A stretch of DNA of 64,000 bases, from the NCBI RefSeq assembly GCF_004353825.1, contig NZ_SMNA01000009.1:62556-126555 (forward strand). The letters run 5' to 3'. Under the pieces are notes generated by a model. It was not told the origin of the DNA. It made no database searches and was given only the letters and a program-made list of their open reading frames with translations. This DNA is from Occultella glacieicola (lineage in GTDB: Bacteria > Actinomycetota > Actinomycetes > Actinomycetales > Beutenbergiaceae). A program made the translations under genes and the position numbers. Below, one piece after another: positions 1 to 64,000 of this stretch; the first letter of the stretch is position 1; each line of letters opens with the position of its first letter.

Positions 1-452
1 TGTGCCTGGCCGACTTCGTGCGCCCGCGGGAGTCCGGTGAGGTCGACGTGGTCGGCTTCCAGCTCGTCACCGTGGGCGCGGCCGTCAACGACCATACGGC
101 CCGGCTGTTCGCCGCCAACGCGTACCGGGACTACATGGAGCTGCACGGACTGTCGGTGCAGCTGACCGAGTCGCTCGCCGAGTTCTGGCACTCCCGGATC
201 CGCGAGGAGCTCGGCTTCTCGGCCGAGGACCCGGACGACGTCGAGGGCATGTTCAAAGTCGCCTACCGGGGGGCTCGGTACTCGCTCGGCTATCCCGCCT
301 GCCCGGACATGGAGGACCGTCGCAAGATCGTGGACCTGCTCCGCGCCGAGCGGATCGGGGTCGAGCTCTCGGAGGAGCTGCAGCTGCACCCCGAACAGTC
401 CACCGACGCCATCGTGTTCCACCACCCCGAGGCGAAGTACTTCTCCGTCTGA
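1..452 (+). CDS. metH: Methionine synthase (cobalamin-dependent), C-terminal fragment
   Basis: The frame is open from base 3 and the start lies before the window, so only about the last 149 residues are visible. They match the reactivation (AdoMet-binding) domain of MetH: LADFVRPRESGEVD at the left edge, the RGARYSLGYPACPD AdoMet-binding motif, and the family ending ELQLHPEQSTDAIVFHHPEA followed by KYFSV. This domain re-methylates oxidised cob(II)alamin using S-adenosylmethionine so that the enzyme can keep converting homocysteine to methionine in the cytoplasm. The frame ends normally at TGA 450-452. No terminator hairpin is evident before the next promoter. Confidence 0.93.
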   Translation, partial: CLADFVRPRESGEVDVVGFQLVTVGAAVNDHTARLFAANAYRDYMELHGLSVQLTESLAEFWHSRIREELGFSAEDPDDVEGMFKVAYRGARYSLGYPACPDMEDRRKIVDLLRAERIGVELSEELQLHPEQSTDAIVFHHPEAKYFSV

Positions 453-490
453 CGGGCACCGACCCCGACGGCACTTCGGTCGCCTCTTGC

Positions 491-528
491 ACTATACGTA
501 TACATATGCGTATCCTTTGATCGGAGGA
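491..528 (+). promoter_or_regulatory. AT-rich promoter/operator and ribosome binding site of the EXLDI gene
   Basis: In this GC-rich sequence the block 491-516 is conspicuously AT-rich. It holds an imperfect inverted repeat, ATACGTATAC / ATATGCGTAT (494-513, 8 of 10 positions symmetric), and a -10-like TATCCT at 511-516. GGAGGA (523-528) is 12 nt before the ATG at 541, a rather long spacing. An operator bound by the adjacent protein or another repressor is an inference. Confidence 0.5.
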
Positions 529-540
529 TACGATGAGCCC

Positions 541-1059
541 ATGCCGAACAAGACGATCTATGTCTCCGACGCCGACCTGCCCCTCTACGAGCGGGCGCAG
601 GAACTCGTCGGGGGCAACCTCTCCCAGGCGATCGTCAAAGCCCTGCGCCGGTACGTCGACGTCGAGGAGGGCAAGGACGAGGGCTTCGAGGAGATCACCG
701 TCCGGGTCGGCCCCGGTAAGGGGAAGCGCCAACGCTTCCTCGGCGTGCTGCTCGTCGAGTGGGGCCGGTCCACGAAGGACCGGGTGTACAAGTACAACGT
801 GTATCGCAGCCGGACCGGCAAGTACGTGGTCCACGAGGAACGCTCGCCCGAACAGATCTGGACCGCCGGCGCCGACGGTCAGGCCAAGGGATGGCGCAAG
901 CACGTCAGCCAGGACCAGGCCTGGGGCACCACGGCTGCCACCGCCGTCCTCGAGATCTTCGATGACCTGGACGCCCTTCGCCCGAAGGTCCCGGCCCAGC
1001 TCTACGAGCTGGTCGCCGCCACCGCCGCACTGCCCGAGGTCGAGGACCTCGACATCTGA
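541..1059 (+). CDS. EXLDI-type small protein, putative ribbon-helix-helix regulator
   Basis: A 172-residue protein ending in EDLDI, the C-terminal signature of the family annotated as EXLDI protein in actinobacteria. Residues 4-40 (KTIYVSDADLPLYERA, then LSQAIVKALRRYVD) look like a strand followed by two helices, which resembles a ribbon-helix-helix DNA-binding fold; this fold assignment is inference. The middle part is basic and Tyr-rich (RVYKYNVYRSRTGKYVVHEE). ATG 541 was chosen because an ATG at 533 is out of frame and the in-frame upstream codons cross the promoter dyad. It precedes a DrrAB-like exporter by about 190 bp in the same orientation, so a role as local regulator of the exporter is plausible but unproven. 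Confidence 0.75.
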   Translation: MPNKTIYVSDADLPLYERAQELVGGNLSQAIVKALRRYVDVEEGKDEGFEEITVRVGPGKGKRQRFLGVLLVEWGRSTKDRVYKYNVYRSRTGKYVVHEERSPEQIWTAGADGQAKGWRKHVSQDQAWGTTAATAVLEIFDDLDALRPKVPAQLYELVAATAALPEVEDLDI

Positions 1060-1091
1060 GTTCGCCGGGGGATAGGCCCCGGCGCACCACC

Positions 1092-1184
1092 CACGCCCGA
1101 CGGGCGGGCGCGAGCCTGCCCGGCAACGCGCGCACGCCCGACGGGCGGGCGCGAGCCTGCCCACCCCACCACCTCGCGAGGTGG
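1092..1184 (+). repeat. Two 30-bp direct repeats with hairpins plus a 16-bp perfect palindrome
   Basis: Two identical 30-bp copies lie at 1092-1121 and 1133-1162. Each contains the self-complementary core CGCCCG-A-CGGGCG and can fold into a tight hairpin. They are followed at 1169-1184 by a perfect 16-bp palindrome, CCACCTCGCGAGGTGG. The array fills the gap between the EXLDI gene and the ABC ATPase gene. It could be an operator array, a processing/attenuation structure, or a member of a dispersed repeat family. Confidence 0.85.
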
Positions 1185-1251
1185 GACGGCCATGCCACCA
1201 CGACATCCGCCGTCGGCCATCGACGCGCCGGACGAACCAAGGAGACCCCAG

Positions 1252-2040
1252 ATGACCACCACCGGTACGGACCGACCCCCCGCCATCCAGGTCAAGGGCC
1301 TGGAGAAGTCCTACAAGGACCTGCAGGTGCTCCGTGGCGTCGACCTCGATGTCGCGCCCGGAAGCATCTTCGCCCTGCTCGGCTCGAACGGGGCGGGCAA
1401 GACCACGATCGTGCGGATCCTCGCCACCCTGCTGCGCGGGGATGCCGGGACCGCGACGGTCAACGGCTTCGACCTCACCACGCAGGCGGCCCGGGTCCGG
1501 GAGTCGATCAGCCTGACCGGGCAGTTCGCCGCCGTGGACGAGGTCCTCACCGGGCGCGAGAACCTGGTCCTCGTGGCCCGGCTGCGGCACCTGCCGAACC
1601 CGGGCGCGGTGGCCGACGACCTGCTCGCCCGGTTCGACCTCACCGACGCCGGAGCCCGGCGTACGGCCACGTACTCCGGCGGCATGCGCCGGCGGCTGGA
1701 CATCGCGATGAGCCTGATCGGGAGCCCGTCGGTGGTCTTCCTGGACGAACCCACCACCGGACTCGACCCCCAGGCGCGCAACGACATGTGGCGGATCGTC
1801 CGGGAACTCGCCGACGACGGCACCACCGTGCTGCTCACCACCCAGTACCTCGAGGAGGCCGAGAAGCTGGCCGACCGGATCGCCATCCTGCACGGCGGCC
1901 GCATCATCGCGGACGGCACGCTCGCCGAGATCAAGGCGCTCGTGCCGCCCGCCGAGATCGAGTACGTCGAGAAACAACCCACGCTCGAGGACGTCTTCCT
2001 CGCCATCGTCGGCAGCGACACCACCAAGGAGATCTCATGA
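1252..2040 (+). CDS. Daunorubicin-resistance-type ABC transporter ATP-binding protein (DrrA-like)
   Basis: A 262-residue ATPase for an ABC-2 type exporter, acting on the inner face of the membrane. Walker A GSNGAGKTT is at residues 44-52, the signature YSGGMRRR at 141-148, Walker B VVFLDEPTTGLDP from 161, and the switch His is replaced by Gln in LLTTQYLEEAE, as is common in DrrA proteins. The C-terminal part (PTLEDVFLAIVG) is the extension typical of the DrrA family. The start ATG 1252 has AAGGAG (1239-1244) at ideal distance. The stop overlaps the permease start (ATGA, 2037-2040), so the two are translationally coupled. The substrate cannot be told from sequence. Confidence 0.93.
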   Translation: MTTTGTDRPPAIQVKGLEKSYKDLQVLRGVDLDVAPGSIFALLGSNGAGKTTIVRILATLLRGDAGTATVNGFDLTTQAARVRESISLTGQFAAVDEVLTGRENLVLVARLRHLPNPGAVADDLLARFDLTDAGARRTATYSGGMRRRLDIAMSLIGSPSVVFLDEPTTGLDPQARNDMWRIVRELADDGTTVLLTTQYLEEAEKLADRIAILHGGRIIADGTLAEIKALVPPAEIEYVEKQPTLEDVFLAIVGSDTTKEIS

Positions 2041-2801
2041 CCGCACATGCCCTCACCGACGCGTCGATCCTGGTCGGCCGGTCGATGCGGCACATCACGC
2101 GCAGCGTCGACACGATCATCACCGTCACGATCACGCCGATCGCGATGATGCTGCTGTTCGTCTACGTCCTCGGCGGCGCCATCGAGACCGGGGCCGGCCG
2201 GTACGTCGACTACCTGCTGCCCGGGATCCTGCTGATCACGATCGCGTCGGGCATCGCCTACACGGCCGTGCGACTGTTCAACGACATGAGCAGCGGGATC
2301 TTCGAACGGTTCCACTCGATGCCGATCGCGCGCTCCTCGGTGCTGTGGGCGCACGTGCTGACCTCGCTGGTCTCCAACGGGCTCTCGCTCGCGATCGTGG
2401 TGCTCGTGGCGCTCGTCATGGGCTTCCGGTCGCCGGCCGGGCTGCTCGCCTGGCTCGCGGTGGCCGGCATCCTGGCGCTGTTCACCCTCGCGCTCACCTG
2501 GCTCGCGGTGCTCGCCGCACTGACGGCGAAGACGGCGGAGGGTGCCACCGCGTTCTCCTATCCGCTCATCTTCCTGCCGTTCATCAGTTCGGCGTTCGTC
2601 CCGACGGACAGCATGCCCGGGCCCGTGCGCTGGTTCGCCGAGAACCAGCCGGTCACCTCGATCGTGAACACGATCCGGGATCTGCTCGCCGGGCACCCGG
2701 TCGACGGCGACATCTGGATCGCGCTCGGCTGGTGCGTGGGGATCCTGGTGGTCGGCTATGTGCTCTCGATGGTGGCGTACCGGCGCAAGGTCGCCTCGTA
2801 G
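2037..2801 (+). CDS. ABC-2 type exporter permease (DrrB-like)
   Basis: A 254-residue membrane protein with about six hydrophobic segments: TIITVTITPIAMMLLFVYVL near the N-terminus, YLLPGILLITIASGIAYTA, the central segments around LSLAIVVLVALVMG and LLAWLAVAGILALFTLALTW, the segment around SYPLIFLPFISSAFVP, and ALGWCVGILVVGYVLSMVAY at the C-terminus. The loop FNDMSSGIFERFHSMPIARS is the conserved cytoplasmic coupling region of DrrB-type permeases. With the ATPase upstream (ATGA overlap) it should form a drug or lipid exporter. It ends 2 bp before the convergent YbaK gene, leaving no room for a separate terminator. Confidence 0.92.
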   Translation: MTAHALTDASILVGRSMRHITRSVDTIITVTITPIAMMLLFVYVLGGAIETGAGRYVDYLLPGILLITIASGIAYTAVRLFNDMSSGIFERFHSMPIARSSVLWAHVLTSLVSNGLSLAIVVLVALVMGFRSPAGLLAWLAVAGILALFTLALTWLAVLAALTAKTAEGATAFSYPLIFLPFISSAFVPTDSMPGPVRWFAENQPVTSIVNTIRDLLAGHPVDGDIWIALGWCVGILVVGYVLSMVAYRRKVAS

Positions 2802-2803
2802 GC

Positions 2804-3349
2804 TCAGTTCGCCAGGCCCTCGATGAGCTCGACGCCGGGCATGGCCGCGAGGACCTCGCCCGGCAGCACGATCTTGGATCGGCGCAGGCCGCTGCCGATG
2901 ATCGCGGTACCGGTGCCGACCGCCGGGTCCAGGAGGATCCGGTGGTCGGCGGGCAACCCGATCGGCGTGATCCCGCCGTACTCCATGCCGGAGTCGGCCA
3001 CGGCCCGGTCCATCGGCAGGAACGACGCCTTGCGCACGTCCAGCAGCCGTTTGATCACGTTGTTCACGTCCGCGCGTGCGGTCGCCCGCACGACGGCCGC
3101 GGCGATCCGCTCCTCGCCGGCCCGTCGCCCCGCGACGAGCACGCAGTTCGCGGAGGCCGCCAGGGGCAGGTCGTAGGCCTCGGTCATCTCTGCGGTGTCG
3201 GCGCATCCGGGGTCGATCTCGGTGACCAGAACCTGCCCGACGGCGTCCGGCGCCTGCCGTGCCCACGTCGCCAGGGCGTCGCGGACGGGGTCGGCGAGCA
3301 GGTCCGGGTGATCCAGGGCCGGGGCCCAGTCCAGGGTGCCGAACCGCAT
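2804..3349 (-). CDS. YbaK/EbsC family protein (aminoacyl-tRNA editing-like)
   Basis: A 181-residue protein of the YbaK/aminoacyl-tRNA deacylase superfamily. Visible family features are a conserved Lys in RKASFLP, the Gly-rich GMEYGGITPIGLP segment and the C-terminal VGTGTAIIGSGLRRSKIVLPG, which lines the substrate pocket of Cys/Pro-tRNA deacylases. Its role would be hydrolysis of mischarged tRNA in the cytoplasm; the exact tRNA is not deducible. The start ATG (3349-3347) overlaps the stop of the PEBP gene as TGATG, so the two form an operon. Confidence 0.87.
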   Translation of the reverse strand: MRFGTLDWAPALDHPDLLADPVRDALATWARQAPDAVGQVLVTEIDPGCADTAEMTEAYDLPLAASANCVLVAGRRAGEERIAAAVVRATARADVNNVIKRLLDVRKASFLPMDRAVADSGMEYGGITPIGLPADHRILLDPAVGTGTAIIGSGLRRSKIVLPGEVLAAMPGVELIEGLAN

Positions 3350-3876
3350 CAGCGCTCGAACGTCGGGGTGATCACGGCGCGGGCGAGCGTGTGGAACAGG
3401 GCGACGAAGGAGAACTTCGTAGCGCTCTCCTCGTGGGAGAGTTCCAGGGTCTCGACGTCGAGGGCGTGGACCGCGAACGCGTAGCGGTGCGGGCCGTCGC
3501 CGGGCGGTGGCGCGGCACCCTCGTAGGCGAACGCCCCGCCGTCGGTGCGGGCATGGAAGGCCGCCCCGGGTAGGGTGAGGTCGCTCTCGCCCCAGCCCTG
3601 CTCCATCTCGGTGACGCTCACGTCGAGGTCGGCGACGGTCCAGTGCCAGTAGCCGGACGGGGTCGGCGCGTCCGGGTCGAAGCAAGTGAGCAGGAAACTC
3701 TGGGTCTGCGGCGGGAACCCGGACCAGCTCAGCTGGGGGGACACGTTGCCGCCGGTCAGCGAGTGCAGCGCAGGCAGGGGAGTGCCGTCGGCGATGTCGG
3801 TGCTGGTCACGGTGAACGTGCCGGTGCTGGGCATGGCGTCATAGGGGGCGGGGGCGACGGGGCGCTGCAGGTCCAT
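3349..3876 (-). CDS. YbhB/YbcL family Raf-kinase-inhibitor-like (PEBP) protein
   Basis: A 175-residue phosphatidylethanolamine-binding-protein fold. The two hallmark motifs are present: DPDAPTPSGYWHW at residues 67-79 and GDGPHRYAFAVHALD in the C-terminal half; GGNVSPQLSWSG is the bacterial PEBP N-terminal motif. No signal peptide is visible, so it is cytoplasmic. Ligand and biological role in bacteria are poorly defined. It is the first gene of a two-gene unit with the YbaK protein (1-bp overlap). On the transcribed strand GGAGAT lies just upstream of the ATG. Confidence 0.9.
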   Translation of the reverse strand: MDLQRPVAPAPYDAMPSTGTFTVTSTDIADGTPLPALHSLTGGNVSPQLSWSGFPPQTQSFLLTCFDPDAPTPSGYWHWTVADLDVSVTEMEQGWGESDLTLPGAAFHARTDGGAFAYEGAAPPPGDGPHRYAFAVHALDVETLELSHEESATKFSFVALFHTLARAVITPTFER

Positions 3877-4073
3877 GTCATCTCCTTGCGGCTGGTCGAG
3901 CCGGTCGTTCCTCCGGCTTCGTTCCTAACCTACGTCCACTGCGGGTTCGGGGCCGCCAGGGCACGCGCGCGTCTCGTGGCCACTCCCGATCGCGCTCATC
4001 TTGCTACAGTATTAGAACCGACGTTCGAATGTCGGTGGTGGCTTCTAGCGTGATGGACGTGGGAGGAGGAACG
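3877..4073. other. Divergent intergenic region, PEBP gene / imuA'
   Basis: About 197 bp between divergent genes. It holds the ribosome binding site and presumably the promoter of the PEBP gene on the minus strand, and the LexA-box promoter of imuA'-imuB on the plus strand. No small open frame with a credible ribosome binding site was found. Confidence 0.6.
4005..4026 (+). promoter_or_regulatory. LexA-controlled promoter of imuA'-imuB
   Basis: GAAC-CGAC-GTTC at 4015-4026, followed by GA, matches the actinobacterial SOS box GAAC-N4-GTTC. A -10-like TACAGT at 4005-4010 lies just upstream, so bound LexA would cover the transcription start. It is 48 bp before the imuA' start. Confidence 0.88.
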
Positions 4074-4868
4074 ATGGCGACCACGTCGAAGTTGGAGGAT
4101 GCGCGGCGGGCGTTGGCGGCCGCGGAGACCGCTGCCGGGCTGCGGACCCAACTGCACGGGCCAACGGTTCGTGCGGTACCCGGCCCGTCCCCCACGCCCC
4201 CACCTCCCGCGCCCGCTCTCGATACCGAACGGGTGCTGCCCGTGCCGCCCGCGCTGGCGCCGTTGTTCCCCTACGGCGGGATCCGCCGCGGCACCGGGGT
4301 GCAGGTGACCGGGTCCACCTCGCTGCTGCTGCGACTCGCGGCCGCGGCCGGCGGGGCCGGTGCGTGGTGTGCGGTGGTGGCGCTGCCGGACGTGGGACTC
4401 GCGGCTGCTGCCGAGGCCGGCCTGCCCCTGGACCGGGTGGTCGTGGTGCCCCGGCCCGGCCCGGACTCCCCGTCGGTGGTGGGCGCCCTCGTGGACGGGT
4501 TCGACGTGCTGGTGCTGGGGGACTGCACGGCGTTGGCCGACCGGGACCGGCGGCTGCTCGCCTCCCGGGCCCGGACCAGGGGGTCGGTGCTGCTGACCAC
4601 CACGCCGTGGCCGGGATCGGAGCTCGTGCTCGACGCCGGGGACCGGGTGTGGCGTGGCGTCGGGCGTGGCGCCGGGGTGCTGCGCACCGAGGAGATCACG
4701 GTCGTGGCGTACGGGCGGGGGGTCGCGGCGGCGCGTCCGGTGCGGATCCGGATCGGTCCGGGTGGGGTGGAGACCGCGGCGCCCGAGGTGCCCGCCATGG
4801 AGGGCCCGACGGCGGAACGTGAGTTCGTCGTGCCGGTCGCCGAACGCTCGTTGGCGCAGGTCGGCTGA
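4074..4868 (+). CDS. imuA': ImuA'-like mutasome accessory protein
   Basis: A 264-residue RecA-like-fold protein of the actinobacterial ImuA' type. The N-terminal helix KLEDARRALAAAE is followed by a Pro-rich linker and a degenerate RecA/ATPase core (GGIRRGTGVQVTGSTSLLLR, then VVALPDVGLAAAAEAGL) lacking a clean Walker A. It is identified mainly by position: directly upstream of imuB with a TGATG overlap and downstream of an SOS box. In mycobacteria ImuA' and ImuB act with DnaE2 in translesion synthesis and damage-induced mutagenesis. ATG 4074 was chosen because GGGAGGAGGA ends 3 bp before it; an in-frame ATG at 4029 touches the LexA site and has no ribosome binding site. Confidence 0.85.
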   Translation: MATTSKLEDARRALAAAETAAGLRTQLHGPTVRAVPGPSPTPPPPAPALDTERVLPVPPALAPLFPYGGIRRGTGVQVTGSTSLLLRLAAAAGGAGAWCAVVALPDVGLAAAAEAGLPLDRVVVVPRPGPDSPSVVGALVDGFDVLVLGDCTALADRDRRLLASRARTRGSVLLTTTPWPGSELVLDAGDRVWRGVGRGAGVLRTEEITVVAYGRGVAAARPVRIRIGPGGVETAAPEVPAMEGPTAEREFVVPVAERSLAQVG

Positions 4869-6616
4869 TGGGCGCCGCAGAGCAGTTGCCGCCCCCGGTT
4901 GCCGGTGACGGGGCATGGCCGGCCGGGACCGTCCCGGACGGCGCACCGCTCGCCGAGTCCGCCACCCGGCTCGCGGTGCTGTGGGTCCCGGACTGGCCGA
5001 TCGCCGCCGCCGTCGCCGAGGGGCTGATCGGTGCCCACCACCGCGCGGTGCTCCACGACGGGCGGGGGGTGACGGCCGTCTCCGCGATGGCGCGTGCCCA
5101 GGGGGTCCGGCGTGGGATGCGTCGGCGCACGGCCCAGGGGCTGTGCCCGGACCTCGTGCTGCTGGCTGCGGACGAGGCGCGGGACGTGCGCGCGTTCGAG
5201 CCGCTCGTGCAGGGCGTGGAGGAGGTGGTGCCGCACGTGCAGGTGATGCGGCCCGGGGTGGTCGCCGTGGGCGCCCGGGGCCCGAGCCGGTACCTGGGGT
5301 CGGAGGAGGCGGTGGCCGAGGCACTCGTCGGAGCGGTCGCGCAGGCGAGCGGGGCCGAGGCCCAGGTGGGGATCGCGGACGGCCTGCTCGCGGCCCTGCT
5401 GGCGGCCCGCACCTCCACGGTGGTGCCTCCGGGGCGGTCGGCCCGGTTCCTGGCCCCCCGGGACGTGCGTGACCTCATCTACATCACCACCACGCGGCAG
5501 TCCCGGGCCGCCTACACCGACCTGGTGGACCTGCTGCGCCGGCTGGGGCTGAGCACCCTGGGTGATCTCGCGGCGATGCGCACGGCCCACGTGCTGCCCA
5601 GGTTCGGCGAGCTCGGGGTACAGGCGCAACGACTGGCCAGGGGCCTGGACGCCTACCCGCCGCAGATGCATCGCCCCGAACCGGACATCACCACCCACGC
5701 CGAACTGGATCCACCGGCGCAGCGCATCGACACGGCCGCCTTCGCCGCGCGTCGGCTGGCCGAGGAACTGCAGAGCAGGATGGTTCGACGCGGGGTGGTG
5801 TGCGCTCGGCTGCGGGTCTCGGCCCGGGCGGACAACGGCGCCGAACTGGTCCGCACCTGGCGCATCGACGGGGCACTGACCGCCACCGAGTTGACCGACC
5901 GGGTGCGATGGCAGCTGGAGGGTTGGCTCAGTGGCCGCAGCGGACGCCCACCGAGCGCCCCGCTGACCCACCTGGAGCTGGCCGCCGAGGAGATCAGTCC
6001 GGCGGCCGCCGTCCAGGACGGGCTGTGGGGGCGGGTCGGGCGCGGTCAGGTGCAGGCCGACCGGGCCGTGCTGCGGGTGCAGGGGCTGATCGGAGCGGAA
6101 GGGGTGCTGTCCCCGGTGCTGGAGGGCGGGCGGTCACCCCGGGACCGGGTGCGCCTGGTGGCCTGGGGGGACGAGTTGCGCCCGCTGCGCGATCCCGACG
6201 CGCCGTGGCCCGGGCAGATCCCGCGGCCGCTGCCCGCCACCGTGCCCGCCGAGCCGGTGCCGGCCCGGCTCGTGGACGCCCAGGGGGATCCGGTGCGGGT
6301 GGGCCGGCGCGGCGAACTCGAGGGCGATCCCGCCCTGGTGGACGTGCGCCGCCGCCCGTCCCGGCCGGCAGAGCCCGGAACACGTGGCGCGGGTTCTGCC
6401 CATCAGGCCCCGGGACCAGCAGGACCAGCACGGCGCGCCGGGCCGACGGGACTCACCGGGCAGACCATCACCGGATGGGCCGGGCCATGGCCGGTGCACG
6501 AGCGGTGGTGGTCCGGCACCGAGCCACGTACGTACCTGCAAGTGGTCACCGAGGGAGGTGCCCTGCTGCTGGCGGGGGAGGGCGGCCGGTGGTGGGTCGA
6601 AGGAGTCTATGACTGA
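4868..6616 (+). CDS. imuB: ImuB, catalytically inactive Y-family polymerase homologue
   Basis: A 582-residue Y-family DNA polymerase relative. The palm strand that carries the catalytic DxD in active enzymes reads RLAVLWVPDWPIAAAV, so the metal-binding acidic residues are missing; that is diagnostic of ImuB, which acts as the hub linking DnaE2 to the beta clamp. The fingers motif (MARAQGVRRGMRRRTAQ) and the helix-hairpin-helix region (LRRLGLSTLGDLAAM) are present, followed by a long little-finger and C-terminal region. ATG 4868 overlaps the imuA' stop (TGATG). dnaE2, the usual third gene, is not adjacent here but begins at 16857. Confidence 0.92.
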   Translation: MGAAEQLPPPVAGDGAWPAGTVPDGAPLAESATRLAVLWVPDWPIAAAVAEGLIGAHHRAVLHDGRGVTAVSAMARAQGVRRGMRRRTAQGLCPDLVLLAADEARDVRAFEPLVQGVEEVVPHVQVMRPGVVAVGARGPSRYLGSEEAVAEALVGAVAQASGAEAQVGIADGLLAALLAARTSTVVPPGRSARFLAPRDVRDLIYITTTRQSRAAYTDLVDLLRRLGLSTLGDLAAMRTAHVLPRFGELGVQAQRLARGLDAYPPQMHRPEPDITTHAELDPPAQRIDTAAFAARRLAEELQSRMVRRGVVCARLRVSARADNGAELVRTWRIDGALTATELTDRVRWQLEGWLSGRSGRPPSAPLTHLELAAEEISPAAAVQDGLWGRVGRGQVQADRAVLRVQGLIGAEGVLSPVLEGGRSPRDRVRLVAWGDELRPLRDPDAPWPGQIPRPLPATVPAEPVPARLVDAQGDPVRVGRRGELEGDPALVDVRRRPSRPAEPGTRGAGSAHQAPGPAGPARRAGPTGLTGQTITGWAGPWPVHERWWSGTEPRTYLQVVTEGGALLLAGEGGRWWVEGVYD

Positions 6617-6904
6617 CCGCGGTCGGCGCACCGCACGCCCGCCCAGGTGATCCCGTCGCAGACGGTCGACGCGCGGCGTGCGCCGCGGTCGTGAGGGTGC
6701 TGAAGTGGCTGCCACTTCGACACTCTCGGCGTCGGTCGACGCTTCCGCGGAAGCGTTCGACGGTCGCGGCGCTACGCCGCTCGGTCCTCGCGCTTGTGGG
6801 AGTGCTGAAGTGGCTGCCACTTCGACACTCTCAGTGTCGGCAACGCTTCCGCGGAAGCGGTGGGCGGCCCTGCCTGGAGGCGGGTGACGACCGCGGACCA
6901 GCCG
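6617..6904. other. 288-bp intergenic region with repeated hairpins
   Basis: This gap separates imuB from a minus-strand gene that ends at 6905. It contains the two-copy repeat described at 6697-6859. Frames crossing it encode only repeat-derived peptides (AEVAATSTLS appears twice in one frame) and have no ribosome binding site, so I do not call a gene. Confidence 0.6.
6697..6859. repeat. Two-copy ~59-bp structured intergenic repeat
   Basis: Copy 1 spans 6697-6755 and copy 2 spans 6802-6859. The first 31 bp are identical and the rest differ by a few substitutions and one indel. Each copy contains two hairpins: GAAGTGG-CTG-CCACTTC and the palindrome CGCTTCCGCGGAAGCG. A further hairpin GCGGCG-CTA-CGCCGC (6766-6780) sits between the copies. 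Strong secondary structure in tandem suggests a REP/BIME-like dispersed element or a terminator/attenuation region after imuB. Confidence 0.88.
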
Positions 6905-7357
6905 TCAGCGACGCGGTCGGATCCGCACGAGCGGCATCCGCTCGGTGATGTCCTCGGGCAGCGGACCGTCGACGGTGAAGCCCTCGATCTCGAGGCCGGT
7001 GGCCAGGGCCCGCACCGTGCCGGGGTGCCGCGTGCGGTAGTCGTCCAGCACGGCCAGTCCCTCCGCCCGGGGGAGGATCGTGGCGAGGGCTCCCACTCCG
7101 CGCCCCCAGCCGGACCACATCCGCACCCGGGGGTCGGCCTTGACGTTACGTAGCCACTGGGAGGACCAGCCGTACCCGGAGATGACGTAGACGTCGTCGC
7201 CGTCGATCTTGATCGTCTCCAGGACCACCTCCCGGATCAGCCCGCTCGTGCGCCCGCGATGCTCGATCATGACGAGCCGCTTGGTGAGCAGGCCACCGAT
7301 GCCGAGACGGAAGACGGGGATCGGGGCACGTGCCAGCCAGCGGGGAATCTTGCGCAT
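6905..7357 (-). CDS. Nitroreductase/deazaflavin (F420)-dependent oxidoreductase family protein
   Basis: A 150-residue protein of the split-beta-barrel Ddn-like family. The N-terminal RKIPRWLARAPIPVFRLGIG and the core VMIEHRGRTSGLIREVVLE are typical, as are GYGWSSQWLRNVKADPRVRM and the C-terminal VRIRPRR. Members use F420H2 to reduce quinones or nitro compounds, or are cofactor binders of unknown substrate, often membrane-associated. A minus-strand TAGGCT (7368-7363) lies 5 nt before the ATG, suggesting a leaderless mRNA. Single gene; substrate unknown. Confidence 0.87.
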   Translation of the reverse strand: MRKIPRWLARAPIPVFRLGIGGLLTKRLVMIEHRGRTSGLIREVVLETIKIDGDDVYVISGYGWSSQWLRNVKADPRVRMWSGWGRGVGALATILPRAEGLAVLDDYRTRHPGTVRALATGLEIEGFTVDGPLPEDITERMPLVRIRPRR

Positions 7358-7418
7358 AACTCAGCCTAGGCATGAAAGCGCGATGAGAGCAGGTCGGGCG
7401 ATCGTCGACCTCGCGGCG

Positions 7419-7901
7419 TCAGCGCCCCGGGTGGAACTCCACCGACTGCACGGAGGCCATCGCCTCCTGGAAGCGGGGCAGGGTCATCCGGCGCTCGGCC
7501 TCCGCCTCGTCGACGTCGGCCACGTGCTGGTGGATCCAGTACAGGTTGCCGAACGGGTCCGCGATCCTGCTGATCCGATCGCCCCAGGACATCTCGGTCG
7601 GCTCGGTGACCACCCGCGCACCGGCTGCGATGGCCCGGCGGTGCACGGCGGCGTCGTCCGGCACATAGAAGCGCAGGAAGCAGGGGGTCGGCGGCCAGTC
7701 GGGTGGGGAGTCGAACATCATGATGACGGAGTCGCCGATCTGCACCTCGGCATGCCCGATGACGCCGTCGACCTCCATGCGGCCGCGTTCGGTGGCCTCG
7801 AAGACCTCCACCAGGAAGTCGATCACCTCGGCCGTGCGCGCGTTGATCAACCACGGATTCACGGACTGGTAGCCGTCGGGGACGGTGGTGGGTGCGGTCA
7901 T
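7419..7901 (-). CDS. VOC family (glyoxalase/PhnB-like) protein
   Basis: A 160-residue vicinal-oxygen-chelate fold protein. The paired beta-alpha-beta-beta-beta modules are recognisable: VNPWLINARTAEVIDFLVEV and GHAEVQIGDSVIMMFDSPPD in the first half, CFLRFYVPDDAAVHRRAIAA and RISRIADPFGNLYWIHQHV in the second. The DPFGNLYWIHQ end is characteristic of PhnB-like proteins. Such proteins bind a divalent metal or small ligand; the reaction cannot be assigned. AGGAGG precedes the ATG on the minus strand. It is divergent from clpP1. Confidence 0.88.
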   Translation of the reverse strand: MTAPTTVPDGYQSVNPWLINARTAEVIDFLVEVFEATERGRMEVDGVIGHAEVQIGDSVIMMFDSPPDWPPTPCFLRFYVPDDAAVHRRAIAAGARVVTEPTEMSWGDRISRIADPFGNLYWIHQHVADVDEAEAERRMTLPRFQEAMASVQSVEFHPGR

Positions 7902-8089
7902 GATGGCCTCCTCGCTCGATCGACAACGTGCCGACCACGCTAGGGGCGGTACAGGTCAGCACCTGGCCGCTACCAACAGCGCGAGGCGCCCCGATCTGCT
8001 CACGGCAGATCCGCCGTCGGGCGCATCGACCCCGACCGACCCGTCGAGCGGCGCACGCTGAGTGGACCAACCCACGAAGGGAGCCCGCC
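7902..8089. other. Divergent intergenic region, VOC gene / clpP1
   Basis: This region should hold the promoters of both genes. An inverted repeat CGCT-N6-AGCG (7968-7981) resembles a ClgR-type half-site arrangement but with non-standard spacing, so I do not call an operator. GAAGGGAG (8077-8084) is the clpP1 ribosome binding site. Confidence 0.4.
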
Positions 8090-8695
8090 ATGTCCGAACG
8101 GACCCGACTCGACGACCGCCTGGCGGACGGTCTGATGCAGAACCGCGTCATCGCCATCGGCACCGAGGTGGAGGACGATGTCGCGACCCGGATCACCAGT
8201 CAACTCCTGCTGCTGTCCGCCCAGGACCCGAAGGCGGACATCACCCTGCTCATCAACTCACCGGGCGGCTCGGTCTCGGCCGGGCTCGCGATGTACGACA
8301 CGATGCGGCTGATCCCCAACGACGTCGCCACCCTCGCGATGGGCCTGGCGGCGAGCATGGGGCAGTTCCTGCTCTCCGCCGGCACCCCGGGCAAGCGGTT
8401 CGCCCTGCCACACGCACGGATCCTGATGCACCAGGGGTCCGCCGGGCTGCAGGGCACCGCCGTGGACATCGCGATCCAGGCGGAGAACCTGGAGCACACG
8501 CGCTCGGTGATGCTCTCCCTGATCGCCGAGCACACCGGGCAGCCGCTGGCGCGGATCGAGGCCGATTCCGACCGGGACCGGTGGTTCACCGCCCAGGAGG
8601 CCCTCGAGTACGGCTTCGTCGATGCGATCGTGACCGAACTCAGCGATGTGATGCCGGTGCGGACCCGCCGCGCCGGCCTGGGAGGGCAGTTGTGA
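8090..8695 (+). CDS. ATP-dependent Clp protease proteolytic subunit, ClpP1-type
   Basis: A 201-residue ClpP serine peptidase with an intact triad: Ser89 in GLAASMGQF, His114 in ARILMHQG and Asp163 in DSDRDRWF. The oxyanion-loop motif [17 protein letters not shown] is present. ClpP subunits form tetradecamers that degrade substrates unfolded by ClpX or ClpC. It overlaps clpP2 by a TGATG junction, so a mixed ClpP1P2 particle is expected. No clpX, tig or other chaperone gene lies beside the pair, unlike the essential actinobacterial locus, so this may be an additional clpP pair. ATG 8090 has a purine-rich ribosome binding site. Confidence 0.92.
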
Positions 8696-9303
8696 TGAGC
8701 CAGTACACGATCCCCAGTGTGATCGAGCGGACCACATCGGGGGAGCGGGCCGCCGACGTCTACTCCCGGCTGCTCTCGGATCGCATCGTGTTCCTCGGCA
8801 CCGAGATTGACGACGGGGTCGCGAACACGATCATCGCCCAGCTGATCCACCTCGAGTCGGTCGACCCCGATGGCGAGATCAACCTCTACATCAACTCACC
8901 CGGCGGCTCGGTCACCGCGATGCTCGCGATCTACGACACGATGCAGTTCGTGCGGGCACCCGTCGCGACGATCTGCGTGGGTCAGGCGGCGTCGTCCGCG
9001 GCGGTCCTGCTGGCGGCGGGGGAGCCGGGCCGGCGCGGGGCGCTGCCGCATGCCCGGGTGTTGCTGCACCCGCCGTCGATGGGCGGGCAGGGGGCGCTGC
9101 CGGACCTGCGCATCCAGGCCGCGGAGATCGCCCGGATGCGTGCCGAGGTGGATGAGATCCTGGCCCGGCACACCGGGCAGGACGCCGCGCGACTGTCCGA
9201 GGACACGTCGCGGGACCGGATCTTCACGGCGTCGCAGGCGGTCGATTACCACCTGGTGGATGAGGTGGTCGCGATCAGAACCCGCGCAACCGCGTCACGC
9301 TGA
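8695..9303 (+). CDS. ATP-dependent Clp protease proteolytic subunit, ClpP2-type
   Basis: A 202-residue ClpP paralogue with Ser100 in GQAASSAAV, His125 in VLLHPPS and Asp174 in [29 protein letters not shown] forms the conserved substrate-binding strand. The N-terminal segment [20 protein letters not shown] corresponds to the usual ClpP2 propeptide region. It starts at ATG 8695 overlapping the clpP1 stop; a GTG one codon earlier is possible. Its last 29 bp overlap the 3' end of the convergent F420-type oxidoreductase gene, so the two convergent mRNAs would be complementary at their ends. Confidence 0.92.
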
Positions 9304-9697
9304 CCCGGACCACCTGGGAGTAGTCGGCGTGGAACTGCTCCGCAGTGAGGCCGAGGCCGCGGATGTCCGCGCCGTACTTCACGTCGTAGGCCGCCAGTTC
9401 GGTGCCGGCCAGGGGTCCCGGGTCGACGGCGGCGGTGCCGGTCAGGACCACCACGTCGCCGCCGCTCGCGGTGCTGTTGAAGGAGATGCTCGCGCCGGGG
9501 CGCGCGGCGAGGTTGCGCACCTTGTGCGTGTGCGGCTGGCTCGCGATCAGGATGTCGGCGCCGGTCCAGCTGAACCACACCGGCGTGGGCTGCGGCACCA
9601 GCGAGGGTGAGATCGTGGTGAGCCAGGCGACGGTCTCGTCGGTGAGGCGGGCGACGGCCCGGGCGCCGAGGTCGGTCCTGGTGTCGATGGTGAACAT
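9275..9697 (-). CDS. TIGR03667-type PPOX-fold F420-dependent oxidoreductase
   Basis: A 140-residue split-barrel flavin/F420-binding protein resembling mycobacterial Rv3369. Family landmarks in order: [73 protein letters not shown] and the ending [15 protein letters not shown]. These cytoplasmic enzymes are thought to reduce small substrates with F420H2; the substrate is unknown. ATG 9697 has CGGAGA just upstream on the minus strand. The 3' end overlaps clpP2 by 29 bp. Confidence 0.88.
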
Positions 9698-9778
9698 GGT
9701 TCTCCGGGTGTCGGGGTCGTGTCCTCGGGCCAACGTCGCGGGCGCCGTCCTGAATTCCGGACCGGCCGGGTTGGATGC

Positions 9779-10453
9779 TCAGCCGCGCCGGGTCGAGCCG
9801 AGCCGGGCCGCGTCGAACTCGGCGAGCGAGCCGATCCGGCCGGCCACCGGGACCCCGGGATCGGGCGTGTGGGAGTCGATGAACCACACACTCAAACCGG
9901 CCGCGTGGGCGCTACGGGCGCCACTGGCGGAGTCCTCGAACGCGATGCTGATCGACGGGTCGATGCCGAGCCGGGAGGCCGCGAGCAGGTACGGCTCCGG
10001 GTCGGGCTTACCCCGCGTGACGTCCTCGGCGGCGGTCGCGAATGCGAGCGAACCGGGCGGCGCGGCCTCGAGCAGTGCGTCGGCGTTCGCCCGGCCGGCG
10101 TTCGTCACCAGCGCGCACGGGATGTCGGCCGCGGCGAGCGAGGACAGCAGGTCGAGGGCCCCGGGCAACCAGGGCACGTCCTCGCGCACCACGGCGGCGA
10201 CCATAGCCACGGCGTCGGCGATGATCACCTCGGCCGGGTTCGGATGGCCGCGGCGGCGCATCGCACCGGCCCACTCGGTCATGGGCCGGCCGGTGTAAAG
10301 GGCACAGTCGGCGTCGGTCCACGCGATCCCACCCTCACCGGCGAGGCGACGCTGGGACCGGTGCCAGAGGGGTTCGGTGTCCACCAATGTGCCGTCCATG
10401 TCCACGAGCACTCCTGCGCCCGGGCGGAGCGCGACCGCCGGCTCAGGCGGCAC
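9779..10453 (-). CDS. HAD-superfamily hydrolase, beta-phosphoglucomutase-like
   Basis: A 224-residue HAD phosphatase. Motif I is VDMDGTLVDTEPLW with both catalytic Asp residues, motif II is ALVTNAGRAN, motif III is the Lys of RGKPDPEPYLLA, and motif IV is IAFEDSASGARSA. The helical cap between motifs I and II places it in the subfamily with beta-phosphoglucomutases and small sugar-phosphate phosphatases. It overlaps the XRE regulator gene upstream by 11 bp, so the two are cotranscribed. A paralogue with the same motif spacing lies at 41816. Confidence 0.88.
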   Translation of the reverse strand: MPPEPAVALRPGAGVLVDMDGTLVDTEPLWHRSQRRLAGEGGIAWTDADCALYTGRPMTEWAGAMRRRGHPNPAEVIIADAVAMVAAVVREDVPWLPGALDLLSSLAAADIPCALVTNAGRANADALLEAAPPGSLAFATAAEDVTRGKPDPEPYLLAASRLGIDPSISIAFEDSASGARSAHAAGLSVWFIDSHTPDPGVPVAGRIGSLAEFDAARLGSTRRG

Positions 10454-10943
10454 GAAGGACCGGGCCCTGCGTGCGCAGGGCGCGGGACACCCGCCCGGTC
10501 AGGGTGCCCAGGTCAAGTCCCAGGGACTGCCCGATGGCCTCGAGGATCTCCGAGGAGGGCTCCTTGCGGCCGCGCTCGATCTCGGACAGGTACTGGGTGG
10601 AGACACCGGCCTGGGAGGCGACGTCGCCCTGGGTGCGGCCCTGGTCGCTCCGTTCGGCGCGCAGCGCGTGACCGACCGCCTCACGCCAAAGCAGAGGGCG
10701 GGGCTGTGCACCTCGGTCTCCGGGTCGTGGCGTGGACGACGGCGTCCGTGTGGGTCGATGGTCGGGTGTCGGCAGACGTCGAGGTGGTTCGATCTGCACC
10801 GGCTCGGGTAGGGGCGGTGCCGCCTGCCCCGGTGCTGCCGGTCCGGTTGCGACCCGCTCGGCCGGTTCGGGGCGGGCGCGCCGCACCCTGGGCCGCGCCG
10901 TCGTGGCGCGCCGGTCGGCCGGAAACTCGATGAGCTGTCCCAT
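10443..10943 (-). CDS. XRE-family helix-turn-helix transcriptional regulator
   Basis: A 166-residue protein with a disordered Pro/Arg-rich N-terminal half (MGQLIEFPADRRATTARP and onward) and a C-terminal XRE helix-turn-helix: REAVGHALRAERSDQGRTQG, then DVASQAGVSTQYLSEIERGR, then KEPSSEILEAIGQSLG. The HTH resembles single-domain regulators such as ClgR and related actinobacterial XRE proteins. A minus-strand TAGGCT (10956-10951) is 7 nt before the ATG, indicating a leaderless mRNA. It overlaps the downstream HAD gene. Target genes are unknown; clpP control is conceivable given the ClgR-like HTH and the clpP pair about 1.1 kb away, but this is speculative. Confidence 0.85.
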   Translation of the reverse strand: MGQLIEFPADRRATTARPRVRRARPEPAERVATGPAAPGQAAPPLPEPVQIEPPRRLPTPDHRPTRTPSSTPRPGDRGAQPRPLLWREAVGHALRAERSDQGRTQGDVASQAGVSTQYLSEIERGRKEPSSEILEAIGQSLGLDLGTLTGRVSRALRTQGPVLRAA

Positions 10944-11023
10944 GTCGGGCAGCCTAGGGACGGGAGCCGGGACGCGCCCGGATGTTCCCGCGGAGCGTAA
11001 TCCAGCAGTGGCGCCGGGGATGG

Positions 11024-12145
11024 CTATGGCAGGCGCCGCTCCGGCGACGATGCACCGGCTGCCGCCGCCGGTGGGCGGGTGGAAGCCCGCACGACCAGCC
11101 GGGGCTCCACCTGGATGTGCGTGGGGGTCGGGGGTTCGGCCTCCTCGATCTGCTCGAGCAGGAGCCGGGTCGCGAGCAGGCCCACCCGTGGCCGGTCCGG
11201 CGAGACCGCCGTCAGAGGTGGGTCCACCAGAGCCGAGATCTCGTCGTCGTAGGCGATGATCGACAGCTCGTCCGGGATAGCGATCCCCTGGGAACGGGCG
11301 CTGTGGATCAGGGTCAGCAGCGAGTTCTCGTCGCCATGGCAGAACAGCGCGGTCGCCCCCGTGGACAGCACCCGTTCCAGCACGATGTCGGAGCCGGTCT
11401 GGCCCCAACTGGGACCGGTCCCGAGTTCGTCCGCGCCGAGCATCGGCGAGCCGATGTCGAACCCGTGGCGTTCCACCGCCTCGCGCCACCCGCGGCGCAC
11501 GAACTCCGCGCTCTGCGTCCGACCCCTGCCCACCATCGCCACCCGGCGGTGCCCGAGGTCGCGCAGGTGGGACATGGCGGCCTCGACGCCTCGCTCGTGC
11601 GCCGAACGCACAGTGTGCAGGTGCGCACCCAGGCCACCCGGCAGTTCGCGCTCGACGAGGACCGTGGGCAGCGCCAGGTCGGAGATCAGTTCCGGATATG
11701 CGGTATCCGTGTCGTCCAGGAGCAGTGAGGGCACCACGAGGAGTCCAGCCACGCCTCCCTCGACGAGTTGTGCGATGAGCCGGCGCTCCTCGTCGGGGTC
11801 GTAGTTCGAGATCAGCAGTCGCATCTCTCCGCCACTGCGCTCGAGCGCTGCGCCGATGCCCTGCGCGATGTGGCGGTAGTAGTAGGAGGTGGGCACCACC
11901 ACCCCGATCGCACCGGTGAACCCGTTCGCGCCGGTCGTGACCCGGCCGCTGCCCAACTTCGACCCGTCGAGGAAGATCGCGCCACCGCGCACCTTCTCGA
12001 GCGCGTGGTCGGCGACCAGAGCGTCGAGGTCGCGGCGGACGGTCACGTGCGAGACCCCGAGGTCCTCGACGAGCCGGGCGATCTCGACCGACCCGTCTTG
12101 CTCGGCCAGGGCCAGGATCCGCGACCTACGCTCGGCTGCGAGCAT
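11024..12145 (-). CDS. DeoR-type HTH / LacI-type sensor hybrid transcriptional regulator
   Basis: A 373-residue regulator. Residues 1-55 form a DeoR winged helix-turn-helix (ERRSRILALAEQDGSVEIAR, VSHVTVRRDLDALVADHALE, KVRGGA). From about residue 78 the protein switches to a LacI/periplasmic-binding-protein sensor: IGVVVPTSYYYRHIAQGIGA, GVAGLLVVPSLLL, HRRVAMVGRG, ATALFCHGDENSLL, IPDELSIIAYDDE. Such hybrids bind a sugar or sugar derivative. It lies downstream of the hydroxyacid dehydrogenase on the same strand and divergent from the carbohydrate ABC genes, so it likely controls both. Confidence 0.9.
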   Translation of the reverse strand: MLAAERRSRILALAEQDGSVEIARLVEDLGVSHVTVRRDLDALVADHALEKVRGGAIFLDGSKLGSGRVTTGANGFTGAIGVVVPTSYYYRHIAQGIGAALERSGGEMRLLISNYDPDEERRLIAQLVEGGVAGLLVVPSLLLDDTDTAYPELISDLALPTVLVERELPGGLGAHLHTVRSAHERGVEAAMSHLRDLGHRRVAMVGRGRTQSAEFVRRGWREAVERHGFDIGSPMLGADELGTGPSWGQTGSDIVLERVLSTGATALFCHGDENSLLTLIHSARSQGIAIPDELSIIAYDDEISALVDPPLTAVSPDRPRVGLLATRLLLEQIEEAEPPTPTHIQVEPRLVVRASTRPPAAAAGASSPERRLP

Positions 12146-12253
12146 CGTTCCTCACTTTCTCGGGACCTGGATGCCACGGGCATCCGTGGCCCCACGGTAT
12201 CCGAGTTGTCGCAAGAGTTGCGGTTGCGTGCCTTGCGCTGCGGAGATGGCGCG
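12146..12253 (-). promoter_or_regulatory. Gap between dehydrogenase and regulator genes with a hairpin
   Basis: 108 bp between two minus-strand genes. GATGCC-ACG-GGCATC (12170-12184) is a perfect 6-bp stem that could attenuate read-through from the dehydrogenase gene. Just before the regulator ATG the minus strand reads GAGAAAGTGAGGAA, vaguely similar to the GAAAC repeats at 13413-13427; autoregulation is a weak inference. Confidence 0.4.
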
Positions 12254-13372
12254 TCAGGCGCTGCGCTCAAGGGTCCGCGGATCCACGGCGTGCCTGAGCG
12301 GCTCGCCGCGGCGGAAGCGCTCGAGCTCCTCGAGCGCGGAGTCCGCCAGCCGGTGTGCCTCCGCCTGCATCGATCCGGCGATGTGTGGCGTGAGCTCCAC
12401 CGAGGGGAGTTCGAACAACGCCGAGTCGGTCGGCAGTTCCTCGGGGTCGGTCACGTCCAGGACGGCGCGGATGCGGCCGCTCCGGCAGTGCTCGATCAGG
12501 GCGGCGGTGTCCACGAGTGTGCCCCTGGCGGTGTTGATGAGCACGGCACCGTCGCGCATGAGCGCGAGCCGGTCGGCGTCGATGAGGTGGCGGGTCGCGG
12601 GCAGCGACGGCGCGTGCAGGCTGACGATGTCGCCGCACCGGAGGGCCTCATCGAGGCCGACCAACCGGGCCCCGAGCGACGCGGCCTCGGCTCGGCTCGC
12701 GTACGGATCGACGGCCAGCACGGTGAGGTCGAACGGGCGCAGCAACGCGGCCACGCGCCGGCCCACGCGGGACAGCCCGACGAGGCTCACCACGCCTCCG
12801 TTGTTGATCGTCGGTGGGACGGAGGCTCGCCAGTCGCCGGAGATGTCACGGTGCGCGCGGTATCCGGCGGCATAGGTCCGGGCGCGCTTGCCCTCGAGCA
12901 GGATGGTCCCGACGGTGAACTCGGCGACCGGGATGGCGTTGGCATCGGCCGCCGACGTGACGACCAGGCCGCGACTCCAGCACGCGGGGGAGATGTGGGC
13001 CTTCACGGAACCACCCGTGAAGAAGACGGTCGACAGCGCCGGGGCGGCGTCGAGTACCGCCGCAGTGATGGTCGGCGATCCCCAGCCGGTGATCAGGACC
13101 TCGGTCCGTGCGAGCCGATCCCGAGCCGCAGGTGAGGACACGTCCAGGGAGAGGAAGTCGACCGGGAGGCTGACGCCCCTGCGGAGCCGCTCGACCCGAG
13201 GTGGGTCGAAGAGCTCCCCGAAGGCGGCGTCGGACATCAGGACCAGGGCGTGCGGTCGGTCGGGCCTCGGCGCGTTGCCATCGGCGACGTCGCCGGTGCG
13301 CAAGGCCGCCGGCACGCCCGGTCCACCCAGGAGGGCGGGCCGGGTACCGGCGTCATCAGCGGTGGTTGCCAT
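12254..13372 (-). CDS. D-isomer-specific 2-hydroxyacid dehydrogenase family protein
   Basis: A 372-residue NAD(P)-dependent dehydrogenase related to phosphoglycerate and glyoxylate/hydroxypyruvate reductases. The Rossmann motif reads VSLVGLSRVGRRVAALLRPF, with Ser in place of the usual second Gly of the loop. The catalytic set is recognisable: Arg in INTARGTLVD, Glu in DVTDPEELP and His in ELTPHIAGS. Substrate specificity is not deducible; its position divergent from a sugar-uptake operon suggests it acts on the imported compound. The start is uncertain: ATG 13372 is used, but ATG 13390 and TTG 13408 are in frame and none has a strong ribosome binding site. Confidence 0.85.
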   Translation of the reverse strand: MATTADDAGTRPALLGGPGVPAALRTGDVADGNAPRPDRPHALVLMSDAAFGELFDPPRVERLRRGVSLPVDFLSLDVSSPAARDRLARTEVLITGWGSPTITAAVLDAAPALSTVFFTGGSVKAHISPACWSRGLVVTSAADANAIPVAEFTVGTILLEGKRARTYAAGYRAHRDISGDWRASVPPTINNGGVVSLVGLSRVGRRVAALLRPFDLTVLAVDPYASRAEAASLGARLVGLDEALRCGDIVSLHAPSLPATRHLIDADRLALMRDGAVLINTARGTLVDTAALIEHCRSGRIRAVLDVTDPEELPTDSALFELPSVELTPHIAGSMQAEAHRLADSALEELERFRRGEPLRHAVDPRTLERSA

Positions 13373-13412
13373 GGCAACAGTCCACCACATCGCGTCAGAA
13401 GTGCACAAGATC

Positions 13413-13462
13413 GAAACTTAGTGAAACTAATGCCTTGCGAAGATGGCGTGATTCGTGAATCA
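13413..13462. promoter_or_regulatory. Candidate operators in the dehydrogenase / ABC-transporter divergent region
   Basis: Two clean dyads: TTAGT-GAA-ACTAA (13418-13430) and TGATTC-GT-GAATCA (13449-13462). The first also forms a direct repeat CGAAAC-N5-GAAAC (13412-13427), the form many DeoR-type repressors recognise. Both lie between the divergent starts at 13372 and 13559. Binding by the hybrid regulator encoded nearby is inferred. Confidence 0.6.
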
Positions 13463-13520
13463 TGGTGAGCGCACATCAGGGTGCCTACGTCCGATCGGAA
13501 CCGCGCTCGTGTGCATCACC

Positions 13521-13540
13521 GTGCTGCACCGACGCAGCAC
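13521..13540 (+). promoter_or_regulatory. Leader hairpin upstream of the binding-protein gene
   Basis: GTGCTGC-ACCGAC-GCAGCAC is a perfect 7-bp stem with a 6-nt loop. It lies 9 bp before the GGAGG (13550-13554) of the binding-protein gene. It may protect the mRNA 5' end or modulate ribosome access. Confidence 0.45.
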
Positions 13541-13558
13541 ACACACTCTGGAGGCGAA

Positions 13559-14926
13559 ATGAAGGCACGAGCCAGACGGGTCCTCGGTGCTGCTGCTGCG
13601 ATGGCACTGATGTCGGGAGCCGCCGCCTGTGGAACGTCGCCCGGGGCGGACCCGGACACGGTCGTCATCACGGTCATGGGCATGCCGGCCGCTACGAATA
13701 CCGCCGCACTGGAACTCTTCCAGGCACAGGTCGCCGAGTTCGAGGAGCTCAATCCGGGGATCCGGGTGGTCGGCTCCGACGTTCCCTGGGATGCGAAGAC
13801 GTTTGCCGCCCGGCTCGCGGGCGGAAGTGCACCGACCCTGCTCCGGGTGCCGCTCACCGAGCCGCCCTCGCTGATCGAGCGTGGCCAGGTGGCGGACATC
13901 GCGGCGGAGGTGGCCGAACTGGACAGCTTCGAGGAGCTGAACCCCCGGGTGATGCAGTTCCTGACGGACGATGACGCCGTGTACGGCGTCCCGGAGAAGA
14001 GCTACGCGTTCGGTCTCGTCTACAACCGCTCCATCTTCACGCAGGCTGGCCTGGATCCGGACGTCCCACCGACCACCTGGGAGGAGGTCCGTGCGTACGC
14101 GGCGCAGATCACCGAACGCACCGGCCGGGTCGGGTTCGGTGAGATCACCACGAACAACAGCGGTGGCTGGCACCTGACCGGGTACACCTACACCCATGGC
14201 GGCGCCATGATCGAGCAGGCCGGCGACGGGCACTGGGTCGCGGCGTTCAACGACCGGCCGGCGCTGGACGTCCTCAAGTGGTGGCAGCAGCTGCGATGGG
14301 AGGACGACTCGATGGGTGACAACGTCCTCGGCAAACAGGAGGACATGCTCGCCGAGTTCGTCGCCGGGAACGTCGGCATGTGGGTCTCCGCCCCACCGGA
14401 CCTCTATCCGAACTATGTCGCGGCCGGTGGGGACCCGGCGGACTACGGGGCGGGCCCGATGCCCCAGGCGGGTGCCGACGCGACGCTGGCCGGTGCGACG
14501 GTGCTGATGGTCAACGCGAACGCGTCCGCGGCCGAACGGGACGCGGCCGTGCGGTGGATCGACTTCCGTGCGCTCCGCCCGAACTTCGACCCGGAGATCG
14601 CCGAGGAGACGGCCGCCGCGGCCGCGGCGGACGGGCTGCCGGTCGGTGTCCCCGTCCTTCCGATCTACTCACAGGAGAAGTACGAGGAGATCCAGGCGGC
14701 CATCGCCGACCACGTCAACGTGCCCGTCGAGAACTTCGCCCCGTACGTCGCCTCGCTCGAGACCTTCGAGTATGTGCCCGAACCGGTCGTGGCGTCGCAG
14801 GAGATCTACGCAGCACTCGATCCGCTCGTCCAGGCGGTGCTCACGGATCCGGCGGCGGATCCCGCCGAACTGCTCGCCGAAGCCGAGGGCCGTGTCAACA
14901 CCATCCTGGAGCAGAACCAGTCATGA
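13559..14926 (+). CDS. Carbohydrate ABC transporter substrate-binding lipoprotein
   Basis: A 455-residue extracellular solute-binding protein of the sugar (family 1) type. The N-terminus is a lipoprotein signal: basic MKARARR, a hydrophobic stretch, and a lipobox ending AAAC with Cys near residue 22. The mature part begins TVVITVMGMPAATNTAALEL and contains AVYGVPEKSYAFGLVYNRSI, the common ligand-cleft region, and AEFVAGNVGMWVSAP in the second lobe. It would capture a sugar or oligosaccharide outside the membrane and deliver it to the two permeases downstream. GGAGG is 5 bp before ATG 13559. Its stop overlaps the first permease start (ATGA). Confidence 0.9.
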   Translation: MKARARRVLGAAAAMALMSGAAACGTSPGADPDTVVITVMGMPAATNTAALELFQAQVAEFEELNPGIRVVGSDVPWDAKTFAARLAGGSAPTLLRVPLTEPPSLIERGQVADIAAEVAELDSFEELNPRVMQFLTDDDAVYGVPEKSYAFGLVYNRSIFTQAGLDPDVPPTTWEEVRAYAAQITERTGRVGFGEITTNNSGGWHLTGYTYTHGGAMIEQAGDGHWVAAFNDRPALDVLKWWQQLRWEDDSMGDNVLGKQEDMLAEFVAGNVGMWVSAPPDLYPNYVAAGGDPADYGAGPMPQAGADATLAGATVLMVNANASAAERDAAVRWIDFRALRPNFDPEIAEETAAAAAADGLPVGVPVLPIYSQEKYEEIQAAIADHVNVPVENFAPYVASLETFEYVPEPVVASQEIYAALDPLVQAVLTDPAADPAELLAEAEGRVNTILEQNQS

Positions 14927-15891
14927 CGATGGCACCGGAACGTGTCCTCGGGGTCGCCGCCAGCGGCCCCGGGGACGCCCGTGGTCACCGCTCGGACCGG
15001 CGGTCCGCGGGTCGTCGCGCCGGACGCCGGCGTGCCGCCGCGGCGGGATTGGTGTTCCTGCTGCCGGCCCTGGTGATCTTCGGATACTTCGCGTGGTGGC
15101 CGATCGCGCAGAGTGTGGTGCTGTCGTTCCAGCAGACGAACCTGGTCTCGGCGCCGCACTGGGTGGGCCTGCGCAACTTCGCGCAGCTGTTCGCCGATCC
15201 ATTGCTGGCCACCGCCGCCCTGAACACACTGTGGTTCACCGGGTTGTCCCTCCTGGTCGGACTGCCGGTCCCACTGGTCTGCGCCGTGCTCGTCTCCGAA
15301 CTGCGTCGCGGCGGCGCCCTCGCGCGCACGCTCGCGTACCTGCCGGTGGTGATCCCGCCGGTGGTTGCGGTGCTCCTGTGGAAGGCGTTCTACGCGCCCG
15401 GCGAGTCCGGCGTGATCAACAGCCTGCTCGGGCTGTTCGCGCTCGGGCCCTACCCGTGGCTGCAGTCGCCCGTCCTGGCGATGCCCAGCCTGGTGGTGGT
15501 CGCCACCTGGTCCGGTGCCGGGACGGCGGTCCTGATCTACCTCGCCGCGCTCGCCGGGGTGAGCAGGGAACTCTACGAGGCGGCCGAGCTCGACGGTGCC
15601 TCGGTGCGCCGCCGGGTCTGGCATGTGACCCTTCCACAGATGCGCGGCGTCATCCTGATCCTGCTCCTGTTGCAGATCATCGGTGCGCTCCAGGTGTTCA
15701 CGGAGCCGTATGTGATGACGGACGGCGGCCCGGCCAACGCGACGGTGACGGTGCTGCTGATGATCTACCGGTACGCGTTCCTGTTCGGGAACTATGGCGT
15801 GGCCACGGCCCTGAGCGTGCTCCTGGCCCTGGTCCTGGTGGTGGTCTCGGCCGTGTACCTGCGGCTCACGCGTAGCTGGAGCACCTCATGA
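14923..15891 (+). CDS. Carbohydrate ABC transporter permease (MalF-like)
   Basis: A 322-residue inner-membrane permease with a basic N-terminal tail and six hydrophobic segments (first GLVFLLPALVIFGYFAWWPI). The cytoplasmic EAA loop is EAAELDGASVRRRVWHVTLP, which docks onto the ATPase. QVFTEPYVMTDGGPANATVT is the usual MalF/UgpA loop. It starts at ATG 14923 inside the ATGA overlap with the binding protein; a second in-frame ATG at 14929 is an alternative. No dedicated ATPase gene is in the locus, so a shared MsiK-like ATPase encoded elsewhere is expected. Confidence 0.91.
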   Translation: MTMAPERVLGVAASGPGDARGHRSDRRSAGRRAGRRRAAAAGLVFLLPALVIFGYFAWWPIAQSVVLSFQQTNLVSAPHWVGLRNFAQLFADPLLATAALNTLWFTGLSLLVGLPVPLVCAVLVSELRRGGALARTLAYLPVVIPPVVAVLLWKAFYAPGESGVINSLLGLFALGPYPWLQSPVLAMPSLVVVATWSGAGTAVLIYLAALAGVSRELYEAAELDGASVRRRVWHVTLPQMRGVILILLLLQIIGALQVFTEPYVMTDGGPANATVTVLLMIYRYAFLFGNYGVATALSVLLALVLVVVSAVYLRLTRSWSTS

Positions 15892-16778
15892 CGTCCGGCC
15901 CGGCGCCCGTGCGTGGCATCCTCTCCTCCGCGGACTGGCGACACTCCGCGACCCGGCGGACCTGGCGCCTGCTGCATGCTGTGCTGTTCGCGGGCCTGGT
16001 CGCGTTCGGCGCCCTGCCCCTGGTCTGGATGTGGCGGGCCTCGATCTCGAGTACCGCCGACCTGGTGCAGCGTCCGCTCGCCCTGTGGCCGGACCCGGCC
16101 CGGTGGAGCAATCTGTATGACGCCTGGAGCCTGCTCGGGATCGACAGATATCTCCAGAACACAGTGGTGCTCGTGGCCGGCTCGTGGCTGGTCCAGCTGA
16201 TCGTCGCGACCACGGCGGGTTTCGCGCTCGCGGTCATCCGGCCGTGGTTCGGCAGATTCGTCTACGGAGCGCTGCTCGCCACCTTGTTCGTTCCGGGCAC
16301 CGTCACGCTGATCGCGCTCTACCTCACGGTGCTCGACCTGCCCGGACTCGGGATCTCGATCGCCGACACGCCGTGGGCGATCTGGCTGCCGGCCGGGGCG
16401 CATGCCTTCAACGTGCTGCTCGCGAAGCAGTTCTTCGACGCGATCCCCAGGGAGCTCTTCGAAGCGGCCCAGGTCGATGGCGCGGGGTGGCTGGTCGTGT
16501 TCCGTCGGCTGGTGCTGCCGATGTCGCGCCCGATCCTCGCGGTGATCTCGCTGCTGGCCATCATGACCGCGTGGAAGGACTTCCTCTGGCCCCTCGTCGT
16601 GCTCTCGGACCCCGCCCAGCAACCGCTCGCGGTCGCCCTGCCTCGCTTGGCCCAGAACACCGATCCTGCCTACCTGGTCGCCGGTCTGGTCATCGCCAGC
16701 GTTCCGCCCTTGGTGATCTTCCTGATCTTCCAACGGCAGATCGTCAGCGGTGTCGGCTGGAGCGGGCTGAAGGGGTGA
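15888..16778 (+). CDS. Carbohydrate ABC transporter permease (MalG-like)
   Basis: A 296-residue permease with about six transmembrane segments. The EAA loop reads FEAAQVDGAGWLVVFRRLVL, followed by PMSRPILAVISLLAIMTAWK and the conserved DFLWPLVVL. The N-terminal LPLVWMWRASISSTADL matches MalG-type permeases. It pairs with the MalF-like subunit, with which it overlaps (ATGA at 15888-15891). It is the last gene of the uptake operon and is followed by a strong hairpin terminator. Confidence 0.91.
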   Translation: MTSGPAPVRGILSSADWRHSATRRTWRLLHAVLFAGLVAFGALPLVWMWRASISSTADLVQRPLALWPDPARWSNLYDAWSLLGIDRYLQNTVVLVAGSWLVQLIVATTAGFALAVIRPWFGRFVYGALLATLFVPGTVTLIALYLTVLDLPGLGISIADTPWAIWLPAGAHAFNVLLAKQFFDAIPRELFEAAQVDGAGWLVVFRRLVLPMSRPILAVISLLAIMTAWKDFLWPLVVLSDPAQQPLAVALPRLAQNTDPAYLVAGLVIASVPPLVIFLIFQRQIVSGVGWSGLKG

Positions 16779-16784
16779 CCGGCT

Positions 16785-16829
16785 GAGCAGCGGCGGGTGC
16801 CGGCATGGTCGGCACCCGCGATGCTGCTC
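16785..16829 (+). terminator. Hairpin terminator of the carbohydrate ABC operon
   Basis: An inner 10-bp perfect stem GCGGGTGCCG / CGGCACCCGC (16793-16802 and 16810-16819, loop GCATGGT) is extended by an outer 7-bp stem GAGCAGC / GCTGCTC (16785-16791 and 16823-16829) across a small bulge. There is no T-run, as is usual in high-GC actinobacteria. It isolates the operon from dnaE2. Confidence 0.75.
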
Positions 16830-16843
16830 TGCCGACCGCGAGG

Positions 16844-16862
16844 TAGGATCGAACGTATGTTC
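16844..16862 (+). promoter_or_regulatory. Leaderless dnaE2 promoter with LexA box spanning the start codon
   Basis: TAGGAT (16844-16849) is a good -10 box, and the ATG begins 8 nt later at 16857. GAAC-GTAT-GTTC (16851-16862), flanked by TC and GT, is a near-perfect SOS box that physically includes the ATG. Transcription should begin at or next to the ATG, giving a leaderless mRNA directly blocked by LexA. Confidence 0.88.
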
Positions 16863-19800
16863 GTCTCCGGTTATGCCGAGCTGCACGCCCACTCGGCGTT
16901 CAGCTTCCTCGACGGCGCCAGTCAGCCCGAGGAACTGGCGATCGAGGCGGCCGGGCTCGGCCTGTCCGCGATGGCGATCACCGATCACAACGGGCTCTAC
17001 GGGGTGGTCCGGTTCGCCGAGGCCGCCCGCACCCTGAAGCTTCCCACCCTGTACGGGGCGGAGCTGAGCCTGGACGCGCCGGTGCGGCCGACCGGGATGC
17101 CGGACCCGCCGGGCACCCACCTGCTCGTGCTGGCCCGTGGGGCCGAGGGGTACCGGCGGCTGTCCCGGTCCATCGCGAACGCCCACCTGGCCAGCGGGAA
17201 GAAGGGGGAGGCGCACTACCGGCTCGGTGAGCTCGCGGACCTCGCCGCCGGGAACTGGCTGATCCTCACCGGCTGCCGCAAGGGCTCCGTGCGCCGTGCC
17301 CTGGAACCCGAACCCGGCCGCTTCGACCTGGCCGCGGCACGCCGGGAACTGGACGTGCTGACCGACCACTTCGGTGCGGAGAACGTGGTCGTCGAGATCA
17401 CCGACTCCGGGGCGCCGCTGGACTCGGTGCGCTGCGACGCGCTCGCCGAGCTCGCCGCGGACGCCCGGCTGCCGGTGGTCGCCACCGGGGCGGTGCACTG
17501 CGCGAGCCCGGCGGACCAGCCCCTCGCGGACGTGCTGGCCGCGGTGCGCGCCCGCACCACGCTGTCCGAACTCGACGGCTGGCTCCCGCCCAGCGCCGCC
17601 CATGTGCGCGCGCCGGCGGAGATGTACGCCCGGCACGCCTCCCGCCCGGAGGCGGTCGCGATGAGCGTGGAACTGGCCCGCCAGTGCGCGTTCGATCTGC
17701 GCCTGGTGGCGCCGAACCTGCCCCCGCACCCGGTGCCGCCCGGGCACACCGAGGCCACCTGGCTGCGCCACCTCACCTACGAGGGGGCCCGGGACCGGTA
17801 CGGCCCGCCGGAGGCGCCGCGGCAGCCCGGCGCGTACGCGACGATCGAGCGGGAGCTCGACATCATCATCGACCTGGACTTCCCCGGGTACTTCCTGATC
17901 GTGCACGAGATCGTCGACTTCTGCCGGCGCCACGACATCCTCTGCCAGGGCCGCGGCTCGGCCGCGAACTCCGCGGTCTGCTATGCCCTCGGGATCACCG
18001 CCGTCGACGCCGTGCAGCACAAGCTCCTGTTCGAGCGGTTCCTGTCCCCGGGCCGGTCCGGCCCGCCGGACATCGACGTGGACATCGAGTCCCGGCGCCG
18101 GGAGGAGGTGATCCAGTTCGTCTACGAACGCTACGGGCGCACCCACGCCGCGCAGGTGGCGAACGTGATCTCCTACCGGCCGCGGTCGGCGATCCGGGAC
18201 GCCGCCAAGGCGTTCGGCTACGACGTCGGGCAGCAGGACGCCTGGTCCAAGGGCATCGAACGGTGGGGCAGCCTGCGGCCGAGCCCGTCGCCCGACGATA
18301 CCGGCGGCACCGGCGAGCGGATCAGCGAACTGGAGCGCCGCCGTCGGGACGGGCCGTGGACCCCGAGCGCGGAGGTGGTCGCCGCCTCCGACGGCGCGAC
18401 CGGCGGCGGCGACCTCGACGGCATCCCCGCCGAGGTCGTGGACATGGCCGAGCGGATGCTGCGCCTGCCCCGCCACCTCGGCATCCACTCCGGCGGCATG
18501 GTGCTGTGCGACCGGCCGGTCATCGACGTGTGCCCGGTGGAGTGGGCGACCATGCCCGGCCGCACGGTGCTGCAGTGGGACAAGGACGACTGCGCCGATG
18601 CCGGCCTGGTGAAGTTCGACCTGCTCGGCCTCGGCATGCTCACCGCGCTGCGGCTCGCGTTCACCTGGATCAGGGACATCGAGGGCGTGGACGTCGGGCT
18701 GCACTCGCTGCCGCAGGAGGACCCGAAGGTCTACGACCTGCTCTGCGCCGCGGACACCGTCGGGGTGTTCCAGGTGGAGTCCCGGGCACAGATGGCCACC
18801 CTGCCGCGGCTGCAGCCGCGCACGTTCTACGACATCGTCGTCGAGGTCGCGCTGATCCGCCCCGGACCGATCCAGGGCAACTCGGTGCACCCCTACATCA
18901 ACCGGGCCCGCAAGCGTGAGCCGGTCACCTACCTGCACCCGCTGCTCGAACCGGCCCTGGCGAAGACGCTCGGGGTGCCGCTGTTCCAGGAACAGTTGAT
19001 GCAGATCGCGATCGACACCGCGGACTTCACCCCGGCCGAGGCGGACCAGTTGCGCCGGGCGATGGGGTCGAAGCGGTCCCTCGAACGGATGGAGGCGCTG
19101 CACGGGCGGCTGCTGGAGGGGATGGCCCGCAACGGCATCGACCGCCCCACCGGGGAGGCGATCTTCGACAAGCTCAAGGCGTTCGCCGACTTCGGGTTCC
19201 CCGAGTCGCACGCGTTCTCCTTCGCCTACCTCGTCTACGCGAGCGCGTGGCTGAAGGTGCACCACCCCGAGGCGTTCTACGCAGGGCTGCTCGCGGCGCA
19301 GCCGATGGGGTTCTACTCGCCGCAGTCGCTCGTGGCCGATGCCCGACGGCGGGGGGTCCGCGTCGAGCGCGCGGACGTCGCCTTCTCGCAGGTACAGGCG
19401 GGCGTCGAACGGGTCGACGGCGGGGGGCTGGCCGTGCGGCTCGGGCTCGCCCCGGTCCGGGGGATCGGTCAGAAGGGGGCGGAGCGGATCGTCGCGGCCA
19501 GGGAGGCCGCACCGCTGCGCGACCTCGCCGACCTGGCCCGCCGGGTGCGACTGTCCGCCGCCCAGCTCGAGGCGCTCGCGACCGCCGGGGCGCTGGACTC
19601 CTTCGGGCACTCCCGCCGGGAGGCGCTCTGGCTCGCCGGCGCACTGGCGGGGGAGAGCGGTACCTCCACCGTGGTGCGCACGGGCGACGGGCCGGCGGTC
19701 CGGGCCGTGCAGGAACCGCTGCCGTTCACCGCCGTCGGTATCGACCTGCCCAACCTGCCGGGCATGGACGAGGTGACCACCGCCGTCGCCGACGTCTGGG

Positions 19801-20177
19801 CCACCGGGATCTCCACGGACTCCTTCCCGACCGAGTTCCTGCGCTCCGACCTGGACGCCCGCGGGGTGCTGCGGGTGACCGACGTGCCCGGCGCCGGATC
19901 GGGCACCCGGGTGCGGGTGGCCGGGGTGGTCACCCACCGGCAGCGCCCGTCCACGGCCGGTGGGGTGACGTTCCTGTCCCTGGAGGACGAGACCGGCCTG
20001 CTGAACGTGATCTGCACGCAGGGGCTGTGGGGCCGCTACCGGAGGGTCGCCCGGACCAGCGCCGCCCTGGTGGTCCGGGGCACCGTGGAGACCGCCGACG
20101 GCGTGACCAACCTGATGGCGGACTCGGTCACGGCGCTGAGCCTGCGGGTGGCCTCCACCTCCCGCGACTTCCAGTGA
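16857..20177 (+). CDS. dnaE2: Error-prone DNA polymerase III alpha subunit DnaE2
   Basis: An 1106-residue C-family polymerase. The N-terminal PHP domain begins YAELHAHSAFSFLDGASQPE; the palm carries the catalytic acidic cluster GPPDIDVDIESRRREE and, downstream, GVFQVESRAQMATLPR and PGPIQGNSVHPYINR; then the helix-hairpin-helix part (PVRGIGQKGAERIVAAREAA) and a C-terminal OB fold (TRVRVAGVVTHRQRPSTAGG, FLSLEDETG). It performs translesion synthesis with ImuA' and ImuB during the SOS response. The start ATG 16857 is fixed by the leaderless promoter and by the conserved FVSGYAELHAHS start. It is separated from imuA'-imuB by about 10 kb. Confidence 0.95.
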   Translation: MFVSGYAELHAHSAFSFLDGASQPEELAIEAAGLGLSAMAITDHNGLYGVVRFAEAARTLKLPTLYGAELSLDAPVRPTGMPDPPGTHLLVLARGAEGYRRLSRSIANAHLASGKKGEAHYRLGELADLAAGNWLILTGCRKGSVRRALEPEPGRFDLAAARRELDVLTDHFGAENVVVEITDSGAPLDSVRCDALAELAADARLPVVATGAVHCASPADQPLADVLAAVRARTTLSELDGWLPPSAAHVRAPAEMYARHASRPEAVAMSVELARQCAFDLRLVAPNLPPHPVPPGHTEATWLRHLTYEGARDRYGPPEAPRQPGAYATIERELDIIIDLDFPGYFLIVHEIVDFCRRHDILCQGRGSAANSAVCYALGITAVDAVQHKLLFERFLSPGRSGPPDIDVDIESRRREEVIQFVYERYGRTHAAQVANVISYRPRSAIRDAAKAFGYDVGQQDAWSKGIERWGSLRPSPSPDDTGGTGERISELERRRRDGPWTPSAEVVAASDGATGGGDLDGIPAEVVDMAERMLRLPRHLGIHSGGMVLCDRPVIDVCPVEWATMPGRTVLQWDKDDCADAGLVKFDLLGLGMLTALRLAFTWIRDIEGVDVGLHSLPQEDPKVYDLLCAADTVGVFQVESRAQMATLPRLQPRTFYDIVVEVALIRPGPIQGNSVHPYINRARKREPVTYLHPLLEPALAKTLGVPLFQEQLMQIAIDTADFTPAEADQLRRAMGSKRSLERMEALHGRLLEGMARNGIDRPTGEAIFDKLKAFADFGFPESHAFSFAYLVYASAWLKVHHPEAFYAGLLAAQPMGFYSPQSLVADARRRGVRVERADVAFSQVQAGVERVDGGGLAVRLGLAPVRGIGQKGAERIVAAREAAPLRDLADLARRVRLSAAQLEALATAGALDSFGHSRREALWLAGALAGESGTSTVVRTGDGPAVRAVQEPLPFTAVGIDLPNLPGMDEVTTAVADVWATGISTDSFPTEFLRSDLDARGVLRVTDVPGAGSGTRVRVAGVVTHRQRPSTAGGVTFLSLEDETGLLNVICTQGLWGRYRRVARTSAALVVRGTVETADGVTNLMADSVTALSLRVASTSRDFQ

Positions 20178-20178
20178 C

Positions 20179-21483
20179 CTAGGGTTCGACGGCCTTCGTG
20201 TCCGGCTCCATGTCCTCCATCGGCGGGTCGAGGGTCCGCAGCTTCGCGTACACGGCCCAGATCACGGCCACGATCGGGATGACGATCACGGCGCCGAGGA
20301 TGCCGGCCACCAGGGTGCCCGCCGTCACCGCCAGCGCCACCACCAGCGGGTGCAACGAGACCTGCTTGCCCATCACCAGCGGTTGCAGGATGTGCCCCTC
20401 GAACTGGCCGATGAGGGCGATCCCGACACCCACCAGGATCGCGTTGACGGGACCGTTCACGGCCAGGGCCACCACCATCGCGATGATCATCGCCGCGGGC
20501 GCACCGACCAGCGGGATGAACGCACCGATGAACACCAGCACCGCCAGCGGCGCGGCCAGCGGGACCCCCGCGATCAACAGGATGATCGCGGCCAGGATGC
20601 CGTCCACCAGGGCGATGATCACGGTGCCGCGGGCGTACCCGGAGAACGTGTACCAGCCGACCCCACCGGCGAGCATCCACTTCTCCCGCACCTTCGCCGG
20701 GAGTTGGTTCAGGAACCACTTCCACATGTCGGCGCCCCGGGCGAGGAAGAACACGGTCGAGAAGATCGCCAGCGCGAGGGCCGCGAACACCTCGAACACG
20801 GACCCGGCCCCGGCCGCCGCCCGGTTGAGCAGGTCGCTCTGGTTCTCCTGCAGCCAGGTCTGCCCCTGTTCCAGCCACTCGTTGACCTGATCCTCGGTGA
20901 TGGTCAGGCCGAACGGCAGGTTCTGGGCGAGCGCGAACAACTGGGCGATGCCGGTGGAGAACTGCTCCGAGAGGGTCTCCCACTGCCCGGTCACCGAGGT
21001 GATCACGTAGGTGAGCAACCCACCGACGAACGCCAGCGCGGACAGCATGCCCAGCGCGGTGGCCAGCCCGCGGGGCATGACCTTCGCGAACACGTTCACC
21101 AGCGGCCGCAGCACGGCGGTGATGACCAGGCCGAGGAACACCGCGACGAACACCAGCTGGATCCGTGCGGTGGCCCACACCAGCAGCGAGATGAGCGCGA
21201 TCACCACCAGGATGCGCCACGACCAGCCGGCGGACTTGCGCATCCAGCGGGGGACGCCGTCGCCGCCGTCGTCCGCGCGCAGGTGCCGCTCCGGGAGCCG
21301 GTGCACCCGGGCCCGGGCACCCCGGGCCGGGGACCGGGGCAGCGGTGGCAGCGGGGACGGCTCGGCCGCCGAGCCGTCGGTGGTCTCGGCGGCGGGACGG
21401 GCCGTGTTCGCCGACGCGGCCCGGCGTGCCGCGGCGGCCTGGCGGACCGCTGCGGCCTGGATGCGTTGGGGCACGAGTCTCAC
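20179..21483 (-). CDS. AI-2E family transporter (PerM-like membrane protein)
   Basis: A 434-residue membrane protein with a long basic/Ala-rich cytoplasmic N-terminal tail of about 85 residues, then the UPF0118/AI-2E exporter core of about eight transmembrane segments. Recognisable parts are VFVAVFLGLVITAVLRPLVN, the ALGMLSALAFVGGLLTYVIT segment, FIGAFIPLVGAPAAMIIAMV, and GQFEGHILQPLVMGKQVSLH, the most conserved family motif. Despite the name, substrates are mostly unknown. GTG 21483 follows a CAGACT -10-like box by 7 nt on the minus strand. It converges on dnaE2, one base after its stop. Confidence 0.9.
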   Translation of the reverse strand: MRLVPQRIQAAAVRQAAAARRAASANTARPAAETTDGSAAEPSPLPPLPRSPARGARARVHRLPERHLRADDGGDGVPRWMRKSAGWSWRILVVIALISLLVWATARIQLVFVAVFLGLVITAVLRPLVNVFAKVMPRGLATALGMLSALAFVGGLLTYVITSVTGQWETLSEQFSTGIAQLFALAQNLPFGLTITEDQVNEWLEQGQTWLQENQSDLLNRAAAGAGSVFEVFAALALAIFSTVFFLARGADMWKWFLNQLPAKVREKWMLAGGVGWYTFSGYARGTVIIALVDGILAAIILLIAGVPLAAPLAVLVFIGAFIPLVGAPAAMIIAMVVALAVNGPVNAILVGVGIALIGQFEGHILQPLVMGKQVSLHPLVVALAVTAGTLVAGILGAVIVIPIVAVIWAVYAKLRTLDPPMEDMEPDTKAVEP

Positions 21484-21544
21484 GCGGGTCAGTCTGCCCC
21501 AGTCGGACCCGGATCGCGCGGAGACCTTCCGGTCGCGTCGCTGC

Positions 21545-22438
21545 TCAGCCGCGGGCGAGGATCGCCCAGCAGCGCACCTGGACCAGATCCTGGAGCGCGG
21601 CGGCCTGCCGGGCCGGATCCGGCCAGGTCTCGAGCTGCCAGAGCACGGACTCGACGGATCGGGCGCAGGCCCACTCGCAGATGCGCCGGAACGGGATGCC
21701 GAGCGCCCGGGAGGCGAGCTCCACCCGTGGTCGCAGCACGGCCAGGGGATCCTGGTACACGAACGGGTTGTCGATCTGGGACAGCACCGGCCACAGGTCG
21801 TAGCCGGGGTCGCCGATCATCGGCTTCGGATCGATCGCGAGCCATTGCGGCGGCACCGAGCCCGGTGCGTCCAGCAGGATGTTGCCGGGGTTCAGGTCAC
21901 CGTGCAGGACCACGACCGGCCCGGGTTTCGCGCCCGGGCGACCGAATGCCGCGAGCAGCCCGAGGCCGTAGGAGACCTCCCGCCGGAATGCCTCGTACAG
22001 GTGGGCCCAACGGTTCGCCCGCTGTGTCGCGATCCGGGACCACGTCGCACTGACGGTGGTCAGCAGTGGCATCTCGGTGCCGGTGGCCACCGCGCGGTGC
22101 AGGTTCCGCAGGATCTCCACGGCGATCCCGAGCCGCACGTGCGGGGGTGAGGTGTCCGCGAGCAACAGGGTGCCGGGGTGGGCGCGCCGCAGCAGCAGCG
22201 CCCAGTCCTGGGTGTCGTGGTCGAGCAGTTCCACGGCCGCGTGCCCCTGCCACAGGGCCAGGGCGGTCGCCTCGTACTTTGCCTCGTCGTGCGGGAAGGT
22301 GAGTTTGAGGACCACCGGGGTCCCGTCCGCCATCGCGCCCGGGGTGGTCCACGCCGCGGTGCCGACCGAGAACGGGTTGCCGAGGGTCAGGCCCCAGCGT
22401 TGCACGGCCCGGTCGATCAGGCCGGGCAGCCGGGCCAC
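21545..22438 (-). CDS. APH(6)-like aminoglycoside/hydroxyurea phosphotransferase family kinase
   Basis: About 297 residues related to streptomycin 6-kinases. VARLPGLIDRAVQRWGLTLG matches the family N-terminus; VVLKLTFPHDEAKYEA holds the ATP-binding Lys; the catalytic loop is VVLHGDLNPGNIL with Asp and Asn; the second metal motif is LAIDPKPMIGDPGYDLWPVL. Whether it inactivates an antibiotic or phosphorylates an endogenous metabolite cannot be decided. The start is unclear: GTG 22438 is used, but family members usually have about 25 more residues, and a CTG at 22507 overlaps the stop of the upstream HAD gene exactly like a coupled start. Confidence 0.82.
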   Translation of the reverse strand: MARLPGLIDRAVQRWGLTLGNPFSVGTAAWTTPGAMADGTPVVLKLTFPHDEAKYEATALALWQGHAAVELLDHDTQDWALLLRRAHPGTLLLADTSPPHVRLGIAVEILRNLHRAVATGTEMPLLTTVSATWSRIATQRANRWAHLYEAFRREVSYGLGLLAAFGRPGAKPGPVVVLHGDLNPGNILLDAPGSVPPQWLAIDPKPMIGDPGYDLWPVLSQIDNPFVYQDPLAVLRPRVELASRALGIPFRRICEWACARSVESVLWQLETWPDPARQAAALQDLVQVRCWAILARG

Positions 22439-22503
22439 CCAGGCCGCCCCCGCGGGAGTCGAGGCTGCCCCCGTCGTCAGCGACGCGGGCAGGACCGGGC
22501 CGT

Positions 22504-23229
22504 TCAGCGCCCCACCCCTGCGCTGCGGGCCACCGGCTCCGCGACGGACCGGTTCGTGACCGGTGCCGGCAGCCCGAGCAGGCCGGCCAGGTGCGCCGGG
22601 TCCGAGGCGAGGGCGTCCGCGTCGGCGTGTTCGGCCTCCGTGCCGTACCCCCAGGCGACCAGGACGCATGGCATGCCGTGGGCACGGGCACCCTCGAGAT
22701 CGTGCTCACGGTCGCCGACCATCACCGGGGCGGACAGGTCCGCGCCGGCCGCGTGCAACTGGGTCAGGGCCTTGCCGATCACGTACGCCTTGTCCGAGTT
22801 GCGGCCGCGGTCGTCGGCGCCGCAGATCGCGGTGAAGTACCCGGTCAGTTCGAAGTGGTCGAGGATCGCGCGGGCGAACTCCTCCGACTTGGACGTGGCC
22901 AGGCTCACCGGGACCCCGGCCTCGCGCAGAGCGACGAGCAGCTGGCGCATCCCGTCGAACACGGCGGAGTTGAACATCGAGCCGCCGCCGTAGTGGGCCC
23001 GGTAGAGGTCCTGACCGCGGTCGACGTCCGCGGGATCCACGCCGCCGATGTGCTCGAGCGTCCACGCCAGGGGCGGTCCGACCACGGCGCGCAGCTCGTC
23101 CGGTGGCGGCGGCTGGAGGCCGAGCCCGCGAACGGCGGTCACGAAGGAGTCGATCACGCCGGGCGCGGAGTCCGTGATGGTGCCGTCGAGGTCGAGCAGG
23201 ACGGCGGTCGTGCGATCAGGCATCCTCAC
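22504..23229 (-). CDS. HAD-superfamily phosphatase (phosphoglycolate phosphatase-like)
   Basis: A 241-residue HAD hydrolase. Motif I VLLDLDGTITDSAPGVID, motif II VSLATSKSEEFA, motif III Lys in RNSDKAYVIGKAL, motif IV APVMVGDREHDLEGA. The helical cap and the DSAPGV follow-up place it with Gph/PpaX-type phosphatases. A minus-strand -10 TAGGCT (23242-23237) sits 7 nt before GTG 23229, so the GTG is preferred over the ATG two codons further on; this implies a leaderless mRNA. It is cotranscribed with the APH(6)-like gene downstream. Confidence 0.88.
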   Translation of the reverse strand: MRMPDRTTAVLLDLDGTITDSAPGVIDSFVTAVRGLGLQPPPPDELRAVVGPPLAWTLEHIGGVDPADVDRGQDLYRAHYGGGSMFNSAVFDGMRQLLVALREAGVPVSLATSKSEEFARAILDHFELTGYFTAICGADDRGRNSDKAYVIGKALTQLHAAGADLSAPVMVGDREHDLEGARAHGMPCVLVAWGYGTEAEHADADALASDPAHLAGLLGLPAPVTNRSVAEPVARSAGVGR

Positions 23230-23292
23230 CCGCGTCAGCCTAATAGGTAGGGTGGCCGGATCGAACCGACCGACCGCACCCACCCGACCACC

Positions 23293-24102
23293 GTGGCCAC
23301 CTCCGGTGACATCGACCTCCGGGCCGACTGCGCCCGCTGCGTGGGCCTGTGCTGCGTTGCGCTGGCATTCTCCAGATCGGCGGACTTCGCGTTCGACAAG
23401 GCCGCCGGCGACCCCTGCCGGAACCTGCTGGCCGACCACCGCTGCGCGGTCCACGCCGGTCTGCGGAGCCAGGGGATGGCAGGGTGCACCACCTACGACT
23501 GCTTCGGGGCCGGGCAGCACGTCACCGAAGCGACGTTCGCCGGGCGGACCTGGCGCGACGGCGCGGACACCGCCGCGGCGATGTTCGCCGCCTTCGGGGT
23601 CATGCGCCGGCTCCACGAGGCACTCTGGTACCTGAACGCGGCCCGGGCCCTCGACCTGCCTCGCGCGCTGGCGAGGCAGGTCCGCCTGCTGATCAGCCGG
23701 GTCGAGGAGGCGAGCGCCGCGAGCGCACCGGACCTGGCCGGCGTGGACGTCGACGCCGTATGGGCCGAGATGGCGGAGGCCGCCCTGCGGGCGAGCGCCC
23801 ACATCCGCGCGTCGGCACCGGGACCACGCGTCGAGTTCCGCGGTGCGGACCTCGCCGGGGCCGATCTGCGCGGCGCCGACCTGCGCGGGGCGAACCTACG
23901 TGGCGCCGCCATGATCGGGGCCGACCTGCGTGGCGCCCGGCTCCACCGCGCCGACGTCATCGGCGCCGACCTGCGCGGCGCGGACGTACGGGGCACCGAC
24001 CTCGCCGACGTCCTGTTCCTGACCCAGCCGCAGGTCGCCGCCGCGACCGGCGATGCCCGTACGGCCCTGCCGGGCGGTTTCGCCCGGCCGGGGCACTGGT
24101 GA
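23293..24102 (+). CDS. Cys-rich YkgJ-like domain fused to pentapeptide repeats
   Basis: A 269-residue protein in two parts. Residues 12-75 carry a dense cysteine pattern (CARCVGLCCVALAF, then GDPCRNLL, HRCAVH, MAGCTTYDC) like YkgJ-type zinc/iron-chelating clusters. A helical linker follows. Residues about 177-240 are pentapeptide repeats of the A(D/N)LRG type (ADLRGADLRGANLRG, then ADLRGARLHRADVIG), which form a right-handed beta helix. Function unknown: pentapeptide proteins include DNA-gyrase protectors, but most are uncharacterised. GTG 23293 is the chosen start; TAGGGT at 23248-23253 may be the -10 box. Confidence 0.83.
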   Translation: MATSGDIDLRADCARCVGLCCVALAFSRSADFAFDKAAGDPCRNLLADHRCAVHAGLRSQGMAGCTTYDCFGAGQHVTEATFAGRTWRDGADTAAAMFAAFGVMRRLHEALWYLNAARALDLPRALARQVRLLISRVEEASAASAPDLAGVDVDAVWAEMAEAALRASAHIRASAPGPRVEFRGADLAGADLRGADLRGANLRGAAMIGADLRGARLHRADVIGADLRGADVRGTDLADVLFLTQPQVAAATGDARTALPGGFARPGHW

Positions 24103-24165
24103 ACGGCGCTGCCCGTGCGGCGGGATGACGCTCGGCCGGTGCCCGCCTCGCCCGGGGAGGCGCCG

Positions 24166-25413
24166 ATGAGCGAACAGCCCCCGCGTCCTGGCCCGCTCGG
24201 TCCCGGTTTCCGGAACGTCTTCGTCGCGAACCTGGGGTCCAGCCTCGCGGACGGGATCGCCCGGGTGGCCGCGCCGCTGCTCGCGGTCCGGCTCACCGAC
24301 GATCCGCTGCTGATCTCGGGAATCGCCGCCGTCGCACTGCTGCCCTGGCTGTTCTTCGCGATCCCGGCCGGGATCGTCCTGGACCGCATCGACCGACGGC
24401 GAGCCCTTGCCGTCGCGAACGCGGTGCGGACCGTACTGGCGGTCGCACTGTTCGTCCTGACCGCTACCGGCTCCCTGACGATCTGGTGGTTGTACGCCGT
24501 GATCTTCGTCTACGGCGCGTTCGAGACCCTCTACGACGGGGCGATCCGGGCGGTGGTCCCCAGCCTCGTCGAACGGCGCAGCCTGCCACGGGCGAACTCC
24601 CGGATCGAAGCAGGCGAGCTCGTGGTGCAGAACTTCGCGGCCGCGCCGTTCACGTCGGCTCTGTTCGCGGTCTCGGTCCTCATCCCGCTGGGGGTCGGGG
24701 TGCTCGGCTACGCGGTCGCCGGGTTGCTCGCCCTCTGGCTGCCGCTGGCCGCGGCCGGGGAGCACCACGGCACCGGCGGCGAGCGGGAGCGGGTGCCGTG
24801 GCGCGACGAGGTCCGGCAGGGACTGCGGTTCATCCTCGGGAACCGGACCCTGCGACCACTCTGGTTCCTGAGCACCGTGGTGGCCCTGGGCCACTCGGCG
24901 GCGACCGCGACCCTGGTGCTCTACGTGCTCGACCGGCTCGGCGTCCCCGAGGCCTGGTTCGGGGCGTTCATGCTCTCGATGGCCGTCGGCGGGCTCGTCG
25001 GCGCGTGGGTCGCGTCGCCGGCGAAGGAGCGCTTCGGCGCCGGCCCGGTGATGGCGGTCGCCAGCCTCGCCTCGGCCCTCGCCGTCGTCGCGATCGGCGT
25101 GTGGCCGACGGTGCCCGGCGCCGCCGTCGGACTGGCCGTCTCCTCCGGGGCCGTGACGGCCTGGAACGTGCTGGTCATGTCGTTGCGGCAGAGCATCATC
25201 CCGAGCCGGTTGCTCGGGCGGGTGCACGGCACCTGGCGAACCCTGTTGTGGGGGGTGATCCCGCTGGGCTCGGTCCTGGGGGGTCTGCTCGCCCGGGTCG
25301 ACCTGGTCACACCGCTGCTGGTCGGGGGTGGGCTCGCCGCGCTCACGAGCCTGCTCGGGTTCCGGTTCCTGTACTCCCTTCCCGACCCCGAGGACGTCGA
25401 GGCGACGCCGTGA
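24166..25413 (+). CDS. MFS transporter, enterobactin exporter-like
   Basis: A 415-residue major facilitator with about 12 transmembrane segments. The A-motif loop between helices 2 and 3 reads AGIVLDRIDRRRALAVANAV. RNVFVANLGSSLADGIARVA at the N-terminus and the loop VPSLVERRSLPRANSRIEAG match the EntS/MFS_3 exporter group, which export siderophores or drugs. ATG 24166 has GGGGAGG (24154-24160). It starts 63 bp after the pentapeptide gene and may be cotranscribed with it. It converges on trmL with only 4 bp between stops. Confidence 0.9.
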   Translation: MSEQPPRPGPLGPGFRNVFVANLGSSLADGIARVAAPLLAVRLTDDPLLISGIAAVALLPWLFFAIPAGIVLDRIDRRRALAVANAVRTVLAVALFVLTATGSLTIWWLYAVIFVYGAFETLYDGAIRAVVPSLVERRSLPRANSRIEAGELVVQNFAAAPFTSALFAVSVLIPLGVGVLGYAVAGLLALWLPLAAAGEHHGTGGERERVPWRDEVRQGLRFILGNRTLRPLWFLSTVVALGHSAATATLVLYVLDRLGVPEAWFGAFMLSMAVGGLVGAWVASPAKERFGAGPVMAVASLASALAVVAIGVWPTVPGAAVGLAVSSGAVTAWNVLVMSLRQSIIPSRLLGRVHGTWRTLLWGVIPLGSVLGGLLARVDLVTPLLVGGGLAALTSLLGFRFLYSLPDPEDVEATP

Positions 25414-25417
25414 GGCC

Positions 25418-25891
25418 TCAGGAGCCGCCGGCGTAGCCGTGCTGGCGCCAGGCCTCGTAGATCGCGAGGGCGGCGGAGTTGGACAGGTTGAGCGACCGGA
25501 TCCCCGGGAGCATCGGGATCCGCACCCGGTCCGTGACCCGCTCGTCGGTCAGCACGTGCTCGGGGAGGCCCGTCGGCTCGGGGCCGAACAGCAGCGTGTC
25601 GCCCGCGGCGTAGTCGACGTCGGTGAAGGACCGGGTCGCGTGGCCCGTGAAGGCGTACACCCGCCCGGTCCCGACGTCCTGCACGCGCGCCAGGGCGGTG
25701 TCGAGGTCAGGGTGCACCTCCACGCGCGCCAGGTCGTGATAGTCGAGGCCGGCCCGGCGCAGGTTGGCGTCGGAGAGGTCGAAGCCGAGGGGCTCGACCA
25801 GGTGCAGCGTGGTGCCGGTGGCGGCCGTCAACCGGATGGCGTTGCCGGAGTTGCCCGGGATCCGCGGCTCGAAGAACATGATGTGGAACAC
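25418..25891 (-). CDS. trmL: tRNA (cytidine(34)-2'-O)-methyltransferase
   Basis: A 157-residue SPOUT-class methyltransferase. Conserved parts: FEPRIPGNSGNAIRLTAATG at the N-terminus, RRAGLDYHDLARVEVH, the knot motif LLFGPEPTGLPEHVL, and the C-terminal RIPMLPGIRSLNLSNSAALA that binds AdoMet. It methylates the ribose of the wobble nucleotide in certain tRNA-Leu species. The start GTG 25891 was chosen because VFHIMFFEPRIP aligns with the start of known TrmL proteins; an ATG four codons later would cut off the first strand. Confidence 0.92.
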   Translation of the reverse strand: MFHIMFFEPRIPGNSGNAIRLTAATGTTLHLVEPLGFDLSDANLRRAGLDYHDLARVEVHPDLDTALARVQDVGTGRVYAFTGHATRSFTDVDYAAGDTLLFGPEPTGLPEHVLTDERVTDRVRIPMLPGIRSLNLSNSAALAIYEAWRQHGYAGGS

Positions 25892-25919
25892 CAGACCATC
25901 GTCCCACCGCGGGAGCGAG

Positions 25920-27092
25920 TCACCGGCCCGGCCAGGTCCAGGACGGCCGGCTGAGCAGCCCCTGCCCGGCGATCGTGGTCTCACCGAGGTCCTTGACGAG
26001 TTCGACCCGCTCCAGGTCCGCGCCGGTCAGGTCGGCGAGGGCCGCCTGTAGCGTCGCGGAATGGGTCACGACGACCACCTGCATCTCCTCGCTCGCGGCA
26101 TGGATCAGGCCCGCGAGCGGTCCGATCAGCTCCGGGTGCAGGCTCGTCTCCGGCTCGTTCAGCACGAGGAGTTCGGGTGGCCGCGGCGTCAACAGGGCAG
26201 CCGTCAGCATCAGGTAGCGCAGCGTTCCGTCGGATAGCTCGTCCGCCCGCATCGGTCGGAGCATGCCGTCCTGGCGCAGCGCGAGCCCGAACCGCCCGGC
26301 GTCGACCGACACCTCGATCCGGGAACCGGGGAACGCGGCATCGACGGTGCGGGCCAGAACGCCGGACCTGCCGATCTCCTCGATCGTCGCGAGCGCCGCC
26401 GCGAGGTCCGCACCGTCGTGGGCCAGGACCGGGGTGCGGGTCCCGACCGGTGCGAGCCGGGCCGGGGCCGACGCGTCCGTGCGCAGATGGTCGTAGAAGC
26501 GCCAGCCGCGCAACTGTTCGCGCAGTTCCAGCAGCTCCGGGGCGCGGTGCGGATCGGCGACGTGGCCGAGCATCGAGTCGTAGTCAGCGAGCGACCGCGT
26601 GAGCTCGGTCCAGGAGCGCCCGTCCCGCACCCTCACCACCGGTCCCCGGCGTTGGGCCAGGACCGCTGCCGGTCTGGCCACCGGACCGGACCAGACCGTC
26701 TCCACCTTGATCTCCGGGTCCAGGGCGAACCGGCCCGAACCCACATCGGGCCGGGGCAGACCCAGGTCCATGGCGTAGCCGAACCCGTCCCCGGCGAAGC
26801 CCAGTTGCAGGCGCACCGGCCCGGAGCGCCGCGTGCCCTGGACCGGCACCTCACCGCGACGCATCGAGGCGGAGATGGTCTCCGGGCCGGCCCAGAGCGT
26901 CGACGGCAGCCCACCCTCCCGGGCCAGCGCCGCGACGGCGCCGCCTCGCGCGGCGTCGGTGAGTAGCCGGAGTGCCCGGTACAGGCTGGACTTGCCGGAC
27001 CCGTTCGCCCCCGTGATCAGGGTCAACCGCCCGAGCGGCACCACCACGTCCCGCAGCGACCGATATCCCTGGACGGCGAGCGTGGTGAGCAT
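25920..27092 (-). CDS. RecF/ABC-type AAA ATPase of unknown function
   Basis: A 390-residue ATPase of the RecF-like AAA group. MLTTLAVQGYRSLRDVVVPL is the typical start, Walker A is TGANGSGKSSLYRALRLL (residues about 28-45), and the C-terminal half carries a signature-like LSDGTLRYLMLTAALL, Walker B LLVLNEPETSLHPEL, and the switch His in VVVTHSATLQAAL. Proteins like this are often solitary and some belong to defence systems, but no nuclease (TOPRIM/OLD) or partner gene adjoins here, so I assign no role. A minus-strand TACTGT (27105-27100) 7 nt before the ATG indicates a leaderless mRNA. Confidence 0.85.
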   Translation of the reverse strand: MLTTLAVQGYRSLRDVVVPLGRLTLITGANGSGKSSLYRALRLLTDAARGGAVAALAREGGLPSTLWAGPETISASMRRGEVPVQGTRRSGPVRLQLGFAGDGFGYAMDLGLPRPDVGSGRFALDPEIKVETVWSGPVARPAAVLAQRRGPVVRVRDGRSWTELTRSLADYDSMLGHVADPHRAPELLELREQLRGWRFYDHLRTDASAPARLAPVGTRTPVLAHDGADLAAALATIEEIGRSGVLARTVDAAFPGSRIEVSVDAGRFGLALRQDGMLRPMRADELSDGTLRYLMLTAALLTPRPPELLVLNEPETSLHPELIGPLAGLIHAASEEMQVVVVTHSATLQAALADLTGADLERVELVKDLGETTIAGQGLLSRPSWTWPGR

Positions 27093-27212
27093 GGACCGAA
27101 CAGTAGGGCCCAGGACCGACAGCGGGGCCGCCGTCGCCCGTTCCTGCCGACGGGCACGACAACTACTGGCAACCCGGTGGGGGTCCGGGCACCACGGCAT
27201 TACGGTCGCGCC

Positions 27213-28103
27213 ATGGCGCAGGAGCTGTCGGAACGGCCCGAAATTGCCCCGGGGGTCACCCTGACCACGGGAGAGGCCGGGCTGCCCATGATCCGGGTGG
27301 AGCGCGGACCGGCAGCGGGTTCGCTCTACCTGCACGGCGCCCACGTGGTCGAGTGGGTTCCGGTCGGGCGCGGTTCGGTCCTGTGGCGCAGCGCCGTACC
27401 GCACGACGGCGGGTCGGGACTGATCCGCGGTGGCGTCCCGATCTGCTTCCCCTGGTTCGGCAGCGGTCCGGACGGCGACCGCGATCCGCTGCACGGGTTC
27501 GCGGGCCGGCTCCCGTGGGAACTCGACGAGATCCGCGACACCGACGACGGCGTCCTGGTGGTACTGCAGCTGAGCGACTCACCGGCGACCACGGTCCACT
27601 GGCCGCACCGTTTCGAGGCGACCTATCAGGTGCTGTTCGGCGAGGACCTCCGGCTGAGCCTGCAGGTCCGCAACACCGGCACCGAGGCCTTCACGTTCGA
27701 GCAGGCCCTGCACAGCTACTTCACCGTCAACGACGTCGCCGGGATCGCGATCCGTGGACTCGAGGGCGCCACCTACACCGACCGGGCACCCGGGGCCGCC
27801 CACCCCAGGGGCGTGCTCGGCGGCCCGCTGCACATCGTGGGGGAGACCGACCGGGTCTTCGAGGAGACCACGGCCACGACCTACATCCAGGACACCCTGC
27901 ACACGGTGCGGATCGCGAAGACCGGCGCGTCCAGCACCGTCGTGTGGAACCCGTGGACGGACAAGGCTCAGGTCATGCCCGACTTCGGTGACGACGAGTG
28001 GCCCTGGATGGTGTGCGTGGAGTCCGGCAACGTCGGCTCCGACGCGATCACCCTCTCGCCCGGGCAGGCACACACGATGACCACCACGATCACGCTGGAC
28101 TGA
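27213..28103 (+). CDS. D-hexose-6-phosphate mutarotase (aldose 1-epimerase family)
   Basis: A 296-residue galactose-mutarotase-fold enzyme of the YeaD type. Landmarks: LYLHGAHVVEWVPVGRGSVL, the phosphate-binding IRGGVPICFPWFG, LHGFAGRLPWEL with a conserved His, HRFEATYQVLFGEDL, ALHSYFTV with the catalytic His, and the C-terminal VCVESGNVG with the catalytic Glu. It interconverts alpha and beta anomers of glucose-6-phosphate. TACGGT (27201-27206) lies 6 nt before ATG 27213, indicating leaderless transcription. Confidence 0.92.
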   Translation: MAQELSERPEIAPGVTLTTGEAGLPMIRVERGPAAGSLYLHGAHVVEWVPVGRGSVLWRSAVPHDGGSGLIRGGVPICFPWFGSGPDGDRDPLHGFAGRLPWELDEIRDTDDGVLVVLQLSDSPATTVHWPHRFEATYQVLFGEDLRLSLQVRNTGTEAFTFEQALHSYFTVNDVAGIAIRGLEGATYTDRAPGAAHPRGVLGGPLHIVGETDRVFEETTATTYIQDTLHTVRIAKTGASSTVVWNPWTDKAQVMPDFGDDEWPWMVCVESGNVGSDAITLSPGQAHTMTTTITLD

Positions 28104-28123
28104 CCGGTCCGCCGAGCCCGTCC

Positions 28124-28156
28124 GCGACCGGCGATGCCGGCCGGCAAGCCGGTCGC
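28124..28156 (+). terminator. Hairpin after the mutarotase gene
   Basis: GCGACCGGC (28124-28132) and GCCGGTCGC (28148-28156) form a perfect 9-bp stem 20 bp after the mutarotase stop. No T-run follows, which is common here. Confidence 0.6.
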
Positions 28157-28213
28157 CGTCGTGGTCGAGGATCGGGCACCCATCCGTTCGGCGACCCGCT
28201 CCGAATGACCCCT

Positions 28214-28258
28214 GACCGGACCATCCGGTCGAGAGCCCGACCGAGACGAGCGTATGGT
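28214..28258 (+). promoter_or_regulatory. Sigma-factor gene promoter with a dyad near -35
   Basis: GACCGGA-CCA-TCCGGTC (28214-28230) is a perfect 7-bp dyad ending just upstream of the expected -35 region. TATGGT (28253-28258) is the -10 box and the ATG begins 8 nt later at 28266. The dyad could be an operator; the binding factor is unknown. Confidence 0.6.
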
Positions 28259-28265
28259 TCCGCGA

Positions 28266-28868
28266 ATGCAACCGGTGCCGGGGGAACGAGAGCCCCTCGG
28301 CGGCGGTCCGACCCCGGACGAGCCGACCGAGTTGGCCGAGCTGCTCCGTCGGAGCGCGCGCGGGGACGAACACGCGTTCGCGCGACTGTACGACAGCACG
28401 TCGGCGCGGGTCTTCGGCGTCGTGGTGCGTGTGGTGCGTGACCGCGCCCAAGCGGCGGAGGTGACCCAGGACTGCTACCTGCAGGTGTGGCAGCAGTCGG
28501 CGCGGTTCGATGCGGCCCGCGGCTCGGTGCTCGCGTGGATGCTCACGCTGGCCCACCGACGCGCGGTGGACCGGGTGCGCTCGGCGCAGGCCGCCGGAGC
28601 GCGAGACGCACGCTACGCCGTGCGTGAGCCAACCCAGGAGCGCGATGTCGGCGAGGCGGTCGTGGACAAGTTGGAGGCCGAACGTGTGCGTAAGGCCCTG
28701 GGGACCCTGACCGGGATCCAGCGCGAGGCGATCGAGCTCGCCTATCTGGGTGGCTACACCCACACGGAGGTGGCCGGCCTCCTCGACATCCCGCTCGGCA
28801 CGGCGAAGACTCGGCTACGGGACGGACTGATCCGGCTACGAGACCATTTCGGGGGTGAGAGGCGATGA
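28266..28868 (+). CDS. sigK: ECF RNA polymerase sigma factor, SigK-like
   Basis: A 200-residue ECF sigma factor. Region 2: ELLRRSARGDEHAFARLYDS and VTQDCYLQVWQQSARFDA; region 2.4: GSVLAWMLTLAHRRAVDRVR. Region 4: LTGIQREAIELAYLGGYTHT and the recognition helix around IPLGTAKTRLRDGLIRLRDH. The sequence is closest to the actinobacterial SigK group, controlled by the membrane anti-sigma factor RskA. ATG 28266 is preferred over the in-frame ATG 28254 because the latter lies inside the -10 box. The stop overlaps the anti-sigma start (ATGA at 28865-28868). Confidence 0.9.
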   Translation: MQPVPGEREPLGGGPTPDEPTELAELLRRSARGDEHAFARLYDSTSARVFGVVVRVVRDRAQAAEVTQDCYLQVWQQSARFDAARGSVLAWMLTLAHRRAVDRVRSAQAAGARDARYAVREPTQERDVGEAVVDKLEAERVRKALGTLTGIQREAIELAYLGGYTHTEVAGLLDIPLGTAKTRLRDGLIRLRDHFGGERR

Positions 28869-29767
28869 CCGTGGAAGGTGAGTCGGCGCACGTGCTGACC
28901 GGGGCCTACGTCCTCGATGCGCTCGATGCCGACGAGCTCAGGGCGTTCGAGCTACACCTCGCGGCGTGCTGCGACTGCCGTGAGGAGGTGCAGTCCCTGC
29001 GTGCGGCCGTGTTGCGTCTGCCCGCCGTGAGCGCGGTGGCTCCACCGCCCGAGTTGCGTGGATCGGTGCTCGGCCTCATCTCGCAGGTGCGCCCCCTGCC
29101 GCCGCTGCCCGAGCACACGCTCGCCACCGACGGCACCGACGGCACCGACGGCACCGACGGCACCGACGGCACCGATCCCGAACGGTCGGTGTCCGGCGGC
29201 CCCGACCGCGACGCAGCGGCCGAGCCGGCCGAGCCGACCGAGCCGACCGAGCCGACCGAGTTCAGCCGTGCTCGGGCCCGCCGCGATCGGCGCGCCAACC
29301 GATGGCGACTCGTCGCGGCCGCGGCCGTGATCGTCGCCCTCGGCAGCGTGGGATGGGGAGTCCTCGGACCCGAGGAGCCGCCGGCTCGCGAGCTGGCGGG
29401 AGTGCAGCGGGAGAGCGAGGCCCAGCTGCTGGCCCTCCTGGAGGCGCCCGACCTCGAGGTCTATGCGAGCGGTGACGCCGCCGGGGTGCATGGCACTGTG
29501 TTGCGCTCGAGCGCCCTGGACAGTTCGGCCGCGGTCCTGCGGAACCTGCCGGGTCTGGGACCGGACGAGGTCTTCCAGGCGTGGACGCTCGAGGGGGCGG
29601 TCCCGGCGAGTGCCGGGTTGTTCGCGTCCTCGGACGGCGGTGCGATCGTGGTGCTCGAGGGTGACGTCCTCGGCGCGGACTCCGTTGCCGTGACGATCGA
29701 GCCGGCGGGTGGCTCGCCCGCACCGACCGGCGACATCCTGGTCCAGGTCCCCGTCGTGCAGTCCTAA
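28865..29767 (+). CDS. RskA-like membrane anti-sigma factor
   Basis: A 300-residue anti-sigma factor coupled to the sigma gene. The cytoplasmic N-terminus has the zinc-associated HLAACCDC motif (HxxxCxxC) within an ASD-like helical domain (LTGAYVLDALDADELRAFEL). A low-complexity linker holds TDG repeats (about residues 88-102) and PTE repeats (about 119-132). A single transmembrane helix (WRLVAAAAVIVALGSVGWGV) leads to an extracytoplasmic RskA-C domain (FQAWTLEGAVPASAGLF, VAVTIEPAGGSPAPTGDILV). It should hold the sigma factor inactive until proteolysed at the membrane. The nucleotide repeats within the linker are noted separately. Confidence 0.9.
   Translation: MTVEGESAHVLTGAYVLDALDADELRAFELHLAACCDCREEVQSLRAAVLRLPAVSAVAPPPELRGSVLGLISQVRPLPPLPEHTLATDGTDGTDGTDGTDGTDPERSVSGGPDRDAAAEPAEPTEPTEPTEFSRARARRDRRANRWRLVAAAAVIVALGSVGWGVLGPEEPPARELAGVQRESEAQLLALLEAPDLEVYASGDAAGVHGTVLRSSALDSSAAVLRNLPGLGPDEVFQAWTLEGAVPASAGLFASSDGGAIVVLEGDVLGADSVAVTIEPAGGSPAPTGDILVQVPVVQS
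29126..29260 (+). repeat. In-frame 9-bp tandem repeats in the anti-sigma gene
   Basis: Five perfect copies of ACCGACGGC run from 29126 to 29170 (Thr-Asp-Gly each), followed by a partial copy. A second array of the 9-mer GAGCCGACC (Glu-Pro-Thr; first copy GAGCCGGCC) runs from 29222 to 29257. Both are multiples of three, so slippage would change linker length without shifting the frame. Confidence 0.95.
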
Positions 29768-29874
29768 CCGCGGGTGAGCCCCACCGGGGCCCGCCGTGCC
29801 GGGGCCGCGGGCCCGCCGTACCCTGACCGGAACGGGTGCTCGCCAGGGGACCCGGCATCGAGGAGGTGGCACCC

Positions 29875-30036
29875 ATGCAGCAGGCACAGCCGACGGACCC
29901 TTCGGATCAGGAGCGGCGCGAGCCGAGCACGGACGACCAGGGGGAGGCGCCCGGTTCGGAGCACGAGGACACGTTCGTGGACGAGTCCGCCACACCCGAG
30001 CACGGGACCGGATCCGAGCCGGAGATCCCGGAGTAG
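29875..30036 (+). CDS. Small acidic hydrophilic protein
   Basis: A 53-residue protein rich in Glu, Asp, Pro and Ser (GEAPGSEHEDTFVDESATPE), without hydrophobic segments or cysteines and likely disordered. It is supported by GAGGAGG (29861-29867) 7 bp before ATG 29875 and by the strong hairpin terminator that follows. I do not recognise a family. TACCCT at 29819-29824 may be the -10 box, though the leader would be about 45 nt. Confidence 0.55.
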   Translation: MQQAQPTDPSDQERREPSTDDQGEAPGSEHEDTFVDESATPEHGTGSEPEIPE

Positions 30037-30086
30037 GACCCGCGGCCGTCCTTCGGCGAGACCGACAGCGACGACCTCGGCTACGA

Positions 30087-30121
30087 CGAAGGCCCCCGAC
30101 CGATCCGGTCGGGGGCCTTCG
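30087..30121. terminator. Strong symmetric hairpin between the acidic protein gene and tRNA-Leu
   Basis: A perfect 16-bp stem CGAAGGCCCCCGACCG / CGGTCGGGGGCCTTCG with a 3-nt loop. It lies between convergent units (small acidic protein on plus, tRNA-Leu on minus) and should terminate both. Confidence 0.85.
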
Positions 30122-30139
30122 CGTCGCTGTCTCAACGAG

Positions 30140-30225
30140 TGTCCGAGGGGGGACTTGAACCCCCACGCCCGATAAAGGGCACTAGCACCTCAAGCTAGCG
30201 CGTCTGCCAATTCCGCCACCCGGAC
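30140..30225 (-). tRNA. tRNA-Leu (anticodon GAG)
   Basis: Read on the minus strand, the 86-nt gene begins GTCCGGGTGGCGGAATTGG and ends GTTCAAGTCCCCCCTCGGACA. The acceptor stem GTCCGGG/CTCGGAC pairs with one G-T. The anticodon stem CTAGC/GCTAG closes the loop TTGAGGT, giving anticodon GAG (Leu codons CUC/CUU). The long variable arm (TGCCC-TTTATC-GGGCG) is typical of class II tRNA-Leu. GTTCAAG is the T loop. CCA is not encoded. Confidence 0.97.
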
Positions 30226-30305
30226 TCAGGTGGTCGTGAAGGGCCCGTTCGAGCCGCTCACAACGCCCGTAAAGATATCACGCGAGGGGCGCAGTTCCGA
30301 ACACG

Positions 30306-30341
30306 CCGATGGGGCCCGGCCGGGTGGCCGGGCCCCATCGG
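30306..30341 (-). terminator. Hairpin terminator of the subtilase gene
   Basis: A perfect 16-bp stem CCGATGGGGCCCGGCC / GGCCGGGCCCCATCGG with loop GGGT, located about 30 bp beyond the stop of the minus-strand subtilase gene. Confidence 0.85.
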
Positions 30342-30372
30342 TTCAGCCCTGGTTCAACTCCGGTTCAGCGGA

Positions 30373-33246
30373 TCAGCAGATGCCGAACAGGATGCACTTG
30401 AGCAGTGCCGCCAGGAGCTGAGCGAGCAGCTTCAGCAGGTCGCCGATCGACGGCGGGCCCGGCGGGTCCACCGGCGGCGGGTTCCCGTCACCGTCCCGGT
30501 CGACCGTGAACGCCGGCGACGTGAAGCTCTCCACGTGGTCGGGGTTCGCCTCGTCGCCGAGCGCGGCCAGGGCCGTGATCTCCATCACGTAGTTGCCGTC
30601 GGGCAGGGTCTGCACCCGGTCACCGCCACGCCCGTGGCCCGGGCCGGTCAGCGTCCCGTCCCAGGTGAACGCGCTGAAGTCGTTCGGGTTGACGGAGCGG
30701 CCCAGGTAGTCGTGCACCTGGTAGGTCGGGTTCACCCCGGCCGGGTCGCCCCGGCTGCCGTCCGCGTTCGCGTGGTAGATGTCCACCTGCACCGACCGCG
30801 CCGGGTGCGCCAGGTTCACGAGGGTGGTCGGCACGTCGCCGTCCGCCATCGAGTAGACCTGGCCCTCCTCCGCGAGGTCCCAGGAACCGCCGGCGAGGCA
30901 GTCCGGCCCCTCGAGCACGCTGCACTCGGTGAGCGCGGCCAGGGCCGGGAACGCCGAGCCCTCGGTCAGCATCAGCGGCAGGGCCTGGTAGTCGCCCGCG
31001 AACCCGGCGTAGGGCACCCGGATCGGCTGCGCGGCGCCGGCCGTCAGCGAGATGTAGCCGCCGTACTGGGCCAGTTCGAGGTCGGCGCTCGGGGTGATCG
31101 AGACGTCGATCTCGACGCTGCCACCGGCCGGCACGGTCACCGAGGCCGGCATGTCGACGGTGGACTCGGCCCAGTAGAAGCTGGGGTTGTACGGCGCGCC
31201 CCCGGTCGAGACCGCGTCCTCGAAGGTGAGGTCGTAGGTGAGCTCGTCGGCACCGGTGTTGGTCACCGTGAGCGTCCGGGTCACCGGGCCCGCCTCGCTC
31301 TCCCCGAGGGAGAGCTTGCCGGGTGAGACCAGGGTCTCGGTCAGGATCGCGTCGTCGATGTCCAGCATCCCGGCGCCCTGACGGTGCACCGGTTCGAGCG
31401 CCCCGACGCCCGTGTTGAGGGACCACAGGGCCGGGTCGGCGTTGTTCTGCAGGACGTCCCGGACCGCCGACGGCGTCGTGCCGGGATGGGCTTGCAGGTA
31501 CAGGGCGACGGCGCCCGCCACGTGCGGCGACGACATCGACGTGCCCGAGTTGCTGGCGTGGCCACCCTGCTCGAGCGGGACCGTCGACCAGATCGACCCA
31601 CCGGGGGCGCCGATGTCCGGCTTGATCTGCAGGTCCGCCGTCATCCCGTACGAGCTGAAGCTGGAGATCAGCCCACCCGTCGGGTTCGGTGCCGTGGTGG
31701 TCTGGTCCGTCCAGGTCAGGTCCACCGGGCCGGCGAGGGCCGCCGCGGTGTACGCCTGCCCGTCCTCGGCCCCGATGAAGATCACCGGGATGGTGATCGG
31801 CTCGGCACCCTCGACGGTCGCGTTGAGCAGGCCGGGCACGTTGTTGTAGATCAGGACGGCGGCCGCACCGGCGTTCTGCGCGGTCAGCGCCTTGTTGTAG
31901 AAGCTGGCGTCACACTCCGGCGTGTTCGGCCCGAGGCCACGTTCGACCAGGACCGCGGAACCGGTGAGGTCCGCCTCGATCGGGGTACAGGCCCGAGCCT
32001 CGTCGGTGCCCGGTTCGCCGAGCGCGACCAGCGGCAGCGAGCCCGAGGTCGGTGCCTCCGGGGAGCCCGTGGCGGGGGTGTACCCGGCCAGGTGGTCTCC
32101 GACGGCCACGGCGTTCGCCGTGATCTGGGTGTTGTCGTAGGAGGCGACACCGATCACCTTGTCGCCGACGCCGGGGGCGCCGGCGGCCCAGGTGCCGAGG
32201 TCGCCCTCGTTGCCGATGGAGGCGACGACCACGACGCCCGCGTCCACGAGGTTGTCCGAGGCGACCGCCGTCGGGTACTCCGGCCAGGTCGCCAGGGCGG
32301 AGCCGATCGACATGTTCAGCACGTCCATGCCGTCCGCGAGGGCCAGCTCCATGGCCTCGATCATGACGTCGGCCGTGGTGGAGCCGGCGCAGCCGAACAC
32401 GCGGTAGGCGCCGAGGGTCGCGTCGGGGGCAACGCCCCGCACTCCGTCGTTGGCGAGATCGCCGTTCGCGCCGACGATGCCGGCCACGTGCGTGCCGTGA
32501 CCCTCGCAGTCGTCGGGGTTGCCGTCCGGCTGCGGCACCGGCTGGTAGGCCGGGTCGGAGGGGTCGGCGTTGTAGGAGTCACCGACGAGGTCGTACCCGT
32601 AGGCGATGCGCTCGGTGGGGAACGACGTCTCACCGGGCACGCCGGAGCCGCCGAAGTCCGGGTGGTCGATGTCCACGCCGGTGTCCATCACCCCGACCCG
32701 CAGGCCCTCGCCGGTGAAGCCGAGCTCGCTCTGGGCGATGTCCGCGCCGGACTGGGACAGTGCCGACGCCAGGTCCGGTACGGGGGAGTTCTGGTCCTCC
32801 GGGATCTCGTACAGCAGGACCGGGAAGACCGCGACCACACTGTCGGCCTCCTCGGCGAGCGTGGCGGCATCATCGTCCGACACGGCGACCGAGAGGCCGT
32901 TCCAGAGGGTGCTGTAGGTGTTGCGGACATCCACCTCGACGCCCAGGTCCGCGGCCTCGTCGAGGAAGGCCTGCTGGTCGCTCGCCGTCGCGGCGACGGT
33001 GCCACCTCGCGCCGTCGGTGCGGCCTCGAGCTGGACGAACCACGCCCCGGTCGGGGACGTGAGATCGCCCTCGTCGGTGGGGGAGGCCGCTCCGTAGTCG
33101 GAGGCCGTGCCGAGGTCTCCGGCATCGGGACTGGCAGACGCGGCTGTGATCGGGACGGCAGTGGCGGCGATGATGCCTGCCACCGAGCCCAAGGCAACAG
33201 CCCGACGTCTGCTCGGGCTCACCCCAGACCAACTGGGTCGACGCAT
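30373..33246 (-). CDS. Secreted S8-family serine peptidase (subtilase) with PA domain
   Basis: A 957-residue secreted protease. A signal peptide (basic MRRPSWSGVSPSRRR, then a hydrophobic core ending near SASP) precedes an I9-like propeptide (WFVQLEAAPTARGG). The S8 triad is Asp188 in VGVMDTGVDIDHPDF, His250 in CEGHGTHVAGIVG, and Ser in NSGTSMSSPHVAGAV. A PA domain is inserted before the Ser (GAAAVLIYNNVPGLLNATVE). Fn3-like beta domains follow, then a Pro-rich linker and an unusual hydrophobic tail LLKLLAQLLAALLKCILFGI plus C. ATG 33246 has GAGGAG upstream; longer in-frame starts lack a ribosome binding site. It likely degrades extracellular protein for peptide uptake. Confidence 0.93.
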   Translation of the reverse strand: MRRPSWSGVSPSRRRAVALGSVAGIIAATAVPITAASASPDAGDLGTASDYGAASPTDEGDLTSPTGAWFVQLEAAPTARGGTVAATASDQQAFLDEAADLGVEVDVRNTYSTLWNGLSVAVSDDDAATLAEEADSVVAVFPVLLYEIPEDQNSPVPDLASALSQSGADIAQSELGFTGEGLRVGVMDTGVDIDHPDFGGSGVPGETSFPTERIAYGYDLVGDSYNADPSDPAYQPVPQPDGNPDDCEGHGTHVAGIVGANGDLANDGVRGVAPDATLGAYRVFGCAGSTTADVMIEAMELALADGMDVLNMSIGSALATWPEYPTAVASDNLVDAGVVVVASIGNEGDLGTWAAGAPGVGDKVIGVASYDNTQITANAVAVGDHLAGYTPATGSPEAPTSGSLPLVALGEPGTDEARACTPIEADLTGSAVLVERGLGPNTPECDASFYNKALTAQNAGAAAVLIYNNVPGLLNATVEGAEPITIPVIFIGAEDGQAYTAAALAGPVDLTWTDQTTTAPNPTGGLISSFSSYGMTADLQIKPDIGAPGGSIWSTVPLEQGGHASNSGTSMSSPHVAGAVALYLQAHPGTTPSAVRDVLQNNADPALWSLNTGVGALEPVHRQGAGMLDIDDAILTETLVSPGKLSLGESEAGPVTRTLTVTNTGADELTYDLTFEDAVSTGGAPYNPSFYWAESTVDMPASVTVPAGGSVEIDVSITPSADLELAQYGGYISLTAGAAQPIRVPYAGFAGDYQALPLMLTEGSAFPALAALTECSVLEGPDCLAGGSWDLAEEGQVYSMADGDVPTTLVNLAHPARSVQVDIYHANADGSRGDPAGVNPTYQVHDYLGRSVNPNDFSAFTWDGTLTGPGHGRGGDRVQTLPDGNYVMEITALAALGDEANPDHVESFTSPAFTVDRDGDGNPPPVDPPGPPSIGDLLKLLAQLLAALLKCILFGIC

Positions 33247-33658
33247 GAAGGATCTCCTCATCGTGATGTCGCGAGGCTCCCGGACCAGGAGCATTCGAGC
33301 AACATACTGGGAATGAGGGGGAATTGTGAACGGGGTCACACCGAACGGGTCGAACCGAGGGCCACACTCGGGGCGCTCGGGACGGCATGAGGAACGGCCC
33401 CGAGGCGCAGTACGCCTCGGGGCCGCCCGCGCGACGGCCGTTCAGAGGGGGGCCGTTCGGCCCGTCGCGACGAGCCGGGCTTCAACGTCTCCGAGGGGGA
33501 CGGGGACTGGTCCCGGCTGAGGACCAACTGTACTAGAAAGTCCGGCGTTCAACGAGTCTCTCGTCGAACCGTTCGCGCGTGCGGGCCCGGCATCCGACAA
33601 GCACCCGACAGGCACCCGCGTGGACGACCCGGATCCGGGTTCCGGTAAGAATGGGCGC
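33247..33658. other. 412-bp region between divergent subtilase and M3 peptidase genes
   Basis: It contains the subtilase promoter and ribosome binding site (minus strand, left end), a 6C-like small RNA gene with terminator (33395 to about 33523, minus strand), and a TAAGAAT -10 box (33646-33652) 6 nt before the M3 peptidase ATG. No further open frame is credible. Confidence 0.75.
33395..33523 (-). ncRNA. 6C-like small RNA
   Basis: Read on the minus strand, two successive stem-loops carry C-rich loops. Hairpin 1 (33518-33473) is closed by AGCCGGG/CCCGGCT, with TCCCCGTCCCCC in its loop. Hairpin 2 (33469-33430) is closed by CGCGACGG/CCGTCGCG, with a run of six C in its loop. A terminator hairpin follows at 33425-33395 (13-bp stem CGGCCCCGAGGCG, loop of 5). 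A -10-like TAGTACAGT (33535-33527) lies just upstream. This order (two C-loop hairpins, then terminator, about 130 nt, own promoter) is that of the actinobacterial 6C RNA family, which in mycobacteria acts in trans on mRNAs. Exact ends are estimated. Confidence 0.8.
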
Positions 33659-35737
33659 ATGACCTCACCGACACTCGGCGACAACCCCTTCGCCGCCGCG
33701 TCCACGCTTCCCTACGGACTTCCGGACTTCTCCGCGATCCACACCGAGCACTTCCGGCCCGCCTTCGACGCCGGACTCGCGCAGCAGCGGGCCGAGTGGG
33801 AGGCGATCGCCACCGATCCGCAGGCGCCGACGCTGGCGAACACGCTGGAGGCGCTCGAGGTCTCCGGTCGGTTGCTCGCCCGCGCGCTGACCGTGTTCTA
33901 CACGCTGGTGAGTTCGGCCGGCACGGATGAGATACGCGAGATCGAGGCCGAGTACGCGCCGAAGCTCTCCGAGCACCGGGACGCTCTTTACCTCGACCGG
34001 CGCATCTTCGCCCGCCTGGAGTCGCTCACCGACGCCGCCACGCAGGCCGGACCGGAGACGGACTGGCTGCTGCGGACCCACCTGAAGAACTTCGTCCGCG
34101 CCGGGATCCGGCTCGACCCCGAGCAGCAGGACCGGCTCCGGGCGCTGAACGGGGAACTCACCTCCCTGGAGACGGAGTTCTCCCAGCGCGTGGTCAGGGG
34201 CATGGAGGCGGCCGCCGTCACCGTCACCGACCCGGCCCAGCTGGACGGACTCGCGCCGGACGCCGTCTCCGCGCTGGCCCAGGCCGCCACGGACCGGGAC
34301 GCCGAGGGTTACCTGATCACCCTGCAGCTGCCCACGCCCCAGGCCGTAGTGGGGCAGAGCCCCAACCGGGACCTCCGCCGTCGGGTGTTCGAGGCCTCGA
34401 CCGGCCGCGGGACCGGAACCGACCCCGACTCCGACACCCGCCGGGTGATCCTCGACCTGGCCCGCAAGCGCGCCGAGCGGGCCCGCCTGCTCGGCTACGC
34501 CCACCACGCTGCCTACGTGGCCGAGGACGGCACCGCGGCCACCACCGAGGCCGTGAACGAGATGCTCGGCCGGCTCGCCGGGCCGGCGGTGCGCAACGCC
34601 CGCGCCGAGGCGGGCGACCTGCAGAGCGCGCTCGCTGCCGACGAGCCGGGTGCCGAGCTGGCGCCGTGGGACTGGTCGCTGTACGCCGACCGGGTCCGCC
34701 AGCAGAGGTTCGCGTTCGACGAGGGCGAACTGCGCCCCTACCTCGAACTCGAACGCGTCGTCACCGACGGCGTGTTCTTCGCCGCGAACGCGATCTACGG
34801 CCTCGAGTTCACCGAACGCACGGACCTCACCGGCTACGCCGACGGGGTCCGCGTGTTCGAGGTCAGGGAGGCGGACGGAACCGCGCTGGGGCTGTTCGTC
34901 GCCGACTACTACGCTCGTGAGGGCAAGCGCGGCGGCGCCTGGATGCACAACCTGGTCGACCAGTCCGACCTGCTCGGCCTGCCGCCGGTCGTCGTCAACA
35001 ACCTCAACGTCACCCGGCCGGCCGCAGGCGAGCCGACGTTGCTCACCTGGGACGAGGTCATCACCGCGTTCCACGAGTTCGGGCACGCCCTGCACGGTCT
35101 GTTCTCGCGGGTGCGCTACCCGTCCCTGTCCGGGACCAATGTGCCGAGGGACTTCGTCGAGTACCCGTCCCAGGTCAACGAGATGTGGGCCTGGCACCCG
35201 ACGGTGCTCGCCAACTTCGCCCGGCACCACCGCACCTCCGAGCCGCTCGACGCCGCGACCCTGGACCAGTTGCGGGCTTCGCAGGCCTACGGGGAGGGCT
35301 TCGCCACCACCGAGTACCTGGCCGCCGCGCTGCTCGACCAGGCCTGGCACCAGATCACCCCCGAGGAGGTGCCCGACGACGTCGCCGGGGTGGAGGCGTT
35401 CGAGGCCGCCGCCCTCGAACGGGCCGGGGTGGCGTACCCGCTGGTGCCGCCGCGGTACCGGTCCACGTACTTCAACCACACGTTCGGCGGCGGCTACGAC
35501 GCCGGTTACTACTCCTACATCTGGAGCGAGGTCCTGGACGCGGACACGGTCGACTGGTTCGCCGAGGAGGCCGCCAAGGACGGCGACGGGGGCCTGAACC
35601 GGGCCGCGGGGGACACCTTCCGGGCGAAGCTGCTCTCCCGTGGGCATGCCCAGGACCCGCTGCAGTCCTACCGGGACCTGCGCGGCCGGGACGCCGTGAT
35701 CGACCCGCTGCTCAAGCGCCGGGGACTCGGCGAATGA
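33659..35737 (+). CDS. M3-family metallopeptidase (peptidyl-dipeptidase Dcp-like)
   Basis: A 692-residue zinc peptidase of the thimet oligopeptidase clan. The zinc site is AFHEFGHALHGLFS (HEFGH), with the third ligand Glu in the downstream YPSQVNEMWAWH region. FNHTFGGGYDAGYYSYIWSE is the conserved C-terminal substrate-binding motif of M3 enzymes. There is no signal peptide, so it acts on short peptides in the cytoplasm. ATG 33659 is preceded by a -10 TAAGAAT ending 6 nt before it, implying a leaderless mRNA. It overlaps the M20 hydrolase gene (ATGA), so both likely serve peptide catabolism. Confidence 0.94.
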   Translation: MTSPTLGDNPFAAASTLPYGLPDFSAIHTEHFRPAFDAGLAQQRAEWEAIATDPQAPTLANTLEALEVSGRLLARALTVFYTLVSSAGTDEIREIEAEYAPKLSEHRDALYLDRRIFARLESLTDAATQAGPETDWLLRTHLKNFVRAGIRLDPEQQDRLRALNGELTSLETEFSQRVVRGMEAAAVTVTDPAQLDGLAPDAVSALAQAATDRDAEGYLITLQLPTPQAVVGQSPNRDLRRRVFEASTGRGTGTDPDSDTRRVILDLARKRAERARLLGYAHHAAYVAEDGTAATTEAVNEMLGRLAGPAVRNARAEAGDLQSALAADEPGAELAPWDWSLYADRVRQQRFAFDEGELRPYLELERVVTDGVFFAANAIYGLEFTERTDLTGYADGVRVFEVREADGTALGLFVADYYAREGKRGGAWMHNLVDQSDLLGLPPVVVNNLNVTRPAAGEPTLLTWDEVITAFHEFGHALHGLFSRVRYPSLSGTNVPRDFVEYPSQVNEMWAWHPTVLANFARHHRTSEPLDAATLDQLRASQAYGEGFATTEYLAAALLDQAWHQITPEEVPDDVAGVEAFEAAALERAGVAYPLVPPRYRSTYFNHTFGGGYDAGYYSYIWSEVLDADTVDWFAEEAAKDGDGGLNRAAGDTFRAKLLSRGHAQDPLQSYRDLRGRDAVIDPLLKRRGLGE

Positions 35738-37059
35738 ACACCCCGGACCCGGTGAGCGCCGCGGAACTGGACGCGGTGGCGATCTGCCGCGCCCTGATCC
35801 GCATCGACTCCTCCAACTACGGCGACGGCAGCGGCCCGGGGGAACGCGAGGCCGCTGAGTACGTCATGGGCCTGCTCACCGAGGTCGGCTACGACCCTGA
35901 GTACTTCGAGTCCGCGGACCGTCGCGGCAACGTGGTCCTGCGGATCCCGGGCACCGACCCGAGCCGGCCGGCGCTGGTGCTGCACGGGCACACCGACGTG
36001 GTCCCCGCCCAGGCGTCCGACTGGAAGATGGACCCGTTCGGCGGCGAGGAGATGGACGGCATGATCTGGGGCCGTGGCGCCGTGGACATGAAGGACATGG
36101 ACGCCATGATCCTGGCCGTGCTCCGGGACATGAAGCGTTCGGGCTGGCAGCCGCCCCGGGACCTGATCGTCGCGTTCTTCGCCGACGAGGAGGCGGGCGG
36201 CACCTACGGGGCGCGGTACGCCGTCGACGAGCGTCCCGACCTGTTCGAGGGCGCCACCGAGGCGATCAGCGAGGTCGGCGGGTACAGCGTCGAGCTGAAC
36301 GGCCGCCGGGCCTACCTGCTGCAGACCGCGGAGAAGGGCCTGCTCTGGCTCAGGCTGATCGCCGACGGCACCGCGGGGCACGGATCGCAGGTCAACACCG
36401 ACAACGCGGTCACCCGGCTGGCCGGGGCGGTGTCGCGGATCGGGGCGCACTCGTTCGGGCGCAGCCTCTCGCCCACGGTGGCGGCACTGCTCGACGGCGT
36501 CGCGCAGCTGACCGGGATCCCGTTCGATCCGCAGGACGAGGGTTCGGTCGACGCGCTCGTCGCGGCGCTCGGTCCGGCGAGCAAGTTCGTCGGGGCCACG
36601 CTCGCGACGAATGCCAACCCGACCCAGCTCGGCGCCGGGTACAAGGCGAACGTGATCCCCGGCAGCGCCGAGGCGGTCATCGACGTCCGGTTCCTGCCCG
36701 GGCAGGAGGACGCGACCATGGCGACCCTGACCGAGCTGGCCGGGCCGGGGATCCGGTTCGAGGACGTGCAGCGCAACATCGCCCTCGAGGTGCCGTTCGC
36801 CGGTGACCTGGTGGACGCGATGGTCGCCGCGATCGACGTCGAGGACCCGGGTGCGGTCGTGCTGCCGTACATGCTCAGCGGCGGCACGGACAACAAGTCC
36901 CTCGCCCGGCTGGGCATCACCGGCTACGGCTTCGCGCCGCTGCAGTTGCCGCCGGAGCTCGACTTCGCGGGCATGTTCCACGGCGTCGACGAGCGGGTGC
37001 CGGTCTCGTCCGTGCAGTTCGGGGTCCGGGTCCTGACCCGGCTGCTGCGGACCTGCTGA
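35734..37059 (+). CDS. M20/M25/M40-family metallohydrolase (peptidase)
   Basis: A 441-residue cytoplasmic zinc peptidase. Metal ligands are in ALVLHGHTDVVPAQ (His), GRGAVDMKDMDAMI (Asp, bridging), FADEEAGGTYGA (catalytic Glu pair), and the C-terminal FHGVDERVPV (His). The dimerisation lid segment lies between about residues 205 and 340. Such enzymes remove terminal residues from dipeptides or hydrolyse N-acyl amino acids; the substrate is not assigned. Its start overlaps the M3 peptidase stop by 4 bp. Confidence 0.92.
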   Translation: MNTPDPVSAAELDAVAICRALIRIDSSNYGDGSGPGEREAAEYVMGLLTEVGYDPEYFESADRRGNVVLRIPGTDPSRPALVLHGHTDVVPAQASDWKMDPFGGEEMDGMIWGRGAVDMKDMDAMILAVLRDMKRSGWQPPRDLIVAFFADEEAGGTYGARYAVDERPDLFEGATEAISEVGGYSVELNGRRAYLLQTAEKGLLWLRLIADGTAGHGSQVNTDNAVTRLAGAVSRIGAHSFGRSLSPTVAALLDGVAQLTGIPFDPQDEGSVDALVAALGPASKFVGATLATNANPTQLGAGYKANVIPGSAEAVIDVRFLPGQEDATMATLTELAGPGIRFEDVQRNIALEVPFAGDLVDAMVAAIDVEDPGAVVLPYMLSGGTDNKSLARLGITGYGFAPLQLPPELDFAGMFHGVDERVPVSSVQFGVRVLTRLLRTC

Positions 37060-37079
37060 GCCCGGTCGTCCGGACGGGC

Positions 37080-37316
37080 CTACAGGGTGCTGGCCACCTT
37101 GATGATCCGGCGCCGCAGCCACACCTTGCGCATGCCGCCGACGTACAGCCGGAGCCGGGCCAGTTCCCAGCGTCCGTATTCCGCCTCGTCGGTCAGCAGC
37201 CGGCGCACGTCGTGGCGGCTGGTGGTGCGGGGAAGGGTCAGTTCCCGGAACTCGTACTGGGAGGCGTGGCTGGGTCGTGCTTGCTTGGTCGACTGCTTGG
37301 GTGCTGCGGACTCCAT
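37080..37316 (-). CDS. DUF5703 family protein
   Basis: A 78-residue basic protein. YEFRELTLPRTTSRHDVRRL and YGRWELARLRLYVGGMRKVW followed by LRRRIIK is the DUF5703 core, a small conserved actinobacterial protein of unknown function. No transmembrane segment is present. ATG 37316 is 6 nt after a minus-strand TACGCT (37328-37323), indicating a leaderless mRNA. It is divergent from the acidic protein gene at 37388 and convergent with the M20 gene. Confidence 0.85.
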   Translation of the reverse strand: MESAAPKQSTKQARPSHASQYEFRELTLPRTTSRHDVRRLLTDEAEYGRWELARLRLYVGGMRKVWLRRRIIKVASTL

Positions 37317-37387
37317 CCGCACAGCGTAGGCGAGAAGTTCACGATTTTGCGGTGTCATTCGCCGGTGTTGACCGCTACGGTCAGCAC

Positions 37388-37678
37388 ATGGCTACCGAAC
37401 CTCGCGCAGCACTGGACCGGCTCACCGCTGCCTTCGAGGCGCACCTGGACGCCGTCGCATCCGCCGGCGACGACAATTCGCCGGCCGTGATCGCGGCCAC
37501 CAACACCCTCGCCGACGCGTTCGAGACCTACGACGAGGCCCTCTACGACGCCCACGGCGTCGACACCCCGTTCGTGGTCTACGACGGCGAGGACGACGAG
37601 GACGAGGACTTCGACGACTTCGACGACGAGGACGAGGACGAGGGCGACGACGAGCTGGACGGCGACGACGAGGAGTAG
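37388..37678 (+). CDS. Small protein with poly-acidic C-terminal tail
   Basis: A 96-residue protein. Residues 1-65 look helical (ALDRLTAAFEAHLDAVASAG, TLADAFETYDEALYDAHGVD). The last 30 residues are almost all Asp, Glu and Phe (EDDEDEDFDDFDDEDEDEGD). It is conserved in many actinobacteria next to DUF5703 genes, to my knowledge, without an assigned function. TACGGT (37376-37381) sits 6 nt before ATG 37388. The acidic tail could mimic DNA or bind a basic partner, which is inference. Confidence 0.78.
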   Translation: MATEPRAALDRLTAAFEAHLDAVASAGDDNSPAVIAATNTLADAFETYDEALYDAHGVDTPFVVYDGEDDEDEDFDDFDDEDEDEGDDELDGDDEE

Positions 37679-37720
37679 ACCGGCAGGGCCCGACGGCGCC
37701 CGCTCAGCAGGTGCGCGCCG

Positions 37721-38674
37721 TCACCGTCGTTCGGGGTAGCCGTACGACGGTGCGGTGACCTCGTCCAGCACTGCGCGGATCTGATCGGGCAGGGCCAGGT
37801 CGACCGCCGCGAGCGTGCCCCGCAGTTGCGCGGGGGTGCGGGCGCCCACGATCGCGCTCGCGACGCCGTCGACGTCCCGCGCCCAGGCCAGCGCCACCTC
37901 CACCGGCGCGCGTCCGAGACCGTCGGCGGCGGTGGCGACCGCCTCGACCACCCCACGCGCCTCGAGGGTCAGGTACGGGTCCACGAACCCGCGCAGGTGC
38001 GGCGACGCCGCCCGCGAGTCCGCCGGGACCGACCGCCGGTACTTGCCGCTCAGGACCCCCCGCCCGAGCGGGGACCAGGCCAGCACCCCGACCCCGAGTT
38101 CCCGGGCCGCCGGCAGCACCTCGCGTTCGATCCCCCGCTCGAGCAGCGAGTACTCCATCTGAGCGGCCGTGCAGAACGTGTCGTCCGCCTCCAGCAGGGT
38201 GGCCATCCGGGCCACCTGCCAGGCGGGGAAGTTGGACAGGCCCACGTAGCGGGTGCGTCCGGACCGGACCGCCTCGCGTAACGCGGAGATCGTCTCCCGG
38301 ACGGGGGTGGTCGGGTCCGGGGCGCCCACCAGCCAGAGGTCCAGGTGATCGGTGCCGAGCCGGGCCAGGCTCGCGTCCAGCGTGTCCAGGAGGCTGCGCC
38401 GGGAGGCGTCCACCCGACCGTCGCGGACCCCGGCCTTCGAGCACAGCACCACCTCGTCGCGGTCGACGGTGTCCGCCAGCAGTGCCCCGATCAGCTCCTC
38501 GGCCGCACCGTCGGCGTAGGTGGCGGCCGTGTCGAGCAGCGTGCCGCCCGCATCCAGGAAGACGCGTAACTGCTCGGCCGCCTCGTGCTCGTCCGTGTCA
38601 CGGCCCCACGTCATCGTGCCGAGGCCGACCGCCGAGACCGTGAGCCCGCTGCCGCCGACCTGCCGTGACTCCAT
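37721..38674 (-). CDS. Aldo/keto reductase
   Basis: A 317-residue NADPH-dependent TIM-barrel oxidoreductase. Catalytic residues: Asp in [19 protein letters not shown], Tyr in the same segment, Lys in [12 protein letters not shown]; the usual catalytic His position reads [12 protein letters not shown], so the His is replaced. [20 protein letters not shown] and the C-terminal [12 protein letters not shown] form the NADPH site. Physiological substrate unknown. ATG 38674 follows a minus-strand TAGCCT (38688-38683) by 8 nt. Divergent from uppP. Confidence 0.9.
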
Positions 38675-38702
38675 GGGGCACGAGGCTACCTGCCACGGCG
38701 TC

Positions 38703-38708
38703 TACCCT
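38703..38708 (+). promoter_or_regulatory. -10 box of uppP (leaderless)
   Basis: TACCCT ends 6 nt before GTG 38715, so transcription should begin at or next to the start codon. Confidence 0.65.
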
Positions 38709-38714
38709 TGGCGC

Positions 38715-39569
38715 GTGACATGGTGGGAAGCAGTGATCCTGGGTCTGGTCCAAGGTCTGACCGAGTTCCTCCCGATCTCGTCGTCGGCGCACCTGCGCAT
38801 CGTCGGTGAGTTGCTGCCCGGTGGCAGCGACCCCGGCGCCGCGTTCACCGCCATCACGCAGATCGGTACCGAAGCGGCGGTGATCCTCTACTTCCGGCGC
38901 GACTTCGCCCGGATCATCGGCCGGTGGTTCCAGGCGCTGCCGGTGGGGCCATGGCGGAACCAGGTGCCGACCTCGGACCCGGACGCCCGGATGGGGTGGT
39001 TCATCATCCTCGGGTCCATCCCGATCGTCGTCCTGGGCCTGCTGTTCAAGGACGCGATCGAGCACGCACTGCGCAACCTCTACCTGACGGCGCTCATGCT
39101 GGCCCTGTTCGCGCTGATCCTCGGCTTCGCCGACGCGCGGGGTGCGAAGACCCGCACACTGGACACCCTGACGATGAAGCACGCCTGGCTATTCGGGTTC
39201 GCCCAGGCGCTCGCGCTCGTCCCGGGCGTCTCCCGGTCCGGTGGCACGATCACCGCCGGGCTGCTGATGGGGTACACCCGCGAGGCCGCCGCGCGGTACT
39301 CGTTCCTGCTCGCGGTGCCGGCCGTCCTCGGCTCGGGGTTCTACCAGCTCGTCAGGAGCGGCGGCACCGGGGGAGCCGCGGGGTTCGGCGCGACCGCGCT
39401 GGCGACCGTGATCGCGTTCGCGGTCGGGTACGTCGTGATCATCGCGTTCCTGAAGATCGTCTCGACATACTCCTACAAGCCGTTCGTGTACTACCGGATC
39501 GGGCTCGCCGCGCTGGTCGTCGTGTTGCTCGTCACAGGCGTGCTCGAGCCGCTCCCGCCCACCGGATAG
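38715..39569 (+). CDS. uppP: Undecaprenyl-diphosphate phosphatase (bacitracin resistance protein)
   Basis: A 284-residue integral membrane protein with about eight transmembrane segments. The two signature motifs are [17 protein letters not shown] near the N-terminus (catalytic Glu and Ser/His) and [17 protein letters not shown] in the second half (catalytic Arg). It recycles undecaprenyl pyrophosphate to the monophosphate for peptidoglycan synthesis. The GTG start follows the -10 box directly. The stop TAG is part of the -10 box of mshC. Confidence 0.95.
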
Positions 39570-39572
39570 GGT
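39567..39572 (+). promoter_or_regulatory. -10 box of mshC overlapping the uppP stop
   Basis: TAGGGT begins with the uppP stop codon TAG and ends 6 nt before GTG 39579, giving mshC its own leaderless promoter. Confidence 0.65.
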
Positions 39573-39578
39573 GAGCGG

Positions 39579-40814
39579 GTGCAGTCATGGCCCGCCCCCC
39601 GCATTCCTGAACTCCCCGGTCGCGGCCCGGGCCTGAGCCTGACCGACACCGCGACCGGTGCCCGGACGGAGCCGACGGACGACGGCGTGGGCCGGCTGTA
39701 CGTGTGCGGCATCACCCCGTACGACTCGACCCATCTGGGGCACGCGTTCACCTACGTCACCTTCGACCTGATCGGGCGCGTGTGGCGCGACGCCGGCGTG
39801 GACGTGCGGTACGCGCAGAACATCACCGACGTGGACGACCCCCTGCTCGAGCGGGCCACCGAGACCGGCGTCGACTGGCGTGACCTCGCCGACGACCAGG
39901 TGGACCTGTTCCGCGGTGACATGGCGGCCCTGCGGGTGATCCCGCCGGACCACTACGTGGGCGTCGTCGAATCGATCGGCCTCGTCGTCGACGCGGTCGA
40001 GCGGCTCGTCGAGGCCGGTGCCGCCTACCGGGTGGACGCCGACGTGTACGCCGACCTGAGCGCCGACGCCGCGTTCGGAGGTGTCGGCCACCTGGACCAC
40101 ACGCAGATGGACGAACTGTTCGCCGAGCGCGGCGGCGACCCGGAACGGCCCGGCAAGCGGCACCCGCTCGACCCGCTGCTCTGGCGCGGGCGGCGCGACG
40201 GTGAACCTCACTGGGACGGCCGCAGCCTCGGCGAGGGCCGGCCCGGCTGGCACATCGAGTGCGCGGCCATCGCCGCCAGCCACCTCGGCCTCCCGGTGAC
40301 AGTGCAGGGCGGCGGGACGGACCTGATCTTCCCGCACCACGAGATGAGCACGAGCCACCTGCGTCTGCTCAGCAACGGCACCGGCGGCAGCGAGCCGATC
40401 CGGGCGTTCGTACACTCGGGCCTGGTCGGCTACCAGGGCCACAAGATGAGCAAATCCCGCGGCAACCTCGTGTTCGTTTCCGCCCTCACGGCCGACGGCG
40501 TGGCGCCCGGCGCGATCCGGCTCACCCTGCTCGCGCACCACTACCGCGAGGACTGGGAGTTCACCGAGGCCGATCTGGCCGCCGGTGCGACCCGGTACCA
40601 GGCCTGGCGGTCGGCCGCGGCCCGGCCGGCCGCGGACGCGGACCCGGACCGTGACCCCGCGTCCGTGCTGCACGCCCTGCGCGCGGCTCTGGCCGACGAC
40701 CTGGACACCGCCGCAGCGCTCGCCGTCGTGGACGCCTGGGCACGGACCGGCTCGGCCGTGGACGCCGTGGTGATCGACGCCGTCGACGCCCTCCTCGGCG
40801 TGGACCTGCGCTAG
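39579..40814 (+). CDS. mshC: L-cysteine:1D-myo-inositol 2-amino-2-deoxy-alpha-D-glucopyranoside ligase
   Basis: A 411-residue class I aminoacyl-tRNA-synthetase-like ligase of mycothiol biosynthesis, which joins cysteine to GlcN-inositol using ATP. The HIGH-like motif is [17 protein letters not shown], the zinc site includes the Cys in [10 protein letters not shown] and the [13 protein letters not shown] and [12 protein letters not shown] segments, and the KMSKS loop is [17 protein letters not shown]. It lacks the tRNA-binding C-terminal domain of cysteinyl-tRNA synthetases and is close to normal MshC length. Its last 17 bp are perfectly duplicated after the stop. Confidence 0.95.
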
Positions 40815-40831
40815 GCGTGGACCTGCGCTAG
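40798..40831. repeat. Perfect 17-bp tandem duplication at the mshC 3' end
   Basis: GCGTGGACCTGCGCTAG occurs twice head to tail (40798-40814, 40815-40831). The first copy contains the mshC stop; the second supplies the stop codon of the convergent PAC2 gene (40828-40830 on the minus strand). Confidence 0.97.
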
Positions 40832-41730
40832 CTGCCCGCGACCGGTCCGCCGCCGGTGTCCCGGCGGCGCAGGTACCGCTCGAACTCACGGGCGATCGCC
40901 TCACCGCTGGCCTCGGGCAGCTCCGCGGTGTCCTTGGCCTCCTCGAGCTGGCGCACGTACTCGGCCACCTCCGGATCGTCCTGCGCGAGCTCGTCGACCC
41001 CGAGCTGCCAGGCCTTCGCGTCCTCCGCGAGCTCACCGACCGGTGCGGGTTCGCCGAGGAACTCCTCGAGCGCCATGAGGATCGCCAGCGTCGCCTTCGG
41101 CGACGGTGGCTGGGCCACGTAGTGGGGCACCGCGGCCCAGACGTTGAGGGTGTGGATGCCGCGTTCGTACGCCAGCTGCGCGAGCACGCCGACGATGCCG
41201 GTCGGGCCCTCGTAGTCGCTGCCCTCGACCCCGAGCAGGGCCTGCACGGTCGGGTCCTCGGAGGAGGTCTGTACCGGGATCGGCCGGGTGTGCGGCACGT
41301 CCGCGAGCAGCGCGCCGAGGCACACCACGGTCCGCACCCCGAGCTCCTCGGCAGCGTCGAGGATCTGGTTGCAGTACGCCCGCCAGCGCATCGACGGCTC
41401 CACGCCCTGGACCAGCACGATCCGGCGCCCGGTCGACGGGCCGACCGTCACCGAGACCGTCGTGGACGGCCAGGTCAGGGTCCGCCCACCGGTGCCGTCC
41501 GGGCCGACCACCGGCCGGTTCACCTGGAAGTCGTGGAACTCGTCCGGGTCAAGGGTCCGGTGGGTGCGGGAGCCCCAACTGTCGGCGATCTGCGCGAGGG
41601 CGGAGGTGGCCGAACTGCCCGCATCGTTCCAGCCCTCGAAGGCAGCGACCAGCATCGCGGGCGGGACCTCGGGGGCCTGCTCGTCCTGCGACTGCTCGTC
41701 CGGTTCGCGGTGGCGCGGGGAACTACTCAC
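40828..41730 (-). CDS. PAC2 family protein
   Basis: A 300-residue protein of the PAC2 (proteasome assembly chaperone 2-like) family. Landmarks are VAAFEGWNDAGSSATSALAQ, DPDEFHDFQVNRPVV, GGRTLTWPSTTVSVTVGPST, RIVLVQGVEPSMRWRAYCNQ, VVCLGALLADVPHTRPIPVQ and TGIVGVLAQLAYERGIHTLN. The C-terminus is acidic and helical. The family is conserved in actinobacteria that have proteasomes, but a bacterial assembly role has not been shown to my knowledge. GTG 41730 follows a minus-strand TAGGGT (41742-41737) by 6 nt. Confidence 0.92.
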   Translation of the reverse strand: MSSSPRHREPDEQSQDEQAPEVPPAMLVAAFEGWNDAGSSATSALAQIADSWGSRTHRTLDPDEFHDFQVNRPVVGPDGTGGRTLTWPSTTVSVTVGPSTGRRIVLVQGVEPSMRWRAYCNQILDAAEELGVRTVVCLGALLADVPHTRPIPVQTSSEDPTVQALLGVEGSDYEGPTGIVGVLAQLAYERGIHTLNVWAAVPHYVAQPPSPKATLAILMALEEFLGEPAPVGELAEDAKAWQLGVDELAQDDPEVAEYVRQLEEAKDTAELPEASGEAIAREFERYLRRRDTGGGPVAGS

Positions 41731-41736
41731 CGTCCT

Positions 41737-41742
41737 ACCCTA
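41737..41742 (-). promoter_or_regulatory. -10 box of the PAC2 gene (leaderless)
   Basis: On the minus strand TAGGGT ends 6 nt before GTG 41730. Confidence 0.6.
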
Positions 41743-41801
41743 CGGGAGGTGAACGGTCTCCCCGCGGGCCGCCCGGCGTCCGAACGCGGCGACGCGCTGG
41801 G

Positions 41802-41807
41802 TAGACT
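41802..41807 (+). promoter_or_regulatory. -10 box of the HAD hydrolase gene
   Basis: TAGACT ends 8 nt before GTG 41816, supporting a leaderless mRNA and the GTG rather than an upstream TTG start. Confidence 0.6.
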
Positions 41808-41815
41808 TGCTGACC

Positions 41816-42491
41816 GTGCCCCCAGCCTCCACCACCGTGCTCTCCGCCGTCCTGTGGGACATGGACGGCACCATCGTCGACACCGAGCCGTACTGGATCG
41901 GGGCCGAGATCGACCTCGCCACCGAGCACGGCGGCACCTGGGACGAGAGCCTCGCCGTCGAACTCGTCGGCAGCCCGCTCGAGTCCAGCGCGGCCCTGCT
42001 GCGCGAGCGTGCCGGGATCCGCGGAACGGACGCCGAGATCATCGACGAGCTGCTCTCCCGGGTCGTCCGCCGGGTCCGCGAGGAGGGCGTCCCGTGGCGT
42101 CCGGGCGCCCTCGAGCTCCTCGCCGAGCTGGGCGCCGCCGGCGTCCCGTGCGCGCTCGTGACGATGTCGTGGCAGGCGCTCGCGGACGTGATCCTCGCCG
42201 CCCTGCCCGCGGACACGTTCGCGGCCGTGGTCACCGGGGACCAGGTCACCCACGGCAAGCCGCACCCCGAGCCGTACCTGCGCGCCGCCCGCGACCTAGG
42301 CGTGGACATCGCCGCCTGCGTCGCGATCGAGGACTCGATCCCCGGGATCGCGTCGGCGGAGGCATCCGGGGCCCGGGTCCTCGCGGTGCCGGCCGTGCAG
42401 CCGATCGTCGCGGCGCCGGGCCGGAGCCGGTTCGCCAGCCTGGCCGACGTCGACCTCGACCTGCTGCGGCGGATCGTCGCCGGAGAGGTCC

Positions 42492-42514
<23 letters not shown>
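41816..42514 (+). CDS. HAD-superfamily hydrolase, beta-phosphoglucomutase-like
   Basis: A 232-residue HAD phosphatase. Motif I LWDMDGTIVDTEPYWIGAE, motif II ALVTMSWQALADV, motif III HGKPHPEPYLRAARD, motif IV VAIEDSIPGIASAEASG. It is a likely paralogue of the gene at 9779, sharing the DMDGTxVDTEP start and cap layout. A sugar-phosphate or nucleotide substrate is likely, but none can be assigned. The final 23 bp overlap the M50 protease gene, so the two are cotranscribed and translationally linked. Confidence 0.88.
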
Positions 42515-44692
<2,178 letters not shown>

Positions 44693-44694
44693 CC

Positions 44695-44700
44695 TATTCT
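44695..44700 (+). promoter_or_regulatory. -10 box of mpa
   Basis: TATTCT, 3 bp after the trmI stop. Unlike its neighbours, this promoter would give a leader of about 18 nt with a true ribosome binding site (GAGGAGG, 44713-44719) before ATG 44725. Confidence 0.55.
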
Positions 44701-44724
44701 GGTCCCAGCGGCGAGGAGGGTCCG

Positions 44725-46389
44725 ATGGTCGAGCAGAACGAGGTTCCGGGGCGGGTGTCGCCCACCCCTCGCGAGCGTGAGCTGGAGAAGAAGGCCATCG
44801 ATCTGGCCGGCAAGAACGAGCGGCTCGTCACCGCGCTGACGTCCGCGCGCTCGCAGCTGGTGGAGATGCGGACCCAGCTCGAGGAGATGACCAAGCCGCC
44901 CGGCAGTTACGCCATCCACCTGCACGACCACGGCGACCGCACCGTGGACGTGATGTCCTCCGGTCGCAAGCTCCGCGTGGGGGTGGCCCCGAGCGTGGAC
45001 ATCGCCGGGCTGCGGCCCGGTCAGGAGGTCCAGCTCAACGAGGCGATGACCGTGGTCGCCGCGGGCGGGTACGAGCCGGTCGGTGAGCTGGTCACCGTCA
45101 AGGAGGCGCTCGACGGCGGACGCGTCCTGGTCCTCGGGCGCGCCGATGAGGAACGGGTGGTCCGCCTCGCCGGTCCGCTGCAGGACGTCACCGTGCGCGT
45201 CGGGGACACCCTGACCGTGGACTCCCGCACCGGCTTCGCGTTCGAGCGGATCCCACGTTCGGAGGTCGAGGACCTCATGCTCGAGGAGGTCCCGGACGTC
45301 GACTACGCCGACATCGGCGGACTCTCGGCGCAGATCGAGCAGATCAAGGACGCGGTCGAGCTGCCGTTCCTGCACCCCGACCTGTTCCGTGAGCACGGGC
45401 TGAAGCCGCCGAAGGGCCTGCTCCTGTACGGCCCGCCCGGCTGCGGCAAGACCCTGATCGCGAAGGCCGTGGCGACCTCGCTGGCCGAGACCGCCGCCGC
45501 CCAGGGTGGCGGCGCGGCCCCCGGCGCGGCGCGCAGCTACTTCCTCAACGTCAAGGGCCCCGAGCTGCTGAACAAGTTCGTCGGCGAGACCGAGCGACAC
45601 ATCCGGCTCATCTTCTCCCGGGCCCGGGAGAAGGCCTCGCAGGGCATCCCCGTGGTCGTCTTCTTCGACGAGATGGAGTCCCTGTTCCGCACCCGCGGCA
45701 CCGGCGTCTCCAGCGACGTCGAGACCACGATCGTGCCGCAGCTGCTCAGCGAGATCGACGGTGTGGAGCGGCTCGAGAACGTGATCGTGATCGGCGCCTC
45801 CAACCGGGAGGACATGATCGACCCGGCCATCCTGCGACCGGGCCGGCTGGACGTGAAGATCAAGATCGAACGCCCGGACGCCGAGGCGGCCCGTGACATC
45901 TTCACGAAGTACCTCACCCCGGACCTGCCGATCCACCCCGACGACCTGGCCGAGCACGGCGGGGACCCGAGCGCCGCCGTCGAGGCGATGATCGAGCGGA
46001 CCGTGGGCCGGATGTACTCCGAGGAGCCCGAGAACCAGTTCCTCGAGGTCACCTACGCCAGCGGGGACAAGGAGATCCTGTACTTCAAGGACTTCAACTC
46101 CGGGGCCGTGGTGCAGAACATCGTGGACCGCGCGAAGAAGAGCGCCATCAAGGATCTGCTCGCCACCGGTGTGCGGGGGATCCGGGTGGACCACCTCCTG
46201 GACGCCTGCATGGCGGAGTTCAAGGAGAGCGAGGACCTCCCGAACACCACCAACCCCGACGACTGGGCCAGGGTCTCCGGTAAGAAGGGGGAGCGGATCG
46301 TCTTCATCCGCACGATCGTGCAGAAGAAGGGCACCCCGGAGGCCGGGCGCACCATCGAGAACCTCAACCCGACGGGGCAGTACCTGTAG
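44725..46389 (+). CDS. mpa: Proteasome-associated AAA ATPase Mpa (ARC)
   Basis: A 554-residue unfoldase that recognises Pup and feeds pupylated proteins into the 20S proteasome. An N-terminal coiled coil ([20 protein letters not shown] and onward, to about residue 60) binds Pup. Two OB-like subdomains follow. The AAA module has Walker [18 protein letters not shown], Walker [16 protein letters not shown] and the sensor/arginine-finger region [20 protein letters not shown]-like ([20 protein letters not shown]). The C-terminus ends GQYL, the penultimate-Tyr motif that docks into the alpha ring. Normal family length. Confidence 0.97.
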
Positions 46390-46413
46390 GCGGACCGGTC
46401 GTTTTGGCACGTC

Positions 46414-46419
46414 TAGGGT
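46414..46419 (+). promoter_or_regulatory. -10 box of dop
   Basis: TAGGGT ends 6 nt before GTG 46426, consistent with a leaderless dop mRNA. Confidence 0.6.
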
Positions 46420-46425
46420 GGGGCC

Positions 46426-48093
46426 GTGACTGTGCGACGCATCATGGGCATCGAGACCGAGTACGGCATCCTCGGAATCGGCAACCCCGGCGCGAACCCG
46501 ATGCTGATGTCCGCCCAGGTCGTCACCGCCTACGCGAACGAGGGGATCCACGGCGGCTCCCGGGCCCGCTGGGACTACCAGGACGAGGACCCGCTGCGCG
46601 ACGCCCGGGGCTGGCGCCTGGACCGGACCTCGGCACACCCGAGCCAGCTCACCGACGAACCGGGCCGGCCCGCCCCCGACGGCGACGGCGTCGCCGGGGC
46701 CCAGGACGTGGACGACGCGAACTGGGCGGGCGTCACCCAGCGGCGGCGCCCCGCGCCGCAGCCGGAACCGGCCACGGTCGCGAACGTGATCCTGCCCAAC
46801 GGCGCCCGGTACTACGTCGACCACGCACACCCGGAGTACTCCAGCCCGGAGGTGACCAACCCGCTCGACGCGGTGCTCTGGGACCGGGCCGGTGAGGAGG
46901 TGCTGCTCCGGTCGGCGCGGCTGCTCGCCCAGATCCCGGGCATGCCCCAGGTGGCGCTCTACAAGAACAACACCGACGGCAAGGGGGCCAGCTACGGCAC
47001 CCACGAGAACTACCTGGTGGACCGGGACGTGCCGTTCGACGACATCATCGACCACCTCACCCCGTTCCTGGTGACCCGGCCGGTGTTCTGCGGGGCCGGC
47101 CGGCTCGGTCGTGGGCAGCGCGGCGAACAGAGCGGCTACCAGATCTCCCAGCGCGCCGACTTCATCGAGAACGAGGTCGGCCTCGAGACGACGCTGCGCC
47201 GTCCGATCATCAACACCCGCGACGAACCGCACGCGGACGCGAGCCGGTACCGGCGCCTGCACGTGATCGTCGGGGACGCGAACATGCACGAGGTGTCCAC
47301 CTACCTCAAGGTCGGCAGCACGTCGCTGCTGCTCTGGCTGCTCGAGCAGGGCCAGGTGCCCCTCGAGCTCGGCGCCCTCCGGCTCGCCGACCCGGTCGGC
47401 GCCGCCCACGCCGTCAGCCACGACCTCAGTCTGGGTGAGCCGCTCGACCTCGCCGATGGTCGGCGACTGACCGCCCTGCAGATCCAACGGGTCTACGTGG
47501 ACGTGCTCACCGCCGCCGTGGCCGCCAACGCCGAACGCACCGGAACTCCGGTGGACGAGCAGACCGCCGACGTGCTGGCCCGCTGGTCCAGCCTGATCAC
47601 CCGACTCGCGGACGCACCCGGATCCTGCGCCCGGGAGGTCGAGTGGCTCGCGAAGCTGCGGGTCCTGGACGGCATGCGCACCCGGGACGACCTGCCCTGG
47701 GACCACCCGCGGCTCGCCGCCCTGGACCTGCAATGGTCCGACCTGCGGCCCGAACGCGGCATCTACGCGAAGATGGCGGCCGCGGGGGCGGTGGAACGGC
47801 TCGTCGACCCGGCCGCCGTCGAGCGTGCCATCACCCACCCGCCCCAGGACACCCGGGCCTACTTCCGCGGCGAGTCGATCCGCCGGTTCCCGGACGCGAT
47901 CAGCGCCGCCAACTGGGACGCGATCGTCTTCGACGTGCCGGGGCAGGCACACCTGCAACGGGTCCCGACGACGGATCCGCTGCGGGGCACCCGGCGGCAT
48001 GTCGGCGACCTCCTGGACGCACACCACGATGCCGGTTCATTGCTGCGGGCGCTGACCGCCGTGCCGCCTCCGGAAGGCGGCTCCGCGACGTAG
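46426..48093 (+). CDS. dop: Pup deamidase/depupylase
   Basis: A 555-residue glutamine-synthetase-fold enzyme. The N-terminal [20 protein letters not shown] carries the conserved metal-binding Glu residues; [40 protein letters not shown] and [20 protein letters not shown] form the ATP/Mg and Pup-binding surfaces. The segment at residues about 52-115 ([20 protein letters not shown] and the Pro-rich run) corresponds to the Dop loop absent from PafA. It deamidates the C-terminal Gln of Pup and also removes Pup from substrates. GTG 46426 is chosen from the promoter; GTG 46432 is also possible. Confidence 0.96.
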
Positions 48094-48132
48094 GATCGCC
48101 AGAGCAGGCGTCAGTGCCACGAGGAGGACATC

Positions 48133-48330
48133 TTGGCTGCACGGCAGTTCGATCAGCGCAACACCCCCGACCCCAGGCCCGACGACGAACCCGCGGGCCC
48201 GCCGCCGACCGGGGCGAGCGCGAGCGCGCGCGATGCCGAGGTGGACTCGCTGCTGGACGAGATCGACGACGTCCTCGAGACGAACGCGGAGACCTTCGTG
48301 CGGGGATTCGTGCAGAAGGGCGGCCAGTGA
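48133..48330 (+). CDS. pup: Prokaryotic ubiquitin-like protein Pup
   Basis: A 65-residue, disordered, acidic modifier. The C-terminal half is the conserved Mpa-binding helix [20 protein letters not shown] followed by [11 protein letters not shown]. It ends in GGQ, so Dop must convert Gln to Glu before PafA can attach it to lysines. TTG 48133 is used as start, with GAGGAGGA (48121-48128) in good position; no ATG or GTG is available. The stop overlaps the prcB start (GTGA at 48327-48330). Confidence 0.95.
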
Positions 48331-49142
48331 CGGCCGACTTCGGCGACCGGCTCCCGGCCGCGTTCTCCCGACCCGGGAGTTCGTCGTTCGTCGACTTCCT
48401 CGCCGATCACGCCCCGGACCTGCTGCTCGGACGCACCCAGAGCGGCCAGAGCACACTGGGCTCCGTGCCGACCCCGCACGCGACCACCATCGTGGCGCTC
48501 ACCTTCGAGGGTGGGATCGTGATGGCGGGCGACCGGCGCGCCACGATGGGCTCGACGATCGCCCACCGGCAGATGGAGAAGGTCTTCTCGGCCGACGACT
48601 ACTCCGCGGTCGGCATCGCCGGCACCGCCGGGGTGGCGGTGGAACTGGTCCGCCTGTTCCAACTCGAGCTCGAGCACTACGAGAAGATCGAGGGCACCCT
48701 GCTCTCGCTCGAGGGCAAGGCGAACCGGCTGGCCACGATGGTCCGCTCCAGCCTGCCGATGGCGCTCCAGGGGCTGGCCGCCATCCCGCTCTTCGGCGGG
48801 TACGACGGCCTGCGTGCCACCGGACGGATCTTCTCCTACGACGTGGTCGGCGGCCGCTACGAGGAGCATGACTTCCACGCCATCGGCTCCGGCTCGGTGC
48901 ACGCGCGGGGCTCGATGAAGAAGCTCTGGTCGTCCGGCCTCGACGCCGACGCGGCCGTGCGGACCGCGGTGCACGCGCTCATCGACGCGGCCGACGAGGA
49001 CTCGGCAACCGGGGGACCGGATCTGGCCCGTGGCATCTACCCGATCGTCGCGGTCGTGGACGCGAGCGGCTACCGCAGGGTCCCCGACGAGGAGCTCGCG
49101 GCCGTGGTCCGGGCGATCGGCACCGGGGAGGACCTGTCATGA
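48327..49142 (+). CDS. prcB: Proteasome subunit beta
   Basis: A 271-residue 20S proteasome beta subunit. Residues 1-52 are a propeptide ([14 protein letters not shown] typical) cleaved before Thr53 in [14 protein letters not shown], which becomes the N-terminal nucleophile. [20 protein letters not shown] carries the conserved Asp and Lys-equivalent positions, and the S1-pocket region [20 protein letters not shown] follows. It forms the inner heptameric rings of the core particle. GTG 48327 overlaps the pup stop and its own stop overlaps prcA (ATGA), so stoichiometric expression is expected. Confidence 0.97.
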
Positions 49143-49852
49143 CGCAGCCGTTCTACGTCTCTCCCGAGCAGCTCATGAAGGACCGGGCGGACTTCGCCCG
49201 CAAGGGCATCGCCCGCGGCCGGTCGGTGATCGTGATCGGATACTCCGGCGGTATCGCGTTCGTCACCGAGAACCCGTCCCGCGCCCTGCACAAGGTCAGC
49301 GAGATCTACGACCGGATCGGATTCGCCGCCGTCGGCAAGTACAACGAGTTCGAGAACCTCCGGGTGGCCGGCGTCCGGTACGCGGACCTACGCGGGTACT
49401 CCTACGACCGGGTGGACGTCAGCGCCCGCGGCCTGGCGAACGCGTACGCCCAGACCATGGGCGCCGTGTTCACGACCGAGTCCAAGCCGCTCGAGGTGGA
49501 ACTCGCCGTCGCCGAGGTGGCCGACGCCCAGGCCGGCGACCAGATCTACCGGCTCGGCTACGACGGCTCGGTCGCCGAGGAGCCGGGCTTCGTGGTGATG
49601 GGCGGCGCGGCCGAGCGCCTGGGCGCACTGGTCCGTGAGGAGTGGTCCGAGGGCCTCTCCCTGGAGCAGGTGCTGCGGCTGGCCGTGCGCGTACTCGGCG
49701 CCGGCGAGGAGGAGGACGGTTCCGCCGACCGGGTCCTCGCCCCGGCCAGCCTTGAGGCCGCCGTGCTCGACCGGGACCGGCCCCGCCGGGCGTTCCAGCG
49801 GCTCGGCGTGCCGGCCCTTGCCCGCCTGCTGCCCGCCGCGGAGCCCGAATGA
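49139..49852 (+). CDS. prcA: Proteasome subunit alpha
   Basis: A 237-residue 20S proteasome alpha subunit. The N-terminal gating segment [20 protein letters not shown] is followed by [20 protein letters not shown] and [20 protein letters not shown], as in other actinobacterial PrcA proteins. No N-terminal Thr nucleophile is present, as expected for the structural outer rings. Its pockets bind the C-terminal Tyr motif of Mpa. ATGA overlaps link it to prcB upstream and pafA downstream. Confidence 0.97.
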
Positions 49853-51255
49853 GGATCCGGCGCATCTTCGGTCTGGAGACCGAGTTCGGCGTCACCTGCG
49901 CCGCGCCCGAGGGCCGGGGCCTGTCCGCGGAGGAAGTGGCCCGCTACCTGTTCCGGAAGGTGGTGGCCTGGGGCCGCTCCTCGAACGTGTTCCTCGGCAA
50001 CGGCTCCCGGCTGTACCTGGACGTCGGCTCGCACCCGGAGTACGCCACCGCCGAGTGTGACGACCTGCGCCAGCTCGTCTTCCACGACAAGGCCGGCGAA
50101 CGCATCCTCGAGGGCCTCGTCGCCGACGCCCAGGAGCGCCTCGACGCCGAGGGCATCCCGGGCCGGATCCACCTGTTCAAGAACAACCTCGACTCCGCAG
50201 GCAACTCCTACGGCTGCCACGAGAACTATCTGATCCGGCGCCGGGGGGACTTCGCCAGGACCGCCGAGGTGCTCGTCCCGTTCCTGATCACCCGCCAGGT
50301 GCTCACCGGCGCCGGCCACATCCTGACCACCCCACGCGGGCCCACATACTGCTTCTCCCAGCGCGCCGACCACCTGTGGGAGGCCACCAGTTCCGCGACC
50401 ACGCGGTCGCGGCCGATCATCAACACCCGCGACGAGCCGCACGCCGACGCGGATCTGTACCGTCGCCTGCACGTCATCTCCGGCGACTCCTCGATGTCGG
50501 AGACCACCACCATGCTCAAGGTGGGGATGACCGACATCCTGCTCCGGATGATCGAGTCCGGGTACATCTTCGGCGACCTGAACCTGGAGAACCCGGTGCG
50601 CGCCATCCGGGAGATCTCCCACGACATCACCGGGACCAAGCAGGTGGCCCTGGCCCGCGGCACCAAGGTGAGCGCCGTCGACCTCCAGGAGCAGTACCTG
50701 CAGCGGGCCCGGGACTTCATCGCGGAGGCTCCCGAGGGCGGCCCGCACGACGAGTGGGTCCTCGAGCTGTGGGGCCGCGGCCTGACCGCGCTCCGCAGCG
50801 GTGACCTGACGCTCGTGGACCGCGACCTGGACTGGGCGATCAAGAAGCGGCTCATCGACCGGTACGTCGACGCCCACGACGTGCCGATGTCGGACCCCCG
50901 GGTCCTGCGGCTCGGCCTCGCCTACCACGACATCTCCCGCACCGACGGACTGTTCGCCCGCCTCGCCGCCCGCGGCCTGGTCAGCCGGGTGGTCACCGAC
51001 GAGGAGATCGACGCCGCCACCACCGAGCCGCCGCAGACCACCCGGGCCAAGCTCCGCGGCGACTTCGTCACCGCGGCGACCGCCCGCCGTCGGGACTACA
51101 CGGTGGACTGGGTGCACCTGAAACTCAACGACAACGCCGGCAGGACCGTGCTCTGCAAGGACCCGTTCCGCAACACCGACGACCGGGTGGACCGGCTGAT
51201 CGCGAGCCTCGACCCACCAGGATCGACCCAGGTGACTCCCAGCCTCGCCCCGTAG
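49849..51255 (+). CDS. pafA: Pup--protein ligase PafA
   Basis: A 468-residue glutamine-synthetase-like ligase that attaches the C-terminal Glu of deamidated Pup to substrate lysines with ATP. The N-terminus [20 protein letters not shown] has the catalytic Glu pair; [40 protein letters not shown] and [20 protein letters not shown] match Dop motif by motif, but the Dop loop is absent. The C-terminal small domain [20 protein letters not shown] binds Pup. It overlaps prcA by ATGA, and its TAG stop forms part of the next promoter. Confidence 0.97.
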
Positions 51256-51258
51256 ACT
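51253..51258 (+). promoter_or_regulatory. -10 box of the FKBP gene overlapping the pafA stop
   Basis: TAGACT starts with the pafA stop codon TAG and ends 8 nt before ATG 51267. Confidence 0.6.
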
Positions 51259-51266
51259 CCGCGATC

Positions 51267-52175
51267 ATGCCCGCACCTGCCCGACCCCGCCGCCCGGTGG
51301 GGGTGCTCCTGCAGCGCCTGCTGGCCGTGCTGGCCCTCGTCGCGGGGCTGACCGGCCTGGTGGCCTGCACCCCCGACGAACCCGAACCGTCCGGCATCGA
51401 CCTGGTCGCCGTCGGCGGCAACATGGGGGCGCACCCCCAGGTGACCTTCGACGCCCCGCTCGCGGTCACCGAGACCGAGACCGAGGAACTGATCACCGGC
51501 GAGGGCACCGTGCTGGTCGACGGCGCCGCCGTGATGGTCTCCTACCTCGCCATCGACGCGGTGACCGGCGAGACGATCGAGGACACCTTCAGTTCCCAGC
51601 CGGAGGTGCTGCTGCTCACCGAGGCCGAGGCCGGCCCGCTCTACGACGAACTGCTCGGCCGCACCGAGGGATCCCGGCTGCTGCGCGTTGAGGTCGGGAC
51701 CGCCACCAAGCCGAACCCGTTGGTCCTCGTCTACGACATCCTGCACACCCGGGCGTGGGGCGAGGAGGTGCCCCCGGCGGCCGGCATGCCGGTGGTGAGT
51801 CGCAGCGAGACCGGTGAGCCCACCGTGACGATCCCGGACACCGCCCCGCCCGCGGATCTGAGCGTCGTCCAGCTCATCCGGGGCGACGGCGCCCAGGTGC
51901 GTTCCGGCCTCGCCGTCACCGTGCGGTACACCACGATCGCGTGGAGCACCGGTGAGGTCGTCGAGTCGACCTGGGGCGAGGGGCAGGCACCCACCACCGT
52001 GGCCTTCACCGGCCTCATCCAGGGCTGGCAGGAGGGCCTCGTCGACGAGACCGTCGGCTCCCAGGTGATGCTGATCGTGCCGCCCGAGCAGGCGTTCGGT
52101 GACGATACCCTCGTCTACGTGATCGACGTGCTGGCCGTGTCCGCCCTGAACGGCACCGACGGGGCGGGCGAATGA
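51267..52175 (+). CDS. FKBP-type peptidyl-prolyl isomerase lipoprotein
   Basis: A 302-residue exported lipoprotein. The signal is [20 protein letters not shown] leading to the lipobox LVAC at about residue 34. Two FKBP-like modules follow: a first, degenerate one ([20 protein letters not shown]) and a canonical second one ([51 protein letters not shown]). It probably assists folding of secreted proteins at the outer face of the membrane. FKBP genes follow pafA in many actinobacteria. Its stop overlaps the hisF start (ATGA). Confidence 0.91.
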
Positions 52176-52942
52176 GCCTGGCGTTGCGGGTGATCCCGTG
52201 CCTGGACGTGAACGCGGGTCGCGTCGTCAAGGGAGTGAACTTCGAGAACCTGCGCGACGCCGGTGACCCGGTCGAACTGGCCCACCGCTACGACGCCGAG
52301 GGTGCCGACGAGGTCACGTTCCTGGACGTCAGCGCCTCCACCGAGGGGCGGGCGACCACGCTGGAGATCGTCGCCCGGACCGCCGAGGAGGTGTTCGTCC
52401 CGCTCACCGTCGGCGGCGGGGTGCGAAGCACCGACGACGTGGATGCGCTGCTGCGCGCGGGCGCGGACAAGGTGGGGATCAACACCGCCGCGATCGCACG
52501 TCCCGAGCTCATCGCCGAGGTCGCGCACCGGTTCGGTTCCCAGGTGCTGGTGCTGTCCGTGGACGCCCGGCGCACGCCCGACGGCGTCAGCACGCCCTCG
52601 GGGTACGAGGTCACCACTCACGGGGGTCGCCGGGGCACCGGCATCGACGCCCTCGACTGGGTGAGCCGGGCCCAGGACGCCGGGGTGGGGGAGATCCTGC
52701 TGAACTCGATCGACGCCGACGGCACCACCGCCGGGTTCGACCTCGAGATGCTCACCGACGTGCGCGCGCGGGTGCGGGTGCCGCTGATCGCCAGCGGAGG
52801 TGCCGGCACCGCCGAGCACTTCGTCGAGGCCGCCCGCACGGGGGCCGACGCCCTGCTCGCCGCGAGCGTGTTCCACTACGGCACGCTCACCATCGGCGAC
52901 GTCAAGGACCACCTGCGCGAGGCCGGCTTCGAGGTCCGCTGA
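52172..52942 (+). CDS. hisF: Imidazole glycerol phosphate synthase, cyclase subunit
   Basis: A 256-residue (beta/alpha)8 barrel. The N-terminal catalytic Asp is in [20 protein letters not shown] and the second catalytic Asp in [19 protein letters not shown]; the phosphate sites are [20 protein letters not shown] and [18 protein letters not shown]. It uses ammonia from HisH to convert PRFAR to imidazole glycerol phosphate and AICAR in histidine biosynthesis. It is translationally coupled to the FKBP gene, which is unusual company for a his gene; hisI follows 4.6 kb downstream. Confidence 0.96.
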
Positions 52943-52971
52943 GCACCGGACGGGCTCAGAGGCCCGTGCTC
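52941..52971. terminator. Bidirectional hairpin between hisF and the TIGR03085-type gene
   Basis: ACGGGC-TCAGAG-GCCCGT (52950-52967), extended by GAGC/GCTC arms with a one-sided bulge, lies between convergent genes and can serve as terminator for both. Confidence 0.6.
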
Positions 52972-52978
52972 GCTCCGG

Positions 52979-53620
52979 CTACCCGGCGGCCCACGCCTCG
53001 AACTCCGCGACCGCGTCCGGCGCGCCGGTGATCCGCACCCGAGCGGCGTCGCGGCGGCCCATCGCGAACAGCGTCTGTTCCAGCGGAGCACCGGTGAGGG
53101 CCACGGACACGGCCCCGGCGCGCACCCGCCGTCGCGGGCCCTCGGGGACCACCTGCACCACGCCGACCGGCGCGGACCGGTACGCGAACTTCGAGAACTG
53201 CCCGGCGCGCCGCCAAACGTCGCCGGTCAGCTCCACCGGCAGTTCCCGCGGCGGCAGCGGATCCGGTCCGGCGCGGCGGACGTCCTCGTGGTGGACCAGG
53301 TACTCGAGCAGGTTCATCGCCTCGTCGGCACGCCCGCCCACCAGCCGCATCGGGTTGGCCCCGACCGGCCCGGCCGCGAACGCCGCCACCGCCGCGGCGT
53401 AGGCGGTGGGCTCACGCAGACCTTCGGAGACGTCGTCGATCAGCCGGTCCGCGGAGTCCGGTGCCCACGGCCGCGGCACCAGCCGCCACGGCTCGTTCCC
53501 GCGCAACATCAGGTGCGCGGCCAGGTGCCGCGTCTGCCAGCCCTCGCACAGGGTGGGCGCGTCCGGCCCGGCGTTCGTGAGGGACTCGACCAGGGCGGAC
53601 TTCTCGCGCGCGGACCACAT
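52979..53620 (-). CDS. TIGR03085-type (DinB-like) metal-binding protein
   Basis: A 213-residue protein of the mycothiol-dependent maleylpyruvate isomerase-like/DinB helical-bundle group. MWSAREKSALVESLTNAGPD and CEGWQTRHLAAHLMLRGNEP are the family N-terminus, with one metal-ligand His in LAAHL. ADEAMNLLEYLVHHEDVRRA supplies two further His ligands. GDVWRRAGQFSKFAYRSAPV and the C-terminal GAPLEQTLFAMGRRDAARVR complete it. The role is unknown; a thiol-transferase using mycothiol is possible. GGAG lies 7 nt before ATG 53620 on the minus strand. Confidence 0.87.
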   Translation of the reverse strand: MWSAREKSALVESLTNAGPDAPTLCEGWQTRHLAAHLMLRGNEPWRLVPRPWAPDSADRLIDDVSEGLREPTAYAAAVAAFAAGPVGANPMRLVGGRADEAMNLLEYLVHHEDVRRAGPDPLPPRELPVELTGDVWRRAGQFSKFAYRSAPVGVVQVVPEGPRRRVRAGAVSVALTGAPLEQTLFAMGRRDAARVRITGAPDAVAEFEAWAAG

Positions 53621-53695
53621 GGGCTCCACGTTCTCACACCCGCGCCCCGTCACCACCGGCTCACGACCCACCTCGGCCCACCCGCCACCCGGCCC

Positions 53696-53715
53696 GGGGG
53701 GCGGGGGGTGGGGGG
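53696..53715 (+). promoter_or_regulatory. G-tract with quadruplex-forming potential
   Basis: Three runs of six G separated by single bases (53696-53701, 53703-53708, 53710-53715) lie 13 bp upstream of the -10 box of the ABC half-transporter gene, i.e. near its -35 region. Confidence 0.8.
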
Positions 53716-53727
53716 TGTGGCGACGGG

Positions 53728-53733
53728 TAGGCT
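53728..53733 (+). promoter_or_regulatory. -10 box of the paired ABC half-transporter operon
   Basis: TAGGCT ends 7 nt before GTG 53741, supporting the GTG start and a leaderless mRNA. Confidence 0.6.
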
Positions 53734-53740
53734 AGGGCCA

Positions 53741-55660
53741 GTGCCCGCAGAACCCGCCGGAGACGGCGATCCCGCCATGCCCGCCCCCCACGATCCGCCC
53801 CCTCACGCGCTGCCCGGCGGCGCGGTCCGGCGGTCCCTGCTGCTGATCGGACGGGGCATCGCCGCGCAGCCGCGGACGTTCACGATCGCGATCGCGGCGA
53901 GCGTCGTGTACGGCGTCGGCCTGGTCGCCTCGGGCTGGCTCCTCGGCCGCATCACCGACGGCGTGGTGCTGCCCGCGATCGAAGGGTCCGGGGTGGCGGG
54001 CGCCACCATCTGGTGGGCCGGGCTCGGGTTGCTGCTGGTCGGGGTGGTGACCGCCGTCGGGGTGGCCCTGCGCAGGATCTACGCCGGCATCGGGGCTCTC
54101 GACGTGCAGGCGGGGCACCGGCGCCGGGTCACCCGGCAGTACCTCCGGCTGCCGATGACGTGGCACCGCAGGCACCCGGCCGGCCAGTTGCTCTCCAACG
54201 CGAACGCCGACGCCGAGGCCGCCGGCGGGGTGTTCATGCCGCTGCCGTTCGCGCTCGGCGTGCTCGCGATGATCATCGTGGCCGGGGTCGCCATGATCGC
54301 CGCGGACCCGGTGCTCGGCGTGATCGGGGTGAGCGTGCTCCCACTCGTCCTCGTCGTGAACGCCGTCTACCGGAAGTACATGAGCCCGGCGATCACCCAC
54401 GTGCAGCATCAGCGGGCGGTCGTCGCCGACGTCGCGCACGAGAGCTTCGAGGCCGCCGCCGTGGTGAAGGCGCTCGGCACCGAGGAGATCGAGGAGCGGC
54501 GCTTCGCCTCGGCCAGCGCCACCCTGCGTGACGCGAACATCGCGGTCGGGCGGATCCGGTCGGTGTTCGACCCGGTGATCGACCTGCTCCCGGGGCTGGC
54601 CACGCTCGGCGTGCTGGCCGTGGGGGCGACCAGGGTCGCGGCCGGTGTGGTGGACACCGGCGCGGTCGTCAGCACCGCCTACCTGCTCACCGTGATGACC
54701 TTCCCGGTGCGCGCGATCGGGTTCGTCCTGGGTGACCTGCCGCGCTCGCTGGTCGGTCACGACCGGGTCTCCCGGGTCATCGACGCCCGCGGGTACCTCG
54801 GCCAGGGTTCCCGACGTCTGGGCGGCGCGGGTTCCGCCGGCGTGGGTCTGCGGCTGGACCTCGACGGTGTCGGCGTGCGGGTGCCCAGCCACGACGCCGA
54901 CGGCGCGCCCACCGAGGTGGACCTGCTCTCCGACGTCTCGTTCACCGTGCCGCCGGGCCGCACCGTGGCGATCGTCGGCTCCACCGGCGCCGGCAAGTCG
55001 ACCCTGGTCGACGTCATCGCCCGGCTGCGGGATCCCTCGGCCGGAGTGGTCCGCTACGACGGCGTCGACGCCCGCGAGATCGCCGATGCCGACCGGACGG
55101 GCTCGATCGCCCTGGTGGCACAGTCGGCGTTCGTGTTCGAGGACACCGTCCGGGGCAACGTCACCCTCGCCGACCGGCCCGGACCCGACGACGACGGCGC
55201 CGGTCCGGTCCACACCGACGCCCAGGTCTGGGAGGCGCTCCGGATCGCGCAGGCGGACGGGTTCGTCGCGTCACTGCCGGACGGCCTGGACACCGTGATC
55301 GGCGAGCGCGGCGCGTCCCTGTCCGGTGGGCAGCGGCAACGGCTGGCGATCGCGCGCGCCCTGATCCGGCGTCCGAGGCTCCTGGTCCTCGACGACGCGA
55401 CCTCCGCCGTCGACCCGCTCGTGGAGCAGGCCATCCTGGCCGGGCTGCGCCGCTCCTCCGGCGACGTGACCGTGGTCCTGGTCGCCTACCGCACCGCGAC
55501 GATCCTGCTCGCCGACTCGGTGGTGCACCTCGAGCGGGGCCGGGTGGTCGACACCGGCGCACACGAGGAGGTGCTCGGACGGGACCCGGGCTACCGGCGC
55601 CTGGTGACCGCCTACCAGCGTGGCCGCGAGCAACGGGACGAACGGCGGGTGGCCCGATGA
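53741..55660 (+). CDS. ABC half-transporter (fused membrane and ATPase domains), first subunit
   Basis: A 639-residue exporter-type half-transporter. The membrane domain has six segments (TIAIAASVVYGVGLVASGWL first). The ATPase domain has Walker A TVAIVGSTGAGKSTLVDV, signature GASLSGGQRQRLAIARAL and Walker B RLLVLDDATSAVDPLVE. In this subunit the residue after Walker B is Asp (LDDATS) instead of the catalytic Glu, and the switch position reads LVAYRTATI, without the usual His; this suggests a degenerate ATP site. It pairs with the next gene (ATGA overlap) as a heterodimeric multidrug/lipid exporter. Confidence 0.92.
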   Translation: MPAEPAGDGDPAMPAPHDPPPHALPGGAVRRSLLLIGRGIAAQPRTFTIAIAASVVYGVGLVASGWLLGRITDGVVLPAIEGSGVAGATIWWAGLGLLLVGVVTAVGVALRRIYAGIGALDVQAGHRRRVTRQYLRLPMTWHRRHPAGQLLSNANADAEAAGGVFMPLPFALGVLAMIIVAGVAMIAADPVLGVIGVSVLPLVLVVNAVYRKYMSPAITHVQHQRAVVADVAHESFEAAAVVKALGTEEIEERRFASASATLRDANIAVGRIRSVFDPVIDLLPGLATLGVLAVGATRVAAGVVDTGAVVSTAYLLTVMTFPVRAIGFVLGDLPRSLVGHDRVSRVIDARGYLGQGSRRLGGAGSAGVGLRLDLDGVGVRVPSHDADGAPTEVDLLSDVSFTVPPGRTVAIVGSTGAGKSTLVDVIARLRDPSAGVVRYDGVDAREIADADRTGSIALVAQSAFVFEDTVRGNVTLADRPGPDDDGAGPVHTDAQVWEALRIAQADGFVASLPDGLDTVIGERGASLSGGQRQRLAIARALIRRPRLLVLDDATSAVDPLVEQAILAGLRRSSGDVTVVLVAYRTATILLADSVVHLERGRVVDTGAHEEVLGRDPGYRRLVTAYQRGREQRDERRVAR

Positions 55661-57459
55661 CCGCGACCACCCCCGGCGCCAGCGCCCGGATCGAGAGCAC
55701 CTCCGACCTCGGCGTGCTCGGTACCCTCCGGGCCGGCGTGGCCCTCTCGCCGGCCATGCGCACGGGCATCGGCGTCACGCTGGCCCTCGCCGTGCTCGCC
55801 ACTGCCGGGCGGCTGATCGTCCCGGTCGTGGTGCAGCAGACCACCGACGCCGGCATCCTCGCCCCCGGTGGGGTGGATGTCGGCCTCGTGCTGCGGCTGT
55901 GCGCCGTCGCCGCCGTCGGTCTGCTCGCCGCCGCCGCGTGCACCACGTGGGTGAACGTGCGCCTGTTCCGCGCGGCCGAGGCCGGCCTGCTGCAGCTGCG
56001 GGTGCGGGCGTTCCGGCACGTGCACGACCTGTCCGTGCTGACCCAGAACACCGAGCGGCGCGGTTCGCTGGTGTCAAGGGTCACCTCCGACGTGGACACC
56101 ATCTCCCTGTTCGTGCAGTGGGGCGGGATGCAGCTGGTGCTGTCCACGCTGCAGATCGTCGGCGCGACCGTCGCGATGCTGTTCTACTCCTGGCAGCTGA
56201 CCCTCGTGGTCTGGCTGGCGTTCGCCCCGATGATCGTGCTCGCGCCGCGTGCGCAGCGGATCCTGAACGTCGCCTACGGCACCGTCCGGCTGCGGGTCGG
56301 AGCGCTGCTCGGGCGGATCTCGGAGTCGGTCGTCGGCGCCCAGACGATCCGCTCCTACGGCGCCGGGGCCCGCACCCAGCGCCGCCTCGACGAGGCGATC
56401 CGCGAACACCGTGACGCCGCCGTCCGGGCGCAGACCTGGGCGTCGCTCGCGTTCTCCTCCGGGGTGCTGCTGTCCGGTCTGGCGCTGGGGGCCGTCGTGG
56501 TCGTCGGCACCCTGCTGGGGATCGGCGGCGACCTCACCGTGGGCGGGCTGCTCGCCTTCCTGTTCCTGGTGCAGATCTTCACCGGCCCGGTGCAGTCCGC
56601 CACCGAGGTCCTGAACGAGCTCCAGAACGCCGTCGCCGGCTGGCGCCGGGTGATCTCCGTGGTGCACACCCCCCTGGACATCACCGAGCCCGACGCCGCC
56701 GTCCCGGCCGGCCCGCGTGGCCCGGCGACTCTCGATTTCGTCGGCGTCACCTACACCTACCCGGGGTCGCCCGCACCCGTGCTGCACGGCATCGACCTGG
56801 CGATCCCGGCCGGTGCCCGCGTCGCCGTCGTGGGGGAGACCGGCTCCGGCAAGACCACCCTGGCCAAGCTGCTCACCCGGATGATGGATCCGGAGACCGG
56901 CGCGGTGCGCCTGAACGGTGTCGACCTGCGCGACCTCGCGCTGGCGGACCTGCGCTCGCGGGTGGTGATCGTGCCGCAGGAGGGGTTCCTGTTCGACGAC
57001 ACGATCGCCGGCAACGTCGCCTACGGGCGGCCCGGAGTGGAGGCCGACGGCGTCGCCTCCGCGCTCGAGCGGCTCGGCCTGGGCGGGTGGCTGGGTACGC
57101 TCCCGCTCGGCGTGCACACCGCCGTCGGGCAGCGCGGCGAGGCACTCAGCGCCGGCGAACGGCAGCTCGTCGCGATCGCGCGCGCCTACCTCGCCGATGC
57201 GGACGTGCTCGTCCTCGACGAGGCGACCTCCGCCGTCGACCCCGCGACCGAGCACCGGATCAACACCGCGCTCGCGGAACTGACCGCCGGGCGCACCTCG
57301 GTGGCGATCGCGCACCGGCTGTCCACGGCCGAGGCCGCGGACCTCGTGGTCGTGGTGGACGCCGGCCGGATCGTGGAGTTCGGCCCGCACGCGGAGCTGG
57401 TGTCCGCGGGTGGGGTCTACGCGCGGATGCACGCGACGTGGATCTCGGCCAGTGAGTGA
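55657..57459 (+). CDS. ABC half-transporter (fused membrane and ATPase domains), second subunit
   Basis: A 600-residue half-transporter. Six membrane segments (the first around GIGVTLALAVLATAGRLIVP) are followed by an ATPase domain with Walker A VAVVGETGSGKTTLAKLLT, signature EALSAGERQLVAIARAYL and Walker B VLVLDEATSAVDPATE; here the catalytic Glu is present and the switch His is in SVAIAHRLSTAEA. The signature has Ala in place of the second Ser/Gly (LSAGE). Together with the first subunit it would form one competent and one degenerate ATP site, the usual asymmetric heterodimer pattern. Substrate unknown. Confidence 0.92.
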   Translation: MTATTPGASARIESTSDLGVLGTLRAGVALSPAMRTGIGVTLALAVLATAGRLIVPVVVQQTTDAGILAPGGVDVGLVLRLCAVAAVGLLAAAACTTWVNVRLFRAAEAGLLQLRVRAFRHVHDLSVLTQNTERRGSLVSRVTSDVDTISLFVQWGGMQLVLSTLQIVGATVAMLFYSWQLTLVVWLAFAPMIVLAPRAQRILNVAYGTVRLRVGALLGRISESVVGAQTIRSYGAGARTQRRLDEAIREHRDAAVRAQTWASLAFSSGVLLSGLALGAVVVVGTLLGIGGDLTVGGLLAFLFLVQIFTGPVQSATEVLNELQNAVAGWRRVISVVHTPLDITEPDAAVPAGPRGPATLDFVGVTYTYPGSPAPVLHGIDLAIPAGARVAVVGETGSGKTTLAKLLTRMMDPETGAVRLNGVDLRDLALADLRSRVVIVPQEGFLFDDTIAGNVAYGRPGVEADGVASALERLGLGGWLGTLPLGVHTAVGQRGEALSAGERQLVAIARAYLADADVLVLDEATSAVDPATEHRINTALAELTAGRTSVAIAHRLSTAEAADLVVVVDAGRIVEFGPHAELVSAGGVYARMHATWISASE

Positions 57460-57507
57460 GCAGCCCGGTAGTCCGTGACCCGTCGCCGCCGTGGGAGGAT
57501 CGAGGGC

Positions 57508-57894
57508 GTGTCGAACCCCACCACCCTGGATCCCTCGATCGCAGCCCGGCTGAAGCGGGACGCCAACGGCCTCGTCTGCGCCGTCGTGCAGGACGACGCC
57601 TCCGGTGACGTCCTCATGGTCGGCTGGATGGACGACGAGGCGCTGCACCGCACCCTGACCACCGGCCGGGCCTGGTACTGGTCCCGGTCCCGGGGCGAGT
57701 ACTGGCGCAAGGGCGACACGTCGGGGCACACCCAGCACGTGCGCTCGGTGGCGCTGGACTGCGACGGCGACGCCCTGCTGGTCCGGGTGCATCAGGTCGG
57801 CCCGGCCTGCCACACCGGCACCCGCACCTGCTTCGAGGCCGGTGGCGACCTCGGCGCCGTGGTCGCCGGCCGGGCCCCGGGGGCCACCCGATGA
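57508..57894 (+). CDS. hisI: Phosphoribosyl-AMP cyclohydrolase
   Basis: A 128-residue histidine-biosynthesis enzyme that opens the purine ring of [25 protein letters not shown] is the N-terminal core, [20 protein letters not shown] carries the active site, and [20 protein letters not shown] then TRTCF provides the Mg/Zn-binding Asp and Cys residues. No HisE domain is fused. GTG 57508 follows a GAGGAT -10-like box by 7 nt; GTG 57475 is an in-frame alternative. Its stop overlaps trpE (ATGA), linking histidine and tryptophan genes. Confidence 0.94.
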
Positions 57895-59483
57895 GCGGCG
57901 CGCCCTCGGGCCCACCGGACGGTTCCGCCGGGCCGGCCATCGCCTGGGGCGAGACCTGGCCCTCCGCGGCCGGGTTCCGTGATCTGGCCGCCGACCGGCG
58001 GGTGATCCCGGTGGTGCGCCGGATCCTCGCCGACGACGTCACGCCCGTGGGGCTGTACCGCCGGTTGTCCTCGGGCCGGGCCGGCACGTTCATCCTGGAG
58101 TCGGCGGCCTCGGACGGCGTGTGGTCGCGCTGGTCCTTCGTGGGGGTGTCCTCCCGGGCGATCCTCACCGAGGTCGACGGGCGGGCCCACTGGTACGGCG
58201 ACGTCCCGGTCGCGGTGCCCCGCACCGGTGACGTGCTCGAGGTTCTGCGCGAGACGCTGCGGGTGCTGCACACCCCGGCGCTGCCCGGCCTGCCGCCGCT
58301 GACCGGCGGGCTGGTCGGCGCACTCGGCTGGGACGTGATCCATCACTGGGAGCCCACCCTGCCGAGGCTGGCCCGCGAGGAACTGGACGTGCCCGAGGTG
58401 GCCCTGTGCCTCGTCGGGGACATGGCGGCGGTGGACCACAACACCGGCGACGTCTGGCTGATCGCGAACGCGATCAACTTCGACGACACCGACGAGCGGG
58501 TCGACGAGGCGCACGCCGACGCCGTCGCCCGGCTCGACGCGATGGCGGCCGCGCTCGTGGCGCCGGCGCCGTCCCGGGCGATGGTCACCCTCGAGGGTGC
58601 GGCCGCGCAGGAGCCCGAGCTGCGGTTCCGCACCGAGCGGGCCGACTTCGAGGCAGGGGTGCTCGCGGCCAAGCAGGCGATCACCGACGGCGAGGTGTTC
58701 CAGGTGGTGCTGTCCCAGCGCCTGGAACTGGACTGCGCCGCGGACCCCTTGGACGTGTACCGGGTGCTGCGGACGATCAACCCGAGTCCGTACATGTACT
58801 TCCTGCACCTCGGCGATCCCGGGGCGGACGGGCTCGGCGACTTCCATGTGGTCGGCTCGAGCCCGGAGACCCTCGTCAAGGTGACCGGCCGGGACGTGAT
58901 CACGTTCCCGATCGCCGGCTCGCGCCCGCGGGGCGACACCCCGGCGCAGGACCGCGAGCACGCCGACGAGCTGCTCGTGGACCCGAAGGAGCGTGCCGAG
59001 CACCTGATGCTCGTGGACCTGGCCCGCAACGACCTCGGCCGGGTCTGCGAGCCCGGCAGCGTGGCCGTCGTGGAGTTCATGGAGATCAAGCGGTACAGCC
59101 ACATCATGCACATGTCGTCCACGGTCACCGGGCGGCTGCGCCCGGAGTCGACCGCGGTGGACGTGTTCACGGCGACGTTCCCGGCGGGCACGCTCTCGGG
59201 GGCACCGAAGCCGCGGGCGATCGCCCTCATCGACGAGCTGGAACCGGCACGCCGCGGCATCTACGGCGGCACGGTCGGCTACTTCGACCTGGCCGGTGAC
59301 CTGGACATGGCGATCGCGATCCGGACCGCGCTGATCTCCGACGGCGTGGCCAGCGTGCAGGCCGGCGGGGGACTGGTCGCCGACTCGGTCCCGGAGGCCG
59401 AGTACTGGGAGAGCCGGAACAAGGCCGCCGCCGCGGTACGGGCGGTGCAGATCGCCGCCGGGATCGGGGCGATCGCACCGTGA
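57891..59483 (+). CDS. trpE: Anthranilate synthase component I
   Basis: A 530-residue chorismate-utilising enzyme that makes anthranilate with ammonia from TrpG. The N-terminal regulatory part includes [17 protein letters not shown], in which LES-type residues bind the feedback inhibitor tryptophan. The catalytic core contains [101 protein letters not shown] and [14 protein letters not shown]. trpG and trpD are not in this window. It starts inside hisI (ATGA) and ends overlapping the next gene (GTGA). Confidence 0.96.
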
Positions 59484-60136
59484 CGCCCGCGAGCCGGCGC
59501 CGTCGGTTGGGCCGGGGTCCGGCGGTCCTGATCCTGCTCGTCGCGGGGGCGGCGCTCCTGGTCACCACCCTCGGCACCTGGGTCACCGCACCGGTCGCGG
59601 CGACCCTCGGGACCGAGACCGTCAGCGTGGCCGGCACCGCCGCGGTCCCGCCGGCAGGCTCGGTCGCGCTCGTGGTCCTGGCCGCTGCGCTCGCCCTCGG
59701 CCTGTCCGGGCCGGTGGTGCGGATGATCGCGGCCGTGCTGGTGGCCCTTGCCGGGGCGGTGGCCCTGGTGTCCGTGCTGGCGTTCCTGCGGGACCCGGCC
59801 ACGCCGGCACAGGCGGCCGCGGGCGAACTGGTCGGCGTCCGTGAGATCAGCGGGGAGCCGAGCGTCACCGTCCTGCCCTACCTGGCTGCGTGCGTCGCCG
59901 CCGGGATCCTCCTGATCGGCATCGCGCTGCCGTTCCTGGTCGGGCGGTGGGGCCGGGTCGGACGACGCTACGAGCGCGACGGCTCGGGTGGGGCCGGTCC
60001 GGCTGCCGCGCCGACCACCCCGGAACGGGCCGGGACGGACGTCGACCGGCCCACCGGATCGGCGCGCACCGCCCGGATGGACGACTGGGACGCGCTGAGC
60101 CGGGGCGAGGACCCGAGCGAGGGGCCGGACCGGTAG
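59480..60136 (+). CDS. Trp biosynthesis-associated membrane protein (TIGR02234-type)
   Basis: A 218-residue protein with four transmembrane segments (AVLILLVAGAALLVTTLGTW, SVALVVLAAALALGLSG, MIAAVLVALAGAVALVSVLA, YLAACVAAGILLIGIALPFL) and a disordered acidic C-terminal tail. TWVTAPV in the first loop is typical of the family found between trpE and trpC in actinobacteria. Its function is unknown; a role in tryptophan transport or regulation is often supposed. GTG 59480 overlaps the trpE stop. The TAG stop (60134-60136) starts a -10 box. Confidence 0.88.
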   Translation: MTPASRRRRLGRGPAVLILLVAGAALLVTTLGTWVTAPVAATLGTETVSVAGTAAVPPAGSVALVVLAAALALGLSGPVVRMIAAVLVALAGAVALVSVLAFLRDPATPAQAAAGELVGVREISGEPSVTVLPYLAACVAAGILLIGIALPFLVGRWGRVGRRYERDGSGGAGPAAAPTTPERAGTDVDRPTGSARTARMDDWDALSRGEDPSEGPDR

Positions 60137-60139
60137 TCT
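60134..60139 (+). promoter_or_regulatory. -10 box of the HGxxPAAW-family gene
   Basis: TAGTCT overlaps the stop codon of the upstream membrane-protein gene. The leader to ATG 60180 is about 35 nt and contains GAAGGG (60163-60168). Confidence 0.5.
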
Positions 60140-60179
60140 GGTCGCGCCGAGCACGACCATCGCGAAGGGCCAGAGCACC

Positions 60180-60482
60180 ATGACGAATGAAGCCATCACC
60201 GAATCCACGCGGCACTCTGCGGATTCGGTGGCCGGCGGGCACTACGCCGCCGAGAACCTGCCGGCCGCCCCGCCGTCCAACCACGGCCGCACCGTCGCCG
60301 GCTGGACCCTGTTCTGGGCCGGGGTGGTCGGTTCCCTCGTGGTCGGCGTCGCCTTCATCCTGCAGAACGTGACGCTCGGCGTGATCGGCGGCGTCGTCAT
60401 CGTCGCCGGGTGCGTGGCCAGCGCGATCCTGCGCGCCGTGGGCTACGGCCAGATCGAGCGGAACTCCGGGCGGAACGCGTAG
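60180..60482 (+). CDS. HGxxPAAW-family small membrane protein
   Basis: A 100-residue protein. SNHGRTVAGWTLFWAGVVGS is the signature segment (here HGRTVAGW rather than HGNTPAAW) entering the first transmembrane helix; GVIGGVVIVAGCVASAILRA is the second. The family is restricted to actinobacteria and sits in trp operons; function unknown. It lies between the Trp-associated membrane protein and the DUF4190 protein, with short spacings on both sides. Confidence 0.87.
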   Translation: MTNEAITESTRHSADSVAGGHYAAENLPAAPPSNHGRTVAGWTLFWAGVVGSLVVGVAFILQNVTLGVIGGVVIVAGCVASAILRAVGYGQIERNSGRNA

Positions 60483-60489
60483 CGGCGCG

Positions 60490-61026
60490 ATGTCCTACCC
60501 GCCCGTGCCGCCGTCCAGCGGCGGTGTGAACCCCTACGACCCGCAGGAGCCGTACGAGAGCTCCGGTTCCGGACGGAACCAGGGCCCCACGGACGCGGAC
60601 CGGTCGTTCGTCGAAGGGCCGCAGCCCTGGGACACGCCGGCACCCGGCGCCTACGGTCAGCACCAGTACGGCCAGAACCAGTACGGACAACCCCAGTACG
60701 GCCAGGCCCAGTACGGACAACAGGGCTCGCCCTACACCGCCGGGCCGCACGGGTACTACGGACTGTCCGCGTCGAGCCGGAACGGCACCGCCACCACCGG
60801 CCTGGTCCTGGGGATCGTCGGTTTCTTCCTCGCGTGCATCCCGCTCGTCGGGCTCGGCCTGGGCATCGCCGCGATCGTCAACGGCACGAAGGGGCGCGCA
60901 CTGGCCGCGGCCGGCCAGGCGACGAACGGCGGCTCGGCCACGGCCGCCATCGTGCTCGGGGTGATCGCCGTCGTCGGCGGCATCTTCTGGATCCTCCTCT
61001 CGCTCTCCCAGGGCTACTACGGGTGA
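60490..61026 (+). CDS. DUF4190 membrane protein with QYGQ repeats
   Basis: A 178-residue protein. The N-terminal 90 residues are Pro/Gly/Gln/Tyr-rich and disordered, with four consecutive five-residue repeats (QYGQN, QYGQP, QYGQA, QYGQQ). The C-terminal DUF4190 domain has two transmembrane helices (GLVLGIVGFFLACIPLVGLG and AAIVLGVIAVVGGIFWILLS) separated by a short NGTKGRALAAAGQATNGG loop. The function is unknown. It starts 8 bp after the HGxxPAAW gene and overlaps the DUF2752 gene (GTGA). Confidence 0.88.
   Translation: MSYPPVPPSSGGVNPYDPQEPYESSGSGRNQGPTDADRSFVEGPQPWDTPAPGAYGQHQYGQNQYGQPQYGQAQYGQQGSPYTAGPHGYYGLSASSRNGTATTGLVLGIVGFFLACIPLVGLGLGIAAIVNGTKGRALAAAGQATNGGSATAAIVLGVIAVVGGIFWILLSLSQGYYG
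60664..60723 (+). repeat. Four 15-bp tandem coding repeats
   Basis: CAGTACGG(C/A)CA followed by a variable codon pair repeats four times with a 15-bp period inside the DUF4190 gene, alternating C and A at the ninth base so that copies 1/3 and 2/4 are more alike. This suggests duplication of a 30-bp unit. Confidence 0.9.
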
Positions 61027-61436
61027 GCGTGGAGGCCACGGCGCCCACCCGGGACCGGCGACCGCCGGTGCTGATCGGCGCGGGCGTGGCCGCCGCCACG
61101 GTGCTGCTCGCCCTGGTGGACCCGCACGACGGCGGTTACGGGTTCTGCCCGATGCTGCGGCTGACCGGGTGGTTCTGCCCGTTCTGCGGGGGCCTGCGGA
61201 CCACACACGCACTGGCCACCGGCGACCTCGCCGGGGCCTGGGCCGCGAACCCGGTGCTCGCGATCGTGTTGCCGCTCGCCGCCCTGGGCTGGCTCTGGTG
61301 GCTCGTCCGGGTCTGGCGCTCGGCCCCGGCCCGTCCGCTACCGGGGTGGGTGGCTCCCGTGGTGGGCGCCGGCCTGCTGGGCTTCACGCTGCTGCGCAAC
61401 CTGCCGGCGTTCGCGCCCTATCTCTCCCCGCTCTGA
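61023..61436 (+). CDS. DUF2752 membrane protein
   Basis: A 137-residue protein with three hydrophobic segments. CPMLRLTGWFCPFCGGLRTT is the DUF2752 signature with its conserved Cys-Pro-x-Cys-Gly-Gly-x-Arg-T core, followed by HALATGDLAGAWAANPVLAI. The conserved cysteines may bind metal or form a disulfide; function unknown. GTG 61023 overlaps the DUF4190 stop. It is the last of four small membrane-protein genes between trpE and trpC. Confidence 0.9.
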   Translation: MSVEATAPTRDRRPPVLIGAGVAAATVLLALVDPHDGGYGFCPMLRLTGWFCPFCGGLRTTHALATGDLAGAWAANPVLAIVLPLAALGWLWWLVRVWRSAPARPLPGWVAPVVGAGLLGFTLLRNLPAFAPYLSPL

Positions 61437-61487
61437 AGCCCCACCCCGGCCACGTGAGACGCGTCCAGGGCCCGTCAGGTTTCGGCA

Positions 61488-61493
61488 TACGAT
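61488..61493 (+). promoter_or_regulatory. -10 box upstream of trpC
   Basis: TACGAT lies 24 nt before ATG 61518. The leader contains AGGGAGAGG (61506-61514) as ribosome binding site, so trpCBA may have a promoter of its own. No attenuator peptide with tandem Trp codons was found. Confidence 0.5.
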
Positions 61494-61517
61494 GGTGGCC
61501 GACCAAGGGAGAGGCGG

Positions 61518-62336
61518 ATGGTGACCGTTCTTGAGGAGATCGTGGCCGGGGTCCGGGAGGACCTCGCGGTGCGCGAGGCCGCGACACCGCTCGAGCAGGT
61601 GAAGGAACGCGCAGCGGCTCGCCCCTCGGCCAAGAACGCCCTGGACGCGCTCGCGACGGACGATGCGGTCACGGTGATCGCCGAGGTGAAACGGTCCAGC
61701 CCGTCCAAGGGTGCCCTTGCGGATATCGCCGATCCGGCCGGTCTGGCCGCCGACTACGAGTCCGGCGGGGCCTCCGCGATCAGTGTGCTCACCGAGGGCC
61801 GCCGGTTCGGTGGCTCACTGGCCGACCTCGACGGCGTCCGAGCCGCGGTGGACGTGCCCGTGCTGCGCAAGGACTTCATCGTCACGCCCTACCAGGTCTG
61901 GGAGGCCAGGGCCCACGGCGCGGACATCGTGCTACTGATCGTCGCGGCCCTCGAGCAGACCGTGCTCACCTCCCTGACCGAACGGGTGCACTCGCTCGGC
62001 ATGACCGCCCTCGTCGAGGCCCACACCGCCGAGGAGGTGGACCGGGCGGTGGATGCCGGCGCTCGTCTGCTCGGGGTGAACACCAGGAACCTGCACAACC
62101 TCGAGGTGCGTCGGGAGGTGTTCGCCGAACTGGCCCCGCGGATCCCGGACGGGATCGTCAGGGTGGCCGAGTCGGGGGTCCGGGGACCGCACGACCTCAT
62201 GGACTACGCCCGCTGGGGCGCCGACGCGGTGCTCGTCGGGGAGGCCCTGGTGACCCAGGGCGACCCACGTGCGGCCGTCAAGGACATGGTCGCCGCCGGG
62301 ACCCATCCGTCGCTTCGGGCGGTGCGTAGCCGGTGA
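61518..62336 (+). CDS. trpC: Indole-3-glycerol phosphate synthase
   Basis: A 272-residue TIM barrel that decarboxylates and cyclises CdRP to indole-3-glycerol phosphate. [20 protein letters not shown] carries the catalytic Glu and Lys of strand 1, [20 protein letters not shown] the catalytic Lys of strand 3, [20 protein letters not shown] and [12 protein letters not shown] the later active-site residues, and [12 protein letters not shown] the phosphate site. The length is normal. GTGA overlap at 62333-62336 couples it to trpB. Confidence 0.96.
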
Positions 62337-63622
62337 GCGAGCAGACGCCCAGGTCCGCCGCCGAGACCGCGCTGCGGGACGCCGTCGGCCCGTACTTCGG
62401 GGACTTCGGCGGCCGGTTCGTTCCCGAGGCCCTGATCGCCGCGCTCGACGACCTCTCGACGGCGTGGGACAAACTCTCCGTGGACCCGAGGTTCGTCGAG
62501 CGGCTGGCCGCGCTGCACCGCGACTACACCGGTCGGCCGAGCCCGATCACCGAGGTTCCGCGGTTCGCCGAGCACGCCGGCGGGGTCCGGGTGTTCCTCA
62601 AGCGGGAGGACCTGAACCACACCGGCTCACACAAGATCAACAACGTCCTCGGGCAGGCCCTGCTCACCGAGCAGGTCGGCAAGACACGCGTGATCGCCGA
62701 GACCGGCGCGGGCCAGCACGGCGTGGCCACCGCGACCGCCGCCGCACTGTTCGGCCTCGAGTGCACGATCTACATGGGCGAGGAGGACACCCGCCGGCAG
62801 GCGCTCAACGTCGCCCGGATGCGGCTGCTCGGCGCCGAGGTGGTCTCGGTGACCACCGGCTCGCGGACCCTCAAGGACGCGATCAACGAGGCGTTCCGGG
62901 ACTGGGTCGCGAACGTCGAGACGACCAACTACGTGTTCGGAACCGCCGCCGGACCGCACCCGTTCCCGGCCCTGGTCCGGGACCTGCAGAAGATCATCGG
63001 CGAGGAGGCCCGCGAGCAGCTCACCACGCGGATCGGGCGGCTCCCGGACGCCGTCGTCGCCTGCGTGGGCGGCGGATCGAACGCGATCGGCATCTTCAAC
63101 GCGTTCCTGGACGATCCGGACGTGCGGCTGGTCGGCTGTGAGGCGGCCGGCGACGGTGTCGAGACCGGACGCCACGCGGCCACCATCAGCGCCGGCACCC
63201 CCGGGGTGCTGCACGGCGCGAAGACCTATCTGCTCCAGGACGAGGACGGGCAGACCATCGAGTCCCACTCGATCTCGGCCGGCCTGGACTACCCGGGCGT
63301 CGGGCCCGAGCACTCCTGGCTCGCGAGCATCGGCCGGGCCGAGTACCGGCCGGTCACGGACGCGGAGGCGATGGAGGCGTTCCGGCTGCTGACCCGTACG
63401 GAGGGCATCATGCCCGCCATCGAGAGTGCGCACGCCCTCGCCGGGGCGATCACGCTCGGGCGTGAGCTCGTGGCCGGCGGAGCCGACCCGGCGCAGACCG
63501 TGCTGCTGGTCAGCCTGTCCGGTCGGGGTGACAAGGACGTGGAGACGGCGGCCGAGTGGTTCGGGCTCGTGGACTCCGACGCCCCGACGGGCGAGCACGA
63601 GGACGGGAGCACGAGCGCATGA
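62333..63622 (+). CDS. trpB: Tryptophan synthase beta chain
   Basis: A 429-residue PLP enzyme that condenses indole with serine. [20 protein letters not shown] is the N-terminus, [20 protein letters not shown] contains the PLP-binding Lys (HTGSHKIN), [20 protein letters not shown] the catalytic Glu loop, and [20 protein letters not shown] the phosphate-binding Gly-rich loop. [13 protein letters not shown] and the C-terminal [19 protein letters not shown] are intact. It overlaps both trpC and trpA by 4 bp. Confidence 0.97.
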
Positions 63623-64000
63623 CCCGAACCCAGACCGCGGGGTCCGCGACCGCCGCAGCGATCGACGACGCCCGGGCGCAGGGCCGCGCCGCGCTCGTGG
63701 TGTACCTGCCGGTCGGCTACCCGGATGTGGACGGCTCGATCGCCGCGGCCCGGGCCGCCGTCGAGTCCGGCGCCGACATCGTCGAGCTCGGACTGCCCTA
63801 CTCCGACCCCGGCCTGGACGGCGTGGTCAACCAGGAGGCCATGCAGGCCGCCCTCGAGGGCGGCACCCGGACCACCGACGTGCTCCGGGCCGTCCGCGAG
63901 GTCGCCTCGACCGGGGCGCCGACGCTCGTGATGACGTACTACAACCCGGTGCTGCGCTACGGGGTGGACCGCTTCGCCGCGGACCTCGCCGCCGCCGGGG
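63619..64000 (+). CDS. trpA: Tryptophan synthase alpha chain, N-terminal fragment (runs off the window)
   Basis: The first 127 residues of the alpha subunit, cut by the window end. ATG 63619 overlaps the trpB stop (ATGA). [20 protein letters not shown] matches the first strand, [19 protein letters not shown] contains the two catalytic acids (Glu in VELG, Asp in LDG), and [20 protein letters not shown] the substrate loop. The motif after the catalytic Asp reads [15 protein letters not shown] rather than the usual GPxIQxA. It cleaves indole-3-glycerol phosphate and channels indole to TrpB. Confidence 0.95.

Follow-up and report, generated by a model that had tools for sequence, protein, structure and literature searches.

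Operators are usually seen as upstream DNA that carries no coding constraint, and the LexA operator of actinobacteria has the consensus TCGAAC-N4-GTTCGA, with which the boxes found here in relatives agree. In phage lambda, repressor operators lie beside the leaderless start of cI. The leaderless cI and cro mRNAs of phage PY54 likewise have repressor operators beside their starts, but OR3 is upstream of cI and the accessible text describes no operator with the AUG inside it (PMC4488713). The leaderless ruvB of D. deserti (RDR regulon) has a damage-repressor motif over its promoter and a transcription start at +1, although the repressor there is DdrO and the 17-bp motif, according to the accessible part of the report, starts at -35 and ends before the start codon (PMC5552922). 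Within the LexA system, the translation start of M. tuberculosis lexA was shown to coincide with its transcription start, making it a leaderless gene as we predict for the dnaE2 described below, but a start codon inside its SOS box is not stated in the sections available (PMC2897130). In S. venezuelae, dnaE2 is under LexA with the same box type, including a GTAC half-site, yet no box in Table 1 of that partly accessible report, which covers selected genes, holds a start codon: the nearest upstream box begins at -14 and another lies at +91 (PMC9380542). The phylum is rich in leaderless genes (PMC3160421, PMC3898074). In the accessible text of these two reports, leaderless genes of Actinobacteria are recognised by a TANNNT whose first T lies about 12 bp ahead of the start (PMC3160421), whilst in M. 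tuberculosis TANNNT precedes 73% of primary start sites and, of the genes that have such a site, 26% are leaderless (PMC3898074). No SOS box containing a start codon is described in the open-access literature among the matches listed; leaderless SOS genes are known already, and, measured against these partly accessible sources, the operator that supplies the start codon is the new element.

Mycobacterial-type dnaE2 loci resemble the present one in that, of 30 with a LexA box, 19 have a TANNNT directly behind it and an in-frame start 4-8 nt later, a layout which suggests that these genes are probably leaderless too. They differ in that the box sits just upstream of the -10 element, starts ca. 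28-30 nt before the start codon and is off the coding sequence. This contrast, with the box on the other side of the -10, is a natural experiment on how operator position bears on repression and induction of a mutagenic polymerase.

The window, the whole 64,000-nt stretch of Occultella glacieicola DNA that was analysed, holds a dnaE2 gene whose start codon lies inside a LexA-type box, together with a second such box at its partner genes:

16844..16849, forward strand: -10 element TAGGAT (TANNNT), its last T common to the 16-bp operator; T-13, A-12 and T-8 each in 15 of 17 aligned rows
16849..16864, no strand assigned: predicted LexA operator TCGAACGTATGTTCGT, 11 of the 12 defined bases of the consensus
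16857..16859, forward strand: dnaE2 ATG start codon and predicted (leaderless) transcription start, from sequence and family comparison
16857..20177, forward strand: dnaE2 (imuC), error-prone DNA polymerase III alpha subunit, 1106 aa, NF004225
15888..16778, forward strand: sugar ABC transporter permease, upstream neighbour of dnaE2, from ORF call and profile match
4013..4028, no strand assigned: second strong LexA-type operator TAGAACCGACGTTCGA, in front of imuA', match of at least 11 of 12
4029..4868, forward strand: imuA', NF058630 (152.7 bits, cut-off 65)
4868..6616, forward strand: imuB-like Y-family polymerase with an ATGA overlap with imuA', PF00817 (48.6 bits, cut-off 23.2)

The 21 bp from 16844 to 16864 read TAGGATCGAACGTATGTTCGT. 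The operator core GAAC-GTAT-GTTC spans 16851-16862 with its dyad between 16856 and 16857, and because TAGGAT ends 7 nt before the ATG, the predicted leaderless transcript would have the dyad between its -1 and +1 positions. The first-pass annotation had placed the hexamer, the core, the ATG and the 7-nt gap at exactly these positions and had put the start codon inside a LexA-type box of dnaE2; re-reading the sequence bore this out, the ATG lying within the 11 of 12 match and the polymerase being identified by its NCBIfam profile (1426.3 bits vs. a cut-off of 939). The protein begins Met-Phe-Val-Ser-Gly-Tyr-Ala-Glu-Leu-His, and its stop codon ends at 20177.

We consider it very likely that 16844-16864 is an all-in-one SOS start site for a leaderless dnaE2 under LexA; from the sequence, its conservation, the -10 spacing, the presence of lexA in the genome and the coding consequence, all of them observed, we infer the 5' end, LexA binding, induction and leaderless translation. 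The housekeeping sigma factor would read TAGGAT as the -10, RNA polymerase would start at the A of the ATG to give a dnaE2 mRNA that has no leader, and the ribosome would load on its 5'-terminal AUG. A LexA dimer bound to the palindrome, which spans -8 to +8 around the start point, would touch the -10 and block initiation until DNA damage brought about RecA-stimulated self-cleavage of LexA, which would free the site and allow DnaE2 to be made. The operator would thereby supply the dnaE2 start codon and set the first codons (ATG TTC G..), which DnaE2 may tolerate, the segment ahead of its PHP domain being a variable tail. If true, one palindrome is read by repressor, RNA polymerase and ribosome, so that substitutions in it could be scored for three functions at once.

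The regulator itself is encoded in the genome: lexA matches TIGR00498 at 240.4 bits (cut-off 110.95), has LexA-type sites upstream of it, and its protein has LexA relatives among solved structures. Boxes of this kind exceed chance in the window, where GAACNNNNGTTC cores number 4 against 0.50 expected (0 of 100 shuffles reach 4) and 16-mers matching at least 11 of 12 bases number 2 against ca. 0.13 expected, a value from 30 Markov sequences that is a lower bound owing to the prefilter. One of these two 16-mers is at dnaE2 and the other at imuA'. Two further LexA-like cores, one with 10 of 12 bases inside an ORF at 28366-28381 and one, GAACGTGAGTTC, inside imuA' at 4815-4826, are probably there by chance. 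The ImuA'/ImuB partners at 4029-6616 lie ca. 10 kb before dnaE2 and are not adjacent to it, i.e. the three-gene cassette is split. By its sequence context, imuA' is more likely to start at the ATG at 4074, behind the strong ribosome site GGAGGAGG at 4062-4069. Since imuA' has a box with a strong ribosome site and dnaE2 a leaderless-type start, the two layouts seem to coexist in this one mutagenesis cassette, with imuA'-imuB leadered and dnaE2 leaderless.

The -10, box and ATG of dnaE2 are at the same place in 4/4 genomes of the genus, and among 23 readable dnaE2 5' ends in a family sample of 24 genomes (the 5' end of G006 was off its contig) 13 have the box and 10 do not. The box holds an in-frame ATG in 10 of the 23 (G000-G003, G005, G012, G014, G016, G019, G020); in three more (G015, G017, G021) the -10, box and ATG are kept and mini-ORFs of 19, 12 and 12 codons, respectively, start at this ATG, their TGA overlapping the dnaE2 ATG. 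The overlap is thus present in close relatives, the point on which the first-pass annotation had proposed an alignment. The nearest named relative is Ruania albidiflava (Ruaniaceae), with 77% identity in the best DnaE2 segment. Amongst the loci that have no box, an imuB-like ORF ends beside the dnaE2 start in G004, and in G011 dnaE2 lies behind a gene which itself starts with the -10/box/ATG block and matches HNH weakly, at 22.2 bits against a cut-off of 21.4. Where the upstream ORF of a no-box locus was scanned (n = 4), PF00817 was found in three (Demequina L009, Actinotalea L007 and G004), where the end of an imuB-like gene thus adjoins dnaE2; the upstream ORF of G010, cut by the locus end, gave no PF00817 match.

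On a wider scale, 149 genomes of the order were sampled; 75 had DnaE2 at E <= 1e-150, and 64 of these belong to other families. From the 64, 61 dnaE2 5' ends were obtained (G141, G154 and G156 were absent), 60 of which could be anchored (L193/G029 had no anchor). These 60 were searched for boxes of at least 10 of 12 bases at most 330 nt from the anchor. The overlap at dnaE2 was found in one other family, f3, whose eight genomes in the sample comprise three with an in-frame start in the box, one mini-ORF, one leadered gene with a box and three with no box. G057 has TATAATCGAACATATGTTCGATTATAG with the ATG in frame (MFDYSELHAH), whilst G041 and G072 have in-frame starts in the same place, TTG and GTG respectively, with the -10 at 6 nt; with their half-site GTAC they were not flagged by the box search and were caught by eye and by pattern. 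In G151 a 7-codon mini-ORF overlaps dnaE2 by GTGA, as does another of 7 codons in G288, an f3 genome outside the 149 that came from an order-wide pattern search. In G086 an AGGAGG and a separate ATG come after the box, as in a leadered gene; G025, G099 and G125 have no box at dnaE2. The 52 ends from other families contained no box of at least 10 of 12 within 330 nt, with the exception of G043, which has a weak box at -328. Of the 60 readable dnaE2 of other families, 56 do not have the overlap; together with the 10 of 23 family ends that have no box, this rules it out as a general feature of dnaE2. At the G057 dnaE2 start (L191/L204) the block forms a perfect 26-bp palindrome, TATAATCGAACATATGTTCGATTATA, so that the opposite strand, too, has a -10, box and ATG; the ORF from this mirrored block reads MFDYR only.

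Aligned on the in-box start, all 17 rows have the half-sites G(A/T)AC and GT(T/A)C, and TANNNT occurs exactly 7 nt before the start in 14 and 6 nt before it in two, G012 having CATACT. G017 is not among these rows, having AAAC as its left half-site, though it has TAGAAT 7 nt before the ATG. The relatives' hexamers at this place are TAGAAT, TATAAT, TATGCT, TACACT, TATACT, TACAAT, TACGCT and CATACT. No -35 element was seen, no column from -50 to -14 exceeding 11 of 17 rows. Within the window, TANNNT stands 6 or 7 nt before an in-frame ATG or GTG in 10 of 34 matches (spacings 0-39, 42 crudely called ORFs), with 6 matches at 6 nt, 6 at 24 nt and 4 at 7 nt, so that window-wide support is modest because the 24-nt spacing is as common as the 6-nt one. 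Near the first possible start of three ORFs (39579, 40831 on the reverse strand, and 46426), TAGGGT is followed after 6 nt by GTG, a leaderless-like arrangement.

The hexamer can also be read in another way, as its AGGA lies 8 nt before the dnaE2 ATG and could be a weak Shine-Dalgarno sequence, with a GAGG 13 nt before the ATG. Together with the same-strand ORF that ends at 16778, this is what speaks for a leadered dnaE2, transcribed from an upstream promoter or by read-through from the sugar transporter, in which AGGA is the ribosome site and the box is off the transcription start. We regard this as unlikely: the relatives keep TANNNT but lose the AGGA, and the ORFs upstream of dnaE2 differ within the genus (G001-G003, by crude ORF calls). 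A ribosome site would hold purines at this place, which the relatives do not, and since TANNNT is kept at a fixed distance whilst its inner bases and upstream flank are not, the -10 fits better; the Shine-Dalgarno sequence was dropped as the main reading of TAGGAT on the loss of AGGA.

The box could be a LexA site in which the ATG arose by chance, spacers ending in AT being tolerated or preferred, with translation from the GTG at 16797 or the ATG at 16821. Upstream in-frame starts are indeed present in G000, and of the 79 loci L006-L084, 30 have a distal dnaE2 box that matches 11 or all 12 bases; 9/30 of these boxes hold an ATG at the same place that is not used as a start. Against this, G002 and G003 have no other in-frame start between the upstream stop and the ATG, which rules out the two upstream starts, and the ATG is present in 15/17 proximal boxes vs. 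9/30 distal ones (Fisher p 0.0002, on rows that are related and a proximal set partly picked by having a start codon there); we give this explanation very little probability. Equally improbable in our view is that some other regulator binds the palindrome, or that it is a functionless relic, for which the 101 GAACNNNNGTTC sites in the whole genome could be cited, since LexA fits the 12-base consensus as well as the finding that two families conserve the box at dnaE2 and that imuA' and lexA have it too. The GTAC half-site, moreover, has a counterpart in a validated LexA site of S. venezuelae, as listed in Table 1 of the partly accessible report (PMC9380542). As the distal boxes show, an ATG belongs in part to the operator itself, and a promoter whose start point lies on the dyad can adopt it.

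Under the preferred reading, a LexA-controlled leaderless start, the operator should leave its mark on the protein. TTC comes directly after the start codon (Met-Phe) in 13/13 in-frame box rows, whereas in the other dnaE2 rows (n = 70) 0 in-frame ATG, GTG or TTG candidates have a Phe codon next, so the operator writes the second residue of DnaE2. The first-pass annotation had held that the coding sequence is constrained by the box, and on this comparison of rows we take the constraint on the dnaE2 start to be real. The mini-ORFs concern the ribosome: in 5/5 cases (the three in the own family, G151 and G288) the stop of the mini-ORF and the start of dnaE2 share an ATGA or GTGA, against a null, from shuffled intervals and frames, of 0.025-0.037 per case. 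The product of 2.4e-8 overstates the case because three of the five are from one genus; three independent cases would give ca. 3e-5 by arithmetic. Such coupling of stop to start is as expected if ribosomes begin at the box ATG.

The block is also found at other genes. Across 396 genomes of the order, TANNNT-N-GNAC-NN-ATG-TTC is present in 121 and a form spaced 4 nt wider in 27, whilst the reversed patterns at the two spacings occur in 12 and 13 of the 396. All four exact TANNNTNGNACNNATGTTC sites in the own genome open ORFs of at least 273 codons, namely dnaE2, two DUF222 genes (a Pfam domain of unknown function) and one relative of these (54% identical across 218 positions). The right half-site of another DUF222 gene is GTAC. 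ORFs that reach 100 codons begin at 24 of the 40 sites fetched from other families (L266 is cut by a contig end) and at 18 of the 32 in a second set (L220 is cut). A Pfam scan of 12 block-started proteins gave six DUF222, one HNH, one Y-family polymerase, which is polymerase IV-like (dinB-like), and one AlkB-kind 2OG-Fe(II) oxygenase, with no Pfam match in the remaining three. ORFs that begin in a LexA-type box also precede ruvA (TIGR00084 in 3/3 scanned: L207, L208 and L251), the boxes lying 7 nt after TANNNT (L207-L210 and L212 in f3, L251 in family f4). These ORFs read MFARVRG and similar, with 80 codons in L209, or MFHFEKEFR with an ATGA overlap in L251. They are mixed in how they end, overlapping the next start in L251 and L208 and stopping short of it in L207 and L212.

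On balance, we favour the view that the 21-bp cassette TANNN-TCG(A/T)AC-NN-ATG-TTCGA is reusable and has spread at unrelated damage genes of this taxonomic order, i.e. dnaE2, DUF222/HNH, dinB-like, alkB-like and ruvA genes. In such a cassette the -10, operator dyad, transcription start and start codon would be one object with LexA exactly on +1; where the frame has moved, it would persist as a leaderless mini-ORF which an ATGA or GTGA couples to the actual gene start, and the operator AUG would be selected for ribosome loading, beyond mere tolerance. As a rule this would aid gene-start calls and point to damage-controlled genes in the order, including those with DUF222.

The in-box ATG is not always a gene start, because some sites have no ORF and some read Met-Phe-stop; the ORF-less sites and the distal boxes with an ATG rule out that every in-box ATG is a start. 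At L249 and L250 (f4), for example, TAGAATCGAACATATGTTCTAG reads Met-Phe-stop and the ATG is no useful start. L136 (G000:C20:342179) is a DUF222-like gene with the block that stops at 273 codons vs. >500 in its relatives, possibly a broken copy. A small protein family with PPGWP, PP and LLD motifs starts in the block in several genomes (L232-L236, L245, L267, L268), and the one member scanned (L233) had no Pfam match. Six f17 genomes (G137, G163, G231, G296, G358 and G367) share the conserved sequence TACGATTT(C/G)TAGCAC(G/A)(G/C)ATGTTC, which has the wider spacing.
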